Shown in pieces: positions 1 through 43,577 of a stretch of 43,577 nt of DNA. Positions within the stretch are counted from its first letter, which is position 1. Each line of letters begins with the position of its first letter. Position numbers and translations under genes: made by a program. Below the pieces are notes generated by a model. The model saw only the letters and a program-made list of their open reading frames with translations, was not told the origin of the DNA and made no database searches. This DNA comes from a bacterium (lineage in GTDB: Bacteria; Verrucomicrobiota; Verrucomicrobiia; Limisphaerales; UBA11358): the NCBI GenBank assembly GCA_021813325.1, contig JAKALA010000032.1, forward strand, positions 1 to 43,577, written 5' to 3'.

Positions 1-183
1 CGGGGAATCACCCTCAAGGAATCGTTGCCAAATTGAAATCGAAAAAAACCCTAACAGCGAAATCATGTCGGTTTTACCAAGTCAAATTCGCTGTCACCGA
101 AAACTTAACCGGACAGTAGTGGTCGCGTAACACAACGGGAGGAATTCCTTTTCCGGCTACGTTTGGCCCGTATATTCAGGACT

Positions 184-1575
184 ATGCCTAACAAAACACT
201 CCCTCTGCCCATCGCGTTGGCGCTGCTGATTTTTCCCGTCATGCTTTTGGCGAATCCGCCAGCTTCGGCGCCCACTTGTTGGAAATGGGCGTCAACGCCG
301 CCGATGGGCTGGAACAGTTATGACGCCTGGGGCACCAGCATCACCGAGAAGGAGACGTTGGACAACGCGCACTTCATGCAGCAAAAGCTCTTATCCCACG
401 GCTGGCAATACATCGTCATTGACGCGCGCTGGTATGATTCCGTTTCCTCGTTTGATGACCGGGATTTCAACCGCGAGCGGGCGGGCGCAAGGCTGTATGC
501 GGATGAATTCGGACGGATGCTCCCGGCGATAAACCGTTTTCCCTCCGCTGCGGACGGTAAAGGTTTCAAGCCGCTGGCCGACCAAATTCATTCGATGGGA
601 TTGAAGTTCGGCTTCCACATGATGCGCGGCATTCCGCAGCAATCGGTCCATGCCAAGACGCCCATCGAAGGCAGCCGTTTCACGGCCGCGGATGCGGGGG
701 ATCCGAAGAATACTTGCGGTTGGTGTCCCGACATGTTCGGCGTGAAAAACAATGAAGCGGGCCAGGCGTGGTATGACTCCTGCGCGCGGCTGTGGGCGGC
801 GTGGGGAATTGATTTCGTGAAGGTGGACGATCTTTCCAACCCGTATCACGCGCGTGAAATTGAGATGATCCGCAAGGCCATTGACCAGTGTGGTCGCTCC
901 ATTGTTCTCAGCACGTCGCCCGGGCCGACCGATCCTTCGCACGCAAACCACGTCAGCACCAACGCCAATATGTGGCGCATCTCTGGAGATTTCTGGGATC
1001 AATGGGGCGAATCGCATCGCTCCGGATTGAACTCCCAATTTGATTTGCTCGCCAAATGGCAGGGCGTCGCCGGGCCGGGCCATTGGCCGGACGCGGACAT
1101 GATTCCGTTCGGGCACATCGGCATCAAATGCACCATCGCCGGACCGGACCGGCAGACGCGTTTCACCAAGGACGAGCAACGCACCTTGATGTCGCTCTGG
1201 GCGATTGCACCGTCGCCGCTCATGCTGGGCAACAATTTGCCGGACACGGATGGATGGACGTTGTCGCTGTTGACCAACGACGAAGTGCTGGCGGTGAATC
1301 AAGATGTTCTCGGCCGTCCCGCGCGGCGCGTGACGCAAGTCAACGGCTCGGAAATCTGGGTGAAGGAATTGAAAGACGGCAGCCGGGCCGTGGGGCTGTT
1401 CAATCGCAGCGACGCGGCGCAGAACATTGAACTGAATTGGAACGATGCCGGCTTGACCGGCCAACAGAAACTTCGCGATCTTTGGGCGCGCCAAGACCTC
1501 GGCACCTTTACGGCAAAGTATTCCGCGCTCATTCCCCGGCATGGAGCAATGCTTCTGCGCGTCCGGCCTGAATGA
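184..1575 (+). CDS. Secreted GH27 alpha-galactosidase-like enzyme
   Basis: Predicted exported glycoside hydrolase of family GH27 that removes terminal alpha-galactosyl (or alpha-N-acetylgalactosaminyl) residues with retention of configuration. From the ATG at 184 it has 463 residues: a hydrophobic signal peptide (about residues 1-28, ending ANPPASA), then the family opening TPPMGWNSYDAWG. The nucleophile is likely the first Asp of FVKVDD (D215) and the acid/base the Asp of WRISGD (D269). A C-terminal beta-sandwich follows, which is the usual GH27 layout. A TTG at 163 extends the frame by seven residues; I prefer ATG 184 because it gives a cleaner signal peptide, although a GGGAGGAA stretch at 138-144 is far from both. 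It is the first gene of a tight operon: the next start lies 13 bp after its stop. Family call is strong; substrate is inferred. Confidence 0.9.
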   Translation: MPNKTLPLPIALALLIFPVMLLANPPASAPTCWKWASTPPMGWNSYDAWGTSITEKETLDNAHFMQQKLLSHGWQYIVIDARWYDSVSSFDDRDFNRERAGARLYADEFGRMLPAINRFPSAADGKGFKPLADQIHSMGLKFGFHMMRGIPQQSVHAKTPIEGSRFTAADAGDPKNTCGWCPDMFGVKNNEAGQAWYDSCARLWAAWGIDFVKVDDLSNPYHAREIEMIRKAIDQCGRSIVLSTSPGPTDPSHANHVSTNANMWRISGDFWDQWGESHRSGLNSQFDLLAKWQGVAGPGHWPDADMIPFGHIGIKCTIAGPDRQTRFTKDEQRTLMSLWAIAPSPLMLGNNLPDTDGWTLSLLTNDEVLAVNQDVLGRPARRVTQVNGSEIWVKELKDGSRAVGLFNRSDAAQNIELNWNDAGLTGQQKLRDLWARQDLGTFTAKYSALIPRHGAMLLRVRPE

Positions 1576-1588
1576 AATCACCTCACAT

Positions 1589-2383
1589 ATGCGGAAAACA
1601 TCTCCCATCGAAAAACTTCTCGGCTCGATTCCCAACCGCTTGCAACTGGCCGGTGGCTGGATTGACCAACCGTTCGTCTCGCGCCACAACCCCCAGCCGC
1701 CCGGCTCGATGGTCGTGGTGCAGATCGAACCCGATTTTCGTCCGATGGACCGCAGCGGCATCGCCAGCGGCACACGAGCCATCGCGATGAAATTGTGGAA
1801 GGGCAAATTGCCGAACCGCCCGCTGGACGAACTGGTGCGCGAGCTTTACGACGCGGAAAACCAGGGCAAGGCCGAGCCGAGCGGTTCGCAGGACATGATC
1901 GGGCTGATCTATCCCGGCGTGAACCGGCTGGACTACGACTTCAACAATCACGGTGGCGTGTTCGCCTCGCACATTGAGTCGTGCAATTCGCCGCGGGTGG
2001 CGAAATGGTTGAGCAAGGTGCTGCATTTGATTCCCGTCGAGCCGCGCCCGGATGGTTACAGCCCGCTCGGCCTCAAAAATCTGGAGCCCAAATGGGTCGC
2101 GCGGTTGGGGCAGTCAGGAAAAGATTGTTTTGACGCCATCGTGAAAATGGACGCGGAGAAACTCGGCGCATCGCTTAATCTCACGATGCAATGCTGGGAA
2201 AAACTTTTGCCGCACGTTGTCCGGCATGCGGCGTTGCGCGTGGATTTGCTGCCGATTTTGCGTGCGTATCAAAAACAGTATCCCGGCGCGATGTATTCCG
2301 GCTGCGGCGGCGGTTATCTCATCGTCGCCTCGGAAAAGCCGGTGCCTGGTGCATTCCAAGTCACTGTCCGTGTTGCTAAATAA
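1589..2383 (+). CDS. GHMP-family sugar kinase (divergent)
   Basis: Putative cytoplasmic small-molecule kinase of the GHMP superfamily (galactokinase, L-fucokinase, heptose kinase relatives), 264 residues. Three GHMP motifs can be traced. IPNRLQLAGGWIDQP (residues 14-28) corresponds to the N-terminal PxRxxLxGxHxD substrate motif. GSQDMIGLIYPGVNRLDYD (99-117) resembles the GxQDQ...GG(I/F)N motif of sugar-1- and heptose-7-kinases. GAMYSGCGGGYLIV (233 on) is motif 3. The Gly/Ser-rich ATP motif is poorly conserved; RSGIASGTRAIA (55-66) is the best candidate. It is short for the family (usually 300 or more), so nucleotide binding may be altered. An upstream in-frame ATG at 1541 overlaps the GH27 gene and is less likely. 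It sits between two exo-glycosidases and before a nucleotidyltransferase, which suggests phosphorylation of a released sugar. The exact sugar cannot be read from sequence. Confidence 0.72.
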   Translation: MRKTSPIEKLLGSIPNRLQLAGGWIDQPFVSRHNPQPPGSMVVVQIEPDFRPMDRSGIASGTRAIAMKLWKGKLPNRPLDELVRELYDAENQGKAEPSGSQDMIGLIYPGVNRLDYDFNNHGGVFASHIESCNSPRVAKWLSKVLHLIPVEPRPDGYSPLGLKNLEPKWVARLGQSGKDCFDAIVKMDAEKLGASLNLTMQCWEKLLPHVVRHAALRVDLLPILRAYQKQYPGAMYSGCGGGYLIVASEKPVPGAFQVTVRVAK

Positions 2384-2387
2384 AATT

Positions 2388-4031
2388 ATGAAATTAAAAA
2401 TTATCCTCGGTAGCTTTTTTACCGGCGCAATCTCTCTAGTTGCTTGGGCGCAAGCCAATTCATTGCAACTCCCGCCGATTGGCGAAGGGCCGTTCAAACC
2501 GGACTGGAATTCGCTCACCAATTATCAAACGCCCGAGTGGTTTTGCGACGCCAAGTTTGGGATCTGGGCGCACTGGGGTCCGCAATGCCAGCCCGAACAT
2601 GGCGATTGGTATGCGCGCAGCATGTATGAGGAGGGCAGCGGTGATTATAACTCGCACCTCGCCGAATACGGCCATCCCTCAACCAACGGCTTCAAGGAAG
2701 TGATCCATGCTTGGAAGGCGGAGCATTTTGATCCCGACAAGCTGCTGAAATTTTACAAGGACAATGGCGCGAAGTATTTCATGGCGCTGGCCAACCACCA
2801 TGACAACTTCGATAATTTCAATTCCAAATATCAGCCGTGGAACTCCGTGGCCATTGGGCCGCGGAAAGACTTGATCGGTGGCTGGTCCAAAGCGGCGCGG
2901 AAAAACGGGCTGCGGTTTGGTGTCAGCGTTCACGCCTCCCACGCCTGGTCGTGGTATGAAGTGGCGCAGGGCGCGGATAAATCCGGCCCCTTGGCGGGCG
3001 TGCCTTATGACGGCAAGCTGACCAAGGCCGATGGCAAGGGGCTTTGGTGGGATGGCCTTGATCCGCAGGACCTTTATACGCAGAACCACCAGCCCGGCAA
3101 AAAACTGGTTTGGGACTGGGATTCCAAGCAGGGCAGCAGTGTGCCTGACCCCGCCTACATGGAGAAATTTTTCAAACGCGTCCAGCAGCTTTGGGATGAT
3201 TATCGCCCGGACATGGTTTATTTCGACGACGATGTGCTGCCGTTGCACGGCGTCACCGACGAAGTGGGACTGAAACTTGCCGCGCACTTTTACAACACCA
3301 GCATCCATTGGCACCATGGCCTGAACGAGGCAGTGATGACCGACAAGCACCTGAATGACCTGGAACGCCACGCGGAGGTTTATGACATTGAGCGTGGCAA
3401 GGCGGAGGGCATTCTCCCGCTGCCTTGGCAGACCGATACCTGCATCGGCTCCTGGCATTATGATCAGGCCATTTACCAAAACCACCGTTACAAATCCGCA
3501 GCTTCCGTCATTCGGATGCTGGCCGATATTGTCAGCAAAAACGGCAATTTGATGTTGAGCGTGCCACTTCAGCGCGACGGTCAGCCGGACGCTGAAGAAA
3601 TCAAGATTGTCAGCGAAATCGGCTCCTGGCTGAAAATCAATGGCGAGGCGATTTACGCGACCCGCCCTTGGAAAATATACGGCGAAGGGCCGTCCACTCA
3701 ATCCGCCGATAAAGGCCAGTTTGATGGCCAACGCGACGTGCAAAAAGCACCGTTCACACCGGAAGACATCCGGTTCACAAAGTCCAAGAACGGCAGGACG
3801 CTTTATGCCATCGTGCTGGAGATTCCAAAAGACGGCAAAGTTGTGATCAAATCGCTCGCGTCCAGTTCGGCCGATTGGCCGGAGAAAATTAGTAGCGTGA
3901 AACTGGTTGGCGGAGGCAGATGGTGGGGCGATCGCAGCTTGAAATTCACCCGCGCCGAAACCGGCCTGCACGTTTTTCTACCCGAAAAGTATAAGGGCAA
4001 GACGGCTTTAGCGCTGAAAATCCAATCCTAG
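2388..4031 (+). CDS. Secreted GH29 alpha-L-fucosidase-like enzyme
   Basis: Predicted exported retaining alpha-L-fucosidase (GH29), 547 residues from the ATG four bases after the kinase stop. A longer open frame runs back to 2217 but overlaps the kinase gene. A signal peptide (about 1-22, ending AWAQA) precedes the catalytic barrel. Family landmarks are FGIWAHWGPQ (57-66), YFMALANHHDNFDNFNS (130-146, the His-His substrate-binding pair), GPRKDLIGGW (157-166) and DYRPDMVYFDDD (271-282), where D280 matches the GH29 nucleophile position. A beta-sandwich with SVKLVGGG and LKFTRAETGLHVFLP closes the protein, as in other GH29 enzymes. The acid/base is not conserved across GH29 and I did not assign it. 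The next gene begins 1 bp after its stop, so the two are probably co-translated. Fucose as substrate is inferred from family. Confidence 0.92.
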   Translation: MKLKIILGSFFTGAISLVAWAQANSLQLPPIGEGPFKPDWNSLTNYQTPEWFCDAKFGIWAHWGPQCQPEHGDWYARSMYEEGSGDYNSHLAEYGHPSTNGFKEVIHAWKAEHFDPDKLLKFYKDNGAKYFMALANHHDNFDNFNSKYQPWNSVAIGPRKDLIGGWSKAARKNGLRFGVSVHASHAWSWYEVAQGADKSGPLAGVPYDGKLTKADGKGLWWDGLDPQDLYTQNHQPGKKLVWDWDSKQGSSVPDPAYMEKFFKRVQQLWDDYRPDMVYFDDDVLPLHGVTDEVGLKLAAHFYNTSIHWHHGLNEAVMTDKHLNDLERHAEVYDIERGKAEGILPLPWQTDTCIGSWHYDQAIYQNHRYKSAASVIRMLADIVSKNGNLMLSVPLQRDGQPDAEEIKIVSEIGSWLKINGEAIYATRPWKIYGEGPSTQSADKGQFDGQRDVQKAPFTPEDIRFTKSKNGRTLYAIVLEIPKDGKVVIKSLASSSADWPEKISSVKLVGGGRWWGDRSLKFTRAETGLHVFLPEKYKGKTALALKIQS

Positions 4032-4032
4032 A

Positions 4033-4851
4033 ATGCCGACCCCAAAACAAGTCGTTGTCAGCGGCGGTTTTGACGACATCCAGTCGCGCGACCTGCGTTT
4101 TCTGGAAGAAGCCTCGAAACTGGGCATGTTGACAGTGCTGCTCTGGACAGACGCCGCGCTGGGAAAAATTACAGGCAAAGCGCCCAAGTTTACGCTCGCC
4201 GAACGCACCTATTTCCTCAATGCCGTTCGCTATGTCAGCAAGGTCGTTGAGGTTTCGGCTGCGGCTGATTTCAATTCCCTTCCAAAAAATATCAGCGCCG
4301 GCATCTGGGCGGATTACGGGCCGATGCAGAATTCGGCCCGCGAAAAGTTCTGCCGCGAAAACAACCTCGCGTATCGCGTCTTTTCCGCGGACGACTTGAA
4401 AGGATTTCCCGAGCCGCCGCCCATGCCGTCCGTGCCGGGCAAAAGGAAAATCGTCGCCACTGGCTGTTACGATTGGTTCCACTCCGGCCATGTGCGGTTC
4501 ACGGAGGAAGCCTCGGCTTACGGCGACCTGTATGTTTGCCTTGGCAGCGATGCCAATGTGCGCCTGCTAAAAGGCGAAGGCCATCCGCTGCTTTGCGAGG
4601 AAGAGCGGCGTTACGTCGTCGGCTCGATCAAGTTTGTGAAGCAGGCGCTCATTACCACCGGCAGCGGCTGGGTGGATGCCGATCCAGAAATCCGCCGGCT
4701 CAAGCCTGATATTTATGTGGTGAATGAGGACGGCGACAAGGGGGGCAAACGCGAGTATTGCGAGAAAATGGGGCTGGAATATCTGGTGCTCAAGCGCGCG
4801 CCGGCGCCGGGGTTGCCCAACCGCAGCAGCACTGACTTGAGGGGATTTTAG
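4033..4851 (+). CDS. Tandem cytidylyltransferase-like nucleotidyltransferase
   Basis: A 272-residue protein with two copies of the HxGH nucleotidyltransferase fold (relatives: RfaE/HldE C-domain, TagD, CTP:phosphocholine/phosphoethanolamine cytidylyltransferases). The C-terminal copy (about 137-272) is intact: VATGCYDWFHSGHVRF carries HSGH (150-153), and the end has RSSTDLR (264-270), matching the ISSTxxR signature. The N-terminal copy (about 5-120) begins SGGFDDIQSRDLRFLEEAS. It keeps the G-FD and LEEA positions but lacks HxGH, so it is probably not catalytic. The architecture resembles two-domain ethanolamine-phosphate cytidylyltransferases, but with the first domain dead. As the last gene of the operon it would plausibly activate the phosphosugar made by the GHMP kinase to an NDP-sugar. 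Nucleotide and sugar are unknown; HxGH enzymes usually use CTP or ATP. Confidence 0.8.
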   Translation: MPTPKQVVVSGGFDDIQSRDLRFLEEASKLGMLTVLLWTDAALGKITGKAPKFTLAERTYFLNAVRYVSKVVEVSAAADFNSLPKNISAGIWADYGPMQNSAREKFCRENNLAYRVFSADDLKGFPEPPPMPSVPGKRKIVATGCYDWFHSGHVRFTEEASAYGDLYVCLGSDANVRLLKGEGHPLLCEEERRYVVGSIKFVKQALITTGSGWVDADPEIRRLKPDIYVVNEDGDKGGKREYCEKMGLEYLVLKRAPAPGLPNRSSTDLRGF

Positions 4852-4865
4852 TCGCTGAATAAACC

Positions 4866-4913
4866 CTCCAGCTTGGCTGGAGAGACTCCCGGAGTTTGAC
4901 AGCTCCGGGAGTC
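4866..4913. repeat. Twin hairpin after the sugar operon, possible terminator
   Basis: Two adjacent perfect inverted repeats lie just after the last operon gene. The first is CTCCAGC-TTG-GCTGGAG (4866-4882). The second is GACTCCCGGAG, an 8-nt loop, then CTCCGGGAGTC (4884-4913, 11-bp stem), followed by GTTTGTG. The U-tract is poor, so it may be a weak intrinsic terminator, a 3' stabiliser or a repeated palindromic element. The rest of 4914-5066 shows nothing I can name. Confidence 0.55.
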
Positions 4914-5066
4914 GTTTGTGAGGCTAACTTTCGTGAACTGCTCAAGGTTTACGAAAGGGGAGTCCAATGCAGACGATTGGTTGAAGTAATTTATAAATGC
5001 GTGATATATTTACCCGCACCTGCCCCTCTCCCCTAAGAAGGGATAGGGAATAAAACTCAAAAAATT

Positions 5067-5369
5067 ATGTTCAGCGTCGGACAAAAAGTCGTGTTGGTGG
5101 ATGACAAGTGGCCGGATGCCGTCAAAGAACTGTATCTGCAATTGCCGGTGCTGGACACCGTCTATATCGTCCGCGCCGTGCGGGTGGGCGTGAAAGTGGA
5201 CGAGTTGCTCATGGACATGCGACGCGTATTGGAGCCATCCATATTACTGATCGGAATTGTTAATCCTTGCAACTACCTCGGCGTGGAAGCGGGCTTTGCC
5301 GCCAGCCGCTTCCGGGCGCTGGATGAATTGAAGACCAAGGCCGTCGAGGAAAAGGAGGCGGTGGTTTGA
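5067..5369 (+). CDS. Small conserved hypothetical protein
   Basis: A 100-residue soluble protein of unknown function. It opens with MFSVGQKVVLVDDKWP and has LPVLDTVYIVRAV, then IVNPCNYLGVEAGFAASRFRALDEL. This order (VGQKVV-DD, LPV...Y.VR, IVNP...G.E.GF..SRFR.LDEL) resembles small orphan proteins found in many bacteria and phages that look like short beta-barrels. That resemblance is from memory and gives no function. The ATG is preceded by an A-rich leader with GATAGGGAATAAA. It stands alone, 215 bp after the sugar operon and convergent with the sigma-factor gene 47 bp away. The glutamate- and lysine-rich C-terminus looks disordered. I am fairly sure it is coding and have no basis for a role. 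Confidence 0.6.
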   Translation: MFSVGQKVVLVDDKWPDAVKELYLQLPVLDTVYIVRAVRVGVKVDELLMDMRRVLEPSILLIGIVNPCNYLGVEAGFAASRFRALDELKTKAVEEKEAVV

Positions 5370-5416
5370 AATTGAGGAATGGGAACTGATGCAAAATTCC
5401 CGCCGCTTGATTGGTT

Positions 5417-6817
5417 TTAATTTGGTGACAGAATCATGTGGCCTTTTTCGTAAACATCAAAATTTCCATTTGGTTCTGTGTGAACTTCAGAATGACCATC
5501 AGCAAAACCATAGGTCTTCATCCATTTGCCGCTAAATGACTGCCATGCTTGTTTTTCTTTTAGCACAATAGTTTCTGCTGGCATTACGATGTTGGTAATT
5601 GAACCTTGGTAAACAAGATCAAAATTGGTTGCTATCAGGTCTTTGCTGGAACCAAAATATGGAGTTGCTTGAGCAATGTTCGCTGGAAACTGCTGTTGGT
5701 TATCGTCGGCAAACATGATTAAACCTAGCACCCCTTGTTTAGCGATATCCATCTTGGCTACGGCGGCTTCTTTTTGCTGCTCTTCTGGATCAACCGCGAC
5801 TTGCGGTCGCGTTGTTGCATCCAGTTGCGCGGCTTGGAGACGTTTGTTTTCCTCGCGCAACTTTTCCAGTTCGCCAGTCTGCCGGCGCAAAACGCCTGCC
5901 TCGCCCCGCAATTTCAGCAATTCATTGAGTTGATCGGACGACAGACCATTAGCTTCGCCGACTGACGCCAGGCGATTGGAAAGATTCTCGCCGTCTGTTT
6001 TCAATAGGGCCACCTGCTGTTGCAGGCTTCCATTTTCATCAAGCAATTTTTGCTGCTCGTGATGTTGCACCACAATCGCCGTGGCGGCGCCAGCCACAGC
6101 CAGTGCGCTGAAGCCGAGTTTGAGTTTGGTCATGGTCATTATTTTCATAAATGCGAAGGTTCCAGTTCCCGTTGCGGCAATTGAAGTCGTTGCCAGGGCT
6201 GCGGAAAGGCCGGCGGGCGCAAGCTGCACGGCATTGGCGGAAAGGACCGCCGCCAGCGTGGCCGTCGCGGCGACACCGCGTTTGGCAAGGACCGCGCGCA
6301 ATTTTTCCAAGGCCCGCTCCACACGCATCCGCGCGGCGTTTTCATTCAAGCCCAGTTTCGCGCCGACCTCGGCGAACGGTCGGTTTTCAAAATAACGCAG
6401 CAGGATGGCGTCACGATCGGGGGCCTTGAGTTCGTGCATGGCCGCATCCAGCAGGGGACGAAGCATTTCCCATTCGGTGGCGGGCGCGGATTCATTGGCG
6501 GGTTCGCGCATAAAGATTTCTTCGCGTTCGCGGCGGCGGTTTTCCGCGCGCACAATTTTCGCGGCGGCAAAATGCGCGCTCGTGTAAAGCCAGCCGGAGA
6601 TATTATCGCGGCGGGCAAGCGCCGCCGCCTTCTTCGCCAGGTCGGTGAAAACATTTTGCGCTACATCCTTGGCCAGATGCGCGTCGCCGCCGGTCTGCCG
6701 CAGGGCGGCGGAATAGACGAGATTGACGTGGCGTTTCACGACCTCGGCAAAGGCGTCCTCGGAGTTTGTCCGGGCAAAAGTGGCCAGCAATTCGGCGTCG
6801 GGTGTCATCGTTTTCAT
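5417..6817 (-). CDS. ECF sigma factor fused to membrane anchor, coiled coil and prepilin-like domain
   Basis: A 466-residue fusion. Residues about 10-180 are an ECF sigma factor: sigma-2 (DAFAEVVKRHVNLVYSAALRQ...AKDVAQNVFTDLAKKA) and sigma-4 (LPLL-type linker, DRDAILLRYFENRPFAEVGAKLGLN, helix-turn-helix at about 145-172). An Ala-rich linker follows (181-222), then one membrane helix (about 234-251) and a heptad-like coiled coil (about 252-332). The last 120 residues contain LIMFADDNQQQFP and YGFADGHSEV (436-445), resembling the globular part of prepilin-like proteins common in Verrucomicrobiota and Lentisphaerae. A sigma factor tethered in cis to a sensor could replace a separate anti-sigma factor; that is inference. 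The 3' part is visibly more A+T-rich than the sigma part. Start may be ATG 6817 or 6808. No anti-sigma gene adjoins it. Confidence 0.85.
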   Translation of the reverse strand: MKTMTPDAELLATFARTNSEDAFAEVVKRHVNLVYSAALRQTGGDAHLAKDVAQNVFTDLAKKAAALARRDNISGWLYTSAHFAAAKIVRAENRRREREEIFMREPANESAPATEWEMLRPLLDAAMHELKAPDRDAILLRYFENRPFAEVGAKLGLNENAARMRVERALEKLRAVLAKRGVAATATLAAVLSANAVQLAPAGLSAALATTSIAATGTGTFAFMKIMTMTKLKLGFSALAVAGAATAIVVQHHEQQKLLDENGSLQQQVALLKTDGENLSNRLASVGEANGLSSDQLNELLKLRGEAGVLRRQTGELEKLREENKRLQAAQLDATTRPQVAVDPEEQQKEAAVAKMDIAKQGVLGLIMFADDNQQQFPANIAQATPYFGSSKDLIATNFDLVYQGSITNIVMPAETIVLKEKQAWQSFSGKWMKTYGFADGHSEVHTEPNGNFDVYEKGHMILSPN

Positions 6818-6974
6818 GTTATAGCACCCGCCGAATTGAAAACCGCACAGGAAAAAATTACTGGGGAGAAATTTGCCATTGCCGGCACCGATGTCCCGAA
6901 ATTAAAACCTGGCGCGCTAACAATACAGGTGTGATTTCACGCCGTGTAAAATACCAGCTATCCCGGCAACAAGT

Positions 6975-7002
6975 TTGACTCGTTGGCTTTAGCGGTTAAA
7001 AT
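6975..7002 (+). promoter_or_regulatory. Sigma-70-like promoter candidate before the MFS gene
   Basis: TTGACT (6975-6980) and TAAAAT (6997-7002) are separated by 16 bp, close to the vegetative consensus. Transcription would start near 7009, leaving only about a 10-nt leader before the ATG at 7020, and the GGAGG at 7003-7007 would then fall upstream of the transcript. The two signals conflict, so confidence is moderate. Confidence 0.35.
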
Positions 7003-7019
7003 GGAGGGAATTATTTTGC

Positions 7020-8270
7020 ATGAACCGCAAACCTTCAATGCTCGTTGTTTTTCTGACCGTCTTCATTGACCTGATCGGCTTTGGGATTGTCGTGCCTCTG
7101 GTGCCCATGTATAGCCGGCATTACGGTGCCAGCGGCTGGCTGATCGGAGCCATCATCGCATCGTTCTCCGCGATGCAGTTTATTTTCTCGCCGATTTGGG
7201 GAAGGCTCTCAGACCGCCACGGACGCCGCCCGATCCTACTCATCAGCACAGCCGGAGCTGCGCTGTCGTATGTGCTGTTTGCGGTGGCTTCGGGCATCGA
7301 AAATCACACCACAGCGCTCTTGGCATTGCTGGTTTCACGGGTATTTGCCGGGGCTTGCGGCGGCAACATCACGGTGGCCCAGGCTTACATTGCAGACATC
7401 ACGCCGCCAGAAAATCGCTCGAAACGAATGGGGCTGATTGGCATGGCGTTTGGCCTTGGTTTTATATTCGGCCCGGCCATCAGCGGACTGGCCTTAAAAT
7501 TCGGCGGGGCCACCGCGCCCGGCTGGACGGCGGCCGCATTGTGCGCCGGCAATTTTCTGCTCGCCTTTTCCATTCTCGCAGAAAGCTTGAAACCGAATTC
7601 CAGCCACGCCAGCAATCGTCCGCGATTTGCCCAATGGGGACACACGCTATCCCAGCCAAAAATCGGGCTGCTGATTTTGATCTTTTTTCTCGCCACATTT
7701 GCCTTTAGTTGTTTCGAAAGCACGTTGCCGTTGCTCGTAAGCGATAATTTTAACCTCGGCATTTCCATGGACGAAACCAAACCAGCGGGCACGGTCATTT
7801 CATTGTTTGTTTTCTGCGGATTGATCGGCGCGTTCATCCAGGGGGGATTGATCGGGCGGCTGGTAAAAATGTTGGGCGAACCCAAACTCATCGCGCTCAG
7901 CCTGGTGTTTACCGGCGCGGCGCTGGCATTGCTGCCTTTCATCAAAGGCGAAGGGGTTTTGCAGTGGTCGTCGGTTTTGCACGCCAGCAATGGACCTTGG
8001 ATCAAAATGTTGCTGGCGCTGGCGCTGCTCTCCATTGGCTCCAGCCTGACACGCGCTCCCGTTTTTGGATTACTCTCCAATCTGACCCCAGCCAATGAAC
8101 AAGGGGCCACCATCGGAGTGGCGCAAAGCGCGGGCAGCTTGGCGCGGATTTTAGGTCCGATGTTCGCGGCCTCGTTGTATGTTCACATTGCGGCGTTGCC
8201 GTATGTGGTCTGCGGCGGGGTTTCCGTGCTGGCCGCGCTTCTGGCCATCAGCCGGCTCAACCAGCGGTAG
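7020..8270 (+). CDS. MFS transporter, TetA/drug-exporter-like
   Basis: A 416-residue inner-membrane protein with about 12 hydrophobic segments, of the major facilitator superfamily DHA1 type. The first helix reads FLTVFIDLIGFGIVVPLVPMY, typical of tetracycline/multidrug antiporters. The cytoplasmic loop 2-3 carries motif A as GRLSDRHGRRPILLIST (about residues 61-77). It probably acts as a proton-coupled exporter; the substrate cannot be told, and distant TetA-like proteins often do not confer resistance. GGAGG lies 12 nt before the ATG. The gene after it starts 13 bp downstream on the same strand, so both may be co-transcribed. No regulator of the TetR type is nearby. Confidence 0.88.
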   Translation: MNRKPSMLVVFLTVFIDLIGFGIVVPLVPMYSRHYGASGWLIGAIIASFSAMQFIFSPIWGRLSDRHGRRPILLISTAGAALSYVLFAVASGIENHTTALLALLVSRVFAGACGGNITVAQAYIADITPPENRSKRMGLIGMAFGLGFIFGPAISGLALKFGGATAPGWTAAALCAGNFLLAFSILAESLKPNSSHASNRPRFAQWGHTLSQPKIGLLILIFFLATFAFSCFESTLPLLVSDNFNLGISMDETKPAGTVISLFVFCGLIGAFIQGGLIGRLVKMLGEPKLIALSLVFTGAALALLPFIKGEGVLQWSSVLHASNGPWIKMLLALALLSIGSSLTRAPVFGLLSNLTPANEQGATIGVAQSAGSLARILGPMFAASLYVHIAALPYVVCGGVSVLAALLAISRLNQR

Positions 8271-8283
8271 GCATGCAAGGCAT

Positions 8284-8742
8284 ATGAGCAAACAGTCCAG
8301 TTTATATTGCATAGGCCTTTTGATTCTAGGGTTTCTCATCGGATATTTTTTGGAGCACGCTCGTGCTGGGCGCACGCTGGCAGGGGCGTTTGCGGCCTTT
8401 CAGATCCGGGATTTGAGCGAGTCGGCGGAACGCGCGCAGAAGGCATATAACCAGGAAAGTGTCCCGGTGGCCATTTACGCGATGACCGAGCTGTTGGACC
8501 GGCAGCAGGCGGCCGAGAAGGCGGGCGAAACGGCGTTTTTGAGCAGGCAAATCATTGCGACCGATTTAATGCTGACACACGCGAGACTCGCGAAACTTTA
8601 CGGGGCGGCCGCCCAGCCAAATATGATCACTCAGCATATCACAGAAGCGCTCCGTTATGCCAAGATTGACACCAATCTGGCGATCACCAACCAGGATACC
8701 TTGATGAGTTTTCTGGCAAGGATTGACAAAGGAGCCAAATAA
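8284..8742 (+). CDS. Small membrane-anchored hypothetical protein
   Basis: A 152-residue protein of unknown function. From ATG 8284 (MSKQSSLYCIGLLILGFLIGYFLEHA) it has one N-terminal membrane helix (about 8-24) and a mostly helical, soluble remainder with QIRDLSESAERAQKAYNQES and ITEALRYAKIDTNLAITNQDTLMSFLARID, perhaps TPR-like. An open frame extends upstream to 8179 but overlaps the MFS gene, so I chose 8284. It begins 13 bp after the MFS stop and is likely in the same transcript, but nothing shows a functional link. A decayed transposase region follows directly. Confidence 0.62.
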   Translation: MSKQSSLYCIGLLILGFLIGYFLEHARAGRTLAGAFAAFQIRDLSESAERAQKAYNQESVPVAIYAMTELLDRQQAAEKAGETAFLSRQIIATDLMLTHARLAKLYGAAAQPNMITQHITEALRYAKIDTNLAITNQDTLMSFLARIDKGAK

Positions 8743-8984
8743 ATCGGACGTTTGCCGTTCAATAGCCAATGATGCTGACACGGGAACTCCGTTTCGCGCA
8801 CAACCTCATTGTCAGCGTCTGGATACTCGACCCGAGCCCCGAAGGGGCAAGGGCGCTCCGCGCGCGAAAAACTGGTCGAGGGCAGGCCACATCTGGTTTC
8901 CTGTTGGAGCGTCGCCAAGCATAACCAACATCAAGGGCTTATCCGTGATTTTGTGTGCGAGGCGGGTTCATGTTGTTTCGATGC

Positions 8985-9235
8985 GGTTCCCACGGATAGC
9001 ACCGCAAAGCGGTCGGGATAGCGGATGGCGAATTGCTTCATCCCGCTTTCCAGAACCCCGGTGGCAGCTTCCACTTGGCGGTGATATTCCGCAAGGCCCA
9101 ATAAATCAGCTTGACCGCCGCTTCGTCATTGGGGAAGTGCCCCCGGTTTTTGATGATCTTGCGCCGTGCTTGTTCACGCTCTCCATGGTGTTGGGGGAGG
9201 TGAGTCCCCCGGCGCACTTCCAGCGGATAAAGCCG
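8985..9235 (-). pseudogene. Decayed IS256-family (Mutator) transposase, C-terminal relic
   Basis: The minus strand encodes the C-terminal signature of IS256-type DDE transposases, spread over shifted frames. One frame gives TMESVN (compare NAIESLN of the family). A second (9175 to 9038) gives EQARRKIIKNRGHFPNDEAA and then KLIYWALRNITAKWKLPPGFW up to a TGA at 9038-9040. A third, from 9041, continues MKQFAIRYPDRF (compare LNQFAIRFGDR). At least two frameshifts separate the pieces, and the catalytic N-terminal two thirds are absent. I could not find terminal inverted repeats. The surrounding 8743-8984 and 9236-9444 hold no convincing gene; long open frames there have no family features. This marks an old insertion at the edge of the signalling island. 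Confidence 0.72.
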
Positions 9236-9444
9236 GTCCGGATAGACGGCGCGGCGTCTTTCGTGTCAATTGGGAGCCGCACCGTTTGGTTCGCCTCGGG
9301 ATTGCCCAACGTCCAAAAGACCGCGCTCGCTAATTTCGGGCTTCGCCTTTCCATTCCAAGCGAAGCTTGTTTCGCTGCCTTCGGATCATCAATTCGGTTC
9401 AGATCCTCACCGAACCTGCGGCCTGGCATCAAAACCCCATGCAT

Positions 9445-10290
9445 TCAGGGGAAATCGACGGTCTGGAGAATCTTCCGGTAGTTGTCGCGGCAGCCCGAAA
9501 CCAGTTCCCGAAGCGTTGGCTCGGAAAGCCTGGCGGCCTGGATAAACGGATCATTGACCGGGTATTCCCAGGTTTCAAATTGAAAGGTCGGCCCGGTCAA
9601 GGCGAGCAACCGTTTGGCAAACTGCAAAATCCCGGCCATGGTGAGCGTTTGCTGGTCGGGAACGGGCACAAGCTGATTGCGGATCACATCGCAGATGGCG
9701 GCCGGAAACCGCCAGTGTTCCAGCAACAGGGCGCCGGCATCGGCAAAATTGAAGCCCACGGCGGCCAATTCCCATTCCTCGATGGGCCGTTGGCAATCCC
9801 AGTAAATGGAAAACCCCTTTTCCTCGATCACATGATTGATCAATACACGTCCGATGGGATGCAAAATGCCCACTGTATAGGCGTCCTCCGAGACCAGATC
9901 CGTCACCTGGGCCAGCGCTTCCATGACGAGCGCCGCCGTGATGGACGCGCTCCAGTAATCCCGCGCCAGCACGCCGTAACTCGGCAGGTCACGCGCAAAC
10001 AACTGGCGGGCCAGGCTCAGGTTGATCACATGGATGACCTCGCCAAAACCCAACTGGCTGATGGCGGACAGCAGGTTGCTGTGCGGCGTGGCCGGCGCGT
10101 AATACGGGCTGTTGCTGATCCGGATGATGTCCGCCGACAACGGCCCGTCATTGCGCAGCAAGGCGCTGAAATTCTCCATGTCGGTGTTCGGGTCCTGGGC
10201 CATCTCAATGGCCTTGACCAGCACCGCCGGCGTCATTCCCAAGGCTTCAATTGTCTGGATGGATTTTTTAAAGTCGGTGGGATTTAACAT
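9445..10290 (-). CDS. HDOD domain signalling protein
   Basis: A 281-residue cytoplasmic HDOD protein (HD-related output domain without the metal-binding HD residues). From the ATG at 10290 it reads MLNPTDFKKSIQTIEALGMTPAVLVKAIEMAQDPNTDMENFSALLRNDGPLSADIIRISNS, which is the family's opening (P.L..V...I.DP...L..I...DP.L...ll.lANS). It continues with HSNLLSAISQLGFGEVIHVINLSLARQLF and EDAYTVGILHPIGRVLINHVI, matching the HDOD core up to about residue 215. HDOD proteins act in c-di-GMP, chemotaxis and general signalling through protein contacts rather than hydrolysis. Its start lies 43 bp after the stop of the MCP-like gene on the same strand, so the two probably form one operon. A longer open frame extends into that gene and was not used. 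Confidence 0.88.
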   Translation of the reverse strand: MLNPTDFKKSIQTIEALGMTPAVLVKAIEMAQDPNTDMENFSALLRNDGPLSADIIRISNSPYYAPATPHSNLLSAISQLGFGEVIHVINLSLARQLFARDLPSYGVLARDYWSASITAALVMEALAQVTDLVSEDAYTVGILHPIGRVLINHVIEEKGFSIYWDCQRPIEEWELAAVGFNFADAGALLLEHWRFPAAICDVIRNQLVPVPDQQTLTMAGILQFAKRLLALTGPTFQFETWEYPVNDPFIQAARLSEPTLRELVSGCRDNYRKILQTVDFP

Positions 10291-10333
10291 AACTTTTTCG
10301 GTTTTTGCGTTTTTCAAATGCCGGTCACATCCA

Positions 10334-12361
10334 CTAGAACAATTCAACATTATCACCAAAATCGGCTTTTGCGACCGGTGGTTTGGACCAACGGCCTTTC
10401 GGCGCGGGAGCCGGCTCGGACGCCACGTCGGTGGCGGGAACGGAAGGCGGCGGGATTGCTTCCGGCGCGGTTGCTGTCGCCACCGGGTTGGGCGGAGCCG
10501 ACGCCGCAAATTCGGGGGCGGTGGGGAATGACTCAAAAAACTCCATGTCCACCCCGGGGTCCATGGCCGGCGCGGCGGATTTCTCCGCAGCACTTTTCCC
10601 ATGGAGAACACGGTCAAAAATCTTCCGCTCGGACTCCATTGTGTAACCCGTGCGGACTTCATGCAACCCATCCGACCGCCCCGGCGAGCGGTTTATAAGA
10701 TCGCGGGCTGCCAGCTCGCCCAATGTTTTCAGGCGGGCTTGCGCTTCCGCCAAGGTGGCATCAGCGGTTTCCACATAGTTGATGGCGGCGAACGCCCTGG
10801 CTGTCTGGGTCTGGATTTGCTTGAACAGTCCGCCAATGCTTTGGACCAGAGCCAGGGCCGCGTCGCGCAATCCATGCAAATCCTTTTCACATTCGTTTCC
10901 GCGCCGGGAAAGCTCCGCCTGCTCAAACATGGCCCGGGCGTGCAAATCCTCAAACGCGCGCACGCTGCCGGTGAGTCCGGTCGCCACCTGATCCAGATTG
11001 GCGGCAATGGATTTACTGATGGCGTTGGTTTCCACGGAAATACCGCTGGTGCGCGCCGACAACACCTCCAAACCCGCGCCATGACTAAACTGGGCGGCCT
11101 GCACTTGGGCGTTCAAACCGATCAAGTGAATCCGGTGCGACAGGTCAATGACCACCTTGGTGAGGCCCGTGGCCATGTTGCCAACCGGCTGAAGCAGTTG
11201 ATGAATTTCCGCCGAGCGCCGCGCCATGTCTGCAACCTGGAGGCGCACCGCTTGGATCAAATCCAGCAACACTTGGATCATGCCGTCGGCCGAGGTGGTG
11301 TTGCGCTCGAATTCCTGCAACGATAGGCTGTCGGCATCGGCCGTGGCCAGGCAGTTTTGAATGTTGCCGATGCCGGTGCGAATCATGGTTTCGGCGTTGG
11401 CCAGGTCGGCTCGAACCGCCTGGAGCTGCTCCGCCTCCAGCCGGCTGAACTGCTCCAGCCAGTGGAGCGCGCCGGCCCCGGTGCTAAAGCGCTCCAGGAT
11501 TTGTTTCACGGCCGCGCGCGTGTGCTGGAGTTTTTGATTGATGATGTCCTGGAATTGCAAACCGACAATGATGTTGCGAATTTCGCCGGCAATTTGCCGG
11601 CTCAGGCCGCGGATGCGCACATCACGCTTCTGGTTTTTTTGCAATTCCTCGCTCAATTGGCGCAAGGAGCTTTCGATCCGCTTTTTTTCCAGGTTGACGA
11701 AATTCTTCAGGGTTTCGTTTTGCAGGGCGAGCTTGGCGCCGGCTTCATCAAGAATGTTCTGGACCCGCTCCAACTCCCGGAATTTGGTGTCAAATAGTTC
11801 GCAAACCTGCGAGTGCAGATTCTCAATGTCCTGGGTCAGCGCCGTAAACATCATTTGCGCCTCGGCGCCGAGCGGGGCCGATTCGATCTTGAACAGCGTC
11901 TGCATGAACTTGAGCGGGGCCATGGTGCCGCGCAGGCTGGTCTCCTCGCGCAACAACTGTGCAATATTTTCATGGTCCGAACGCAAATGGCGCAGCAGCC
12001 GGTCGGATTCCGCCAGGCATTGATCGAGAAACACCAGGGGCGATTCCACCACCTTGGTGCCGTTGACAATGATTTCTTTGCCTTGGGCTTGGCCCACCGC
12101 GAGGCAGATCAAGTGTTCAGAATCACCCACGAACTTTTCCCCCTGCCGGTTTAATTCCTCCAAGACTTGCCCGGTGGCCAGGAATTCCTTTTCCAAGTTG
12201 GCCGAGACCTTGGCCAAGTGCCCGGCCGCAACCGGCAATTCCGCGACGGCCCGGGTCAATTGCCGGCGCCGCTGGCGGCGGCGCACCAAAACAAAGTCCT
12301 TAACCTGCCGAATACGGTTCAGCACAGCGGTTTTCCATTTGGTGTAATTTCTTGGCAACAT
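10334..12361 (-). CDS. Soluble methyl-accepting chemotaxis-like coiled-coil protein
   Basis: A 675-residue, mostly helical protein with no membrane segment or recognisable ligand-binding domain. Residues about 240-300 contain IAGEIRNIIVGLQFQDIINQKLQH; the LQFQDI motif is frequent in MCP-like and CheZ-like signalling helices. Around 395-450 it has LIGLNAQVQAAQF then GAGLEVLSARTSGISVETNAI, a degenerate version of the MCP tip (LNAAIEAA...GRGFAVVADEVRxLA). The canonical acidic and arginine residues of the tip are mostly lost, so classic CheA/CheW coupling is doubtful. A Pro/Ala-rich segment (about 590-660) ends in the tail GDNVELF. It probably scaffolds or senses for the adjacent HDOD protein. 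It is divergent from the REC-PP2C gene across 412 bp. The start MLPRNYTKW is the only good ATG. Confidence 0.75.
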   Translation of the reverse strand: MLPRNYTKWKTAVLNRIRQVKDFVLVRRRQRRRQLTRAVAELPVAAGHLAKVSANLEKEFLATGQVLEELNRQGEKFVGDSEHLICLAVGQAQGKEIIVNGTKVVESPLVFLDQCLAESDRLLRHLRSDHENIAQLLREETSLRGTMAPLKFMQTLFKIESAPLGAEAQMMFTALTQDIENLHSQVCELFDTKFRELERVQNILDEAGAKLALQNETLKNFVNLEKKRIESSLRQLSEELQKNQKRDVRIRGLSRQIAGEIRNIIVGLQFQDIINQKLQHTRAAVKQILERFSTGAGALHWLEQFSRLEAEQLQAVRADLANAETMIRTGIGNIQNCLATADADSLSLQEFERNTTSADGMIQVLLDLIQAVRLQVADMARRSAEIHQLLQPVGNMATGLTKVVIDLSHRIHLIGLNAQVQAAQFSHGAGLEVLSARTSGISVETNAISKSIAANLDQVATGLTGSVRAFEDLHARAMFEQAELSRRGNECEKDLHGLRDAALALVQSIGGLFKQIQTQTARAFAAINYVETADATLAEAQARLKTLGELAARDLINRSPGRSDGLHEVRTGYTMESERKIFDRVLHGKSAAEKSAAPAMDPGVDMEFFESFPTAPEFAASAPPNPVATATAPEAIPPPSVPATDVASEPAPAPKGRWSKPPVAKADFGDNVELF

Positions 12362-12773
12362 CAGACCTCACCAAATCGCACATCCTCGGCCAACCGGCGG
12401 TTTTAATAAATAACTCCAGCTAAATGATTGAAAACCAAAGACCTGCCAGGCAGGGTCTTGGCGTCCATCAAATCGTTGTTAATTACAACCGACGACTTGG
12501 GCAACCCAGTTTCATCATGCCGGGTTCCAAAACACCACAAACGCCCCCACCCACTGGCGTTTGCGTCACCTCGTTATCGGTTATTGCCCGTTGAACTTAA
12601 GCGCCATTCGCAAGGTTCCACCAGCCATGGCCGGTGAACGTGCCTGGGGAGCGGTCGGACGGGAATTCGGCCCTGAAGTTTTCGCGCGGGAAAAAGGGAT
12701 TCAAGTCCGTTAATGCCGCGCCGATAAACGCAGATAGTGAATTGATGTGGGTGAACCGCCAATTTACTCGTGT
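12362..12773. other. Divergent intergenic region of the signalling island
   Basis: These 412 bp separate the leftward MCP-like/HDOD operon from the rightward REC-PP2C operon and should hold both promoters; I could not fix either. The only clear structure is an imperfect inverted repeat at 12435-12461 (CCAAAGACC ... GGTCTTGG with a TGCC/GGCA core). Short open frames here show no family features or plausible start signals. Confidence 0.5.
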
Positions 12774-14405
12774 ATGAGTATTGCCAATCCCAACCCATTG
12801 CCGCGTCCCCGGCGTGTGCTGGTCGTGGAAGACGATTTGACCAGCCGCGAACTGATCCGCATTGCCCTGGAAAAGACCGGTTATGCCGTGGTCCCGGTCG
12901 ATGGGGTTTGCGCCGCGCAGAAGGAATTAAATGCCTTGGGATTTGAGGCCTTCGATTGTGTGGTCACAGATTACCAGATGCCGGAAGATACCGGGCTGGC
13001 CCTGCTGGCCTGGTTGCGGGAGCACAATTCACAGTTGGCGACCATCATCCTGACCGCCATGGCGGAGAAACAACTGGTGGCGGATTCTTTGCGGGGCGGG
13101 GCCGTGGATTTTTTGGAAAAGCCCGTGGACATCCACAAACTGCGGGTGGCCATCATCAAAGCCATTGAGCAAACCCGCCAACGCCGCCACACGTTCGAGG
13201 TTCAAGCGGCGGTGCGGGAACTGGGGCGAACCCAATCCTGGATGTTGCAGGCGCGGGTGGCGAATCTGCCGGTTCACATTGATCTGTGTTTTCACCCCAA
13301 ACTGGAGGCGGGCGGGGATTTTTTCAGCCATTTCAGGCCCGGACCAGACAAATATTGTTGTTTGTTGACAGATGTGTCCGGGCACGATCTGCAAGCCGCC
13401 TACCTTTCCGCCTACTTTCAAGGTGTGGTTCGCGGGATGCTGGAGTGCGCCACGTCGCTGCCGGAAGTCTTTTGCATCTTCAACCGCATGTTGCTGGAGG
13501 AATGGAACCATGCCCTGCACGCCTCCGTCGGCACTTCGGTGGCCGTCTGTGCGCTATTAATAGACTTCAAATGGCGCACGGCAGATGTCATCACCTGTGG
13601 CACCCCCGCCCCGCTCTACGTCCCGCCCGAGGGACGATTGCAAATGTTGACGGAGCCAGGCGGCATTCCGCTGGGCTGGTTTGAGGATTTTGACGTGCCA
13701 GCCCGGATTCATGCCAGCATGCCCGGCGGCGCCTTTCTCTTGTGGACGGATGGCCTGGAAGACTGGGCCGAGAAAACCGGCGTCAGCCCGTTGAGCGCCG
13801 GTTTTGCCCTGCTCCAGGCCCGGGCCGGAGGACGCCCTGCCGTGGACCTGGGCGAAGCTTCCGACGACATTCTGTTTTCCACGGTCTGCATTCCTTCCGC
13901 CGGACAAAAAGCGCTGCGCTGGTATCCGCTCATCCACGAACGCTATCACGGCGGCCAACTGGCCGAGATCGACCGGCTGGGAGAACATTGGACGCGCAGT
14001 TTGCAGGTCGCCGTGCCGGATCTGGACCCGATGTTGAAGCACGACCTGTTGCTGGCCTCACGCGAATCCCTGTTGAACGCGTTGCAGCACGGCTGCCACA
14101 ATGAGGTTCAATGCTGGGCCACCTTTCAAATCAGCTTCGACCCCGAAACCCGCAAATTCCGCATCTGGGTGGATGATCCGGGAAACGGCCACGCTTTTGA
14201 CCTTGACGCCCACGAAATGACGGCCACCCACCATTTGGTGGATCGCCATCGCGGCTTGCTCCTCATGAAACAGTTGTCGCAAGCCCTTACTTTCGAGCGC
14301 CGGGGTGCCAGCGTGCTGATGGAATTGGGGCCGGAACCGCGCAGGCATGAACCCGCGCCAACCCAGCCCGCTGGCGGCGGAAATCCATTCTCCCGCAATC
14401 TTTAG
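12774..14405 (+). CDS. Response regulator-PP2C phosphatase-HATPase partner-switch regulator (HsbR-like)
   Basis: A 543-residue three-domain protein. The receiver domain (about 10-130) has the acidic pair in VVEDD, the phospho-acceptor D66 in VVTDYQMP and the switch Lys in FLEKPVD. A SpoIIE/RsbU-type PP2C phosphatase (about 160-395) shows LEAGGDFFSHF and LTDVSGHDLQAAYLSAY, with the metal-binding Asp residues retained, and LLWTDGLED. A C-terminal GHKL ATPase of the anti-sigma kinase type (about 400-530) has the N-box ESLLNALQHG, DDPGNGHAFD and RGLLLMKQLS. This layout matches HsbR of Pseudomonas and CrsR of Shewanella, where phosphorylation switches the protein between kinase and phosphatase action on a STAS antagonist. 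That partner is the next gene, 15 bp away. ATG 12774 is preferred over an in-frame GTG at 12747. Which sigma factor or effector it controls is not shown. Confidence 0.88.
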   Translation: MSIANPNPLPRPRRVLVVEDDLTSRELIRIALEKTGYAVVPVDGVCAAQKELNALGFEAFDCVVTDYQMPEDTGLALLAWLREHNSQLATIILTAMAEKQLVADSLRGGAVDFLEKPVDIHKLRVAIIKAIEQTRQRRHTFEVQAAVRELGRTQSWMLQARVANLPVHIDLCFHPKLEAGGDFFSHFRPGPDKYCCLLTDVSGHDLQAAYLSAYFQGVVRGMLECATSLPEVFCIFNRMLLEEWNHALHASVGTSVAVCALLIDFKWRTADVITCGTPAPLYVPPEGRLQMLTEPGGIPLGWFEDFDVPARIHASMPGGAFLLWTDGLEDWAEKTGVSPLSAGFALLQARAGGRPAVDLGEASDDILFSTVCIPSAGQKALRWYPLIHERYHGGQLAEIDRLGEHWTRSLQVAVPDLDPMLKHDLLLASRESLLNALQHGCHNEVQCWATFQISFDPETRKFRIWVDDPGNGHAFDLDAHEMTATHHLVDRHRGLLLMKQLSQALTFERRGASVLMELGPEPRRHEPAPTQPAGGGNPFSRNL

Positions 14406-14420
14406 ACAACGCTACATTTT

Positions 14421-14753
14421 ATGAAACCCGACATCAGCCTTGACCTCGCGCAGAAACAACTCCGCATCGCCATTCCCGGCGATTTGATCAGCACCAGCGT
14501 CCGCGCCCTGCACCAGGAAATAGATGCCGCCCTGATGGTTCCCGCCGGTGCCGCCGCTCCCTGGCAAACCATCACCCTGAATCTCGCGTCCGCCAAAATG
14601 GTGGATTCCATGGGCCTAAACTTGATCGTAAAAATATTGAAAACCGCGCAGAACGCCGGCGCCCGCCTGCAAATCATCTACCAAAACCCCAACGTGCACC
14701 GCACCCTGGTTTTCACCCGTTTGGATCGTTACGCCGATTTAATTAAAGGGTGA
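14421..14753 (+). CDS. STAS-domain anti-sigma factor antagonist (HsbA/SpoIIAA-like)
   Basis: A 110-residue STAS protein. The core LNLASAKMVDSMGLNLIVKILKTAQNAG contains DSMGL, the conserved phosphorylation loop, with S63 as the likely acceptor. It begins 15 bp after the REC-PP2C-HATPase gene and is therefore its probable substrate: phosphorylated by the GHKL domain and dephosphorylated by the PP2C domain, with the unphosphorylated form binding an anti-sigma or effector. Its length and fold order are normal for SpoIIAA/RsbV/HsbA. Between its stop and the next gene (14754-14896) I see no gene. Confidence 0.9.
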   Translation: MKPDISLDLAQKQLRIAIPGDLISTSVRALHQEIDAALMVPAGAAAPWQTITLNLASAKMVDSMGLNLIVKILKTAQNAGARLQIIYQNPNVHRTLVFTRLDRYADLIKG

Positions 14754-14896
14754 ACCGGCGCGCGTAACGCGCACCGTCAAAACATGGCAAGCCCCCTCGC
14801 GACATCCTGCCTGGCGAAAGCACGGGCGACTTTGTGCGCTGGATCATTGAGGCGCGCTCGGGCGGATCGCTTGAACGGCAGGTCTAAAGACGCGCC

Positions 14897-17800
14897 ATGA
14901 CTTCACGAGCCAACATGAAATTTCCGTGGCGCAAGGTGCTCGTGGCGCTCCTGGGCCTCCTCGTCCTGGGCGGCTGGCTGACGAGTTGGACGGTCAAACA
15001 GGCGGGGCTAGACGCCCGCGCCCGCCTCATTCAAAAAGCGCAACTGGTGGCTCAGGCCATCAATCTGGATCGCGTCAAGGCGCTGACGGGAACCGCCGCC
15101 GACACCAATTCCCCGGTTTACGAGCGGCTTAAAAACCAATTTGCCGCCGTGCGCTCGTTGAATCCGGATTGTCGTTCCCTCTGCCTCTTGAACCGCCACA
15201 ATGACAACCGTGTGGTGTTTATGGTGGATGATGAAACCGCCGGGGCAGCGGCGGGACAAGTTTATGAAAACGCGCCGGAAGGCCTGCGCCAGACGTTTTC
15301 CACCCGGACCGCCACCGCCGAGAGTCCTTACCAAAACCATGCGGGCAATTGCCTTTCTGTGGCCATTCCCATCCTGGATTCCAGGACTTCGTTGGACGGT
15401 CTGGCCACGCCGGCGGAAGCAAAAGCCATGGTGGAATCCGCGGTGGCATATTATCATCAACATGGCCGCGCCGATTTCCTGAAGGCGGCCAACAACCCCA
15501 AGGGCCAATTCTGCAAAGGCGATCTTTACGTTTTTGTTTACGACCGCAAAATGACGTTTCTGGCCCATCCCAAGCGGCCGGAACTGGTGGGCCAAAATTG
15601 GATTGATAAAAAAGACTGGGCGGGCGGGAAATATTTCCGGCGCGAAATACAGCAGGTCGCCCGTTCGCCGGGATACGGCTGGGTGGAATATGAATACGAA
15701 AATTTCCTCAACCACCGGCTGGATCACAAGACCGCCTATGCTGAAGGCGTGGATGATCTGGTGGTTTGCGCCGGCGCCTACAAAGGCGACGGACAATTGC
15801 TGGCCGTGCTGGGCATGGATTTCGCCGCCGGAAAATGGAACCGCGCGTTGTTGCGGGCGGCCATTCCGCCGGGGTTAATCACTCTGGCGCTGGCCGCCAT
15901 TCTGCTGGCGGGAGCCTATTTGCTCACCCGATTTTCCGGCCCGGATTCCGTCCGTTTGCGTTGGCGAAAGCATTTGGAGCCGGGCTTGGTGGTTGTCACC
16001 GGTCTGGCGCTGACCGGCTTTTTGACTTGGTTCATCAATTCACGCGAAATCCAGCATCATCGCGCGGCCTTCGAGCAGCTCGCCATCAGCCAGTCCGAGG
16101 CGTTGGTTTCCGGCCTGCATGACATTCGCGACGACGGTCTCGAAAGCCTGGCCGCGTTGTGCCAGCAATCCGGCCAGATTACATGGAGGGATTTCAGCGC
16201 CTTCACGCCTTACCTGTGTAAAAACCTGGTCGTGCAGGCCTGGGAATGGATCCCCGCCGTTCCGGCCGCCAAGAAGGCGGCGTTTGAAGCCCAGGCCCGC
16301 GCGCAAGGCCTGCCAGGATTTGAAATCTGGCAGAACGACGCCCAGGGGAAACGGGAGCCGGTCACGGAACGGGATTGTTATTATCCGGTCTTTTACACCG
16401 CACCGTTGGCTAAAAATATCCCGGCCCTGGGCTTGGATTTAGGCTCGGAACCCACACGCCGGGCGGCGGTGCTGGCCGCCGCCGCCACCGGCCTGACGAC
16501 CGCCACGGACCCCATCAAATTGGTGCAGGAAAACGGCAAACAAATCAGCCTGCTCATGCTCCGCCCGGTTTATCATCGGGAAAACTCCAAACAACTGCTC
16601 GGGTTTGCCCTGAGCGTGGTGCGGGTTGAATCCCTGCTGCGCAGCGTGGTTCAAAACGATTATGTTTACATGGATCTGGCATTCCTGAATCCGGATGGCT
16701 CCTCCGAGCTGCTCGCCCATTCCCTGCTCATGGATACCGCCGCGCCGGCGCCTTTAAAGCTGACCCGTCCGGTCATGGCTTTCGGCAAGACCTTTTCCGC
16801 GACGGTATATGCCGGGCCGGAATTCCTGCGGCTGCATGCCGTCCAAGACGGCTGGATGACCGGCCTGACCGGGATGCTGGTGACAGGCGTGTTCGCCCTC
16901 TTGATCAAAGTGCTGGTCCGGCGGCGCGAACAATTGCAGGAACTGGTTGAAGTCCGCACCGCCGCCCTGCGCGAAAATGAAAAAGTCCTGCGCGAAAAAG
17001 GGCATGTGCTGGCCAACGTCATTGCGGGCACCAACGTCGGCACGTGGCGCTGGAACGTGCAAACCGGGGAGGTGGAATTCAACGAGCGCTGGGCGGAAAT
17101 CGCCGGCTACACTCTGGCGGAACTGGCCCCCATTAATTTGCGGACCTGGCATAATCTGACCAACGAAACCGACCGGCAGGCATCCGAGCAGTTGTTGCAG
17201 GAGCATTTTTCAGGAAAATTGCCGCAGTATGATTTTGAATGCCGCCTCAAACACAAAAGCGGCCGCTGGGCGTGGATCCAAGATCGCGGCAAAGTCGTCG
17301 AACACACTCCCGACGGCAGGCCCCTGGTGATGGCGGGAACCCGCACGGACATCACCGCCCGCAAACGCGTCGAGGACACCCTGCGCAAATACTCCCTGGC
17401 TCTGGAGCAAAGCCCGGCCAGCGTGGTCATCACTAACCGGGCCGGAAACATGGAATTTATCAACCCGCATTTCTGTGAATTGACCGGCTACTCCCAGGCG
17501 GAATTGATCGGCGCCAACCCCCGCATTCTCAAATCCGGCCAGGTGCCGCCCCAGACTTACCGGCAGCTTTGGCAAACCATTTCCGCCGGCAAAATCTGGC
17601 GGGGCGAACTTTTGAACCGCAAGAAAAACGGCGACCTGTTTTGGGAATTGGCGCAAATCTCGCCCATAAAAAACCAATACGGCCATATCACCCATTTTCT
17701 CGCCCTCAAGGAGGATATTACCGAACGCAAGCAGGCGGATGCCGCGTTGCGCCATTCCGTTTCTCTGCTGCAATCCACGCTGGAATCCACCGCCGACGGC

Positions 17801-20179
17801 ATTTTGGTGGTGGATCTCGCCGGGCACGTCGTCAGCTACAACCAAAAATTCATCACGCTTTGGAACCTTCCCGATGAAATCATCCAAAGCAAGGAAGACG
17901 ACGCACTGCGGCAATTCATGACGACCAAGCTGCGTCTTCCCGAACAATTCGCCGCGCGCGTGGCCGAACTGTATGCCGATCCGAAGGCCGAAGCGTTCGA
18001 CGTTTTGGAATTCAAAGACGGACGAATCTTCGAGCGGTTCACCCGCCCCCAGTTGGTCGAGGACAAACCCGCCGGCCGCGTGTGGAGTTTCCGGGATGTC
18101 ACGGAGCGTCATCGCGCCGCCGTCTCGCTGCAAACCAGCAACCGGCAACTGGAAGCGGCCACCGCCCGCGCCAATGAAATGGCGCATCGCTCGGACATGG
18201 CCAACGCCGCCAAGAGTGAATTCCTGGCGAACATGAGCCATGAAATCCGCACCCCCATGAACGGCGTGCTCGGCATGCTCAGCTTGTTGAGCGACACCCA
18301 ACTGACCGAGGAGCAGCGTCATTACGTGCAGACAGCCGCCTCCAGCGGGGAAGCCCTGCTCACGTTGCTGAACGACATTCTGGATTTCTCGAAAATTGAG
18401 GCCCGCAAGTTGGAACTGGAATCGCTGGGCTTCAACCTGCACAACCTGCTGGATGACTTCGCCGGCATGATGGCGTGGCGGGCGGATGAAAAGGGTCTTT
18501 ACTTCGCCTGCGTGGCCGACCCCGCCGTGCCCGCCATGGTGCGGGGCGATCCCGGACGGCTGCGCCAAATCCTGATCAACCTCGCCGGCAACGCCGTCAA
18601 ATTTACCGAGCAGGGCGAAATCGTCATTCGCGTGCGCCCGGTTTCCCATACGCCCGGCCAGGTGTGCCTGCAATTTTCCGTGCGCGATTCCGGCATTGGC
18701 ATCCCGGCCGACAAAATCCCCCGCCTCTTCGCGAAATTCTCGCAAGTGGATTCCTCCACCACGCGGCTCTACGGCGGCACCGGCCTGGGCCTGGTGATTT
18801 CCAAGGAACTGGTCGAATTGATGGGCGGCCAAATCCAAGTGCAAAGCGAGCTGGGCAAAGGCACGGAATTCACGTTTGACATCTGCCTGGCCAGATCCGG
18901 GGCCGCTGATCAGGCCGCCAACGAAGTTCCGCCAATCCTGCGGAACGCGCGGATTTTGATCGTGGATGAGCATCCCGTCAGCCGGGAAATGTTCACCTGC
19001 CTGCTAAAGTCCTGGAATCTCAGAACCGCCGAGGCGTCATCGTCCGCCTCGGCCCGGCAGTTCCTGGCGGAGGCTTGCGCCGCGGGAGATCCTTGCTCGA
19101 TCGTGGTTTTGGACACCCAGACGCTCGGCGTGGAAGGCACGTTCGACCTGGCCCGCGCCATCAAAGCCGGCCCGTGCAACCACGCCACACGCATCGTTGT
19201 CTGCGCCAACGCCGCGCAGTTAAACGGAGAAAATTGGGCGGAAGCCGGCGTGCAAGCCACGCTCAACAAACCTTTCCGACGGCGTGCTCTGCTCGAAACG
19301 CTGGAACAAGTCCACAGCGGCAAAGCCACGGTCGCCAGCCGCAAACCGCGATCGCCACACGCCACGATTGAACCGGAACTTTGCGCGGCCAGTCTGCTGG
19401 TCGCCGAGGACAACCACACCAATCAGCAGGTTGTTTTGGCGTTGCTCAGAAAACTCGGGTTCAACGCCGACATCGCGGCCAACGGCGCGGAAGCCGTTCA
19501 AGCCCTCGAATCGCGGCATTACGATTTGGTGCTGATGGACGCCCAAATGCCCAGGCTGGATGGATTCCAAGCCACTCAAATCATTCGCGATCCCCAGTCG
19601 CGGGTTTTAAACCATCGCATTCCGGTCATTGCCATGACCGCCCACGCCATGAAAGGCGACCGCGAAAAATGCCTCCTGGCCGGCATGGATGATTATCTCA
19701 GCAAACCCATCGAAGTGCCGGCCCTCGGGGCCGTGCTGGCCAAATGGCTGAAACCCGTGGCGGAAAATAATCCTCAAGCCGCTCCGCCCCCGGGTGAATC
19801 TGCACCGGCGACCACCGCGCAACCGCGATTGGTCATTTTCGACCGGGATGCCTTTTGGGATCGGATGATGCATGACGATCAGTTGGCGCGGGTCATTATG
19901 GGCGCCTATTTGAGCGACGCGCCGAATCAATTGGCCAAACTCAAACAACACTTGCAGGCCGGCGAAACCCGCGCCGTGGAACTCGTCTCGCACAAAATCC
20001 GCGGAGCCACCGGCAATTTGGGCGGGACCACGCTGTGCGCCCTGCTTGCCGAGTTCGAACACACCGCCGCCGCCGGCCAGCTTGGCCCCATCGCCAACCG
20101 CCTGGAAGAATTGGAACATCAATTCAATCTGCTGATCTCCGCGCTCAAAATGGAGATCGAAACCGTGGCCGTCGTCTGA
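14897..20179 (+). CDS. Hybrid histidine kinase: Cache-CHASE-3xPAS-HisKA-HATPase-REC-REC-HPt
   Basis: A 1760-residue membrane phosphorelay protein. Order seen: membrane helix 1 (about 12-31); a periplasmic Cache-like domain (about 35-315, with [23 protein letters not shown]); helices at about 325-345 and 362-381; a CHASE-like domain (about 385-640, with [10 protein letters not shown] and YYPVFYTAP); a helix at 655-674; three PAS domains (about 700-822, 830-945, 955-1072); HisKA with [10 protein letters not shown] (phosphorylatable H1115); HATPase with NAVKF, DSGIGIP and GTGLGLVIS. Two receivers follow: the first (about 1370-1490) is divergent but keeps Asp in VVLDTQTLG, the second is canonical with LMDAQMP. 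The C-terminal HPt has [12 protein letters not shown]. Two separate extracytoplasmic sensor domains in one chain are unusual. It follows the STAS gene by 143 bp and may phosphorylate the REC domain of the nearby HsbR-like protein. Confidence 0.92.
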
Positions 20180-20328
20180 ACCAGCCGCGATTGAGCGGAA
20201 CAGTTTTCGTTTGGTAAACAGCCGGGAATTTTCAGGGAAAAAGTTTGCCTTCGCCGCGTTCTGCTTCATTTTAACTTCATCCGAATTCAATCGGACACGG
20301 TCATTTGCCGTCAACGTTCCTAGCCCGC

Positions 20329-21129
20329 ATGAAAAGACAAACTCGATTCTCGCTCAATAATAAATGGGTGCTCATCACCGGCGCTTCCAGTGGTTTTGGC
20401 GCGGCGGCGGCGGAAGCTTTTGCCGCGACCGGCGCGAAATTGTTGCTCGGCGCGCGCCGGGTGGATCGCCTGGAAAAAGTGGCGCAAACCACCTTGAAAG
20501 CCGGTGCCAAAGCGGCGCTGTTTCATTCGCTGGACGTGGCGGAAACCGCCAGCGTGAACGCGTTCATGCAATTCGCCCGGGCCAAGATGAAGCAAGCCGC
20601 GCTTCACATTTTGATCAACAACGCGGGCGGCGCGCATGGTTTGGACACCGTCGCCGCCGGGCGGGATGAGGATTGGGAAGCGATGATCCAAAGCAACGTG
20701 CTGGGAGTGCTGCGCCTGACACGGGCCGCCTTGCCGCTGCTCGCCCGCGATGACGGCGCCAGCATCATCAACATCGGATCCGTCGCGGGGCGCACGGCTT
20801 ACGCCGGCGGATCGGTCTATTGCGCCGCCAAGGCGGGAGAATTGCAGATTACGCGCGCGCTGCGTCAGGAATTGCTGGGCACCGGCATTCGCGTCGGCAC
20901 GATCGATCCCGGCCTGGCGGAAACTGAATTTTCCCTCGTGCGGTTCAAGGGCGATCAGCAAAAGGCCGACGGTGTCTATGAAGGATTGAATCCGCTGACG
21001 GCTGCCGACATTGCGGAAACCATTTTGTGGGTGGCCTCGCGACCGCCACACGTCAACATTGATGAAATTTTGATCAAGCCCACAGATCAGGCGGATGTGG
21101 GAAAAGTGTTTCGCCGCCCCAGGAAATAA
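20329..21129 (+). CDS. Short-chain dehydrogenase/reductase, YdfG-like
   Basis: A 266-residue NAD(P)-dependent SDR of the classical type. The cofactor motif is TGASSGFG (17-24), followed by ARR (42-44), which suggests NADP preference. NNAG is at 97-100, and the catalytic Ser151, Tyr164 and Lys168 lie in INIGSVAG and YCAAK. The ending, ADIAETILWVASRPPHVNIDEILIKPTDQA, is typical of YdfG-like 3-hydroxy acid/serine dehydrogenases, which also act in malonic semialdehyde reduction; the true substrate is unknown. ATG 20329 was chosen over a TTG at 20305. It stands alone, 149 bp after the hybrid kinase and convergent with the permease gene. Confidence 0.9.
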   Translation: MKRQTRFSLNNKWVLITGASSGFGAAAAEAFAATGAKLLLGARRVDRLEKVAQTTLKAGAKAALFHSLDVAETASVNAFMQFARAKMKQAALHILINNAGGAHGLDTVAAGRDEDWEAMIQSNVLGVLRLTRAALPLLARDDGASIINIGSVAGRTAYAGGSVYCAAKAGELQITRALRQELLGTGIRVGTIDPGLAETEFSLVRFKGDQQKADGVYEGLNPLTAADIAETILWVASRPPHVNIDEILIKPTDQADVGKVFRRPRK

Positions 21130-21185
21130 TCATTCCCGCGCCAGCCGGAAAATCCGCGTCGGCTTTTCAACCGGCGGGGCGGGCG

Positions 21186-22346
21186 TCAAATGCCTTTGTT
21201 CGCACGCCACAACAGCACGGCTCCGACCGCCTGAAAAATAAAATTGGGGACCCACAAAATCAGATGCGGATAATACTCCGGCTTGCCGGACAAGGACGCC
21301 CCCAGCATGATAAACGAGTAATAAACGACCACCAACACCAGGGCGATGGCCATGCCAATGTTGGTTTCGCGACGATGGACCCGAATGCCCAGCGGAATGC
21401 CCACCAAGGTAAAGCCAAAACAGGCAAAGGAAAATGCGATCTCCCGATGCATCGCCACCCGCACGGGTTCGATAAAATCCTTTTGCTGCTTTTGCATCGC
21501 CGCCAGTTGTTTTCTCGATTCGGCGGTGGAATTGGTCGCCGCCACGAGGTTTAGACTTTCCAGGTCGTGCAACTCCTGCCGCAACTGCCCAAACGTCATG
21601 TCGGAAATCTTGGGTTTCAAGACTTTGTTGGTAACCGCATCAAGACTCAAATTCAGCGACAGCACCGGAAAGTCATTAATCGCATTCCCGTGTTCATTAA
21701 TCGTCACGCTGCGGGCGTCAAACAAGTCCAAAACCAACTGATTGTTGGCCCGATCCGGCTTCAGTCGCCCGGTCAAGGCCCGTAACGTGGTATCCACATT
21801 GGTTTCATTCTGTAGCCGGTAAATCATCACGTTTTCCAGTTCGCCGCCGCGGTTTTTCTCCACAAAAAAAATGTAGCCGGGAAAATCACGGATAAACCTG
21901 CCCTCGGGCAGTTGCGCATTCATCAACTGGGACTTTAGATCACTTAGAAGCTGCAAGTAAGCCACGCGGCAGCGCGGTCCGAGTTCCATGTTGAAATATG
22001 CGCTCACCCCGCAACACAAAAGGCTCAAACAAATCACCGGAGCACTCAACGACAACAAACTGATGCCGCTGGCCCGGGCGGCGGTGAGTTCTTGATCCGC
22101 GCTAAAGCGCCCAAAGACCAGCAAGGTGGCGGTCAGCATGCCCATGGGCAGCGCAAAAACCCAGACGAAAGGAATCAAGTAAAGAAACGCCCGCACCATC
22201 AGCCACAGGCTGACATGACTGCTGGCCAGCAGGGTCAGGATTTCGCGCAGAGCATTGCCCACCAGCAGCACCGCCGTAAACACCGCCACGGTGAGCAGCA
22301 AAGCGGCCAGAACCTGACCGGTGAGATATTTTTGCAGCGTTTTCAA
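21186..22346 (-). CDS. LptF/LptG-family lipopolysaccharide export permease
   Basis: A 386-residue inner-membrane protein of the YjgP/YjgQ family. It has three N-terminal helices (about 12-33, 50-75, 98-120), including the characteristic LPMGMLTATLLVFGRFSADQELTAARASGISL coupling region. A periplasmic beta-jellyroll follows (about 130-265) and then C-terminal helices with AFSFACFGFTLVGIPLGIR and a final pair. LptF and LptG form the membrane part of the LptBFGC transporter that lifts LPS to LptA. Only one such gene is present here and no lptB or lptC adjoins, so I cannot say whether this is LptF or LptG. Its presence supports a diderm host with LPS-like lipid. Confidence 0.9.
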   Translation of the reverse strand: MKTLQKYLTGQVLAALLLTVAVFTAVLLVGNALREILTLLASSHVSLWLMVRAFLYLIPFVWVFALPMGMLTATLLVFGRFSADQELTAARASGISLLSLSAPVICLSLLCCGVSAYFNMELGPRCRVAYLQLLSDLKSQLMNAQLPEGRFIRDFPGYIFFVEKNRGGELENVMIYRLQNETNVDTTLRALTGRLKPDRANNQLVLDLFDARSVTINEHGNAINDFPVLSLNLSLDAVTNKVLKPKISDMTFGQLRQELHDLESLNLVAATNSTAESRKQLAAMQKQQKDFIEPVRVAMHREIAFSFACFGFTLVGIPLGIRVHRRETNIGMAIALVLVVVYYSFIMLGASLSGKPEYYPHLILWVPNFIFQAVGAVLLWRANKGI

Positions 22347-22684
22347 TATTTATCGCGTGCAAAGTGACGGATTTGGCGCGGCAAGCAAAGCCAATTTTGG
22401 AAGACCGATGGCCCCGGATTCACCCCAGGGTCCCACAGAGAAAAACGCTGGCCCGCAAAAGGATTCACGCGTCAATTTACCGTGAAAATTAACAGTATTT
22501 TGATATAGACATTTTTTGCCATTGAACCAAATAATCTCCGCGTGGCCTTGGTGACTCGCACGAGCGATGGCGGGCCGAATAAGCACCTCAACTGGCTTTT
22601 TAACCGAGACGCTTACCGGACCGGAAAACAATTTCTTTGAATTCGCCAGGCCAAATTGAAGCCCGGCATCAAAATTTGCCAACC
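22347..22684. other. Intergenic region without a supported gene
   Basis: About 340 bp between the LptF/G-type gene and the RmlD-like gene, both on the minus strand. A weak open frame spans it on the minus strand but has no start context, domain or composition to support it. I see no terminator, repeat or RNA gene here; it probably contains the promoter of the permease gene. Confidence 0.4.
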
Positions 22685-23563
22685 CTAAACGCAAATGTTT
22701 GTCCGCGCCAGCCACTCGCTAAAACCGGGTAGCGGCGCGGACAAAATGTTTTGAACCTTGGAAACATTCAGGGAAGTGTCCAGCGCCCGGGGCGGGCCGG
22801 GGAAATCTGCGGCCACTCCCGACTCAATCTTCGTTGTGATTTCCGGCCAGCGGTGGAGCAGCATTTGGCCGATTTGCCAGCGCGACAATCGCTCCGCGCC
22901 GGCCACGTGGTAGATGCCCGAGCGCTGTTGACGCAACAGTTCCCAGACGGCCCGGGCGGTTTCCTCCACCGGAATGGGCGATCGGAATTCATCCGTGAAT
23001 AACTTCATTCCGTCCCCCGTCTGTTTAAATGATCGTCGTAACTGTTCGTTAAAGGCGCGGGTCCCGGACGCAGAAATGCCGGCGTTGATGGTGGTTCGCA
23101 CCACCAGATGGCGGAGGTTTTGCAGCACAACGTGCTCGGCAGCGACCTTGGTCTCTCCGTAAACGTGCAGCGGATGAACCGGATCGGTCTCCTGATAATT
23201 TCCCTGCCGGCCATCGAAAACCAAATCCGTGGAGAAAAACACCAACTGAATCTCCGCCGCCAGTTCCGCGAGCAATTTTGTGACTTCCACGTTGACTCGC
23301 TTGGCGAGTTCGGGATTTTTTTGCGCATCCGCCACGTTGGTGATGGCGGCGCAGTGAATGATGGCTTGCGGTTGATCCTTGGCAAACTCACGTCGGACCG
23401 CCGCAAAATCCAGCAGATCAAAATCCGCTCGCCTCAGCGCACGGATCCGGCAACGCGGGGCAAAGCGGGGTGCGGTTTGGACAAGGTAATTGCCGATCAG
23501 ACCATTTGCGCCTGTCACCCAAACCAGCGGTTCAATCGACGAATCGCCTGGTAAGATGGCCAT
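22685..23563 (-). CDS. RmlD-like NAD(P)-dependent sugar-nucleotide reductase
   Basis: A 292-residue extended-SDR protein of the RmlD (dTDP-4-dehydrorhamnose reductase) family. It has the Rossmann motif VTGANGLIGNYLV, then the RmlD signature HCAAITNVADAQKNPELAKRVN. STDLVFDGRQGNYQETDPVHPLHVYGETKVAAE contains the catalytic Tyr and Lys (YGETK). It may reduce a 4-keto-sugar nucleotide or be the distant MAT2B/RmlD-type paralogue; no rmlABC genes adjoin. The reading frame is open to 23677, but that part lies inside the amidase gene; ATG 23563 gives a 32-bp overlap with the amidase 3' end, implying translational coupling. A slightly longer start at 23569 is possible. Confidence 0.82.
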   Translation of the reverse strand: MAILPGDSSIEPLVWVTGANGLIGNYLVQTAPRFAPRCRIRALRRADFDLLDFAAVRREFAKDQPQAIIHCAAITNVADAQKNPELAKRVNVEVTKLLAELAAEIQLVFFSTDLVFDGRQGNYQETDPVHPLHVYGETKVAAEHVVLQNLRHLVVRTTINAGISASGTRAFNEQLRRSFKQTGDGMKLFTDEFRSPIPVEETARAVWELLRQQRSGIYHVAGAERLSRWQIGQMLLHRWPEITTKIESGVAADFPGPPRALDTSLNVSKVQNILSAPLPGFSEWLARTNICV

Positions 23564-24431
23564 AAGCATCGATGCGCCGGTCCCGGAGGAAAGGCCAATG
23601 GGTGCGGGTGGTGTCCACATTCGCCAAATCCACGGGCACAACCAGAATTTCTTCCTGGTCTGCGCTCGCCTTGGCAATCAATTCACCGGAGGTTCCGGCC
23701 ACAAAACTTTGCCCCCAAAATTCCAGCCCATCTCCGCCGACGTTGTCGAGAATTTCGTGACCAATGCGGTTGACCGATGCCACGTAACACCCGTTGGCCA
23801 CCGCGTGGCTGCGCTGGATGGTTTCCCAGGCGTTGTGCTGGCGCACCCCATACTTTGCCTTTTCGCCGGGATGCCAGCCAATGGCCGTGGGGTAAAACAG
23901 GATTTCCGCGCCTTGCATGGCGGTCAGGCGGGCGCCTTCGGGATACCACTGATCCCAGCAGATCAGCACGCCGATTTTGGCATATTTTGTCTGCCACGCC
24001 TTGAAACCCAGATCGCCGGGCGTGAAATAAAATTTCTCGTAAAACAGCGGATCGTCCGGAATGTGCATCTTCCGATAGATCCCAAGGAGCGAACCGTCGG
24101 CATCAATGATTGCCGCCGTGTTGTGATACAAGCCCGAAGCGCGTTTTTCAAACAGCGAGGCGATCACGACGACCTTGTGCTTTTTGGCCAGCTTGCAAAA
24201 GGCGTCGGTGCTGGGACCGGGAATTTTCTCCGCGAGCTTGAAGTTTTCGTGGTCTTCGCTCTGGCAAAAATATTGCGACCGAAAAAGTTCCTGCGTGCAA
24301 ATAATTTGCGCCCCCTGTTTGGCGGCGCGTTCAGCCAGGGCGAGTGTTTTCTTGAGATTCGCCTCGGGATGGGCCGACACGTCAGTCTGAATGAGGCCCA
24401 GTTTGAGATCGGATGAAGCAGCACGTTTCAT
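23532..24431 (-). CDS. aguB: N-carbamoylputrescine amidase-like carbon-nitrogen hydrolase
   Basis: A 299-residue nitrilase-superfamily hydrolase matching AguB, which converts N-carbamoylputrescine to putrescine, CO2 and ammonia in the agmatine route to polyamines. The catalytic triad is visible as E48 (CTQELF), K121 (YRKMHIPDD) and C158 (LICWDQWYPE). The segments DPLFYEKFYFTPGDLGF, AIGWHPGEK and THWPFLRDRRIDAYG are strongly AguB-like, and the length is usual. The customary partner, agmatine deiminase (aguA), is not in the window. Upstream, 3 bp separate it from the protein kinase gene stop; downstream it overlaps the RmlD-like gene, so all three form one minus-strand unit. Confidence 0.9.
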   Translation of the reverse strand: MKRAASSDLKLGLIQTDVSAHPEANLKKTLALAERAAKQGAQIICTQELFRSQYFCQSEDHENFKLAEKIPGPSTDAFCKLAKKHKVVVIASLFEKRASGLYHNTAAIIDADGSLLGIYRKMHIPDDPLFYEKFYFTPGDLGFKAWQTKYAKIGVLICWDQWYPEGARLTAMQGAEILFYPTAIGWHPGEKAKYGVRQHNAWETIQRSHAVANGCYVASVNRIGHEILDNVGGDGLEFWGQSFVAGTSGELIAKASADQEEILVVPVDLANVDTTRTHWPFLRDRRIDAYGHLTRRFVD

Positions 24432-24434
24432 GCG

Positions 24435-25454
24435 TTACTTGTTGAAATGGGATCTTCGGGTTCCTTCCTGGATGCGGATGGTGCGTCCCCCGGTGTCAAC
24501 ATGGGGCAACTTGAGCGATTCCTGGCCGAACAATTCCCGGATGAACTTGCCCAAGGTTTCATTCGTTGGGCCATAACCGTCATGATAAATGTAATATTCC
24601 AAGTCAAACATCAATTGATCCGCATTGTCGTAGCGATGCTTTAAATCGCGGGCCAGACAATGGTGCAAAATATCATTGAGCTTGCCGTCGATACGCGCAT
24701 CGAGCGAATGAAAATCTGGAATCGGCTGGTGCATGATGCGATGCCGCGATTCCTCGGCGTTTTCGCCTTTGAATATGTTCCGGCCCAGCAACAAATTGGC
24801 CAGCACCACGCCGGCGGAAAAAATATCCGACCGCTTGTCGGTGACTTGAAAATCCGCCTGCTCGGGACTCATGTAATCCGGTTTGCCCGCCACCACTTCC
24901 CCTTCCTGATCGGTTAAAAAACCGCGCGCCTTGGCAATGCCAAAATCGGTCAATTTCACGTCGCCTTCAAAGGCAATCATGACGTTCTTGAAACTGACAT
25001 CCCGATGCACGATGCCCAGCGGCTTGCCATCCTTGTCGGTCTTGGCGTGGGCGTAGGCTAGTCCACGGGCCACGCGGCTGGTGATGAACACCGCGAGTTC
25101 CTTGGGCAGGGTCCGCTTTTTCTCCGTCAACTGCTGGGTGAATTGTTCGAGGTTGACCCCCCGGATCAGTTCCATGGCGATAAACGCCGCGCCATTGGCC
25201 TCGCCGAGATGGTAAGTTTGCACAATGTTGGTGTGGATCAAGTCGGCCACCAACTTGGCTTCGCCAATGAAATTCTCGATGAACATCTTCTGGCTCGCAT
25301 AGTTGGGGCGAATGATTTTGATCGCCACGCGCTTGACAAAATTGCGAGTCCCGTGCTGTTCCGCCTCATAGACAATCCCCATGCCACCCTCAAAAATCTT
25401 ACGGGTAATGTCGTAATGAAATTCGTTTTGGATGCTAAAGAGCGCCACGCACAA
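24435..25454 (-). CDS. Stand-alone Hanks-type Ser/Thr protein kinase
   Basis: A 339-residue soluble protein kinase. It has a Gly-rich loop EGGMGIVYEAE (22-32), ATP-binding K46 in VAIKII, a catalytic loop HRDVSFKN (150-157), DFG (170-172) and GKPDYMSPEQ in the activation segment (190-199). The loop keeps the catalytic Asp and Asn but has Ser in place of the usual Lys two residues after Asp, as in many HRDVSxxN bacterial kinases. No transmembrane helix or extracellular sensor follows the kinase core; the C-terminal 60 residues are short and soluble. There is no ATG at the front; translation probably uses TTG 25454 or GTG 25448. It is the first gene of the unit with aguB and the RmlD-like gene, which could be its targets; this is only context. 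Confidence 0.85.
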   Translation of the reverse strand: MCVALFSIQNEFHYDITRKIFEGGMGIVYEAEQHGTRNFVKRVAIKIIRPNYASQKMFIENFIGEAKLVADLIHTNIVQTYHLGEANGAAFIAMELIRGVNLEQFTQQLTEKKRTLPKELAVFITSRVARGLAYAHAKTDKDGKPLGIVHRDVSFKNVMIAFEGDVKLTDFGIAKARGFLTDQEGEVVAGKPDYMSPEQADFQVTDKRSDIFSAGVVLANLLLGRNIFKGENAEESRHRIMHQPIPDFHSLDARIDGKLNDILHHCLARDLKHRYDNADQLMFDLEYYIYHDGYGPTNETLGKFIRELFGQESLKLPHVDTGGRTIRIQEGTRRSHFNK

Positions 25455-25633
25455 ATGGTCGGAAATTGAGGTGCGATGTCAAGCCCCGCACACAACAAAC
25501 CCGCAAGTTTGTGTGATTTTTTTCAACTTTTTAAGCTTGCGCCAAAATTCCGAAAGTTTTTAATTCCCACCAAGTCTTGTGACTTTTTGCAGAACAACTA
25601 AACGATAACCAAAAACACAACCAACAGACAATT

Positions 25634-25921
25634 ATGGCCAAAGCCCTTTCCAAAGCACAACTCGCCGCCGCTATCGCCGAGAAAGCCCAGATCTCCAAGA
25701 AACAAGCCGTCGAAATCCTCGATCACATTGCCGCGCTCGCCTACAAGCACGCCAAAGACACGTTCACCCTGCCCGGCATTGGCAAGTTGGTTCTAAAAAA
25801 CCGCGCCGCCCGCGTGGGCCGCAACCCCAAGACCGGCGAACAAATCCAGATCAAAGCCAAGAAGGTCGTGAAGTTCCGCGTCGCCAAGGCCGCCAAGGAC
25901 GCGATCCTCGGCTCCAAGTAA
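25634..25921 (+). CDS. hup: HU-family nucleoid DNA-binding protein
   Basis: A 95-residue HU/IHF-family protein that bends DNA as a dimer. MAKALSKAQLAAAIAEKAQISKKQAVEILDHI forms the helical body, FTLPGIGKLVLKNRAARVGRNPKTGEQIQI is the family signature leading into the DNA-binding arm, and KKVVKFRVAKAAKDAIL is the C-terminal helix. It is slightly basic and Ala/Lys-rich. It is a monocistronic gene with an A/T-rich leader (25499-25633) and a strong intrinsic terminator 17 bp after the stop. Confidence 0.95.
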   Translation: MAKALSKAQLAAAIAEKAQISKKQAVEILDHIAALAYKHAKDTFTLPGIGKLVLKNRAARVGRNPKTGEQIQIKAKKVVKFRVAKAAKDAILGSK

Positions 25922-25937
25922 TTTAAATTTCCAACTC

Positions 25938-25968
25938 AAAGCGCTCCGTATTCCGGGGCGCTTTTTTT
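25938..25968 (+). terminator. Intrinsic terminator of the HU gene
   Basis: AAAGCGCTCCG (25938-25948), loop TATTC, then CGGGGCGCTTT (25954-25964): an 11-bp stem with one T-G wobble, ending in a run of T (25962-25968). It sits between the HU gene and the convergent large glycosidase gene. This is the clearest terminator in the window. Confidence 0.88.
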
Positions 25969-25979
25969 GTTGGCTCCAA

Positions 25980-28900
25980 TCAGAGCGCTGAAGGTTTCCA
26001 CCGATATTCCGCCGCCCCGTTTAATTTCAAACGCCAAAAATCGCCGTTTGCTTCCGGCGAAATTTCCTGCGTGGCGCCGTTCAGCGAACGCACCGTTTCC
26101 GGGCGCCCAAAACGCTTGGTCTTGAGTTCAAGCAAAAATTCCCGGTCGCGCGGGAACGGGCGCAGCACCCATTCATCCCTTTCGCGGCGCACCAACACGC
26201 TGCCGTCCGTGCGCAGATCGCCAAAATCCAGCACGGCATTTTTCAAGTTGAGATGCTGCGAATAGATGGCATCCGCATCGCCATCATCCGGCCCGGCCTT
26301 TTGAAACGAAATTGCGCTGCCGCCATCTCGAATATGCACAGTTCCCGTTTGAATGCGACTTTCGCCGTCATCTTGTCCCAGAAGCGCCAACCGGCCCCCT
26401 TCCGGCAAATACAATCCCATCCGCAAATCGTAATCGCCATCCGGCAAATCCGCCGGCCATTTGATTTCATGCGGTCCGTCTTCCACGGTTTGTCCGCTGC
26501 GCCAGGTTGAACTAGGCTGGGCCAGTGGATGGTCGTCTTGCATGACGATTTTTCCATCCGCAACGAAGTGGACAAAACAATGGTAATCGCGCGGCAAGGT
26601 TTCATTCGCCTGCCATTGGTAACGCACCACAAAGGCCCGCGCCCCGGTTTGATGAAACGCGCTGACGGAGGGGCGAATCTGATGAATTCCGCTCTGATTC
26701 CAATCCCGCGCGGGACGCGCGTTCGCAAATGTTGAGTCGGCAGTTTCGGCAAAATCAGCCACAACGCCCTGACACAACGCCGTCCAAGCCGTCACCCCGG
26801 CGCCCTTTGCCAGCCAGCCATATTGCGGCAAAACACAGCCTGATTCTTCAAGCGGCTTCGGCGCATCGTTGGCAATTACCGTCAAGCCGTTGTCATAAAC
26901 CGCCCGCACCTGCCGCCAGACTCTGGCTCGCGCAGCAACCCCGCTGGCCACCCAATGATCGTGAACTCGATACTGAATGTTGGTTGCCCGAGCCGTGGCA
27001 TATCGCGAAGTCACCGGGGTCATCAAATGATGTTCCAACCAGGCCAATGGAATGACCGCATACGTGGCTCCGCCCAGAAAACCGGCATGACCATAGGCAA
27101 TTTCCTGCATGCGATATTGGTCCAGCACCACCATCGGCGGCAAGCCATGCCATGAGGGTTTTTGCCACCAGCGTTCGTAGTAACCCATCCCGTGGTTGAA
27201 CTGCAACGGATGAATTTTCAGCAAGTCAAAATCCACGAATAACGGGGCCGTTTGTCCCGCGCTTCCCGGCCAGCCAACGCCAAATTGGGCTTCCACCCCA
27301 TCGAGCAGGCCGCTCCAAAACCAATGATTCGCGCCTTCGCCAAAGACCGGCCCGCGATACAACTCCCGCTCGTAAGCCCAGAGTTTGCGATGCGTTTGCC
27401 AGGTCGGTTGAAACGTGCCCGCTCCTTCCCGGTCGGCGCGATAATCCACGTGAAACCACGGCGGCACGGCCGAATGAACGTCCAGGTAATCGGCGTTGGG
27501 CGCATAACGAGCCACGATCTGCGGACTCTGGCTCTGCGCCAGCGGCAAAATAGCATGCGGTTGCACGGCGAAGGACTGGATTTTTGTGCCCGGATTGAAC
27601 CAGGCCAGCTCGCGATTTCCGTGCGAATCCAAGGCGATGTCGTTGGTGTGGAAACCTTCGTAGTCGGGATAGTAATCGACGTAGTTTTCGTGCAACGCGA
27701 TGTCATAACCCAGCCGTTTCGCGGTGGCGACCAGATGCTTCATCGCGACATCGCCTCCGAGGTTCGCGTTGGCAGGAACATGCGCCGGCAGCGCATTGTC
27801 ATAGCCGCTGCGTTGCCAGTCATGGATGATCGCCACACATTGGTTTAATCCATAATCGTGGAGCATCTCCAAATTTTTCGCGATGTCATCAAACCGTCCA
27901 CCCCAGATATCGAGAATGATCTTGCCGGCCAAATGTTCGCGAAACGGCGAAGCCAGATTGGGAATATTGGGCAAAACTTCCGGAAGATTCCACGCGGCGG
28001 AGAATATCACCCGTTCATGCAAAGACTCGCGCGTGCCATCGGTGCGTTCGCCGTAAACCGCGCTGGTGTTGTCGTGATAGGAAGCGGAGGCACCAGTCCA
28101 ATCAAGGAACGCGTTTACAAATAAATCCTCTTTTGCGAGAAAATATATCTGACCCGAATAATATGGAACCGCGACCGGTTGACGATGCAACACCGGCCCC
28201 CAACGTCCGGCATCGAACGCGGCGATTTCCGGCTGATTGCAGACAACTTCCAGCGCCAGGCTTTTGCCAATCAGTTTGGCCAAGCAAGTCAGGGTGACCT
28301 TTTGCCCATTGACGGCATAAGTCGAGATGCAGACCGCTCCATTCGATGCCGCAGTCATCTGGCTGCCAATCAATTCTGCCTTGTGAATCCAATCCAAACG
28401 GGCATCGCGCGCAAAGGTCACAACGTCCGGCTTTTTCGCACCACACGGCGTCGCAACTAATTGCCATTTGCCTAGCGGAGAATTTTCAGATGCATCTGGA
28501 CAAGTCCATTGATATTGCAAAATGCCATCAGCGCCCGAGTAGGTGAGAACTGCGGTCTGATGACTGACTGCGACCGTTGTGGTTCCGGTATAACCCGAGA
28601 CCGGCGCCACTTCGTCATTCGGACGCGAATACAGACGCCGCAAATCCAACGGCGGCAACCGACCCAAAGTTCGAGTTGGCTTGGCAACAAAACCAGTCAG
28701 CACCAGTTCACGCCCACCCCACAAAGCGAAGTCAAAAGCCGAATTGTCATGCGGTCCGGGATCGGTTTCAAACCGTAAGGTCACGATTTGCCCCGCCAAG
28801 GCGGAGAGATCAATCGTAAATGGCTTCCAGATTGAATCCGCACGATGCTCATCCAACCTGGCTTGACCGTTCACAAATATACGAAATGTCGCGCCATCGG

Positions 28901-29336
28901 ATTTCGGCTTTTCTCCCGGTCCAGCCATCGCATCGGCACGCATGGCGATGGCCCCGACTAATGTGATGCCTTTGATCGCGGCTGCGGGAGGCAGTTGAAA
29001 GCGAAATTCCTGAAACGCCACGCCGGTTCCTCCACGCCAGGGCGGATGCAACAAAACCGCAGTGCGACCGTTTTGCACGCCTGCCGGCTGCAATGCCACG
29101 CCGGTCATCGGTTCAAAACCGCCGCTCCAGCCAAGGGGAAAATATTTCTCAACTTGACCCCGATATTGATAGCCCACTCCGTAAAGCCCGATCTCATCCA
29201 GATTGATTTGTTCCGCATCTGGAACGATCATCGGCTCCAATTCTTGCGCTTCGGCCAAGTTCATAACGAAACAGATCGTCAAAACAGGCAAAGCGAATCG
29301 CTTCCAAAGTCTCAAGAACTGGCCGGGAAATTTCAC
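25980..29336 (-). CDS. Very large secreted putative glycoside hydrolase (DUF5696/GH101-like barrel)
   Basis: An 1118-residue exported protein. It has a signal peptide (about 1-30, ending LAEA) and an N-terminal carbohydrate-binding-type beta-sandwich (about 105-212, with FRIFVNGQARLDEH and FTIDLSALAGQIVTLRF, NPCBM-like). A beta domain follows (about 240-450), then a TIM-barrel-like core (about 470-800, from KIILDIWGGRFDDIAKNLEML). YLDVHSAVPP (D619) and GPVFGEGANHW (E667) lie at the ends of predicted barrel strands and are plausible nucleophile and acid/base. Beta-sandwich modules complete it (about 890-1118). The DUF5696 assignment, a family distantly related to GH101 endo-alpha-N-acetylgalactosaminidases, is from memory of motif style and moderately sure; the substrate is unknown. 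It is convergent with HU and 103 bp downstream of the DUF3047 gene. Confidence 0.68.
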   Translation of the reverse strand: MKFPGQFLRLWKRFALPVLTICFVMNLAEAQELEPMIVPDAEQINLDEIGLYGVGYQYRGQVEKYFPLGWSGGFEPMTGVALQPAGVQNGRTAVLLHPPWRGGTGVAFQEFRFQLPPAAAIKGITLVGAIAMRADAMAGPGEKPKSDGATFRIFVNGQARLDEHRADSIWKPFTIDLSALAGQIVTLRFETDPGPHDNSAFDFALWGGRELVLTGFVAKPTRTLGRLPPLDLRRLYSRPNDEVAPVSGYTGTTTVAVSHQTAVLTYSGADGILQYQWTCPDASENSPLGKWQLVATPCGAKKPDVVTFARDARLDWIHKAELIGSQMTAASNGAVCISTYAVNGQKVTLTCLAKLIGKSLALEVVCNQPEIAAFDAGRWGPVLHRQPVAVPYYSGQIYFLAKEDLFVNAFLDWTGASASYHDNTSAVYGERTDGTRESLHERVIFSAAWNLPEVLPNIPNLASPFREHLAGKIILDIWGGRFDDIAKNLEMLHDYGLNQCVAIIHDWQRSGYDNALPAHVPANANLGGDVAMKHLVATAKRLGYDIALHENYVDYYPDYEGFHTNDIALDSHGNRELAWFNPGTKIQSFAVQPHAILPLAQSQSPQIVARYAPNADYLDVHSAVPPWFHVDYRADREGAGTFQPTWQTHRKLWAYERELYRGPVFGEGANHWFWSGLLDGVEAQFGVGWPGSAGQTAPLFVDFDLLKIHPLQFNHGMGYYERWWQKPSWHGLPPMVVLDQYRMQEIAYGHAGFLGGATYAVIPLAWLEHHLMTPVTSRYATARATNIQYRVHDHWVASGVAARARVWRQVRAVYDNGLTVIANDAPKPLEESGCVLPQYGWLAKGAGVTAWTALCQGVVADFAETADSTFANARPARDWNQSGIHQIRPSVSAFHQTGARAFVVRYQWQANETLPRDYHCFVHFVADGKIVMQDDHPLAQPSSTWRSGQTVEDGPHEIKWPADLPDGDYDLRMGLYLPEGGRLALLGQDDGESRIQTGTVHIRDGGSAISFQKAGPDDGDADAIYSQHLNLKNAVLDFGDLRTDGSVLVRRERDEWVLRPFPRDREFLLELKTKRFGRPETVRSLNGATQEISPEANGDFWRLKLNGAAEYRWKPSAL

Positions 29337-29439
29337 AGGGCATCAGACGCTTGTCGGGTGGGGTGAGTAACAGTTATTTGGCTCTACTAACAGAACGTCC
29401 GCACATTATCGCCACGTGGGCACATCCGGCCAAGGCCGA

Positions 29440-30090
29440 TTATTGGGCAGTCAGTTCAATATCCGCGTAATCGCAGGTCAGATGCGTTTTCAAACTGTCG
29501 GCATCCGTCAGCACGCCCAACCCGACAATCTTGGGCATGGTCCGGCCGGGGAAGGCGCGTTTCCAATCCGCCGTCACGTCGCGCTCCTCGGCAACCCATC
29601 GCCCGGCGCGCGCGTTGCCGGATTCCACGATAATCAACCGTGTGCGTCCCGATTCCGGATGCGGCAGAAACTGCCCCGGCTTTTCCGTGTTGGCCCAAAG
29701 ATAGTTTAATGTTCTTGGGATGCCGATAAAGGTGTCGAAAGCCACAAATACGCGCCCGGCATGGTCAAAGCGGCTGACATCGCGCTCCGAACCATTGGCG
29801 GCCACTCCACGAATCCGCCAGCGCCAGCGCAAGGTCAATTTTGAATGCGGTTTGAAGTTGAGCTTGGTGGCAAGGGCCGAACAGGATTTGTCGGCGTCGG
29901 CGTGCAGCCAGGCATTCGTGCCATCCCGCACCACCGTGTATTCGGTTTTGCCTCCGAAAAAAGAAACCGCGTGCCAGTTGTCTGCCAGCCCGCGAGTAAA
30001 ATCATCAGCAAAAACGACTTTATCCTGCGTCGCACCGCCACACGCCAACGACGCTGAAATCATCAGGGCTGCAAACCAGCGTTTTGTCAT
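29440..30090 (-). CDS. Exported DUF3047-family protein
   Basis: A 216-residue exported protein of unknown function that fits DUF3047. After a signal sequence (MTKRWFAALMISASLACGG; the Cys could make a weak lipobox) come FADDFTRGLADNWHAVSFFGGKTEYTVVRD, LTLRWRWRI, DHAGRVFVAFD, LNYLWANTEKPGQFLP and VTADWKRAFPGRTMPKIVGLGVLTDADSLKTHLTCDYADIEL. These are the repeated beta-sandwich blocks of the family, a concanavalin-like fold. It probably works in the periplasm or on the surface. The next gene on the same strand is the large glycosidase, but the 103-bp gap and lack of shared features leave any link open. Confidence 0.78.
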   Translation of the reverse strand: MTKRWFAALMISASLACGGATQDKVVFADDFTRGLADNWHAVSFFGGKTEYTVVRDGTNAWLHADADKSCSALATKLNFKPHSKLTLRWRWRIRGVAANGSERDVSRFDHAGRVFVAFDTFIGIPRTLNYLWANTEKPGQFLPHPESGRTRLIIVESGNARAGRWVAEERDVTADWKRAFPGRTMPKIVGLGVLTDADSLKTHLTCDYADIELTAQ

Positions 30091-30139
30091 TCCTCAAACA
30101 TAACGGCTTCGCGATCCGACTGAAGTTACGTTTTGGCAA

Positions 30140-31013
30140 CTAATGGCCGACCCGCCAACTTTGCCACGCCCGATGTAAATTGCTGCAAAAGATATTCGCC
30201 GGCTCGGCAAAAACTGGTCCGCCCAGGCCGGCAGCCAAACGGCCAAGCCGCTTGCGCCGATGTTTGATCATTTGAACCAGCTTGCGGATTTCGCGTTTCG
30301 GCTGCATTTCCGCAATGACCTGACTGAGCAAATTTAGATCGTGATCAGTCCCTAGCATTTCCCCCCAGCCTGGCCAGTGCTTGCTCCGTTTCCGCGATTT
30401 TCTGCGGCCATTTTGGACAAATCAGTCGCAGTTGATTTTCGATCTGCTTCACCGCCTTGCGCCAGGCGTGCAGATTTTCGGCTGATGGATTGTCCACGAC
30501 CTGATGGAAGCACTGCCGCCCGCGCTGATAACTGCGCGCCACCCCGGCCTGAATGGTCATCCAGCCGGAGTTTGGCTGTTTGAGGCAGCAAAGGTGGCGC
30601 TTTACGTTGCGCAGACGCTCGTCCGCCCGTCCGCTAAAATCCCGCTTTGCCAACTGGCGCAAAGCGTGCCGGCAACGCTCTCGCAGATGTTTCCGAATGG
30701 GTGAAAATTGGTGACTTTTAGATCGCGCCAAATCATCGAAAGCATTTAAAATAACCCGCGCATCCCGTGAAACGGCCAAAGTGTCAGCCACCCAGCGCAA
30801 CGACTTCTTTGCCTGGCGATACGCAGATCGATCCATGTCTTCGCGCACCAAATCAATCAAGGCCCGCAATTTCTTGATCTCCTTGCGCACCGCATGAACA
30901 GCATCCGCCTGCCCCGTGTGAGGCAGCTTTCTGCGAGCGAATTTAATCCGCTCATTGCAAATCCGTCGCACTGCTATCAGCGGTTCTTCGGATATTTTGA
31001 AACTGCCCGCCAT
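30140..31013 (-). pseudogene. CHAD-domain protein gene split by a 1-nt frameshift
   Basis: CHAD domains are helical, histidine-rich modules that bind inorganic polyphosphate. The 5' part (31013 to 30345, 222 codons) has HAVRKEIKKLRALIDLVRED and LHAWRKAVKQIENQLRLI, the two conserved basic helices, and then runs out of frame after ALARLGGNARD. A second frame (30358 to 30140) continues the family exactly: MLGTDHDLNLLSQVI, matching the LG(E/D)xLGxDHDL block. The join lies in a run of six C (30361-30366 on the plus strand); five C would read LARLGEMLGTDHDL and give an intact protein of about 290 residues, the normal length. Either a sequencing/assembly indel, a real inactivating mutation, or a slippery site. 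No polyphosphate kinase or CYTH gene adjoins. Confidence 0.85.
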
Positions 31014-31119
31014 GCCACCGGACAGTGTAATCCCAATTTAATGAATTTCGGCAACGAAAATCCACCACCTGGCACGAGCTGGTCATTCCACAGCTTTCAG
31101 TCAAGAAAGTCTGCGAAGC

Positions 31120-31998
31120 CTATTTTTTAAGCAGCCCTTGCACCTCCAACCAATCGGCAAAGCGATCAATCCAATGGTCCGAGGGCAGGTGCTGCGTGCG
31201 CATGCCGAAACCATGTCCGCCCTTGGAATAAAGATGCAGCTCGGCTGATTTTCCCGCCGCAATCCACGCCTGATAGATTTCAACGCTCTGTGGAGCCAGG
31301 CCAAGCGGATCATCCGAAGCCGCCAGAACAAATGCCGGCGGCGCGTCATTGGGAACGCCGTTTCCCTTGATCGCCCAACCATAGGCCGCGTAAATCGGTG
31401 CCGCAAAATCCGGCCGTGTTTCGGGCGCATAATTCATGGCTACCGACACGGCCACAGTTCCGCCGGCCGAAAAGCCAATGATCCCGATACGATTTGGATT
31501 CACGCCATAGTCGGCGGCATGTTTGCGCACATAGCCGATGGCCGCATTGCCGTCGGCGAGCGCCAGCTTCACGATCGGCGCGACCACGGGTTCCAGCGGA
31601 CCACGCGTCATGACCTCGCGGGTTGGGTCATCCGTTTTGCATTCCACCAAGCGGTATTTCAGCACAAAACAAGTGACACCCTTTTTAACCAGGTAGCGGG
31701 CGACATCAAAGCCTTCGCTGTCGATGGACAGCGCGAAAAACGCGCCGCCGGGGCAAATAACCACAGCCGTGCCATTGGCCGTGCCGGGATCAGGTTGAAA
31801 AACCGTGAGGGTGGGATTGGCCACGTTAAACACCACGGGCGTTTGCCAGAGGTTCGTGCGATTTTCCTGTTCCGTTTGCTTCCAATCCTCCGAACCCGGA
31901 GCCGGACCATCGTAAAGCCGAATGACTTTTTCCTGAGCCACGACATTGAGGCAAAGCAATGAAAACAAAGTCGCCAGAAAATAACGCATGGATTTCAT
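31120..31998 (-). CDS. Secreted alpha/beta-hydrolase, acetyl-esterase-like
   Basis: A 292-residue exported serine esterase. The signal peptide MKSMRYFLATLFSLLCLNVVAQ is followed by an alpha/beta-hydrolase core: oxyanion region VVICPGGAFFALS, nucleophile elbow GFSAGG, Asp in LAASDDPLGL and His in YSKGGHGFG. The form resembles the XynB-type/acetylxylan esterase-like hydrolases that deacetylate plant polysaccharides. Start 31998 (or the Met at 31989) is preferred over upstream codons to 32046 because it puts the signal peptide at the N-terminus. It is divergent from gltX across 144 bp and separated from the CHAD gene by 106 bp without a supported gene. Ester substrate is inferred only. Confidence 0.85.
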   Translation of the reverse strand: MKSMRYFLATLFSLLCLNVVAQEKVIRLYDGPAPGSEDWKQTEQENRTNLWQTPVVFNVANPTLTVFQPDPGTANGTAVVICPGGAFFALSIDSEGFDVARYLVKKGVTCFVLKYRLVECKTDDPTREVMTRGPLEPVVAPIVKLALADGNAAIGYVRKHAADYGVNPNRIGIIGFSAGGTVAVSVAMNYAPETRPDFAAPIYAAYGWAIKGNGVPNDAPPAFVLAASDDPLGLAPQSVEIYQAWIAAGKSAELHLYSKGGHGFGMRTQHLPSDHWIDRFADWLEVQGLLKK

Positions 31999-32142
31999 GC
32001 CGCGATTGTTTACTGCGCCCGATTTACCGTCAATCCCTATCGCCATTCGTGTTGAACCGGACTTTTACCGGCACCCAGCATTGCAACTCGCCAATTTTCA
32101 GCGTGGCGAAACGGGGCAAAACAAGGCATTTTATCACTGTTT

Positions 32143-33489
32143 ATGAAACCACGCGTTCGTTTCGCTCCATCGCCCACCGGCTACCTCCACATCGGCGGCG
32201 CCCGCACCGCGCTTTTTAACTGGCTTTACGCCCGCCACACCGGCGGCACATTTGTTTTGCGCATTGAAGATACCGATGCCGCCCGCAATTCGCAGGCAGC
32301 TGTGGATGTCATTCTCGACGGTCTGCGCTGGTTGGGTTTGGATTGGGATGAAGGTCCGTTGACCGGTGACGCCACCGGCCCGAGCAACGGTGATCGCGGA
32401 CCGTATTTTCAATCGCAACGCCGGGAAAACTATCAGCGCCGTGTGGAAGCGCTGCTGTCGCGCGGGTTGGCCTATGAACACGAGGGCGCCATCAAATTTA
32501 AAATGCAGCGTGAACCCATTCTCATTCCCGATCTGGTCGTCGGCGAGGTGCTCCGGAAGCTGACGGATCGTGAGGAAGTGGATCCGGATTTCGTCATCGT
32601 GCGCAGCGATGGCCAGCCCGTGTTTCACCTCGTCAATGTGGTTGATGATTTGGAAATGGGCATCACGCACGTTATTCGCGGCGAAGATCATTTGAGCAAC
32701 ACCGCCAAACACATCGCGCTGTTCAACGCGTTTGGCGTCAAGCCGCCGCATTATGCGCACATTCCACTGATCCTGAACGGTGACGGCTCCAAAATGAGCA
32801 AACGGGACCAAGGTGCTTCCCTGGCTAGTTATCTCGACAATGGATTCCTGCCCGAAGCCGTCATCAATTTCCTGTGCCTGCTGGGCTGGTCGCCCAAGGA
32901 AAACCGCGAAAAACTGTCCCTCGCGGAAACGATCGAGCGTTTCGATCTGCCGCAAATTCTCCGGCACAACGCCCGTTTCGATTACGAAAAACTGGTCTGG
33001 CTCCAAGGCGAATACGCCCGCGAACTGAGCGGTGATCGCTTTTACGAATGCGCGGTTCACGCATTCGGCAAAACAGGCCTGGACACCAACAAGTTTCCGC
33101 TCGAATACGTCAAGGCCGCGCTGGATACGTGCAAAGGCAAGATCAAGATGTTCAGCGAACTGCCGGCCTACGCGGGATTCTATTTCAAGGACGAGATCGT
33201 TTATGAACCCGAAGCGGCGAAGAAGAGTTTCATTCCCGAAAACAAGCCGCGTCTGGAAAAGCTGCGCGACGCCTTTTCCAGGTTGGAAAAATTCGACGCC
33301 GCCGGTATTGAAACCGCATTGAAGGCCACCGCCGCCGAGCTCGGCGTGAAGGTTGGCGCGCTCGTGCATCCGGTTCGCCTCGCTACCACCGGCAATCCGA
33401 ACGGCCCCAGCCTGTATCATTTGCTGGAAGTGCTGGGTAAGGATAAGTCACAGGCCAGAATCGAAAAGGCCATCGCCGCTTTGAGCTAA
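32143..33489 (+). CDS. gltX: Glutamyl-tRNA synthetase
   Basis: A 448-residue class I aminoacyl-tRNA synthetase charging tRNA-Glu. The HIGH-equivalent is PSPTGYLHIGGART (His16), the KMSKS-equivalent is SKMSKRDQGAS (217-221 KMSKR), and the bacterial GlxRS block FVLRIEDTDAARNS is present. The C-terminal alpha-helical anticodon-binding domain is complete but the protein is a little shorter than the usual 465-490 residues. The zinc-binding Cys cluster found in some bacterial GltX proteins is absent. Whether it also charges tRNA-Gln (non-discriminating) cannot be told from this window. It stands alone, followed by a glycosyltransferase gene about 90 bp downstream. Confidence 0.97.
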   Translation: MKPRVRFAPSPTGYLHIGGARTALFNWLYARHTGGTFVLRIEDTDAARNSQAAVDVILDGLRWLGLDWDEGPLTGDATGPSNGDRGPYFQSQRRENYQRRVEALLSRGLAYEHEGAIKFKMQREPILIPDLVVGEVLRKLTDREEVDPDFVIVRSDGQPVFHLVNVVDDLEMGITHVIRGEDHLSNTAKHIALFNAFGVKPPHYAHIPLILNGDGSKMSKRDQGASLASYLDNGFLPEAVINFLCLLGWSPKENREKLSLAETIERFDLPQILRHNARFDYEKLVWLQGEYARELSGDRFYECAVHAFGKTGLDTNKFPLEYVKAALDTCKGKIKMFSELPAYAGFYFKDEIVYEPEAAKKSFIPENKPRLEKLRDAFSRLEKFDAAGIETALKATAAELGVKVGALVHPVRLATTGNPNGPSLYHLLEVLGKDKSQARIEKAIAALS

Positions 33490-33577
33490 CGACAGCTCCG
33501 AACGGAGTGGCATTGTCACCGTTTTGCCACTTTTGTCACCGAACTGTCATTTGCCTAATCGCCATGGCACCGTGAGA

Positions 33578-34675
33578 ATGGTGCGCGACATGGCGCGTAT
33601 TCTTTACAGTTGTTGTGGCGAAGGCCAGGGTCACTCGTCGCGCGTGCTTACGCTCACCCGCGCCCTGACCAACCTCGGGCATGAAGTGAAAATCCTGGCG
33701 AGCAACAAGGCGTTCCAAGTCTTGAGCCAGCAACTGCCGGAGGTCCAGGAAATCCCCGGCTTTACCTTTGTCTATCGCAATAACCGGGTGGAATTACTGG
33801 CCAGCTTTTGGGGCAATTTGCCATTGCTGCGCCAGCGAACTGCGGTCATCCGCCGCATGACAGATTTGATTGAGCAATGGCAGCCGCATCTGGCCATCAC
33901 CGATTTCGAGCCGTTCCTGCCCCGCGCCGCCCACTTGGCCGGCCTGCGCTGCATCAGCCTGGACCATCAAGGCGTGATTCCGTTTGCGCGTCCGCCGCTT
34001 CCATTGGATCAACGCATTCCGGCCACCGCCGCGCGCACGGTGGTCGGTCTGACGAATTATCGCGAGGCGTTCCGTTTCGCAACGTCCTTTTTTTATCCGC
34101 CGGTTTCTGCGAACAGAAATGTTCAGTTCTTTCCCCCGATTTTGCGGGAACGCGTTTTGAGGCTGACGCCACAGCCTGGCGATTACGTGGTTGTTTATCA
34201 AACCAGCACCTCCTTCAAGCAATTGCCCGAACTCCTCAAGCAATTGCCATTTCAGTTCAAAGTTTTCGCTTTTGAACGGGAAGGTCAGGACGGCAATATC
34301 AGTTATTTTCCGCGCTCCGACACGCGCTTCATTGAGGAAGTGGGCGGGGCTTCGTGGGTGCTGACCAACGGCGGCTACACGTTGATGAGCGAGGCGCTCT
34401 ATCTGGGTAAACCGGTTTTCTCCTTGCCCGTCGATTGGCAGTTCGAACAATGGCTGAACGCGCGGTATTTGCACGACCTGGGCTACGGCGTCATGTGCGA
34501 TAACCTCCAGAAATTTCCGGTGAAAATGCAGGGATTTCTGGGCAAGCTGGACCATTTCCGCTCGAATATTTCCCGGGAGAACTTCTTTGGCAATGAACTC
34601 GCATTGTCGAGGATTTTGGATTTTCTGCCGAATCAGGAGGTTCGTCTGGCTGAACCGATTTGCCAAGCGCGTTAA
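33578..34675 (+). CDS. Glycosyltransferase of the MJ1255 type (GT-B fold)
   Basis: A 365-residue putative GT-B glycosyltransferase related to MurG/UGT-like enzymes. It starts (MVRDMARILYSCCGEGQGHSSRVLTLTRALTNLGHEVKILAS) with the GxGHxxR motif of the N-terminal domain. The C-terminal domain carries FAFEREGQDGNISYFPRSDTRFIEEVGGASWVLTNGGYTLMSEALYLGKPVFSLPVDWQFEQWLNARYL, the donor-binding NGGxxxxxEA-GKP block. Proteins of this kind are annotated as MJ1255/VC2487-family transferases; acceptor and donor are unknown. Start may be ATG 33578 or 33590; the longer open frame from 33524 adds a Pro/His segment before the core and is unlikely. It is convergent with rpsG. Confidence 0.82.
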   Translation: MVRDMARILYSCCGEGQGHSSRVLTLTRALTNLGHEVKILASNKAFQVLSQQLPEVQEIPGFTFVYRNNRVELLASFWGNLPLLRQRTAVIRRMTDLIEQWQPHLAITDFEPFLPRAAHLAGLRCISLDHQGVIPFARPPLPLDQRIPATAARTVVGLTNYREAFRFATSFFYPPVSANRNVQFFPPILRERVLRLTPQPGDYVVVYQTSTSFKQLPELLKQLPFQFKVFAFEREGQDGNISYFPRSDTRFIEEVGGASWVLTNGGYTLMSEALYLGKPVFSLPVDWQFEQWLNARYLHDLGYGVMCDNLQKFPVKMQGFLGKLDHFRSNISRENFFGNELALSRILDFLPNQEVRLAEPICQAR

Positions 34676-34699
34676 CTTTTTTCGCTGCGCGTTGCCAAA

Positions 34700-34730
34700 T
34701 AAAAAAGCCGGAACCTTGCGGCTCCGGCTT
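34700..34730 (-). terminator. Intrinsic terminator of the rpsL-rpsG operon
   Basis: AAGCCGGA (34705-34712) and TCCGGCTT (34723-34730) form an 8-bp stem with a CC/GG inner extension. On the minus strand the stem is followed by TTTTTT (reading the AAAAAA at 34701-34706), so it ends leftward transcription from rpsG. On the plus strand the tail GAAATTC is not U-rich, so it would stop the glycosyltransferase transcript only weakly. Confidence 0.8.
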
Positions 34731-34747
34731 GAAATTCAAAGCGTCGA

Positions 34748-35221
34748 TTACCAGCGGAAGTGAGCAAAGGCTTTGTTCGCCTGCGCCATTTTATGCACTT
34801 CATCACGCTTGCGGATGGCGTTGCCCTGACCTTGGTAAGCTTCCAGGATCTCGGCGGCGAGCGCGGATTTCATGGGCTGGCCTTTACGCGAATCAGCAAA
34901 TTCCACGATCCAGCGGAGGGCGAGCGCGTTCTGACGGTCGGTGGGAATTTCCAGCGGCACCTGATAGGTGGCACCACCAACGCGGCGGGCCTTGGTCTCA
35001 ATGCGCGGCTTGGCATTGTCCACGGCGCGCTGCAAAATTTCGATCGGGTTGCTGGCCGGATTCTTTTCGGAGATGGTGTCAAACGCGCCGTAAACAATGC
35101 GTTGAGCCAAGCTCTTCTTGCCACTGAGCATCACGGTGTTGACGAGGCGGGCGACGAGCGCGTTGTTATACTTGCCGTCGGGAGCGACGGGGCGTTTGGT
35201 TGCTTGACGTCTGCGGGACAT
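34748..35221 (-). CDS. rpsG: 30S ribosomal protein S7
   Basis: A 157-residue S7 protein, the primary binder of the 3' major domain of 16S rRNA. MSRRRQATKRPVAPDGKYNNALVARLVNTVMLSGKKSLAQRIVY is the family start. GGATYQVPLEIPTDRQNALALRWIVEFA and NKAFAHFRW at the end are diagnostic. AAGGAAAAG before the ATG is a plausible ribosome-binding site. It lies 18 bp after rpsL. In most bacteria fusA and tuf follow; here the operon ends at a terminator and a convergent glycosyltransferase gene. Confidence 0.98.
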   Translation of the reverse strand: MSRRRQATKRPVAPDGKYNNALVARLVNTVMLSGKKSLAQRIVYGAFDTISEKNPASNPIEILQRAVDNAKPRIETKARRVGGATYQVPLEIPTDRQNALALRWIVEFADSRKGQPMKSALAAEILEAYQGQGNAIRKRDEVHKMAQANKAFAHFRW

Positions 35222-35239
35222 GATTCTTTTCCTTAAAAA

Positions 35240-35632
35240 TTATTTACCGGCGGGTTTGGCCGCTTTTGGTTTCTTCACGCCGTATTTGGAGCGGCTGACC
35301 CGACGCTTTTCCACCCCGGCGGCATCGAGCGTGCCGCGGACGATGTGATAACGCACACCCGGCAAGTCCTTCACACGACCGCCGCGCACGAGCACGATGG
35401 AGTGCTCCTGCAGGTTGTGGCCTTCATCGGGAATGTAAGCAATGACTTCGTAGCCGTTGGTGAGACGCACCTTGGCGACTTTGCGCATCGCGGAGTTCGG
35501 CTTCTTGGGCGTGCGGGTCATCACTTGGATGCAGACGCCGCGACGAAACGGTGAATTTTCCAAGGCGGGCGACTTGGATTTATAATTAACTCGGTTGCGG
35601 CCCTTGCGGACCAATTGATTGATTGTCGGCAT
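35240..35632 (-). CDS. rpsL: 30S ribosomal protein S12
   Basis: A 130-residue S12 protein of the decoding centre. [12 protein letters not shown] opens it, [19 protein letters not shown] holds the conserved loop (Lys residues at the streptomycin-sensitive positions are retained) and [17 protein letters not shown] the second conserved loop. The C-terminal tail is Lys/Ala-rich ([11 protein letters not shown]). It is the first gene of a two-gene operon with rpsG and has a good promoter 58-85 bp upstream. Confidence 0.98.
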
Positions 35633-35689
35633 TTGCTTAAAAATCGCTTAAATAATCCACCGCTTCAGTTTTGGAGAAACGGAGCGCGG

Positions 35690-35717
35690 AATATAGCAAA
35701 CCCGCCCGATGTGGCAA
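35690..35717 (-). promoter_or_regulatory. Promoter of rpsL-rpsG (extended -10)
   Basis: Read on the minus strand: -35 TTGCCA (35717-35712), 16-bp spacer, then TGC-TATATT with the -10 at 35695-35690. The TGN before the -10 makes it an extended -10 site. Transcription would start near 35683, giving a leader of about 50 nt before the rpsL ATG. It is the best promoter match in the window and fits a highly expressed operon. Confidence 0.65.
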
Positions 35718-35808
35718 CACTATTTTCAGGCTTTTTGAACAAGACGAACGCGCCAGCCTGCTTTCCGCCTTGAATTTACCCGGCCAAGCCGATAAGAAAA
35801 CCACTTGA

Positions 35809-36624
35809 ATGCGCATCATTTTAACCCTTTGGCTGGCCGGTCTTTGCCTTGCGGCTCAAGCGTTTGACGCTGCCACCGATTACAAATCTGTGCGGGTTGA
35901 GCCGCATGGCAACGTCGTGCGGGTGCGTCTGCCGCTGACTGATGTCACCGGCAAGGTGCGCGTGAAATTTTTGACCACCAATGGCTTAAGCCGCAGCGTC
36001 GCCCCGAGCCAAAGCCCGCTCGGTCCGGGATATTACCTGGAATGGCAAATCGGCTATGACAGCCCCACCACCAACAGTCCCAGTTCCGTCCCGGAAATTC
36101 ATTTTAAGCGCCAGGGCCAAACGAAATTCGGTCATGAACTGGCTAAAATCATTCTCGAATCGATTCGCACCGGTGTCCTTTCCACCAACGACCTGACCTG
36201 GGAGCTTGCCGTTTTGAAGACCATTCCTGCCACGGCTTTTGAGGAAAATCAACCGATGGAGGTTGAAACGTTCACCAATCGCGGAATCGCCGGATTTCAG
36301 CGCTCTGTGCAGCACATTCCTCAGTTCACCAAAACCACGCCGGATGGCTCGGTGCAAATTCAGTTGAAGCAAAAACAACGAGCGGTGGGTTTGCAAGCCA
36401 TGGTCTATGTCTGCCTGCCGCTCGAGAAAGTTTTAGACACGAATGGCGCCGCGCGATCGACCAGTCCCGCCAAGCCGAAAGAAACGGTATTTTACGAATT
36501 CAACCGGCAGAACGCCGCGTTGATCATCGACATCATCCAAGCCTTTGGCATGGCCTCTCAACAGCATAACGAAGACATTCAAAATATCCTCGGCAAGATT
36601 TTGGAAACGGCAGCGAAATCTTAA
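35809..36624 (+). CDS. Exported hypothetical protein
   Basis: A 271-residue exported protein that I do not recognise. MRIILTLWLAGLCLAAQAFDA is a good signal peptide. The mature part is hydrophilic, with beta-rich stretches (YKSVRVEPHGNVVRVRLPLTDVTGKVRVKFLTTNG, YYLEWQIGYDS, GSVQIQLKQKQRAVGLQAMVYVCLPL) and a helical C-terminus (NRQNAALIIDIIQAFGMASQQHNEDIQNILGKILETAA). No catalytic motif, lipobox or membrane helix was seen. It is divergent from rpsL across 176 bp and is followed by a twin-hairpin element. Coding status is supported by the signal peptide and regular composition; function unknown. Confidence 0.65.
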   Translation: MRIILTLWLAGLCLAAQAFDAATDYKSVRVEPHGNVVRVRLPLTDVTGKVRVKFLTTNGLSRSVAPSQSPLGPGYYLEWQIGYDSPTTNSPSSVPEIHFKRQGQTKFGHELAKIILESIRTGVLSTNDLTWELAVLKTIPATAFEENQPMEVETFTNRGIAGFQRSVQHIPQFTKTTPDGSVQIQLKQKQRAVGLQAMVYVCLPLEKVLDTNGAARSTSPAKPKETVFYEFNRQNAALIIDIIQAFGMASQQHNEDIQNILGKILETAAKS

Positions 36625-36647
36625 ACCCGAACTCCGAAGTTGGGGAG

Positions 36648-36689
36648 CGCAGGCCGCTGGCCTGCGGTGTTTGGCGGCCCGCCAAACAC
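36648..36689. repeat. Twin-hairpin palindromic element
   Basis: Two adjoining inverted repeats: CGCAGGCC-GCT-GGCCTGCG (36648-36666, 8-bp stem) and GTGTTTGGCG-GCC-CGCCAAACAC (36667-36689, 10-bp stem). Both have 3-nt loops. There is no T tract, so it is not a standard terminator. It resembles REP-type dispersed palindromes and sits between convergent genes, the usual place for them. Copy number in the genome is unknown. Confidence 0.7.
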
Positions 36690-36836
36690 GGCGTCCAACC
36701 CTTATCTTTACCGAACGAAACGGGGAAATATTGGTTCAACGAGGTTTTCGGGTTAAACTGACGTGGGATGAGCGTTTGCGTGAACCTCAAAAAACACCGA
36801 ATCGTGACGGCCACACGCATTTCCGCCCCGCGTTTG

Positions 36837-38030
36837 TTACTTCTTCCGCCGCCAGCCGGCAATAAACATGCCATTCCCGCCCAAATCTTGGGGCCAGATG
36901 AATTTCGCAGCTGTAGCCGGTTGATGATCAAACGGAATCGCAGGCAAATCCATCGGCTCAAATTCCGCCGCAAACTTGGCGCTAAAATCCGCAACCACCT
37001 CCATTGTTTCCGAACGCGTCAACGTGCAGACGGCAAAAACCAATTTGCCACCCGGTTTCACACTCGGCGCGGCATGAGCCAGCAATTGTTTCTGAATCGC
37101 CGCCAGCTCTGCCACATCCTGCGAAGTCGTGGTCCAGCGCGCATGCGGATTGCGTTGCCAGGTGCCCACGCCGCTGCACGGCGCATCCACGAGAATGCCG
37201 TCAAATTTGGTTTTGGTTGGCAACTTGGCGCCGCCATCCCAAAGGGCGCTACGGAAATTGAAAACCTGGGCGCGGGCAGCGCGGCGCTTGAGCGTTTTCA
37301 ATCGCCATTCCGCGCGATCACTCGCCCAAATGAGTCCCTTGTTCTGCATCAAAGCGGACAGGTGCAAGGTCTTGCCACCTTCCCCCGCGCAGGTGTCCCA
37401 CCACGTTTCCCCCGGCTGCGGCGCGCACAGCCAGCCAACCGCCTGTGACGCGATATCTTGAATCTCAAATTCTCCACTGTGAAATTCCGCGCGCTGAAAC
37501 AAATCCTCCTCGCCTTTGTAATGGATGGCGTCCGGCAGCAAAGTTTTCTCCAGCTTGGCGGCGCCCAATTTCTCACACAACTCCCGGCCTTGCCCCGGTT
37601 TGGCGCGCAACCACAGCTTCGGCTCGGATTGAATGGCCCGCGCCCATGCCGGCGTGATCTCCATTTCTTCCTGCAGCCAATTGGGAGCGACACGCTCCAC
37701 CAGACTCGCATCGGAAAATGAATGGGGATCGGCGGCAAAATTGGCGGCCAATTCGCGCGCTTTGTGGATTTGCTGATTCAATGGCGACTCCAAATCCAGC
37801 CAGCCGCGCCAGCGAAAATAATTGAAGACCGTCTGCGAAACCGCCCGAGCGTCGACCGGCAAAATATCGCGCTCGGCCTTGAGATGCTCGCGTAAAACTT
37901 TGTCGGCCGGATTTTTCGCGTCACATGCGGCGATGATGCGTTCCGGCAGGCCGGGTTGCGAACCGACTCGTGCCGAACGTATGGATTTTCGGTTGGAGAT
38001 GTCGTGCTGAAATGCTGAACGAAATTTCAC
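36837..38030 (-). CDS. rsmB: RsmB/Sun-like rRNA m5C methyltransferase
   Basis: A 397-residue SAM-dependent RNA cytosine-C5 methyltransferase of the NOL1/NOP2/Sun family, most like RsmB (16S rRNA C967). An N-terminal NusB-like helical region has ADKVLREHLKAERDILPVDARAVSQTVFNYFRW. The catalytic part has FEIQDIASQAVGWL, DTCAGEGGKTLHLSALM (SAM loop), GILVDAPCSGVGTWQRNPHARW (motif IV with PC) and VFAVCTLTRSETMEVV (motif VI, where the family usually has TC and here VC; the catalytic Cys is kept). Translation starts at a GTG (38030) one base beyond the stop of the DUF1828/1829 gene, so they are probably co-transcribed. RsmB is the best guess; RsmF or another paralogue is possible. Confidence 0.85.
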   Translation of the reverse strand: MKFRSAFQHDISNRKSIRSARVGSQPGLPERIIAACDAKNPADKVLREHLKAERDILPVDARAVSQTVFNYFRWRGWLDLESPLNQQIHKARELAANFAADPHSFSDASLVERVAPNWLQEEMEITPAWARAIQSEPKLWLRAKPGQGRELCEKLGAAKLEKTLLPDAIHYKGEEDLFQRAEFHSGEFEIQDIASQAVGWLCAPQPGETWWDTCAGEGGKTLHLSALMQNKGLIWASDRAEWRLKTLKRRAARAQVFNFRSALWDGGAKLPTKTKFDGILVDAPCSGVGTWQRNPHARWTTTSQDVAELAAIQKQLLAHAAPSVKPGGKLVFAVCTLTRSETMEVVADFSAKFAAEFEPMDLPAIPFDHQPATAAKFIWPQDLGGNGMFIAGWRRKK

Positions 38031-38031
38031 C

Positions 38032-38805
38032 CTAGTTATTGATCAAAATTGATGCCTCAGCTTCGCGTTTGCTCCAAACGATTGGAAGGATGCCATACAA
38101 ACTTAACGCAGAAAGATGTTCTGCATTAACTGAACCATCTGAATCGTTGATAAAAGCATAGGCGGAAAGATTGCCTTTGCCACGTTCACGTTCAACGTCC
38201 GAAACCATAAACGCCAAACTTGCTGCACGGTCTTTGGTTAGTTGGTTAATAGCTTGAATAACACCTTCAGGCTTGTTGCCGCGCGGAGGGATAGCAAAAT
38301 CAAATTTGTGATCAAAACCACTGTATCCAGCCAGTTTGACATCGCGAAACGGCGCTACATCTTTCGCGCGCAGAAACTTTTCTACATCCTCCTTAAAGAG
38401 TTGAAGCACGGATTCTTCGCCCATTACAAACATGTCGTTCACAGCCATGATGGCCTGAATAAGATTGTGCTTTCTCTGTGGAAAATCTTTAGGCATCGTT
38501 GAAACACAAAGCTCATCATTTTCACTCCGCACGCCAAAACCATGAAGAATAGCTTTCAGGTGCCGCTCTCGTTTTTCAGTATCTAAGAGCAGTGATGAAT
38601 GACGTAAATCATTTAACGTATAACCGTCATCTGTCAGCCAAATCACGCCTCCACGTTTCTCGACATAAATTTCTATCTCATCGTTGTGGCGATCGAGAAA
38701 TGGTGTTGATATCACACAGCTAGACTCCAACTGACCAATACGCAATTCTTCCTTTAGCCACGATAGATAAGCGTTCACAAGTTGTTTGCATTCGATGGTC
38801 GTCAT
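38032..38805 (-). CDS. DUF1828/DUF1829-domain protein
   Basis: A 257-residue soluble protein of unknown function. Residues about 28-70 (SSCVISTPFLDRHNDEIEIYVEKRGG then VIWLTDDGYTLNDLRHS) fit DUF1828. Residues about 150-245 (PFRDVKLAGYSGFDHKFDFAIPP and the following ASLAFMVSDVERERG) fit DUF1829. Conserved Asp, Glu and Lys residues in a FDFxI-type beta strand recall the layout of restriction-like nucleases, but I cannot show an active site. It starts 2 bp after the stop of the DUF6978-type gene. Both are A+T-richer than their neighbours (two 60-bp lines counted by hand gave 27 and 23 G/C), and the pair separates acnA from rsmB. That is a typical mark of an inserted accessory pair (toxin-antitoxin or defence); the role is inference. 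Confidence 0.75.
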   Translation of the reverse strand: MTTIECKQLVNAYLSWLKEELRIGQLESSCVISTPFLDRHNDEIEIYVEKRGGVIWLTDDGYTLNDLRHSSLLLDTEKRERHLKAILHGFGVRSENDELCVSTMPKDFPQRKHNLIQAIMAVNDMFVMGEESVLQLFKEDVEKFLRAKDVAPFRDVKLAGYSGFDHKFDFAIPPRGNKPEGVIQAINQLTKDRAASLAFMVSDVERERGKGNLSAYAFINDSDGSVNAEHLSALSLYGILPIVWSKREAEASILINN

Positions 38806-38807
38806 AA

Positions 38808-39275
38808 TCAGACCGTGGTTTGAATCGCCGGAACGCCATCAACATGACAGAATTTTAGAAAATCTTCCAACCATGACAAACCGTTTGATGTATTTTTGAC
38901 GGTAAAGTCGGAAACGTCGGAAACCAAATAAGCAACGCGGTCTTCAAAACCTTCGCGGTAAAGGTGAAGATGCGGGCAAAGCAGTCTTTCATTAGGACGG
39001 TGTGGCGAATCTGGAGGATTTCTGTGAGCTGGACCATCTAAATCTAGCCGAGCCAATACCACAATTTTTCTAGCCCGCGTTTGATATTTAAGACGCGCAC
39101 GTTTCCGGTTACCTCGTTCAATCGTAAGGATAAACTCCTCGCGGCGGTCGTTTGAAAGCAAGACACACTCGTGATCCATTGGAGTTGTCATGGAAAACTC
39201 CAACGGATCATCACTCTTGAATATTTTTGGCAACGCCAAGAGCGCGTCGGCTTCCGCCTGCGAAAGGGCACTCAT
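38808..39275 (-). CDS. DUF6978-like protein, partner of the DUF1828/1829 gene
   Basis: A 155-residue soluble protein without a known activity. The order of blocks (LSQAEADALLALPKIF, ECVLLSNDRREEFILTIERGNRKRARLKYQTRARKIVVLARLDLDGPAHRNPP, then NERLLCPHLHLYREGFEDRVAYLV and LSWLEDFLKFCHV) fits what I remember of DUF6978, a family often coded next to DUF1828 proteins. The blocks PHLHLYREG and DGPAHRNP hold several His/Asp that could be catalytic or metal-binding. It starts 15 bp after acnA stops and ends 2 bp before the DUF1828/1829 ATG. No Shine-Dalgarno is visible. No transposase, att site or methylase adjoins, so the boundaries of any mobile unit seem to be just these two genes. Confidence 0.72.
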   Translation of the reverse strand: MSALSQAEADALLALPKIFKSDDPLEFSMTTPMDHECVLLSNDRREEFILTIERGNRKRARLKYQTRARKIVVLARLDLDGPAHRNPPDSPHRPNERLLCPHLHLYREGFEDRVAYLVSDVSDFTVKNTSNGLSWLEDFLKFCHVDGVPAIQTTV

Positions 39276-39290
39276 TTTGCTGTCAACAAT

Positions 39291-42044
39291 TTACGCCTTC
39301 GCGACCAACTGGCGCAACACGAAAGGCAGAATGCCACCGTGCTGGTAGTAGTCGATCTCGATGGGCGTATCAATACGGCAGCAGACAGCCACATTTTCCA
39401 CTGTGCCGTCTTTGCGCGTGATCTTGAGCGTCAAATCCTGCTGCGGCTTGATGTTCGCATCAAGTCCCACGATGTCGTAAGTCTCGGTGCCATCGAGCTT
39501 CAGCGATTGCGCGGTAGTGCCATCCTTGAATTGCAGCGGGAGCACGCCCATGCCAACGAGATTGCTGCGATGGATGCGCTCGAAGCTTTGCGCCACGACG
39601 GCTTTCACGCCGAGCAGGTTTGTGCCTTTCGCGGCCCAGTCGCGCGACGAGCCGGTGCCGTATTCCTGGCCGGCAATTACCACGAGCGGCGTGCCGCGCT
39701 TCTGATATTCCATCGAAGCGTCGTAGATCGAAACTTTCTTGCCTTCCGGTTGCAGAATCGTGTCGCCGCCTTCCACCCCGGGAACCATGAGGTTTTTTAT
39801 GCGGACGTTGGCAAACGTGCCACGCGTCATCACACGATCGTTACCACGACGCGAGCCGTAGCTGTTGAAGTCTTCGGGCGCCACGCCGTTATCAATGAGG
39901 TATTTCCCGGCGGGGGTCGTTTTCTTGAACGAGCCGGCGGGCGAAATGTGGTCGGTGGTCACACTGTCGCCGAAAATGCCAAGCGCGCGCGCGCCGGCAA
40001 TCGGCTTGATGCTGCCGGGCGTCATCGAGAAATTCTCGAAGAACGGCGGTTCCTGAATGTAAGTGGACTTGCGGTCCCATTCGTAAACATTGCCGGTGCT
40101 GGAGGAGATTTCGTTCCATTTCGGATTCTGCGCCGCAAAATCCTTGTAGAGCTGGCGAAAAACTTCCGGCTGCAACGCGGACTGCATGAGATCGCGAACG
40201 TCCTTGAGACTCGGCCAGATGTCGCGCAGGTAAACAGGCTTGCCGTCTGTGCCGGTGCCAAGCGCATCATTGGCGAGGTCAATATCCACGCGACCCGCGA
40301 GTGCAAACGCGACGACGAGCGGCGGCGACATCAGGAAGTTCGCCTTGATGTTCTGGTGCACACGCGCCTCAAAATTACGGTTGCCGGAAAGCACCGCGGC
40401 AGCCACCAGATTATTTTTCACCACGGCGTCTTCAATCGGCGCCGCGAGCGGACCGGAATTGCCGATGCACGTGGCGCAACCATAGCCGATGAGGTTGAAA
40501 CCGAGCTGGTCCAAGAACGGCTGGAGACCGGTCTTGTTCAGGTAATCGCTCACCACCCGTGAGCCGGGCGCCAGCGATGCCTTGACAGTGGTATTGACGG
40601 TCAGGCCTTTTTCCACCGCTTTCTTCGCAAGCAAACCAGCCGCCAGCATCACGGTCGGATTGCTGGTGTTGGTGCAACTGGTAATGGAAGCAATGAGCAC
40701 CGAACCGTGACCGATGGCGGATTTCGTGCCATTCATCGACACTTCCGCGCGAACTTTGCCAAGATCTTCAGCCTTCATGCCAAAGCCGTTTTCGGTGACC
40801 GGCTTGGAAAACGTCGTGGTAAATTCATTCTTCAGTTTCGGCAATTCAATGCGGTCCTGCGGGCGTTTGGGGCCGGCCACGCTGGGCAGCACCGTGCCGA
40901 GGTCGAGTTCCAATTCCACTGAATAATTGATGTCGCCTTTCCTCGGAATACCCCACAATCCCTGCGCCTTGTAATAATTTTCGTAGGTTTTGACGGCTTC
41001 CTCGCTGCGGCCGGTGGCGCGGAGATAATTGGCGCACTCCGCGTCAATCGGGAAAAAGCCCATCGTCGCCCCGTATTCCGGCGCCATGTTGGCAATGGTC
41101 GCGCGATCCACGAGCGGCAGCGCCGCCGCGCCGGGACCGAAGAATTCGACAAATTTGCCGACGACCTTGGCTTTGCGGAGCATTTGCGTGACGGTGAGAG
41201 CGACGTCCGTGGCGGTAACGCCTTCGCGAATGGAGCCGGTCATATGCACGCCCACAACGTCCGGCGTGAGGAAATAAACGGGCTGGCCCAACATGCCGGC
41301 CTCGGCTTCGATGCCGCCGACGCCCCAACCGACGATGCCAATGCCGTTGATCATCGTCGTGTGCGAATCGGTGCCGACGAGCGTGTCGGGATAAAAGAGT
41401 GGCTGCGACGCCCCCGTCGCAGAACTGGATGGCGACGAGGCGTCGCCGCCACTACAAAGCACGCCCTTGGCGAGATATTCCAAATTGACCTGATGAATGA
41501 TGCCAATGCCCGGCGGCACTACTTTAAACGTGTCGAACGCCTGCATGCCCCATTTCAAAAACTGGTAGCGCTCGCGGTTCCGGGCGAACTCGAGATCGAG
41601 ATTCTTCTGCATGGCGTCCGGCGTGCCGGCAAAATCCACTTGAACTGAGTGGTCCACAACGAGGTCCACCGGCACCAGCGGCTCAATGAGCTTCGGATTT
41701 TTGCCAAGCTTGTTCACAGCGCTGCGCATGGCGGCCAAATCCACCAACAATGGCACGCCGGTGAAGTCCTGCAAAACGATGCGGGCCACGACAAAGGGAA
41801 TTTCCGCTGTGCGCGTTTCAACCGCTTTCCAATTAGCCAGTTCCTTCACGTTCGCTTCATGAACTTTCTTGCCGTCGCAATTACGCAAAACGGATTCAAG
41901 GACGAGGCGGATGCAAACCGGAAGCTTTGAAATCGGACCGACTCCGGCCTTTTCCAGAGCGGGGAGCGAATAGAATTTCCCGGGCTGTCCGTTGCCCAGT
42001 TCAAAGGTTTGCAGGGTGCCAAACAAATTGTGTGATGTGCTCAT
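39291..42044 (-). CDS. acnA: Aconitate hydratase A
   Basis: A 917-residue AcnA-type aconitase ([4Fe-4S] enzyme isomerising citrate and isocitrate in the TCA cycle). Family blocks: [64 protein letters not shown] (cluster Cys), [14 protein letters not shown] (the two further cluster Cys), [16 protein letters not shown] and [16 protein letters not shown] (swivel-domain substrate loop). Residues 197-216 ([20 protein letters not shown]) are an extra 20-residue, Ser/Ala-rich insertion not found in ordinary AcnA. They are encoded by a palindromic repeat (see 41397-41456) and leave the frame and all catalytic residues intact. A TTGACA lies 62-67 bp upstream of the ATG and a Fur-like palindrome just beyond it. 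The DUF6978-like gene follows 15 bp downstream. Confidence 0.97.
41397..41456. repeat. 60-bp twin-hairpin palindromic element inserted in frame in acnA
   Basis: Two hairpins: CTGCGACG-CCCC-CGTCGCAG (41403-41422) and GGCGACG-AGG-CGTCGCC (41431-41447), joined by AACTGGAT and bounded by GTGGC (41399-41403) and GCCAC (41448-41452), an outer inverted repeat. The element is exactly 60 bp, or 20 codons, and falls between conserved aconitase residues GVL and FYPDTLVG. The two hairpins share the stem core CGACG/CGTCG. This is the architecture of REP doublets or Rickettsia-type palindromic elements. Confidence 0.85.
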
Positions 42045-42123
42045 TTAATTGGGTGGTTAAATCAACCTTAAATCGCCGCAAGAAAATGAAGATTAGCTGC
42101 CCGACTGTCAAGCGAAGCGCGGG

Positions 42124-42136
42124 GATAATGATTATC
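42124..42136. promoter_or_regulatory. Fur-like palindrome upstream of acnA
   Basis: GATAAT-G-ATTATC is a perfect 6-1-6 inverted repeat, equal to the core of the classical Fur box. It is 79 bp upstream of the acnA ATG and 12 bp beyond a TTGACA (42106-42111 read on the minus strand) that could be the acnA -35; I found no convincing -10. It suggests iron-linked control of aconitase. A short palindrome can arise by chance, so this is a candidate only. Confidence 0.45.
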
Positions 42137-42199
42137 GTGGCAGCGGGCCGCCCCCAATCCAGTCCCGCGTCTTTCCGCCTTATGTCGGCTGCCAGCAAA

Positions 42200-42580
42200 T
42201 CAGTTCACGCCAAGCTGATGTCTGAGGATTTCGCCGACCCGTTTTTCCAAGCGATTCAAGTCCAGCGGCTTGGTGAAGAAATCCTCCGCATTCATTATCG
42301 CCGTGCGTTTGGTAACGCTGCTGCTCAACGCGCTCATGAAAATGATCGGTATCTTTTTGGTGGCCGGCTGACGGCGCAGGATTTCGCATACCGACAATCC
42401 GTCCAAATCCGGCAGCAAAATGTCGAGCAGGATGAGGTTCGGCTTGCCTTCGCGGGCCTGGCTTAGGGCGTGAACGCCATCGTTCGCCACCAGAAACTCG
42501 CAGTGCAAATTCGTCAACCGAAACTTCACCAGTTCAATGAACTCACCCTCATCATCCACTATTAAAATACGCGGCACCAT
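42200..42580 (-). CDS. Single-domain response regulator
   Basis: A 126-residue stand-alone receiver domain (CheY-like). The acidic pair is in ILIVDDEGEF, the phospho-acceptor Asp in LILLDILLPDLDG, the switch Thr/Ser in FMSALSSS and the Lys in FFTKPLD. There is no output domain, so it acts by protein contacts or as a relay step. No histidine kinase adjoins; the hybrid kinase at 14.9-20.2 kb is in the same window but far away. Translation starts at an ATG at 42580. It ends 155 bp upstream of acnA on the same strand, and that gap holds the Fur-like palindrome. Confidence 0.93.
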   Translation of the reverse strand: MVPRILIVDDEGEFIELVKFRLTNLHCEFLVANDGVHALSQAREGKPNLILLDILLPDLDGLSVCEILRRQPATKKIPIIFMSALSSSVTKRTAIMNAEDFFTKPLDLNRLEKRVGEILRHQLGVN

Positions 42581-43036
42581 ATTGAAGGTTAAAATTCGGG
42601 CCCGCCAAAATCAACGACGGCACGGTGACATCGAGGTTACAAAGGGGAAACATCCGTAACATTTAAGCCGCTATCGTTTGGGATTTTGTGCGATTGCATT
42701 GGCAACGCCGCGATTTCGTCTGAAAAACCGCAAAGCCCGTAAAATTTGCCAAGTCACAAAACCCACCATAACCTCAGTGAGAACAAGCGATAAATCATTC
42801 GGCGGGGCGTCCCCGCGAGCCGCTGGGGATCCATGACGCAGACATACATCTGGCGAGCATGGAGATTGATTTCGCAGTTGAATTCCGTGGTGGAGATGTA
42901 ATAACTTCATACGATCATTCGTTGTGGTGTCGCGAGGCACCGGTTTAAGTTGAATGGTTCCGCGGGAAAGTGCTGTTTCACTTTCCCGCCCTGTTCGCCC
43001 AGATGACAACAAAAAACCAAAAGGGCTTAACTGGGA
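42581..43036. other. Non-coding stretch before the attC-like site
   Basis: About 450 bp with no gene I can support; open frames on both strands lack start context and family features. Structures seen: GCGGGG-CGT-CCCCGC near 42803-42817 and a perfect 11-bp hairpin GCGGGAAAGTG-CTGTTT-CACTTTCCCGC at 42962-42989, without a T tail. If the attC-like site is real, the right part of this stretch would be the body of a gene-less or decayed integron cassette. Confidence 0.5.
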
Positions 43037-43142
43037 GTATCACATCGTTGAAGCCACGCCCGGCACGACCTGTTTTACTCGACAGCCACGCCGGCTGATG
43101 TTGACACGTCTATCGGGCTGGCTTAACTCTTGGCCGTTGGGC
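43037..43142 (+). other. Integron attC-like recombination site
   Basis: The right end reads GGCTTAACTC-TTGGCC-GTTGGGC: an L' box and the R' core GTTRRRY (43136-43142), with the spacing of known attC sites. The left arm TTGAAGCCACGCCCG (43048-43062) pairs with CGGGCTGGCTTAA (43114-43126) over 13 bp, leaving G (near 43050) and C57 bulged. Unpaired bases on one arm are typical of attC. The R'' core would be near 43037-43043 (GTATCAC) and fits RYYYAAC only 5 of 7. No integrase gene is in the window. Confidence 0.5.
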
Positions 43143-43220
43143 GTCACTTGTATTTCTTAAATTTCGTAAACCATCAAATTGTCCAAAACAAGAAACCACA
43201 TCTCGAACAAATAATTCCAA

Positions 43221-43406
43221 ATGAAAAACTTCGCACTCCTCACATTCTTTATCACCGTATCACTCTTTGCCGTCGCCTTTATCGTGAGTCGGTATCGAAC
43301 AGCCAATCCTTTGCAACGCCGCCAGATTGTTTTTGGTGCGGTTGGCGCTTTTGTCGTCGCCACAGGGTTGTTTTGCGTGTTCGCACTGAGCCATGCGGCT
43401 AGGTAG
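43221..43406 (+). CDS. Small two-helix membrane protein (cassette-like)
   Basis: A 61-residue hydrophobic protein of unknown function: MKNFALLTFFITVSLFAVAFIVSRYR, a short basic loop (TANPLQRRQ), then IVFGAVGAFVVATGLFCVFALSHAAR, giving two membrane helices with a probable hairpin topology and the positive loop inside. It begins 78 bp after the GTTGGGC core and is followed 27 bp after its stop by GCCTAAC, the layout of a single-gene integron cassette. Its A+T-rich leader differs from the surrounding genes. Small membrane proteins are common cassette products, but nothing shows a function. Confidence 0.55.
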   Translation: MKNFALLTFFITVSLFAVAFIVSRYRTANPLQRRQIVFGAVGAFVVATGLFCVFALSHAAR

Positions 43407-43433
43407 CTTGATTTATTGATCTACGCACATGAC

Positions 43434-43519
43434 GCCTAACAGCGCTGGAGCCAATGGCAAGCTCCCCTAAAATTGAGCCAGGAGTTATGAGCGTTGCTGG
43501 CGGCGCTTCGCGCCGTCAG
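43434..43519 (+). other. Possible second, partial attC-like site with hairpins
   Basis: GCCTAAC (43434-43440) matches the RYYYAAC core and can pair with the GTTGGGC at 43136-43142 with one T-G wobble, as expected for the two ends of one cassette. It is followed by GGAGC...GCTCC (43447-43465) and CTGGCGGCGC-TTC-GCGCCGTCAG (43497-43519, 10-bp stem with one wobble). I cannot identify an L'/R' pair before the window ends at 43577. Confidence 0.3.
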
Positions 43520-43577
43520 GAACACTGATAACCAATGAAACGAACGAGACACAGTCCGGAACAAATTGTCACGAAAC

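Follow-up and report, generated by a model that had tools for sequence, protein, structure and literature searches.

The window analyzed here, a stretch of 43,577 bp, carries two genes, DUF6978 and DUF1828-1829, between an aconitase gene (acnA) and an rsmB-like methyltransferase gene (Table 1). All four genes are codirectional in the list of open reading frames (ORFs), and the gaps acnA/DUF6978, DUF6978/DUF1828-1829, and DUF1828-1829/rsmB-like are 15, 2, and 1 bp, the same figures as in the original prediction made for this DNA. That prediction had also called the pair low in GC relative to neighbors guessed at about 60%. The measured GC fraction of the pair is 0.449 (0.474 for DUF6978 and 0.434 for DUF1828-1829), compared to 0.578 for acnA, 0.575 for rsmB, and 0.561 for the window. 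The pair region is the lowest-GC part of the window: in a scan of 1,244-bp segments in 50-bp steps (mean, 0.562; SD, 0.029), the eight lowest segments begin at 37751 to 38151. No mobile-element gene was recognized adjoining the pair in the window, no tRNA was found within the whole window, and no repeats flank the pair in 37500-39800, where a single imperfect 18-bp repeat pair was present. Promoter and terminator sites in 37800-42700 were not in excess over shuffled sequences.

Table 1. Features of the locus in the window
Feature	Coordinates	Strand	Evidence and remarks
acnA	39291-42044	-	ORF list and Pfam PF00330/PF00694 (aconitase); upstream neighbor of the pair in three genomes
acnA-DUF6978 gap	39276-39290	-	15 bp; equal length in G014, about 61 bp in L094
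DUF6978 gene (PDC-M24A), 155 aa	38808-39275	-	PF22398, E 1.2e-30, and PADLOC; proposed toxin
DUF1828-DUF1829 gene (PDC-M24B), 257 aa	38032-38805	-	Pfam and PADLOC; proposed antitoxin/sensor
DUF1828 N-terminal domain, about residues 14-128	38422-38766	-	PF08861, E 8.2e-27; predicted structure
DUF1829 C-terminal domain, residues 129-257	38035-38421	-	PF08862, E 1.5e-21; predicted structure
rsmB-like methyltransferase	36837-38030	-	PF01189 (RsmB/F)

The pair is an already catalogued defense candidate. PADLOC identified DUF6978 as PDC-M24A (PDLC04538, 1.3e-39) and DUF1828-1829 as PDC-M24B (PDLC04539, 6.7e-85), and, as in PDC-M24, the two homologues are adjacent and in one direction, here with a 2-bp gap. 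However, no defense system was recognized around the copy in the window, which occurs by itself after acnA, whereas defense neighbors are seen in relatives. In the available text of PMC12988326, PDCs are putative defense candidates proposed by guilt by embedding, with validation pending for most of the core set, and its reference list gives a preprint by Payne and others as their source. Going by its name, M24 presumably belongs to that work. The accessible portions of the literature searched yielded no function for PDC-M24, DUF1828, or DUF6978. Neither protein had an NCBIfam match, and PDB sequence searches with both returned chance-level matches only. The window offers an unusual, solitary copy of this candidate and, with it, a new mechanistic lead.

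Both families had been described in the original prediction as scattered across phyla and often adjacent, forming a strict two-gene unit, and the survey of relatives supports a tight two-gene unit that occurs in many phyla. Named genomes, when scanned, contained 429 relatives of DUF1828-1829, from both bacteria and archaea. Among the best 80 of these 429, 75 loci have DUF6978 immediately upstream of DUF1828 in the same orientation; this arrangement was also found at 26 of 39 viral loci and, in a phylum set that counts some places twice, at 12 of 21. The locus sets overlap; over these sets, each of the 114 same-strand pairings has DUF6978 before DUF1828, as in the window, with a median gap of -4. 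The two proteins codiverge: after removal of 5 of the 74 pairs, each with a short member, the distance matrices of the remaining 69 correlate at r = 0.837, a value that was reached in 0 of 2,000 permutations and that includes any shared species history. In the phylum sample, DUF6978 was detected in 7 of 387 genomes (6 above the cutoff) and DUF1828 in 16 of 387 (14 above the cutoff). In a tree built from 59 DUF1828 proteins, the phylum labels require 27 changes, compared to a minimum of 19 and a shuffled mean of 39.6; phyla thus appear partly clustered and partly scattered, a pattern compatible with transfer but no proof of it.

Some loci depart from the common arrangement. Two (L085 and L087) have no DUF6978 match but, on reading, an upstream ORF of 150 to 162 aa with a similar histidine motif, whereas no partner-like upstream ORF was seen on reading at, e.g., L086, L090, and L123. 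A divergent DUF1828 subgroup (L041, L091, L092, and L093) has an upstream partner of 150 to 156 aa in which a GWHQN...DPN motif replaces the usual H-x-N..H-x-H. One pair of this type occurs in G015, a genome of the window's genus, on a contig other than its acnA contig. At the viral loci L186, L194, and L206, DUF1828 and DUF6978 converge rather than lying in tandem. By tblastn, DUF1828 was found in 17 phage and 10 plasmid records, and the window's DUF6978 was found in 2 plasmid records and in no phage record; a DUF6978 scan of viral contigs gave 2 loci. On an Acetobacter plasmid (L225, 4956-5432), the annotation splits the DUF6978 stretch into two short genes named prophage protein. Among the control genomes, E. 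coli matches the DUF1828 model, and the DUF6978 model had no match in the 14 control genomes.

The AlphaFold model of DUF6978 (pLDDT, 94.1; pTM, 0.89) has helices at residues 6 to 14 and 132 to 142 and nine strands, six of at least 6 residues. Foldseek against PDB and viral models returned no look-alike at an E value of ≤0.001, and the best Z score of VIA against PDB was 4.3; this shows neither a new fold nor an absence of relatives. The key residues are R76-x-D78, H84-x-N86-P87, and H102-x-H104, plus K17, R67, and E108. K17 and R76 occur in all 86 aligned rows, H84 in 84, and H102 and H104 in 85, and conservation of at least 90% was found for F48, R67, L74, H84, N86, P87, H102, H104, E108, and A115. 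(The two alignments used for the pair, A3 and A4, have 86 rows each, chosen from 112 and 89 references.) Because of the histidine motif and of weak matches to Ntox24, two toxin families, Ntox24 and TumE, were examined as possible relatives.

According to the available text of PMC10584680, six TumE toxins halt growth and are rescued by their antitoxins, the one tested lowers protein synthesis, the fold consists of two helices on a seven-strand antiparallel sheet, and most TumE genes follow their partner gene. DUF6978 resembles TumE-TumA (TumE = DUF6516, PF20126) in its R-x-D, H, and H-x-H residues, which are ordered alike, and in its bicistronic arrangement; the two helices and antiparallel-type strands of its predicted structure may also correspond to the TumE fold. 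It differs in lacking an HMMER match, in the upstream position of the proposed toxin gene, and in a partner that is not RelB-like. A comparison of hidden Markov models (HMMs) of DUF6978 and 12 TumE sequences gave a probability of 36.6%, which is below usual confidence, with a P value of 3.7e-4 over 67 colinear columns, compared to 0.4% for the control with reversed sequences. With a set of 15 TumE sequences the probability was 13.2% (at most 5.5% in 200 column shuffles), with one TumE alone (L230) it was 1.6%, inside the range of 200 shuffles (up to 8.9%), and with a two-sequence subset picked after the fact it was 0.9%. Five divergent DUF6978-like proteins gave a second, N-terminal TumE match in an uncontrolled comparison (P value of 0.0029). 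The Pfam TumE profile matched 0 of 86 DUF6978 rows at an E value of ≤1. The pattern R-x-D..H..H-x-H, defined after the families had been viewed, occurs in 74 of 86 DUF6978 rows, 9 of 12 TumE sequences, and 8 of 1,763 background ORFs. As judged from these sequence comparisons, kinship between DUF6978 and TumE is suggestive only.

Ntox24 (PF15529) is a candidate that competes with TumE as the toxin relative of DUF6978. It is all-beta and also found in toxin-antitoxin systems (as given in the available text of PMC3482391), and it shares conserved histidines with DUF6978. Its model gave weak matches in 10 of 86 DUF6978 rows (best E value of 0.0093, 16.7 bits), but none reached the curated cutoff of 24 bits. 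An HMM comparison based on three Ntox24 examples only gave a probability of 9.2% (at most 8.3% in 100 shuffles), and the single examples gave 52.6%, 0.2%, and 1.6%. Over 30 host genomes, the Ntox24 model matched weakly at nine places, one of which is the DUF6978 locus of L167. The HMM comparison of TumE with Ntox24 gave a P value of 0.012. Scans of viral sequences for further Ntox24 and TumE proteins confirmed none.

The AlphaFold model of DUF1828-1829 has a pLDDT of 95.4 and a pTM of 0.76. Its N-terminal DUF1828 domain resembles type III secretion chaperones (InvB, SpcU, and ExsC) with Z scores of 7.9 to 8.3 over 88 to 94 residues, a likeness of fold at Z scores near the tool's level for common arrangements, and it is also similar to 8q8o (Z score of 9.1) and 3cxj (Z score of 8.7). 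P35, D59, and L67 are present in 86 of 86 rows, and D42 is present in 83. The predicted structure of the DUF1829 domain has the PD-(D/E)XK fold (best Z score of 11.9 over 111 residues; rmsd, 3.1), the fold of nucleases such as AF1548, PspGI, Can2/Card1, and NucC. In contrast to these nucleases, DUF1829 does not conserve the canonical catalytic lysine. D169 is found in 79 of 86 rows and E180 in 68, but no conserved D...(D/E)xK was found, and at least 80 rows have a hydrophobic residue at position 182. The second protein had originally been called nuclease-like, and this is borne out for its fold but not for an active nuclease, as the canonical (D/E)-x-K is not conserved.

We consider there to be an even chance that the pair is a toxin-antitoxin-like defense module of the PDC-M24 type, with DUF6978 as the toxin and DUF1828-1829 as the antitoxin or sensor. 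DUF6978, a small beta-rich protein with a TumE-like Arg/Asp/His/His cluster, would be the effector, probably a ribonuclease or another translation inhibitor. DUF1828-1829 would bind and restrain it, with the chaperone-like N-terminal domain holding the toxin and the nuclease-fold C-terminal domain, which lacks the usual catalytic lysine, binding nucleic acid as a sensor or scaffold. Phage DNA, or an attack on a neighboring restriction-modification system, might then disturb the complex and free the toxin, and growth of the infected cell would stop. A widespread pair of bacteria, archaea, and phages, so far known by DUF numbers and a candidate label, thereby gains a hypothesis on its division of labor, with the toxin first and a nuclease-fold keeper second. 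If true, this would add a new branch among translation-stopping toxins, represent the reuse of a dead restriction-enzyme fold as an antitoxin or sensor, and suggest a reason for the pair's place among methylase-based defenses.

These roles are the reverse of those in the original prediction. The Arg/Asp/His/His residues, the TumE comparison, and the residue pattern suggest, without settling it, that DUF6978 is the more toxin-like member. The main rival keeps the original assignment, with DUF1828-1829 as a DNA-cutting nuclease of the PD-(D/E)XK type whose active site is displaced and DUF6978 as its inhibitor or trigger sensor; we judge it unlikely, and place the reading of a toxin and its keeper at about even odds. 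The C-terminal domain is indeed similar to defense nucleases (Z scores of 11.8 for PspGI, 11.7 for Can2, 11.4 for Cdn1, and 9.8 for Card1), with further matches to NucC (8.8), an McrBC entry (8.5), and EcoRII (8.4). D169 and D221 are nearly invariant, and a shifted basic residue could be supplied by position 184 (Q, K, or R in 72 of 86 rows), 191 (K in 39 and R in 31), or 161 (K in 54 and R in 16). However, there is no conserved (D/E)-x-K, no lysine at positions 160 to 250 is common to two thirds of the 86 rows (the most frequent is that at 161), and the window protein has Y161 and Q184. The residues of the pair that most resemble an active site belong to DUF6978, which also speaks against the original assignment.

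The neighborhoods of the relatives were searched for defense genes. A neighbor was defined, on either side, as the closest ORF of ≥120 aa no more than 1.5 kb away, as called by a simple longest-ORF method. The neighbors numbered 153, were taken from up to 79 loci, and formed two sets of 104 and 49 genes; the locus in genome G014 (L108) was excluded from the counts. The PADLOC matches listed for the set of 104 include HmaB (6), HmaC (5), MTase_II (6), DUF1156_MTase (6), IIG (3), DrmMI (3), and type I specificity (3), and those listed for the set of 49 include type I specificity (4) and MTase_I (3). A Pfam scan of the 104 genes among the 153 listed DUF499 (5), Eco57I (4), DUF1156 (4), ResIII (3), MmeI (3), and Methylase_S (3). 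PADLOC families matched numbered 323 in the set of 104, compared to 64 in 104 random control ORFs, which were drawn from 218 ORFs in 20 stretches of host genomes and comprise 40,622 residues, fewer than the neighbor set. No restriction-modification, Hma, or DISARM model is among the 25 PADLOC families listed for the control. Nearness to defense genes, which the original prediction had raised, is found in relatives, and the pair is coinherited and linked to defense. The mad2 model, with 5 and 3 matches in the neighbor sets and 3 in the control, was treated as background because rsmB itself matches it.

By eye, a divergent pair in G028 lies beside McrC-, McrB-, and serine-recombinase-like ORFs. 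DUF1828 lies between a repressor and an integrase in three phage-type records, namely, prophage Lj965, satellite phage Javan357, and a Staphylococcus plasmid record that includes phage genes; the DUF6978-like ORF upstream is annotated as hypothetical in Lj965 and is unannotated in the other two. Two Verrucomicrobiota pairs (L073 and L074) adjoin a reverse-transcriptase-like ORF of >400 aa, and another (L075) lies near a 132-aa TIR-like ORF, all as read by eye.

Around the window pair, a PADLOC scan of the 32 window ORFs revealed no evident defense island. Besides the pair, the 25 families listed out of 32 matched comprise kinase-type models and one REase_II match. The type II restriction enzyme model is matched by one of the 32 ORFs (4.8e-22) and is absent from the families listed for ten window ORFs that were rescanned. 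A protein kinase gene at 24438-25454 (minus strand) matches the PD-T4-6, mad6, and C3a189 models (best, 1.5e-62); these matches are probably generic, as a control gene matches models of the same names. The proposal of a defense or addiction module stands as far as the catalogued candidate and the defense genes near its relatives are concerned, but no such genes are evident around the window pair.

The neighbors matching Hma, type I, IIG, and DISARM models would also suit a two-gene defense unit without toxin-antitoxin logic, e.g., accessory subunits that modulate neighboring restriction or methylase systems. We regard this as improbable, as copies without such systems seen close by occur in the window and in the three phage-type records. 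Within the toxin-antitoxin reading, a more far-reaching version is tentative and a good deal less than evenly probable: the pair could represent a toxin-antitoxin superfamily of a new make, in which the toxin, a distant TumE relative, is restrained by a single protein combining a toxin-holding domain similar to secretion chaperones with a PD-(D/E)XK domain devoid of catalysis. This dead nuclease might read DNA or guard the neighboring restriction-modification system, so that blocked restriction would free the toxin. The pair might then act as a backup to many unrelated methylase-based defenses and be under the control of acnA in the window's relatives.

Of 49 genomes belonging to the genus of the window, DUF6978 was detected in 3 and DUF1828 in 4. 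Vertical conservation across the order, which the original prediction had named in advance as an argument against itself, was therefore not seen. The pair lies directly behind acnA in three genomes, namely, that of the window, G014, and L094 (a metagenome-assembled genome labeled Pedosphaera parvula). Between the window and G014, the two proteins are 95% and 92% identical, and a 4,062-bp DNA match spans acnA through the pair; between the window and L094, DUF1828-1829 is 83% identical. The gene after the pair is rsmB in the window, prepilin-peptidase-like in G014, and hydrolase-like in L094 (the last two read by eye). In G015, the peptidase-like gene of G014 lies behind acnA and the pair is absent there, making this junction the empty counterpart of that in G014. 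rsmB follows acnA codirectionally without the pair in 10 of the 49 genomes (G005, G012, G017, G019, G020, G027, G030, G033, G036, and G044), with 21 to 1153 bp from the end of acnA to the first aligned rsmB residue; G020 has a 249-aa ORF in between. A DNA search of plasmids with the locus gave just pieces of 72 to 84 bp, all within acnA.

The dN/dS ratios between the window and G014 are 0.022 for DUF6978, 0.029 for DUF1828-1829, and 0.081 for acnA, with synonymous sites near saturation, those of the pair more so than those of acnA. The proportion of synonymous differences (pS) is 0.62 to 0.66 for the pair versus 0.56 for acnA between the window and G014 and 0.74 to 0.81 versus 0.49 between the window and L094. 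The higher synonymous divergence of the pair is unexpected under strict joint descent with acnA unless codon bias accounts for it. Given its position behind acnA in three genomes and the very low dN/dS in the comparison of two of them, the pair cannot be called loosely accessory in this setting, contrary to the accessory unit first proposed. In this lineage the pair could also have been domesticated for a cellular function linked to acnA, e.g., stress-controlled translation, with defense given up. This would suit the position behind acnA in three genomes with a different next gene in each and the dN/dS of about 0.03 between two of them, but it is the most doubtful of the readings, as DUF6978 was not found in 46 of 49 genus genomes, elsewhere relatives occur on plasmids, in phage records, and next to defense genes, and strong selection is equally expected for an intact toxin-antitoxin pair. 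In the toxin-antitoxin reading, the genes settled behind acnA in the window lineage, are perhaps read through from acnA, and would be kept by strong selection.

The 1-bp gap to the rsmB-like gene depends on a GTG start at 38030. The roughly 25 to 30 codons that follow are missing from most homologues: tblastn matches to rsmB begin at residues 28 to 32 in 25 of 29 loci (L009 to L037) and at residues 4, 14, 17, and 48 in the remaining four. Codons 2 to 31 of the rsmB-like ORF contain no ATG, GTG, or TTG. Since DNA similarity between the window and G014 runs 38 bp beyond the DUF1828 stop, the N-terminal extension may derive from inserted DNA, and the rsmB-like start may have been remade by insertion of the pair.
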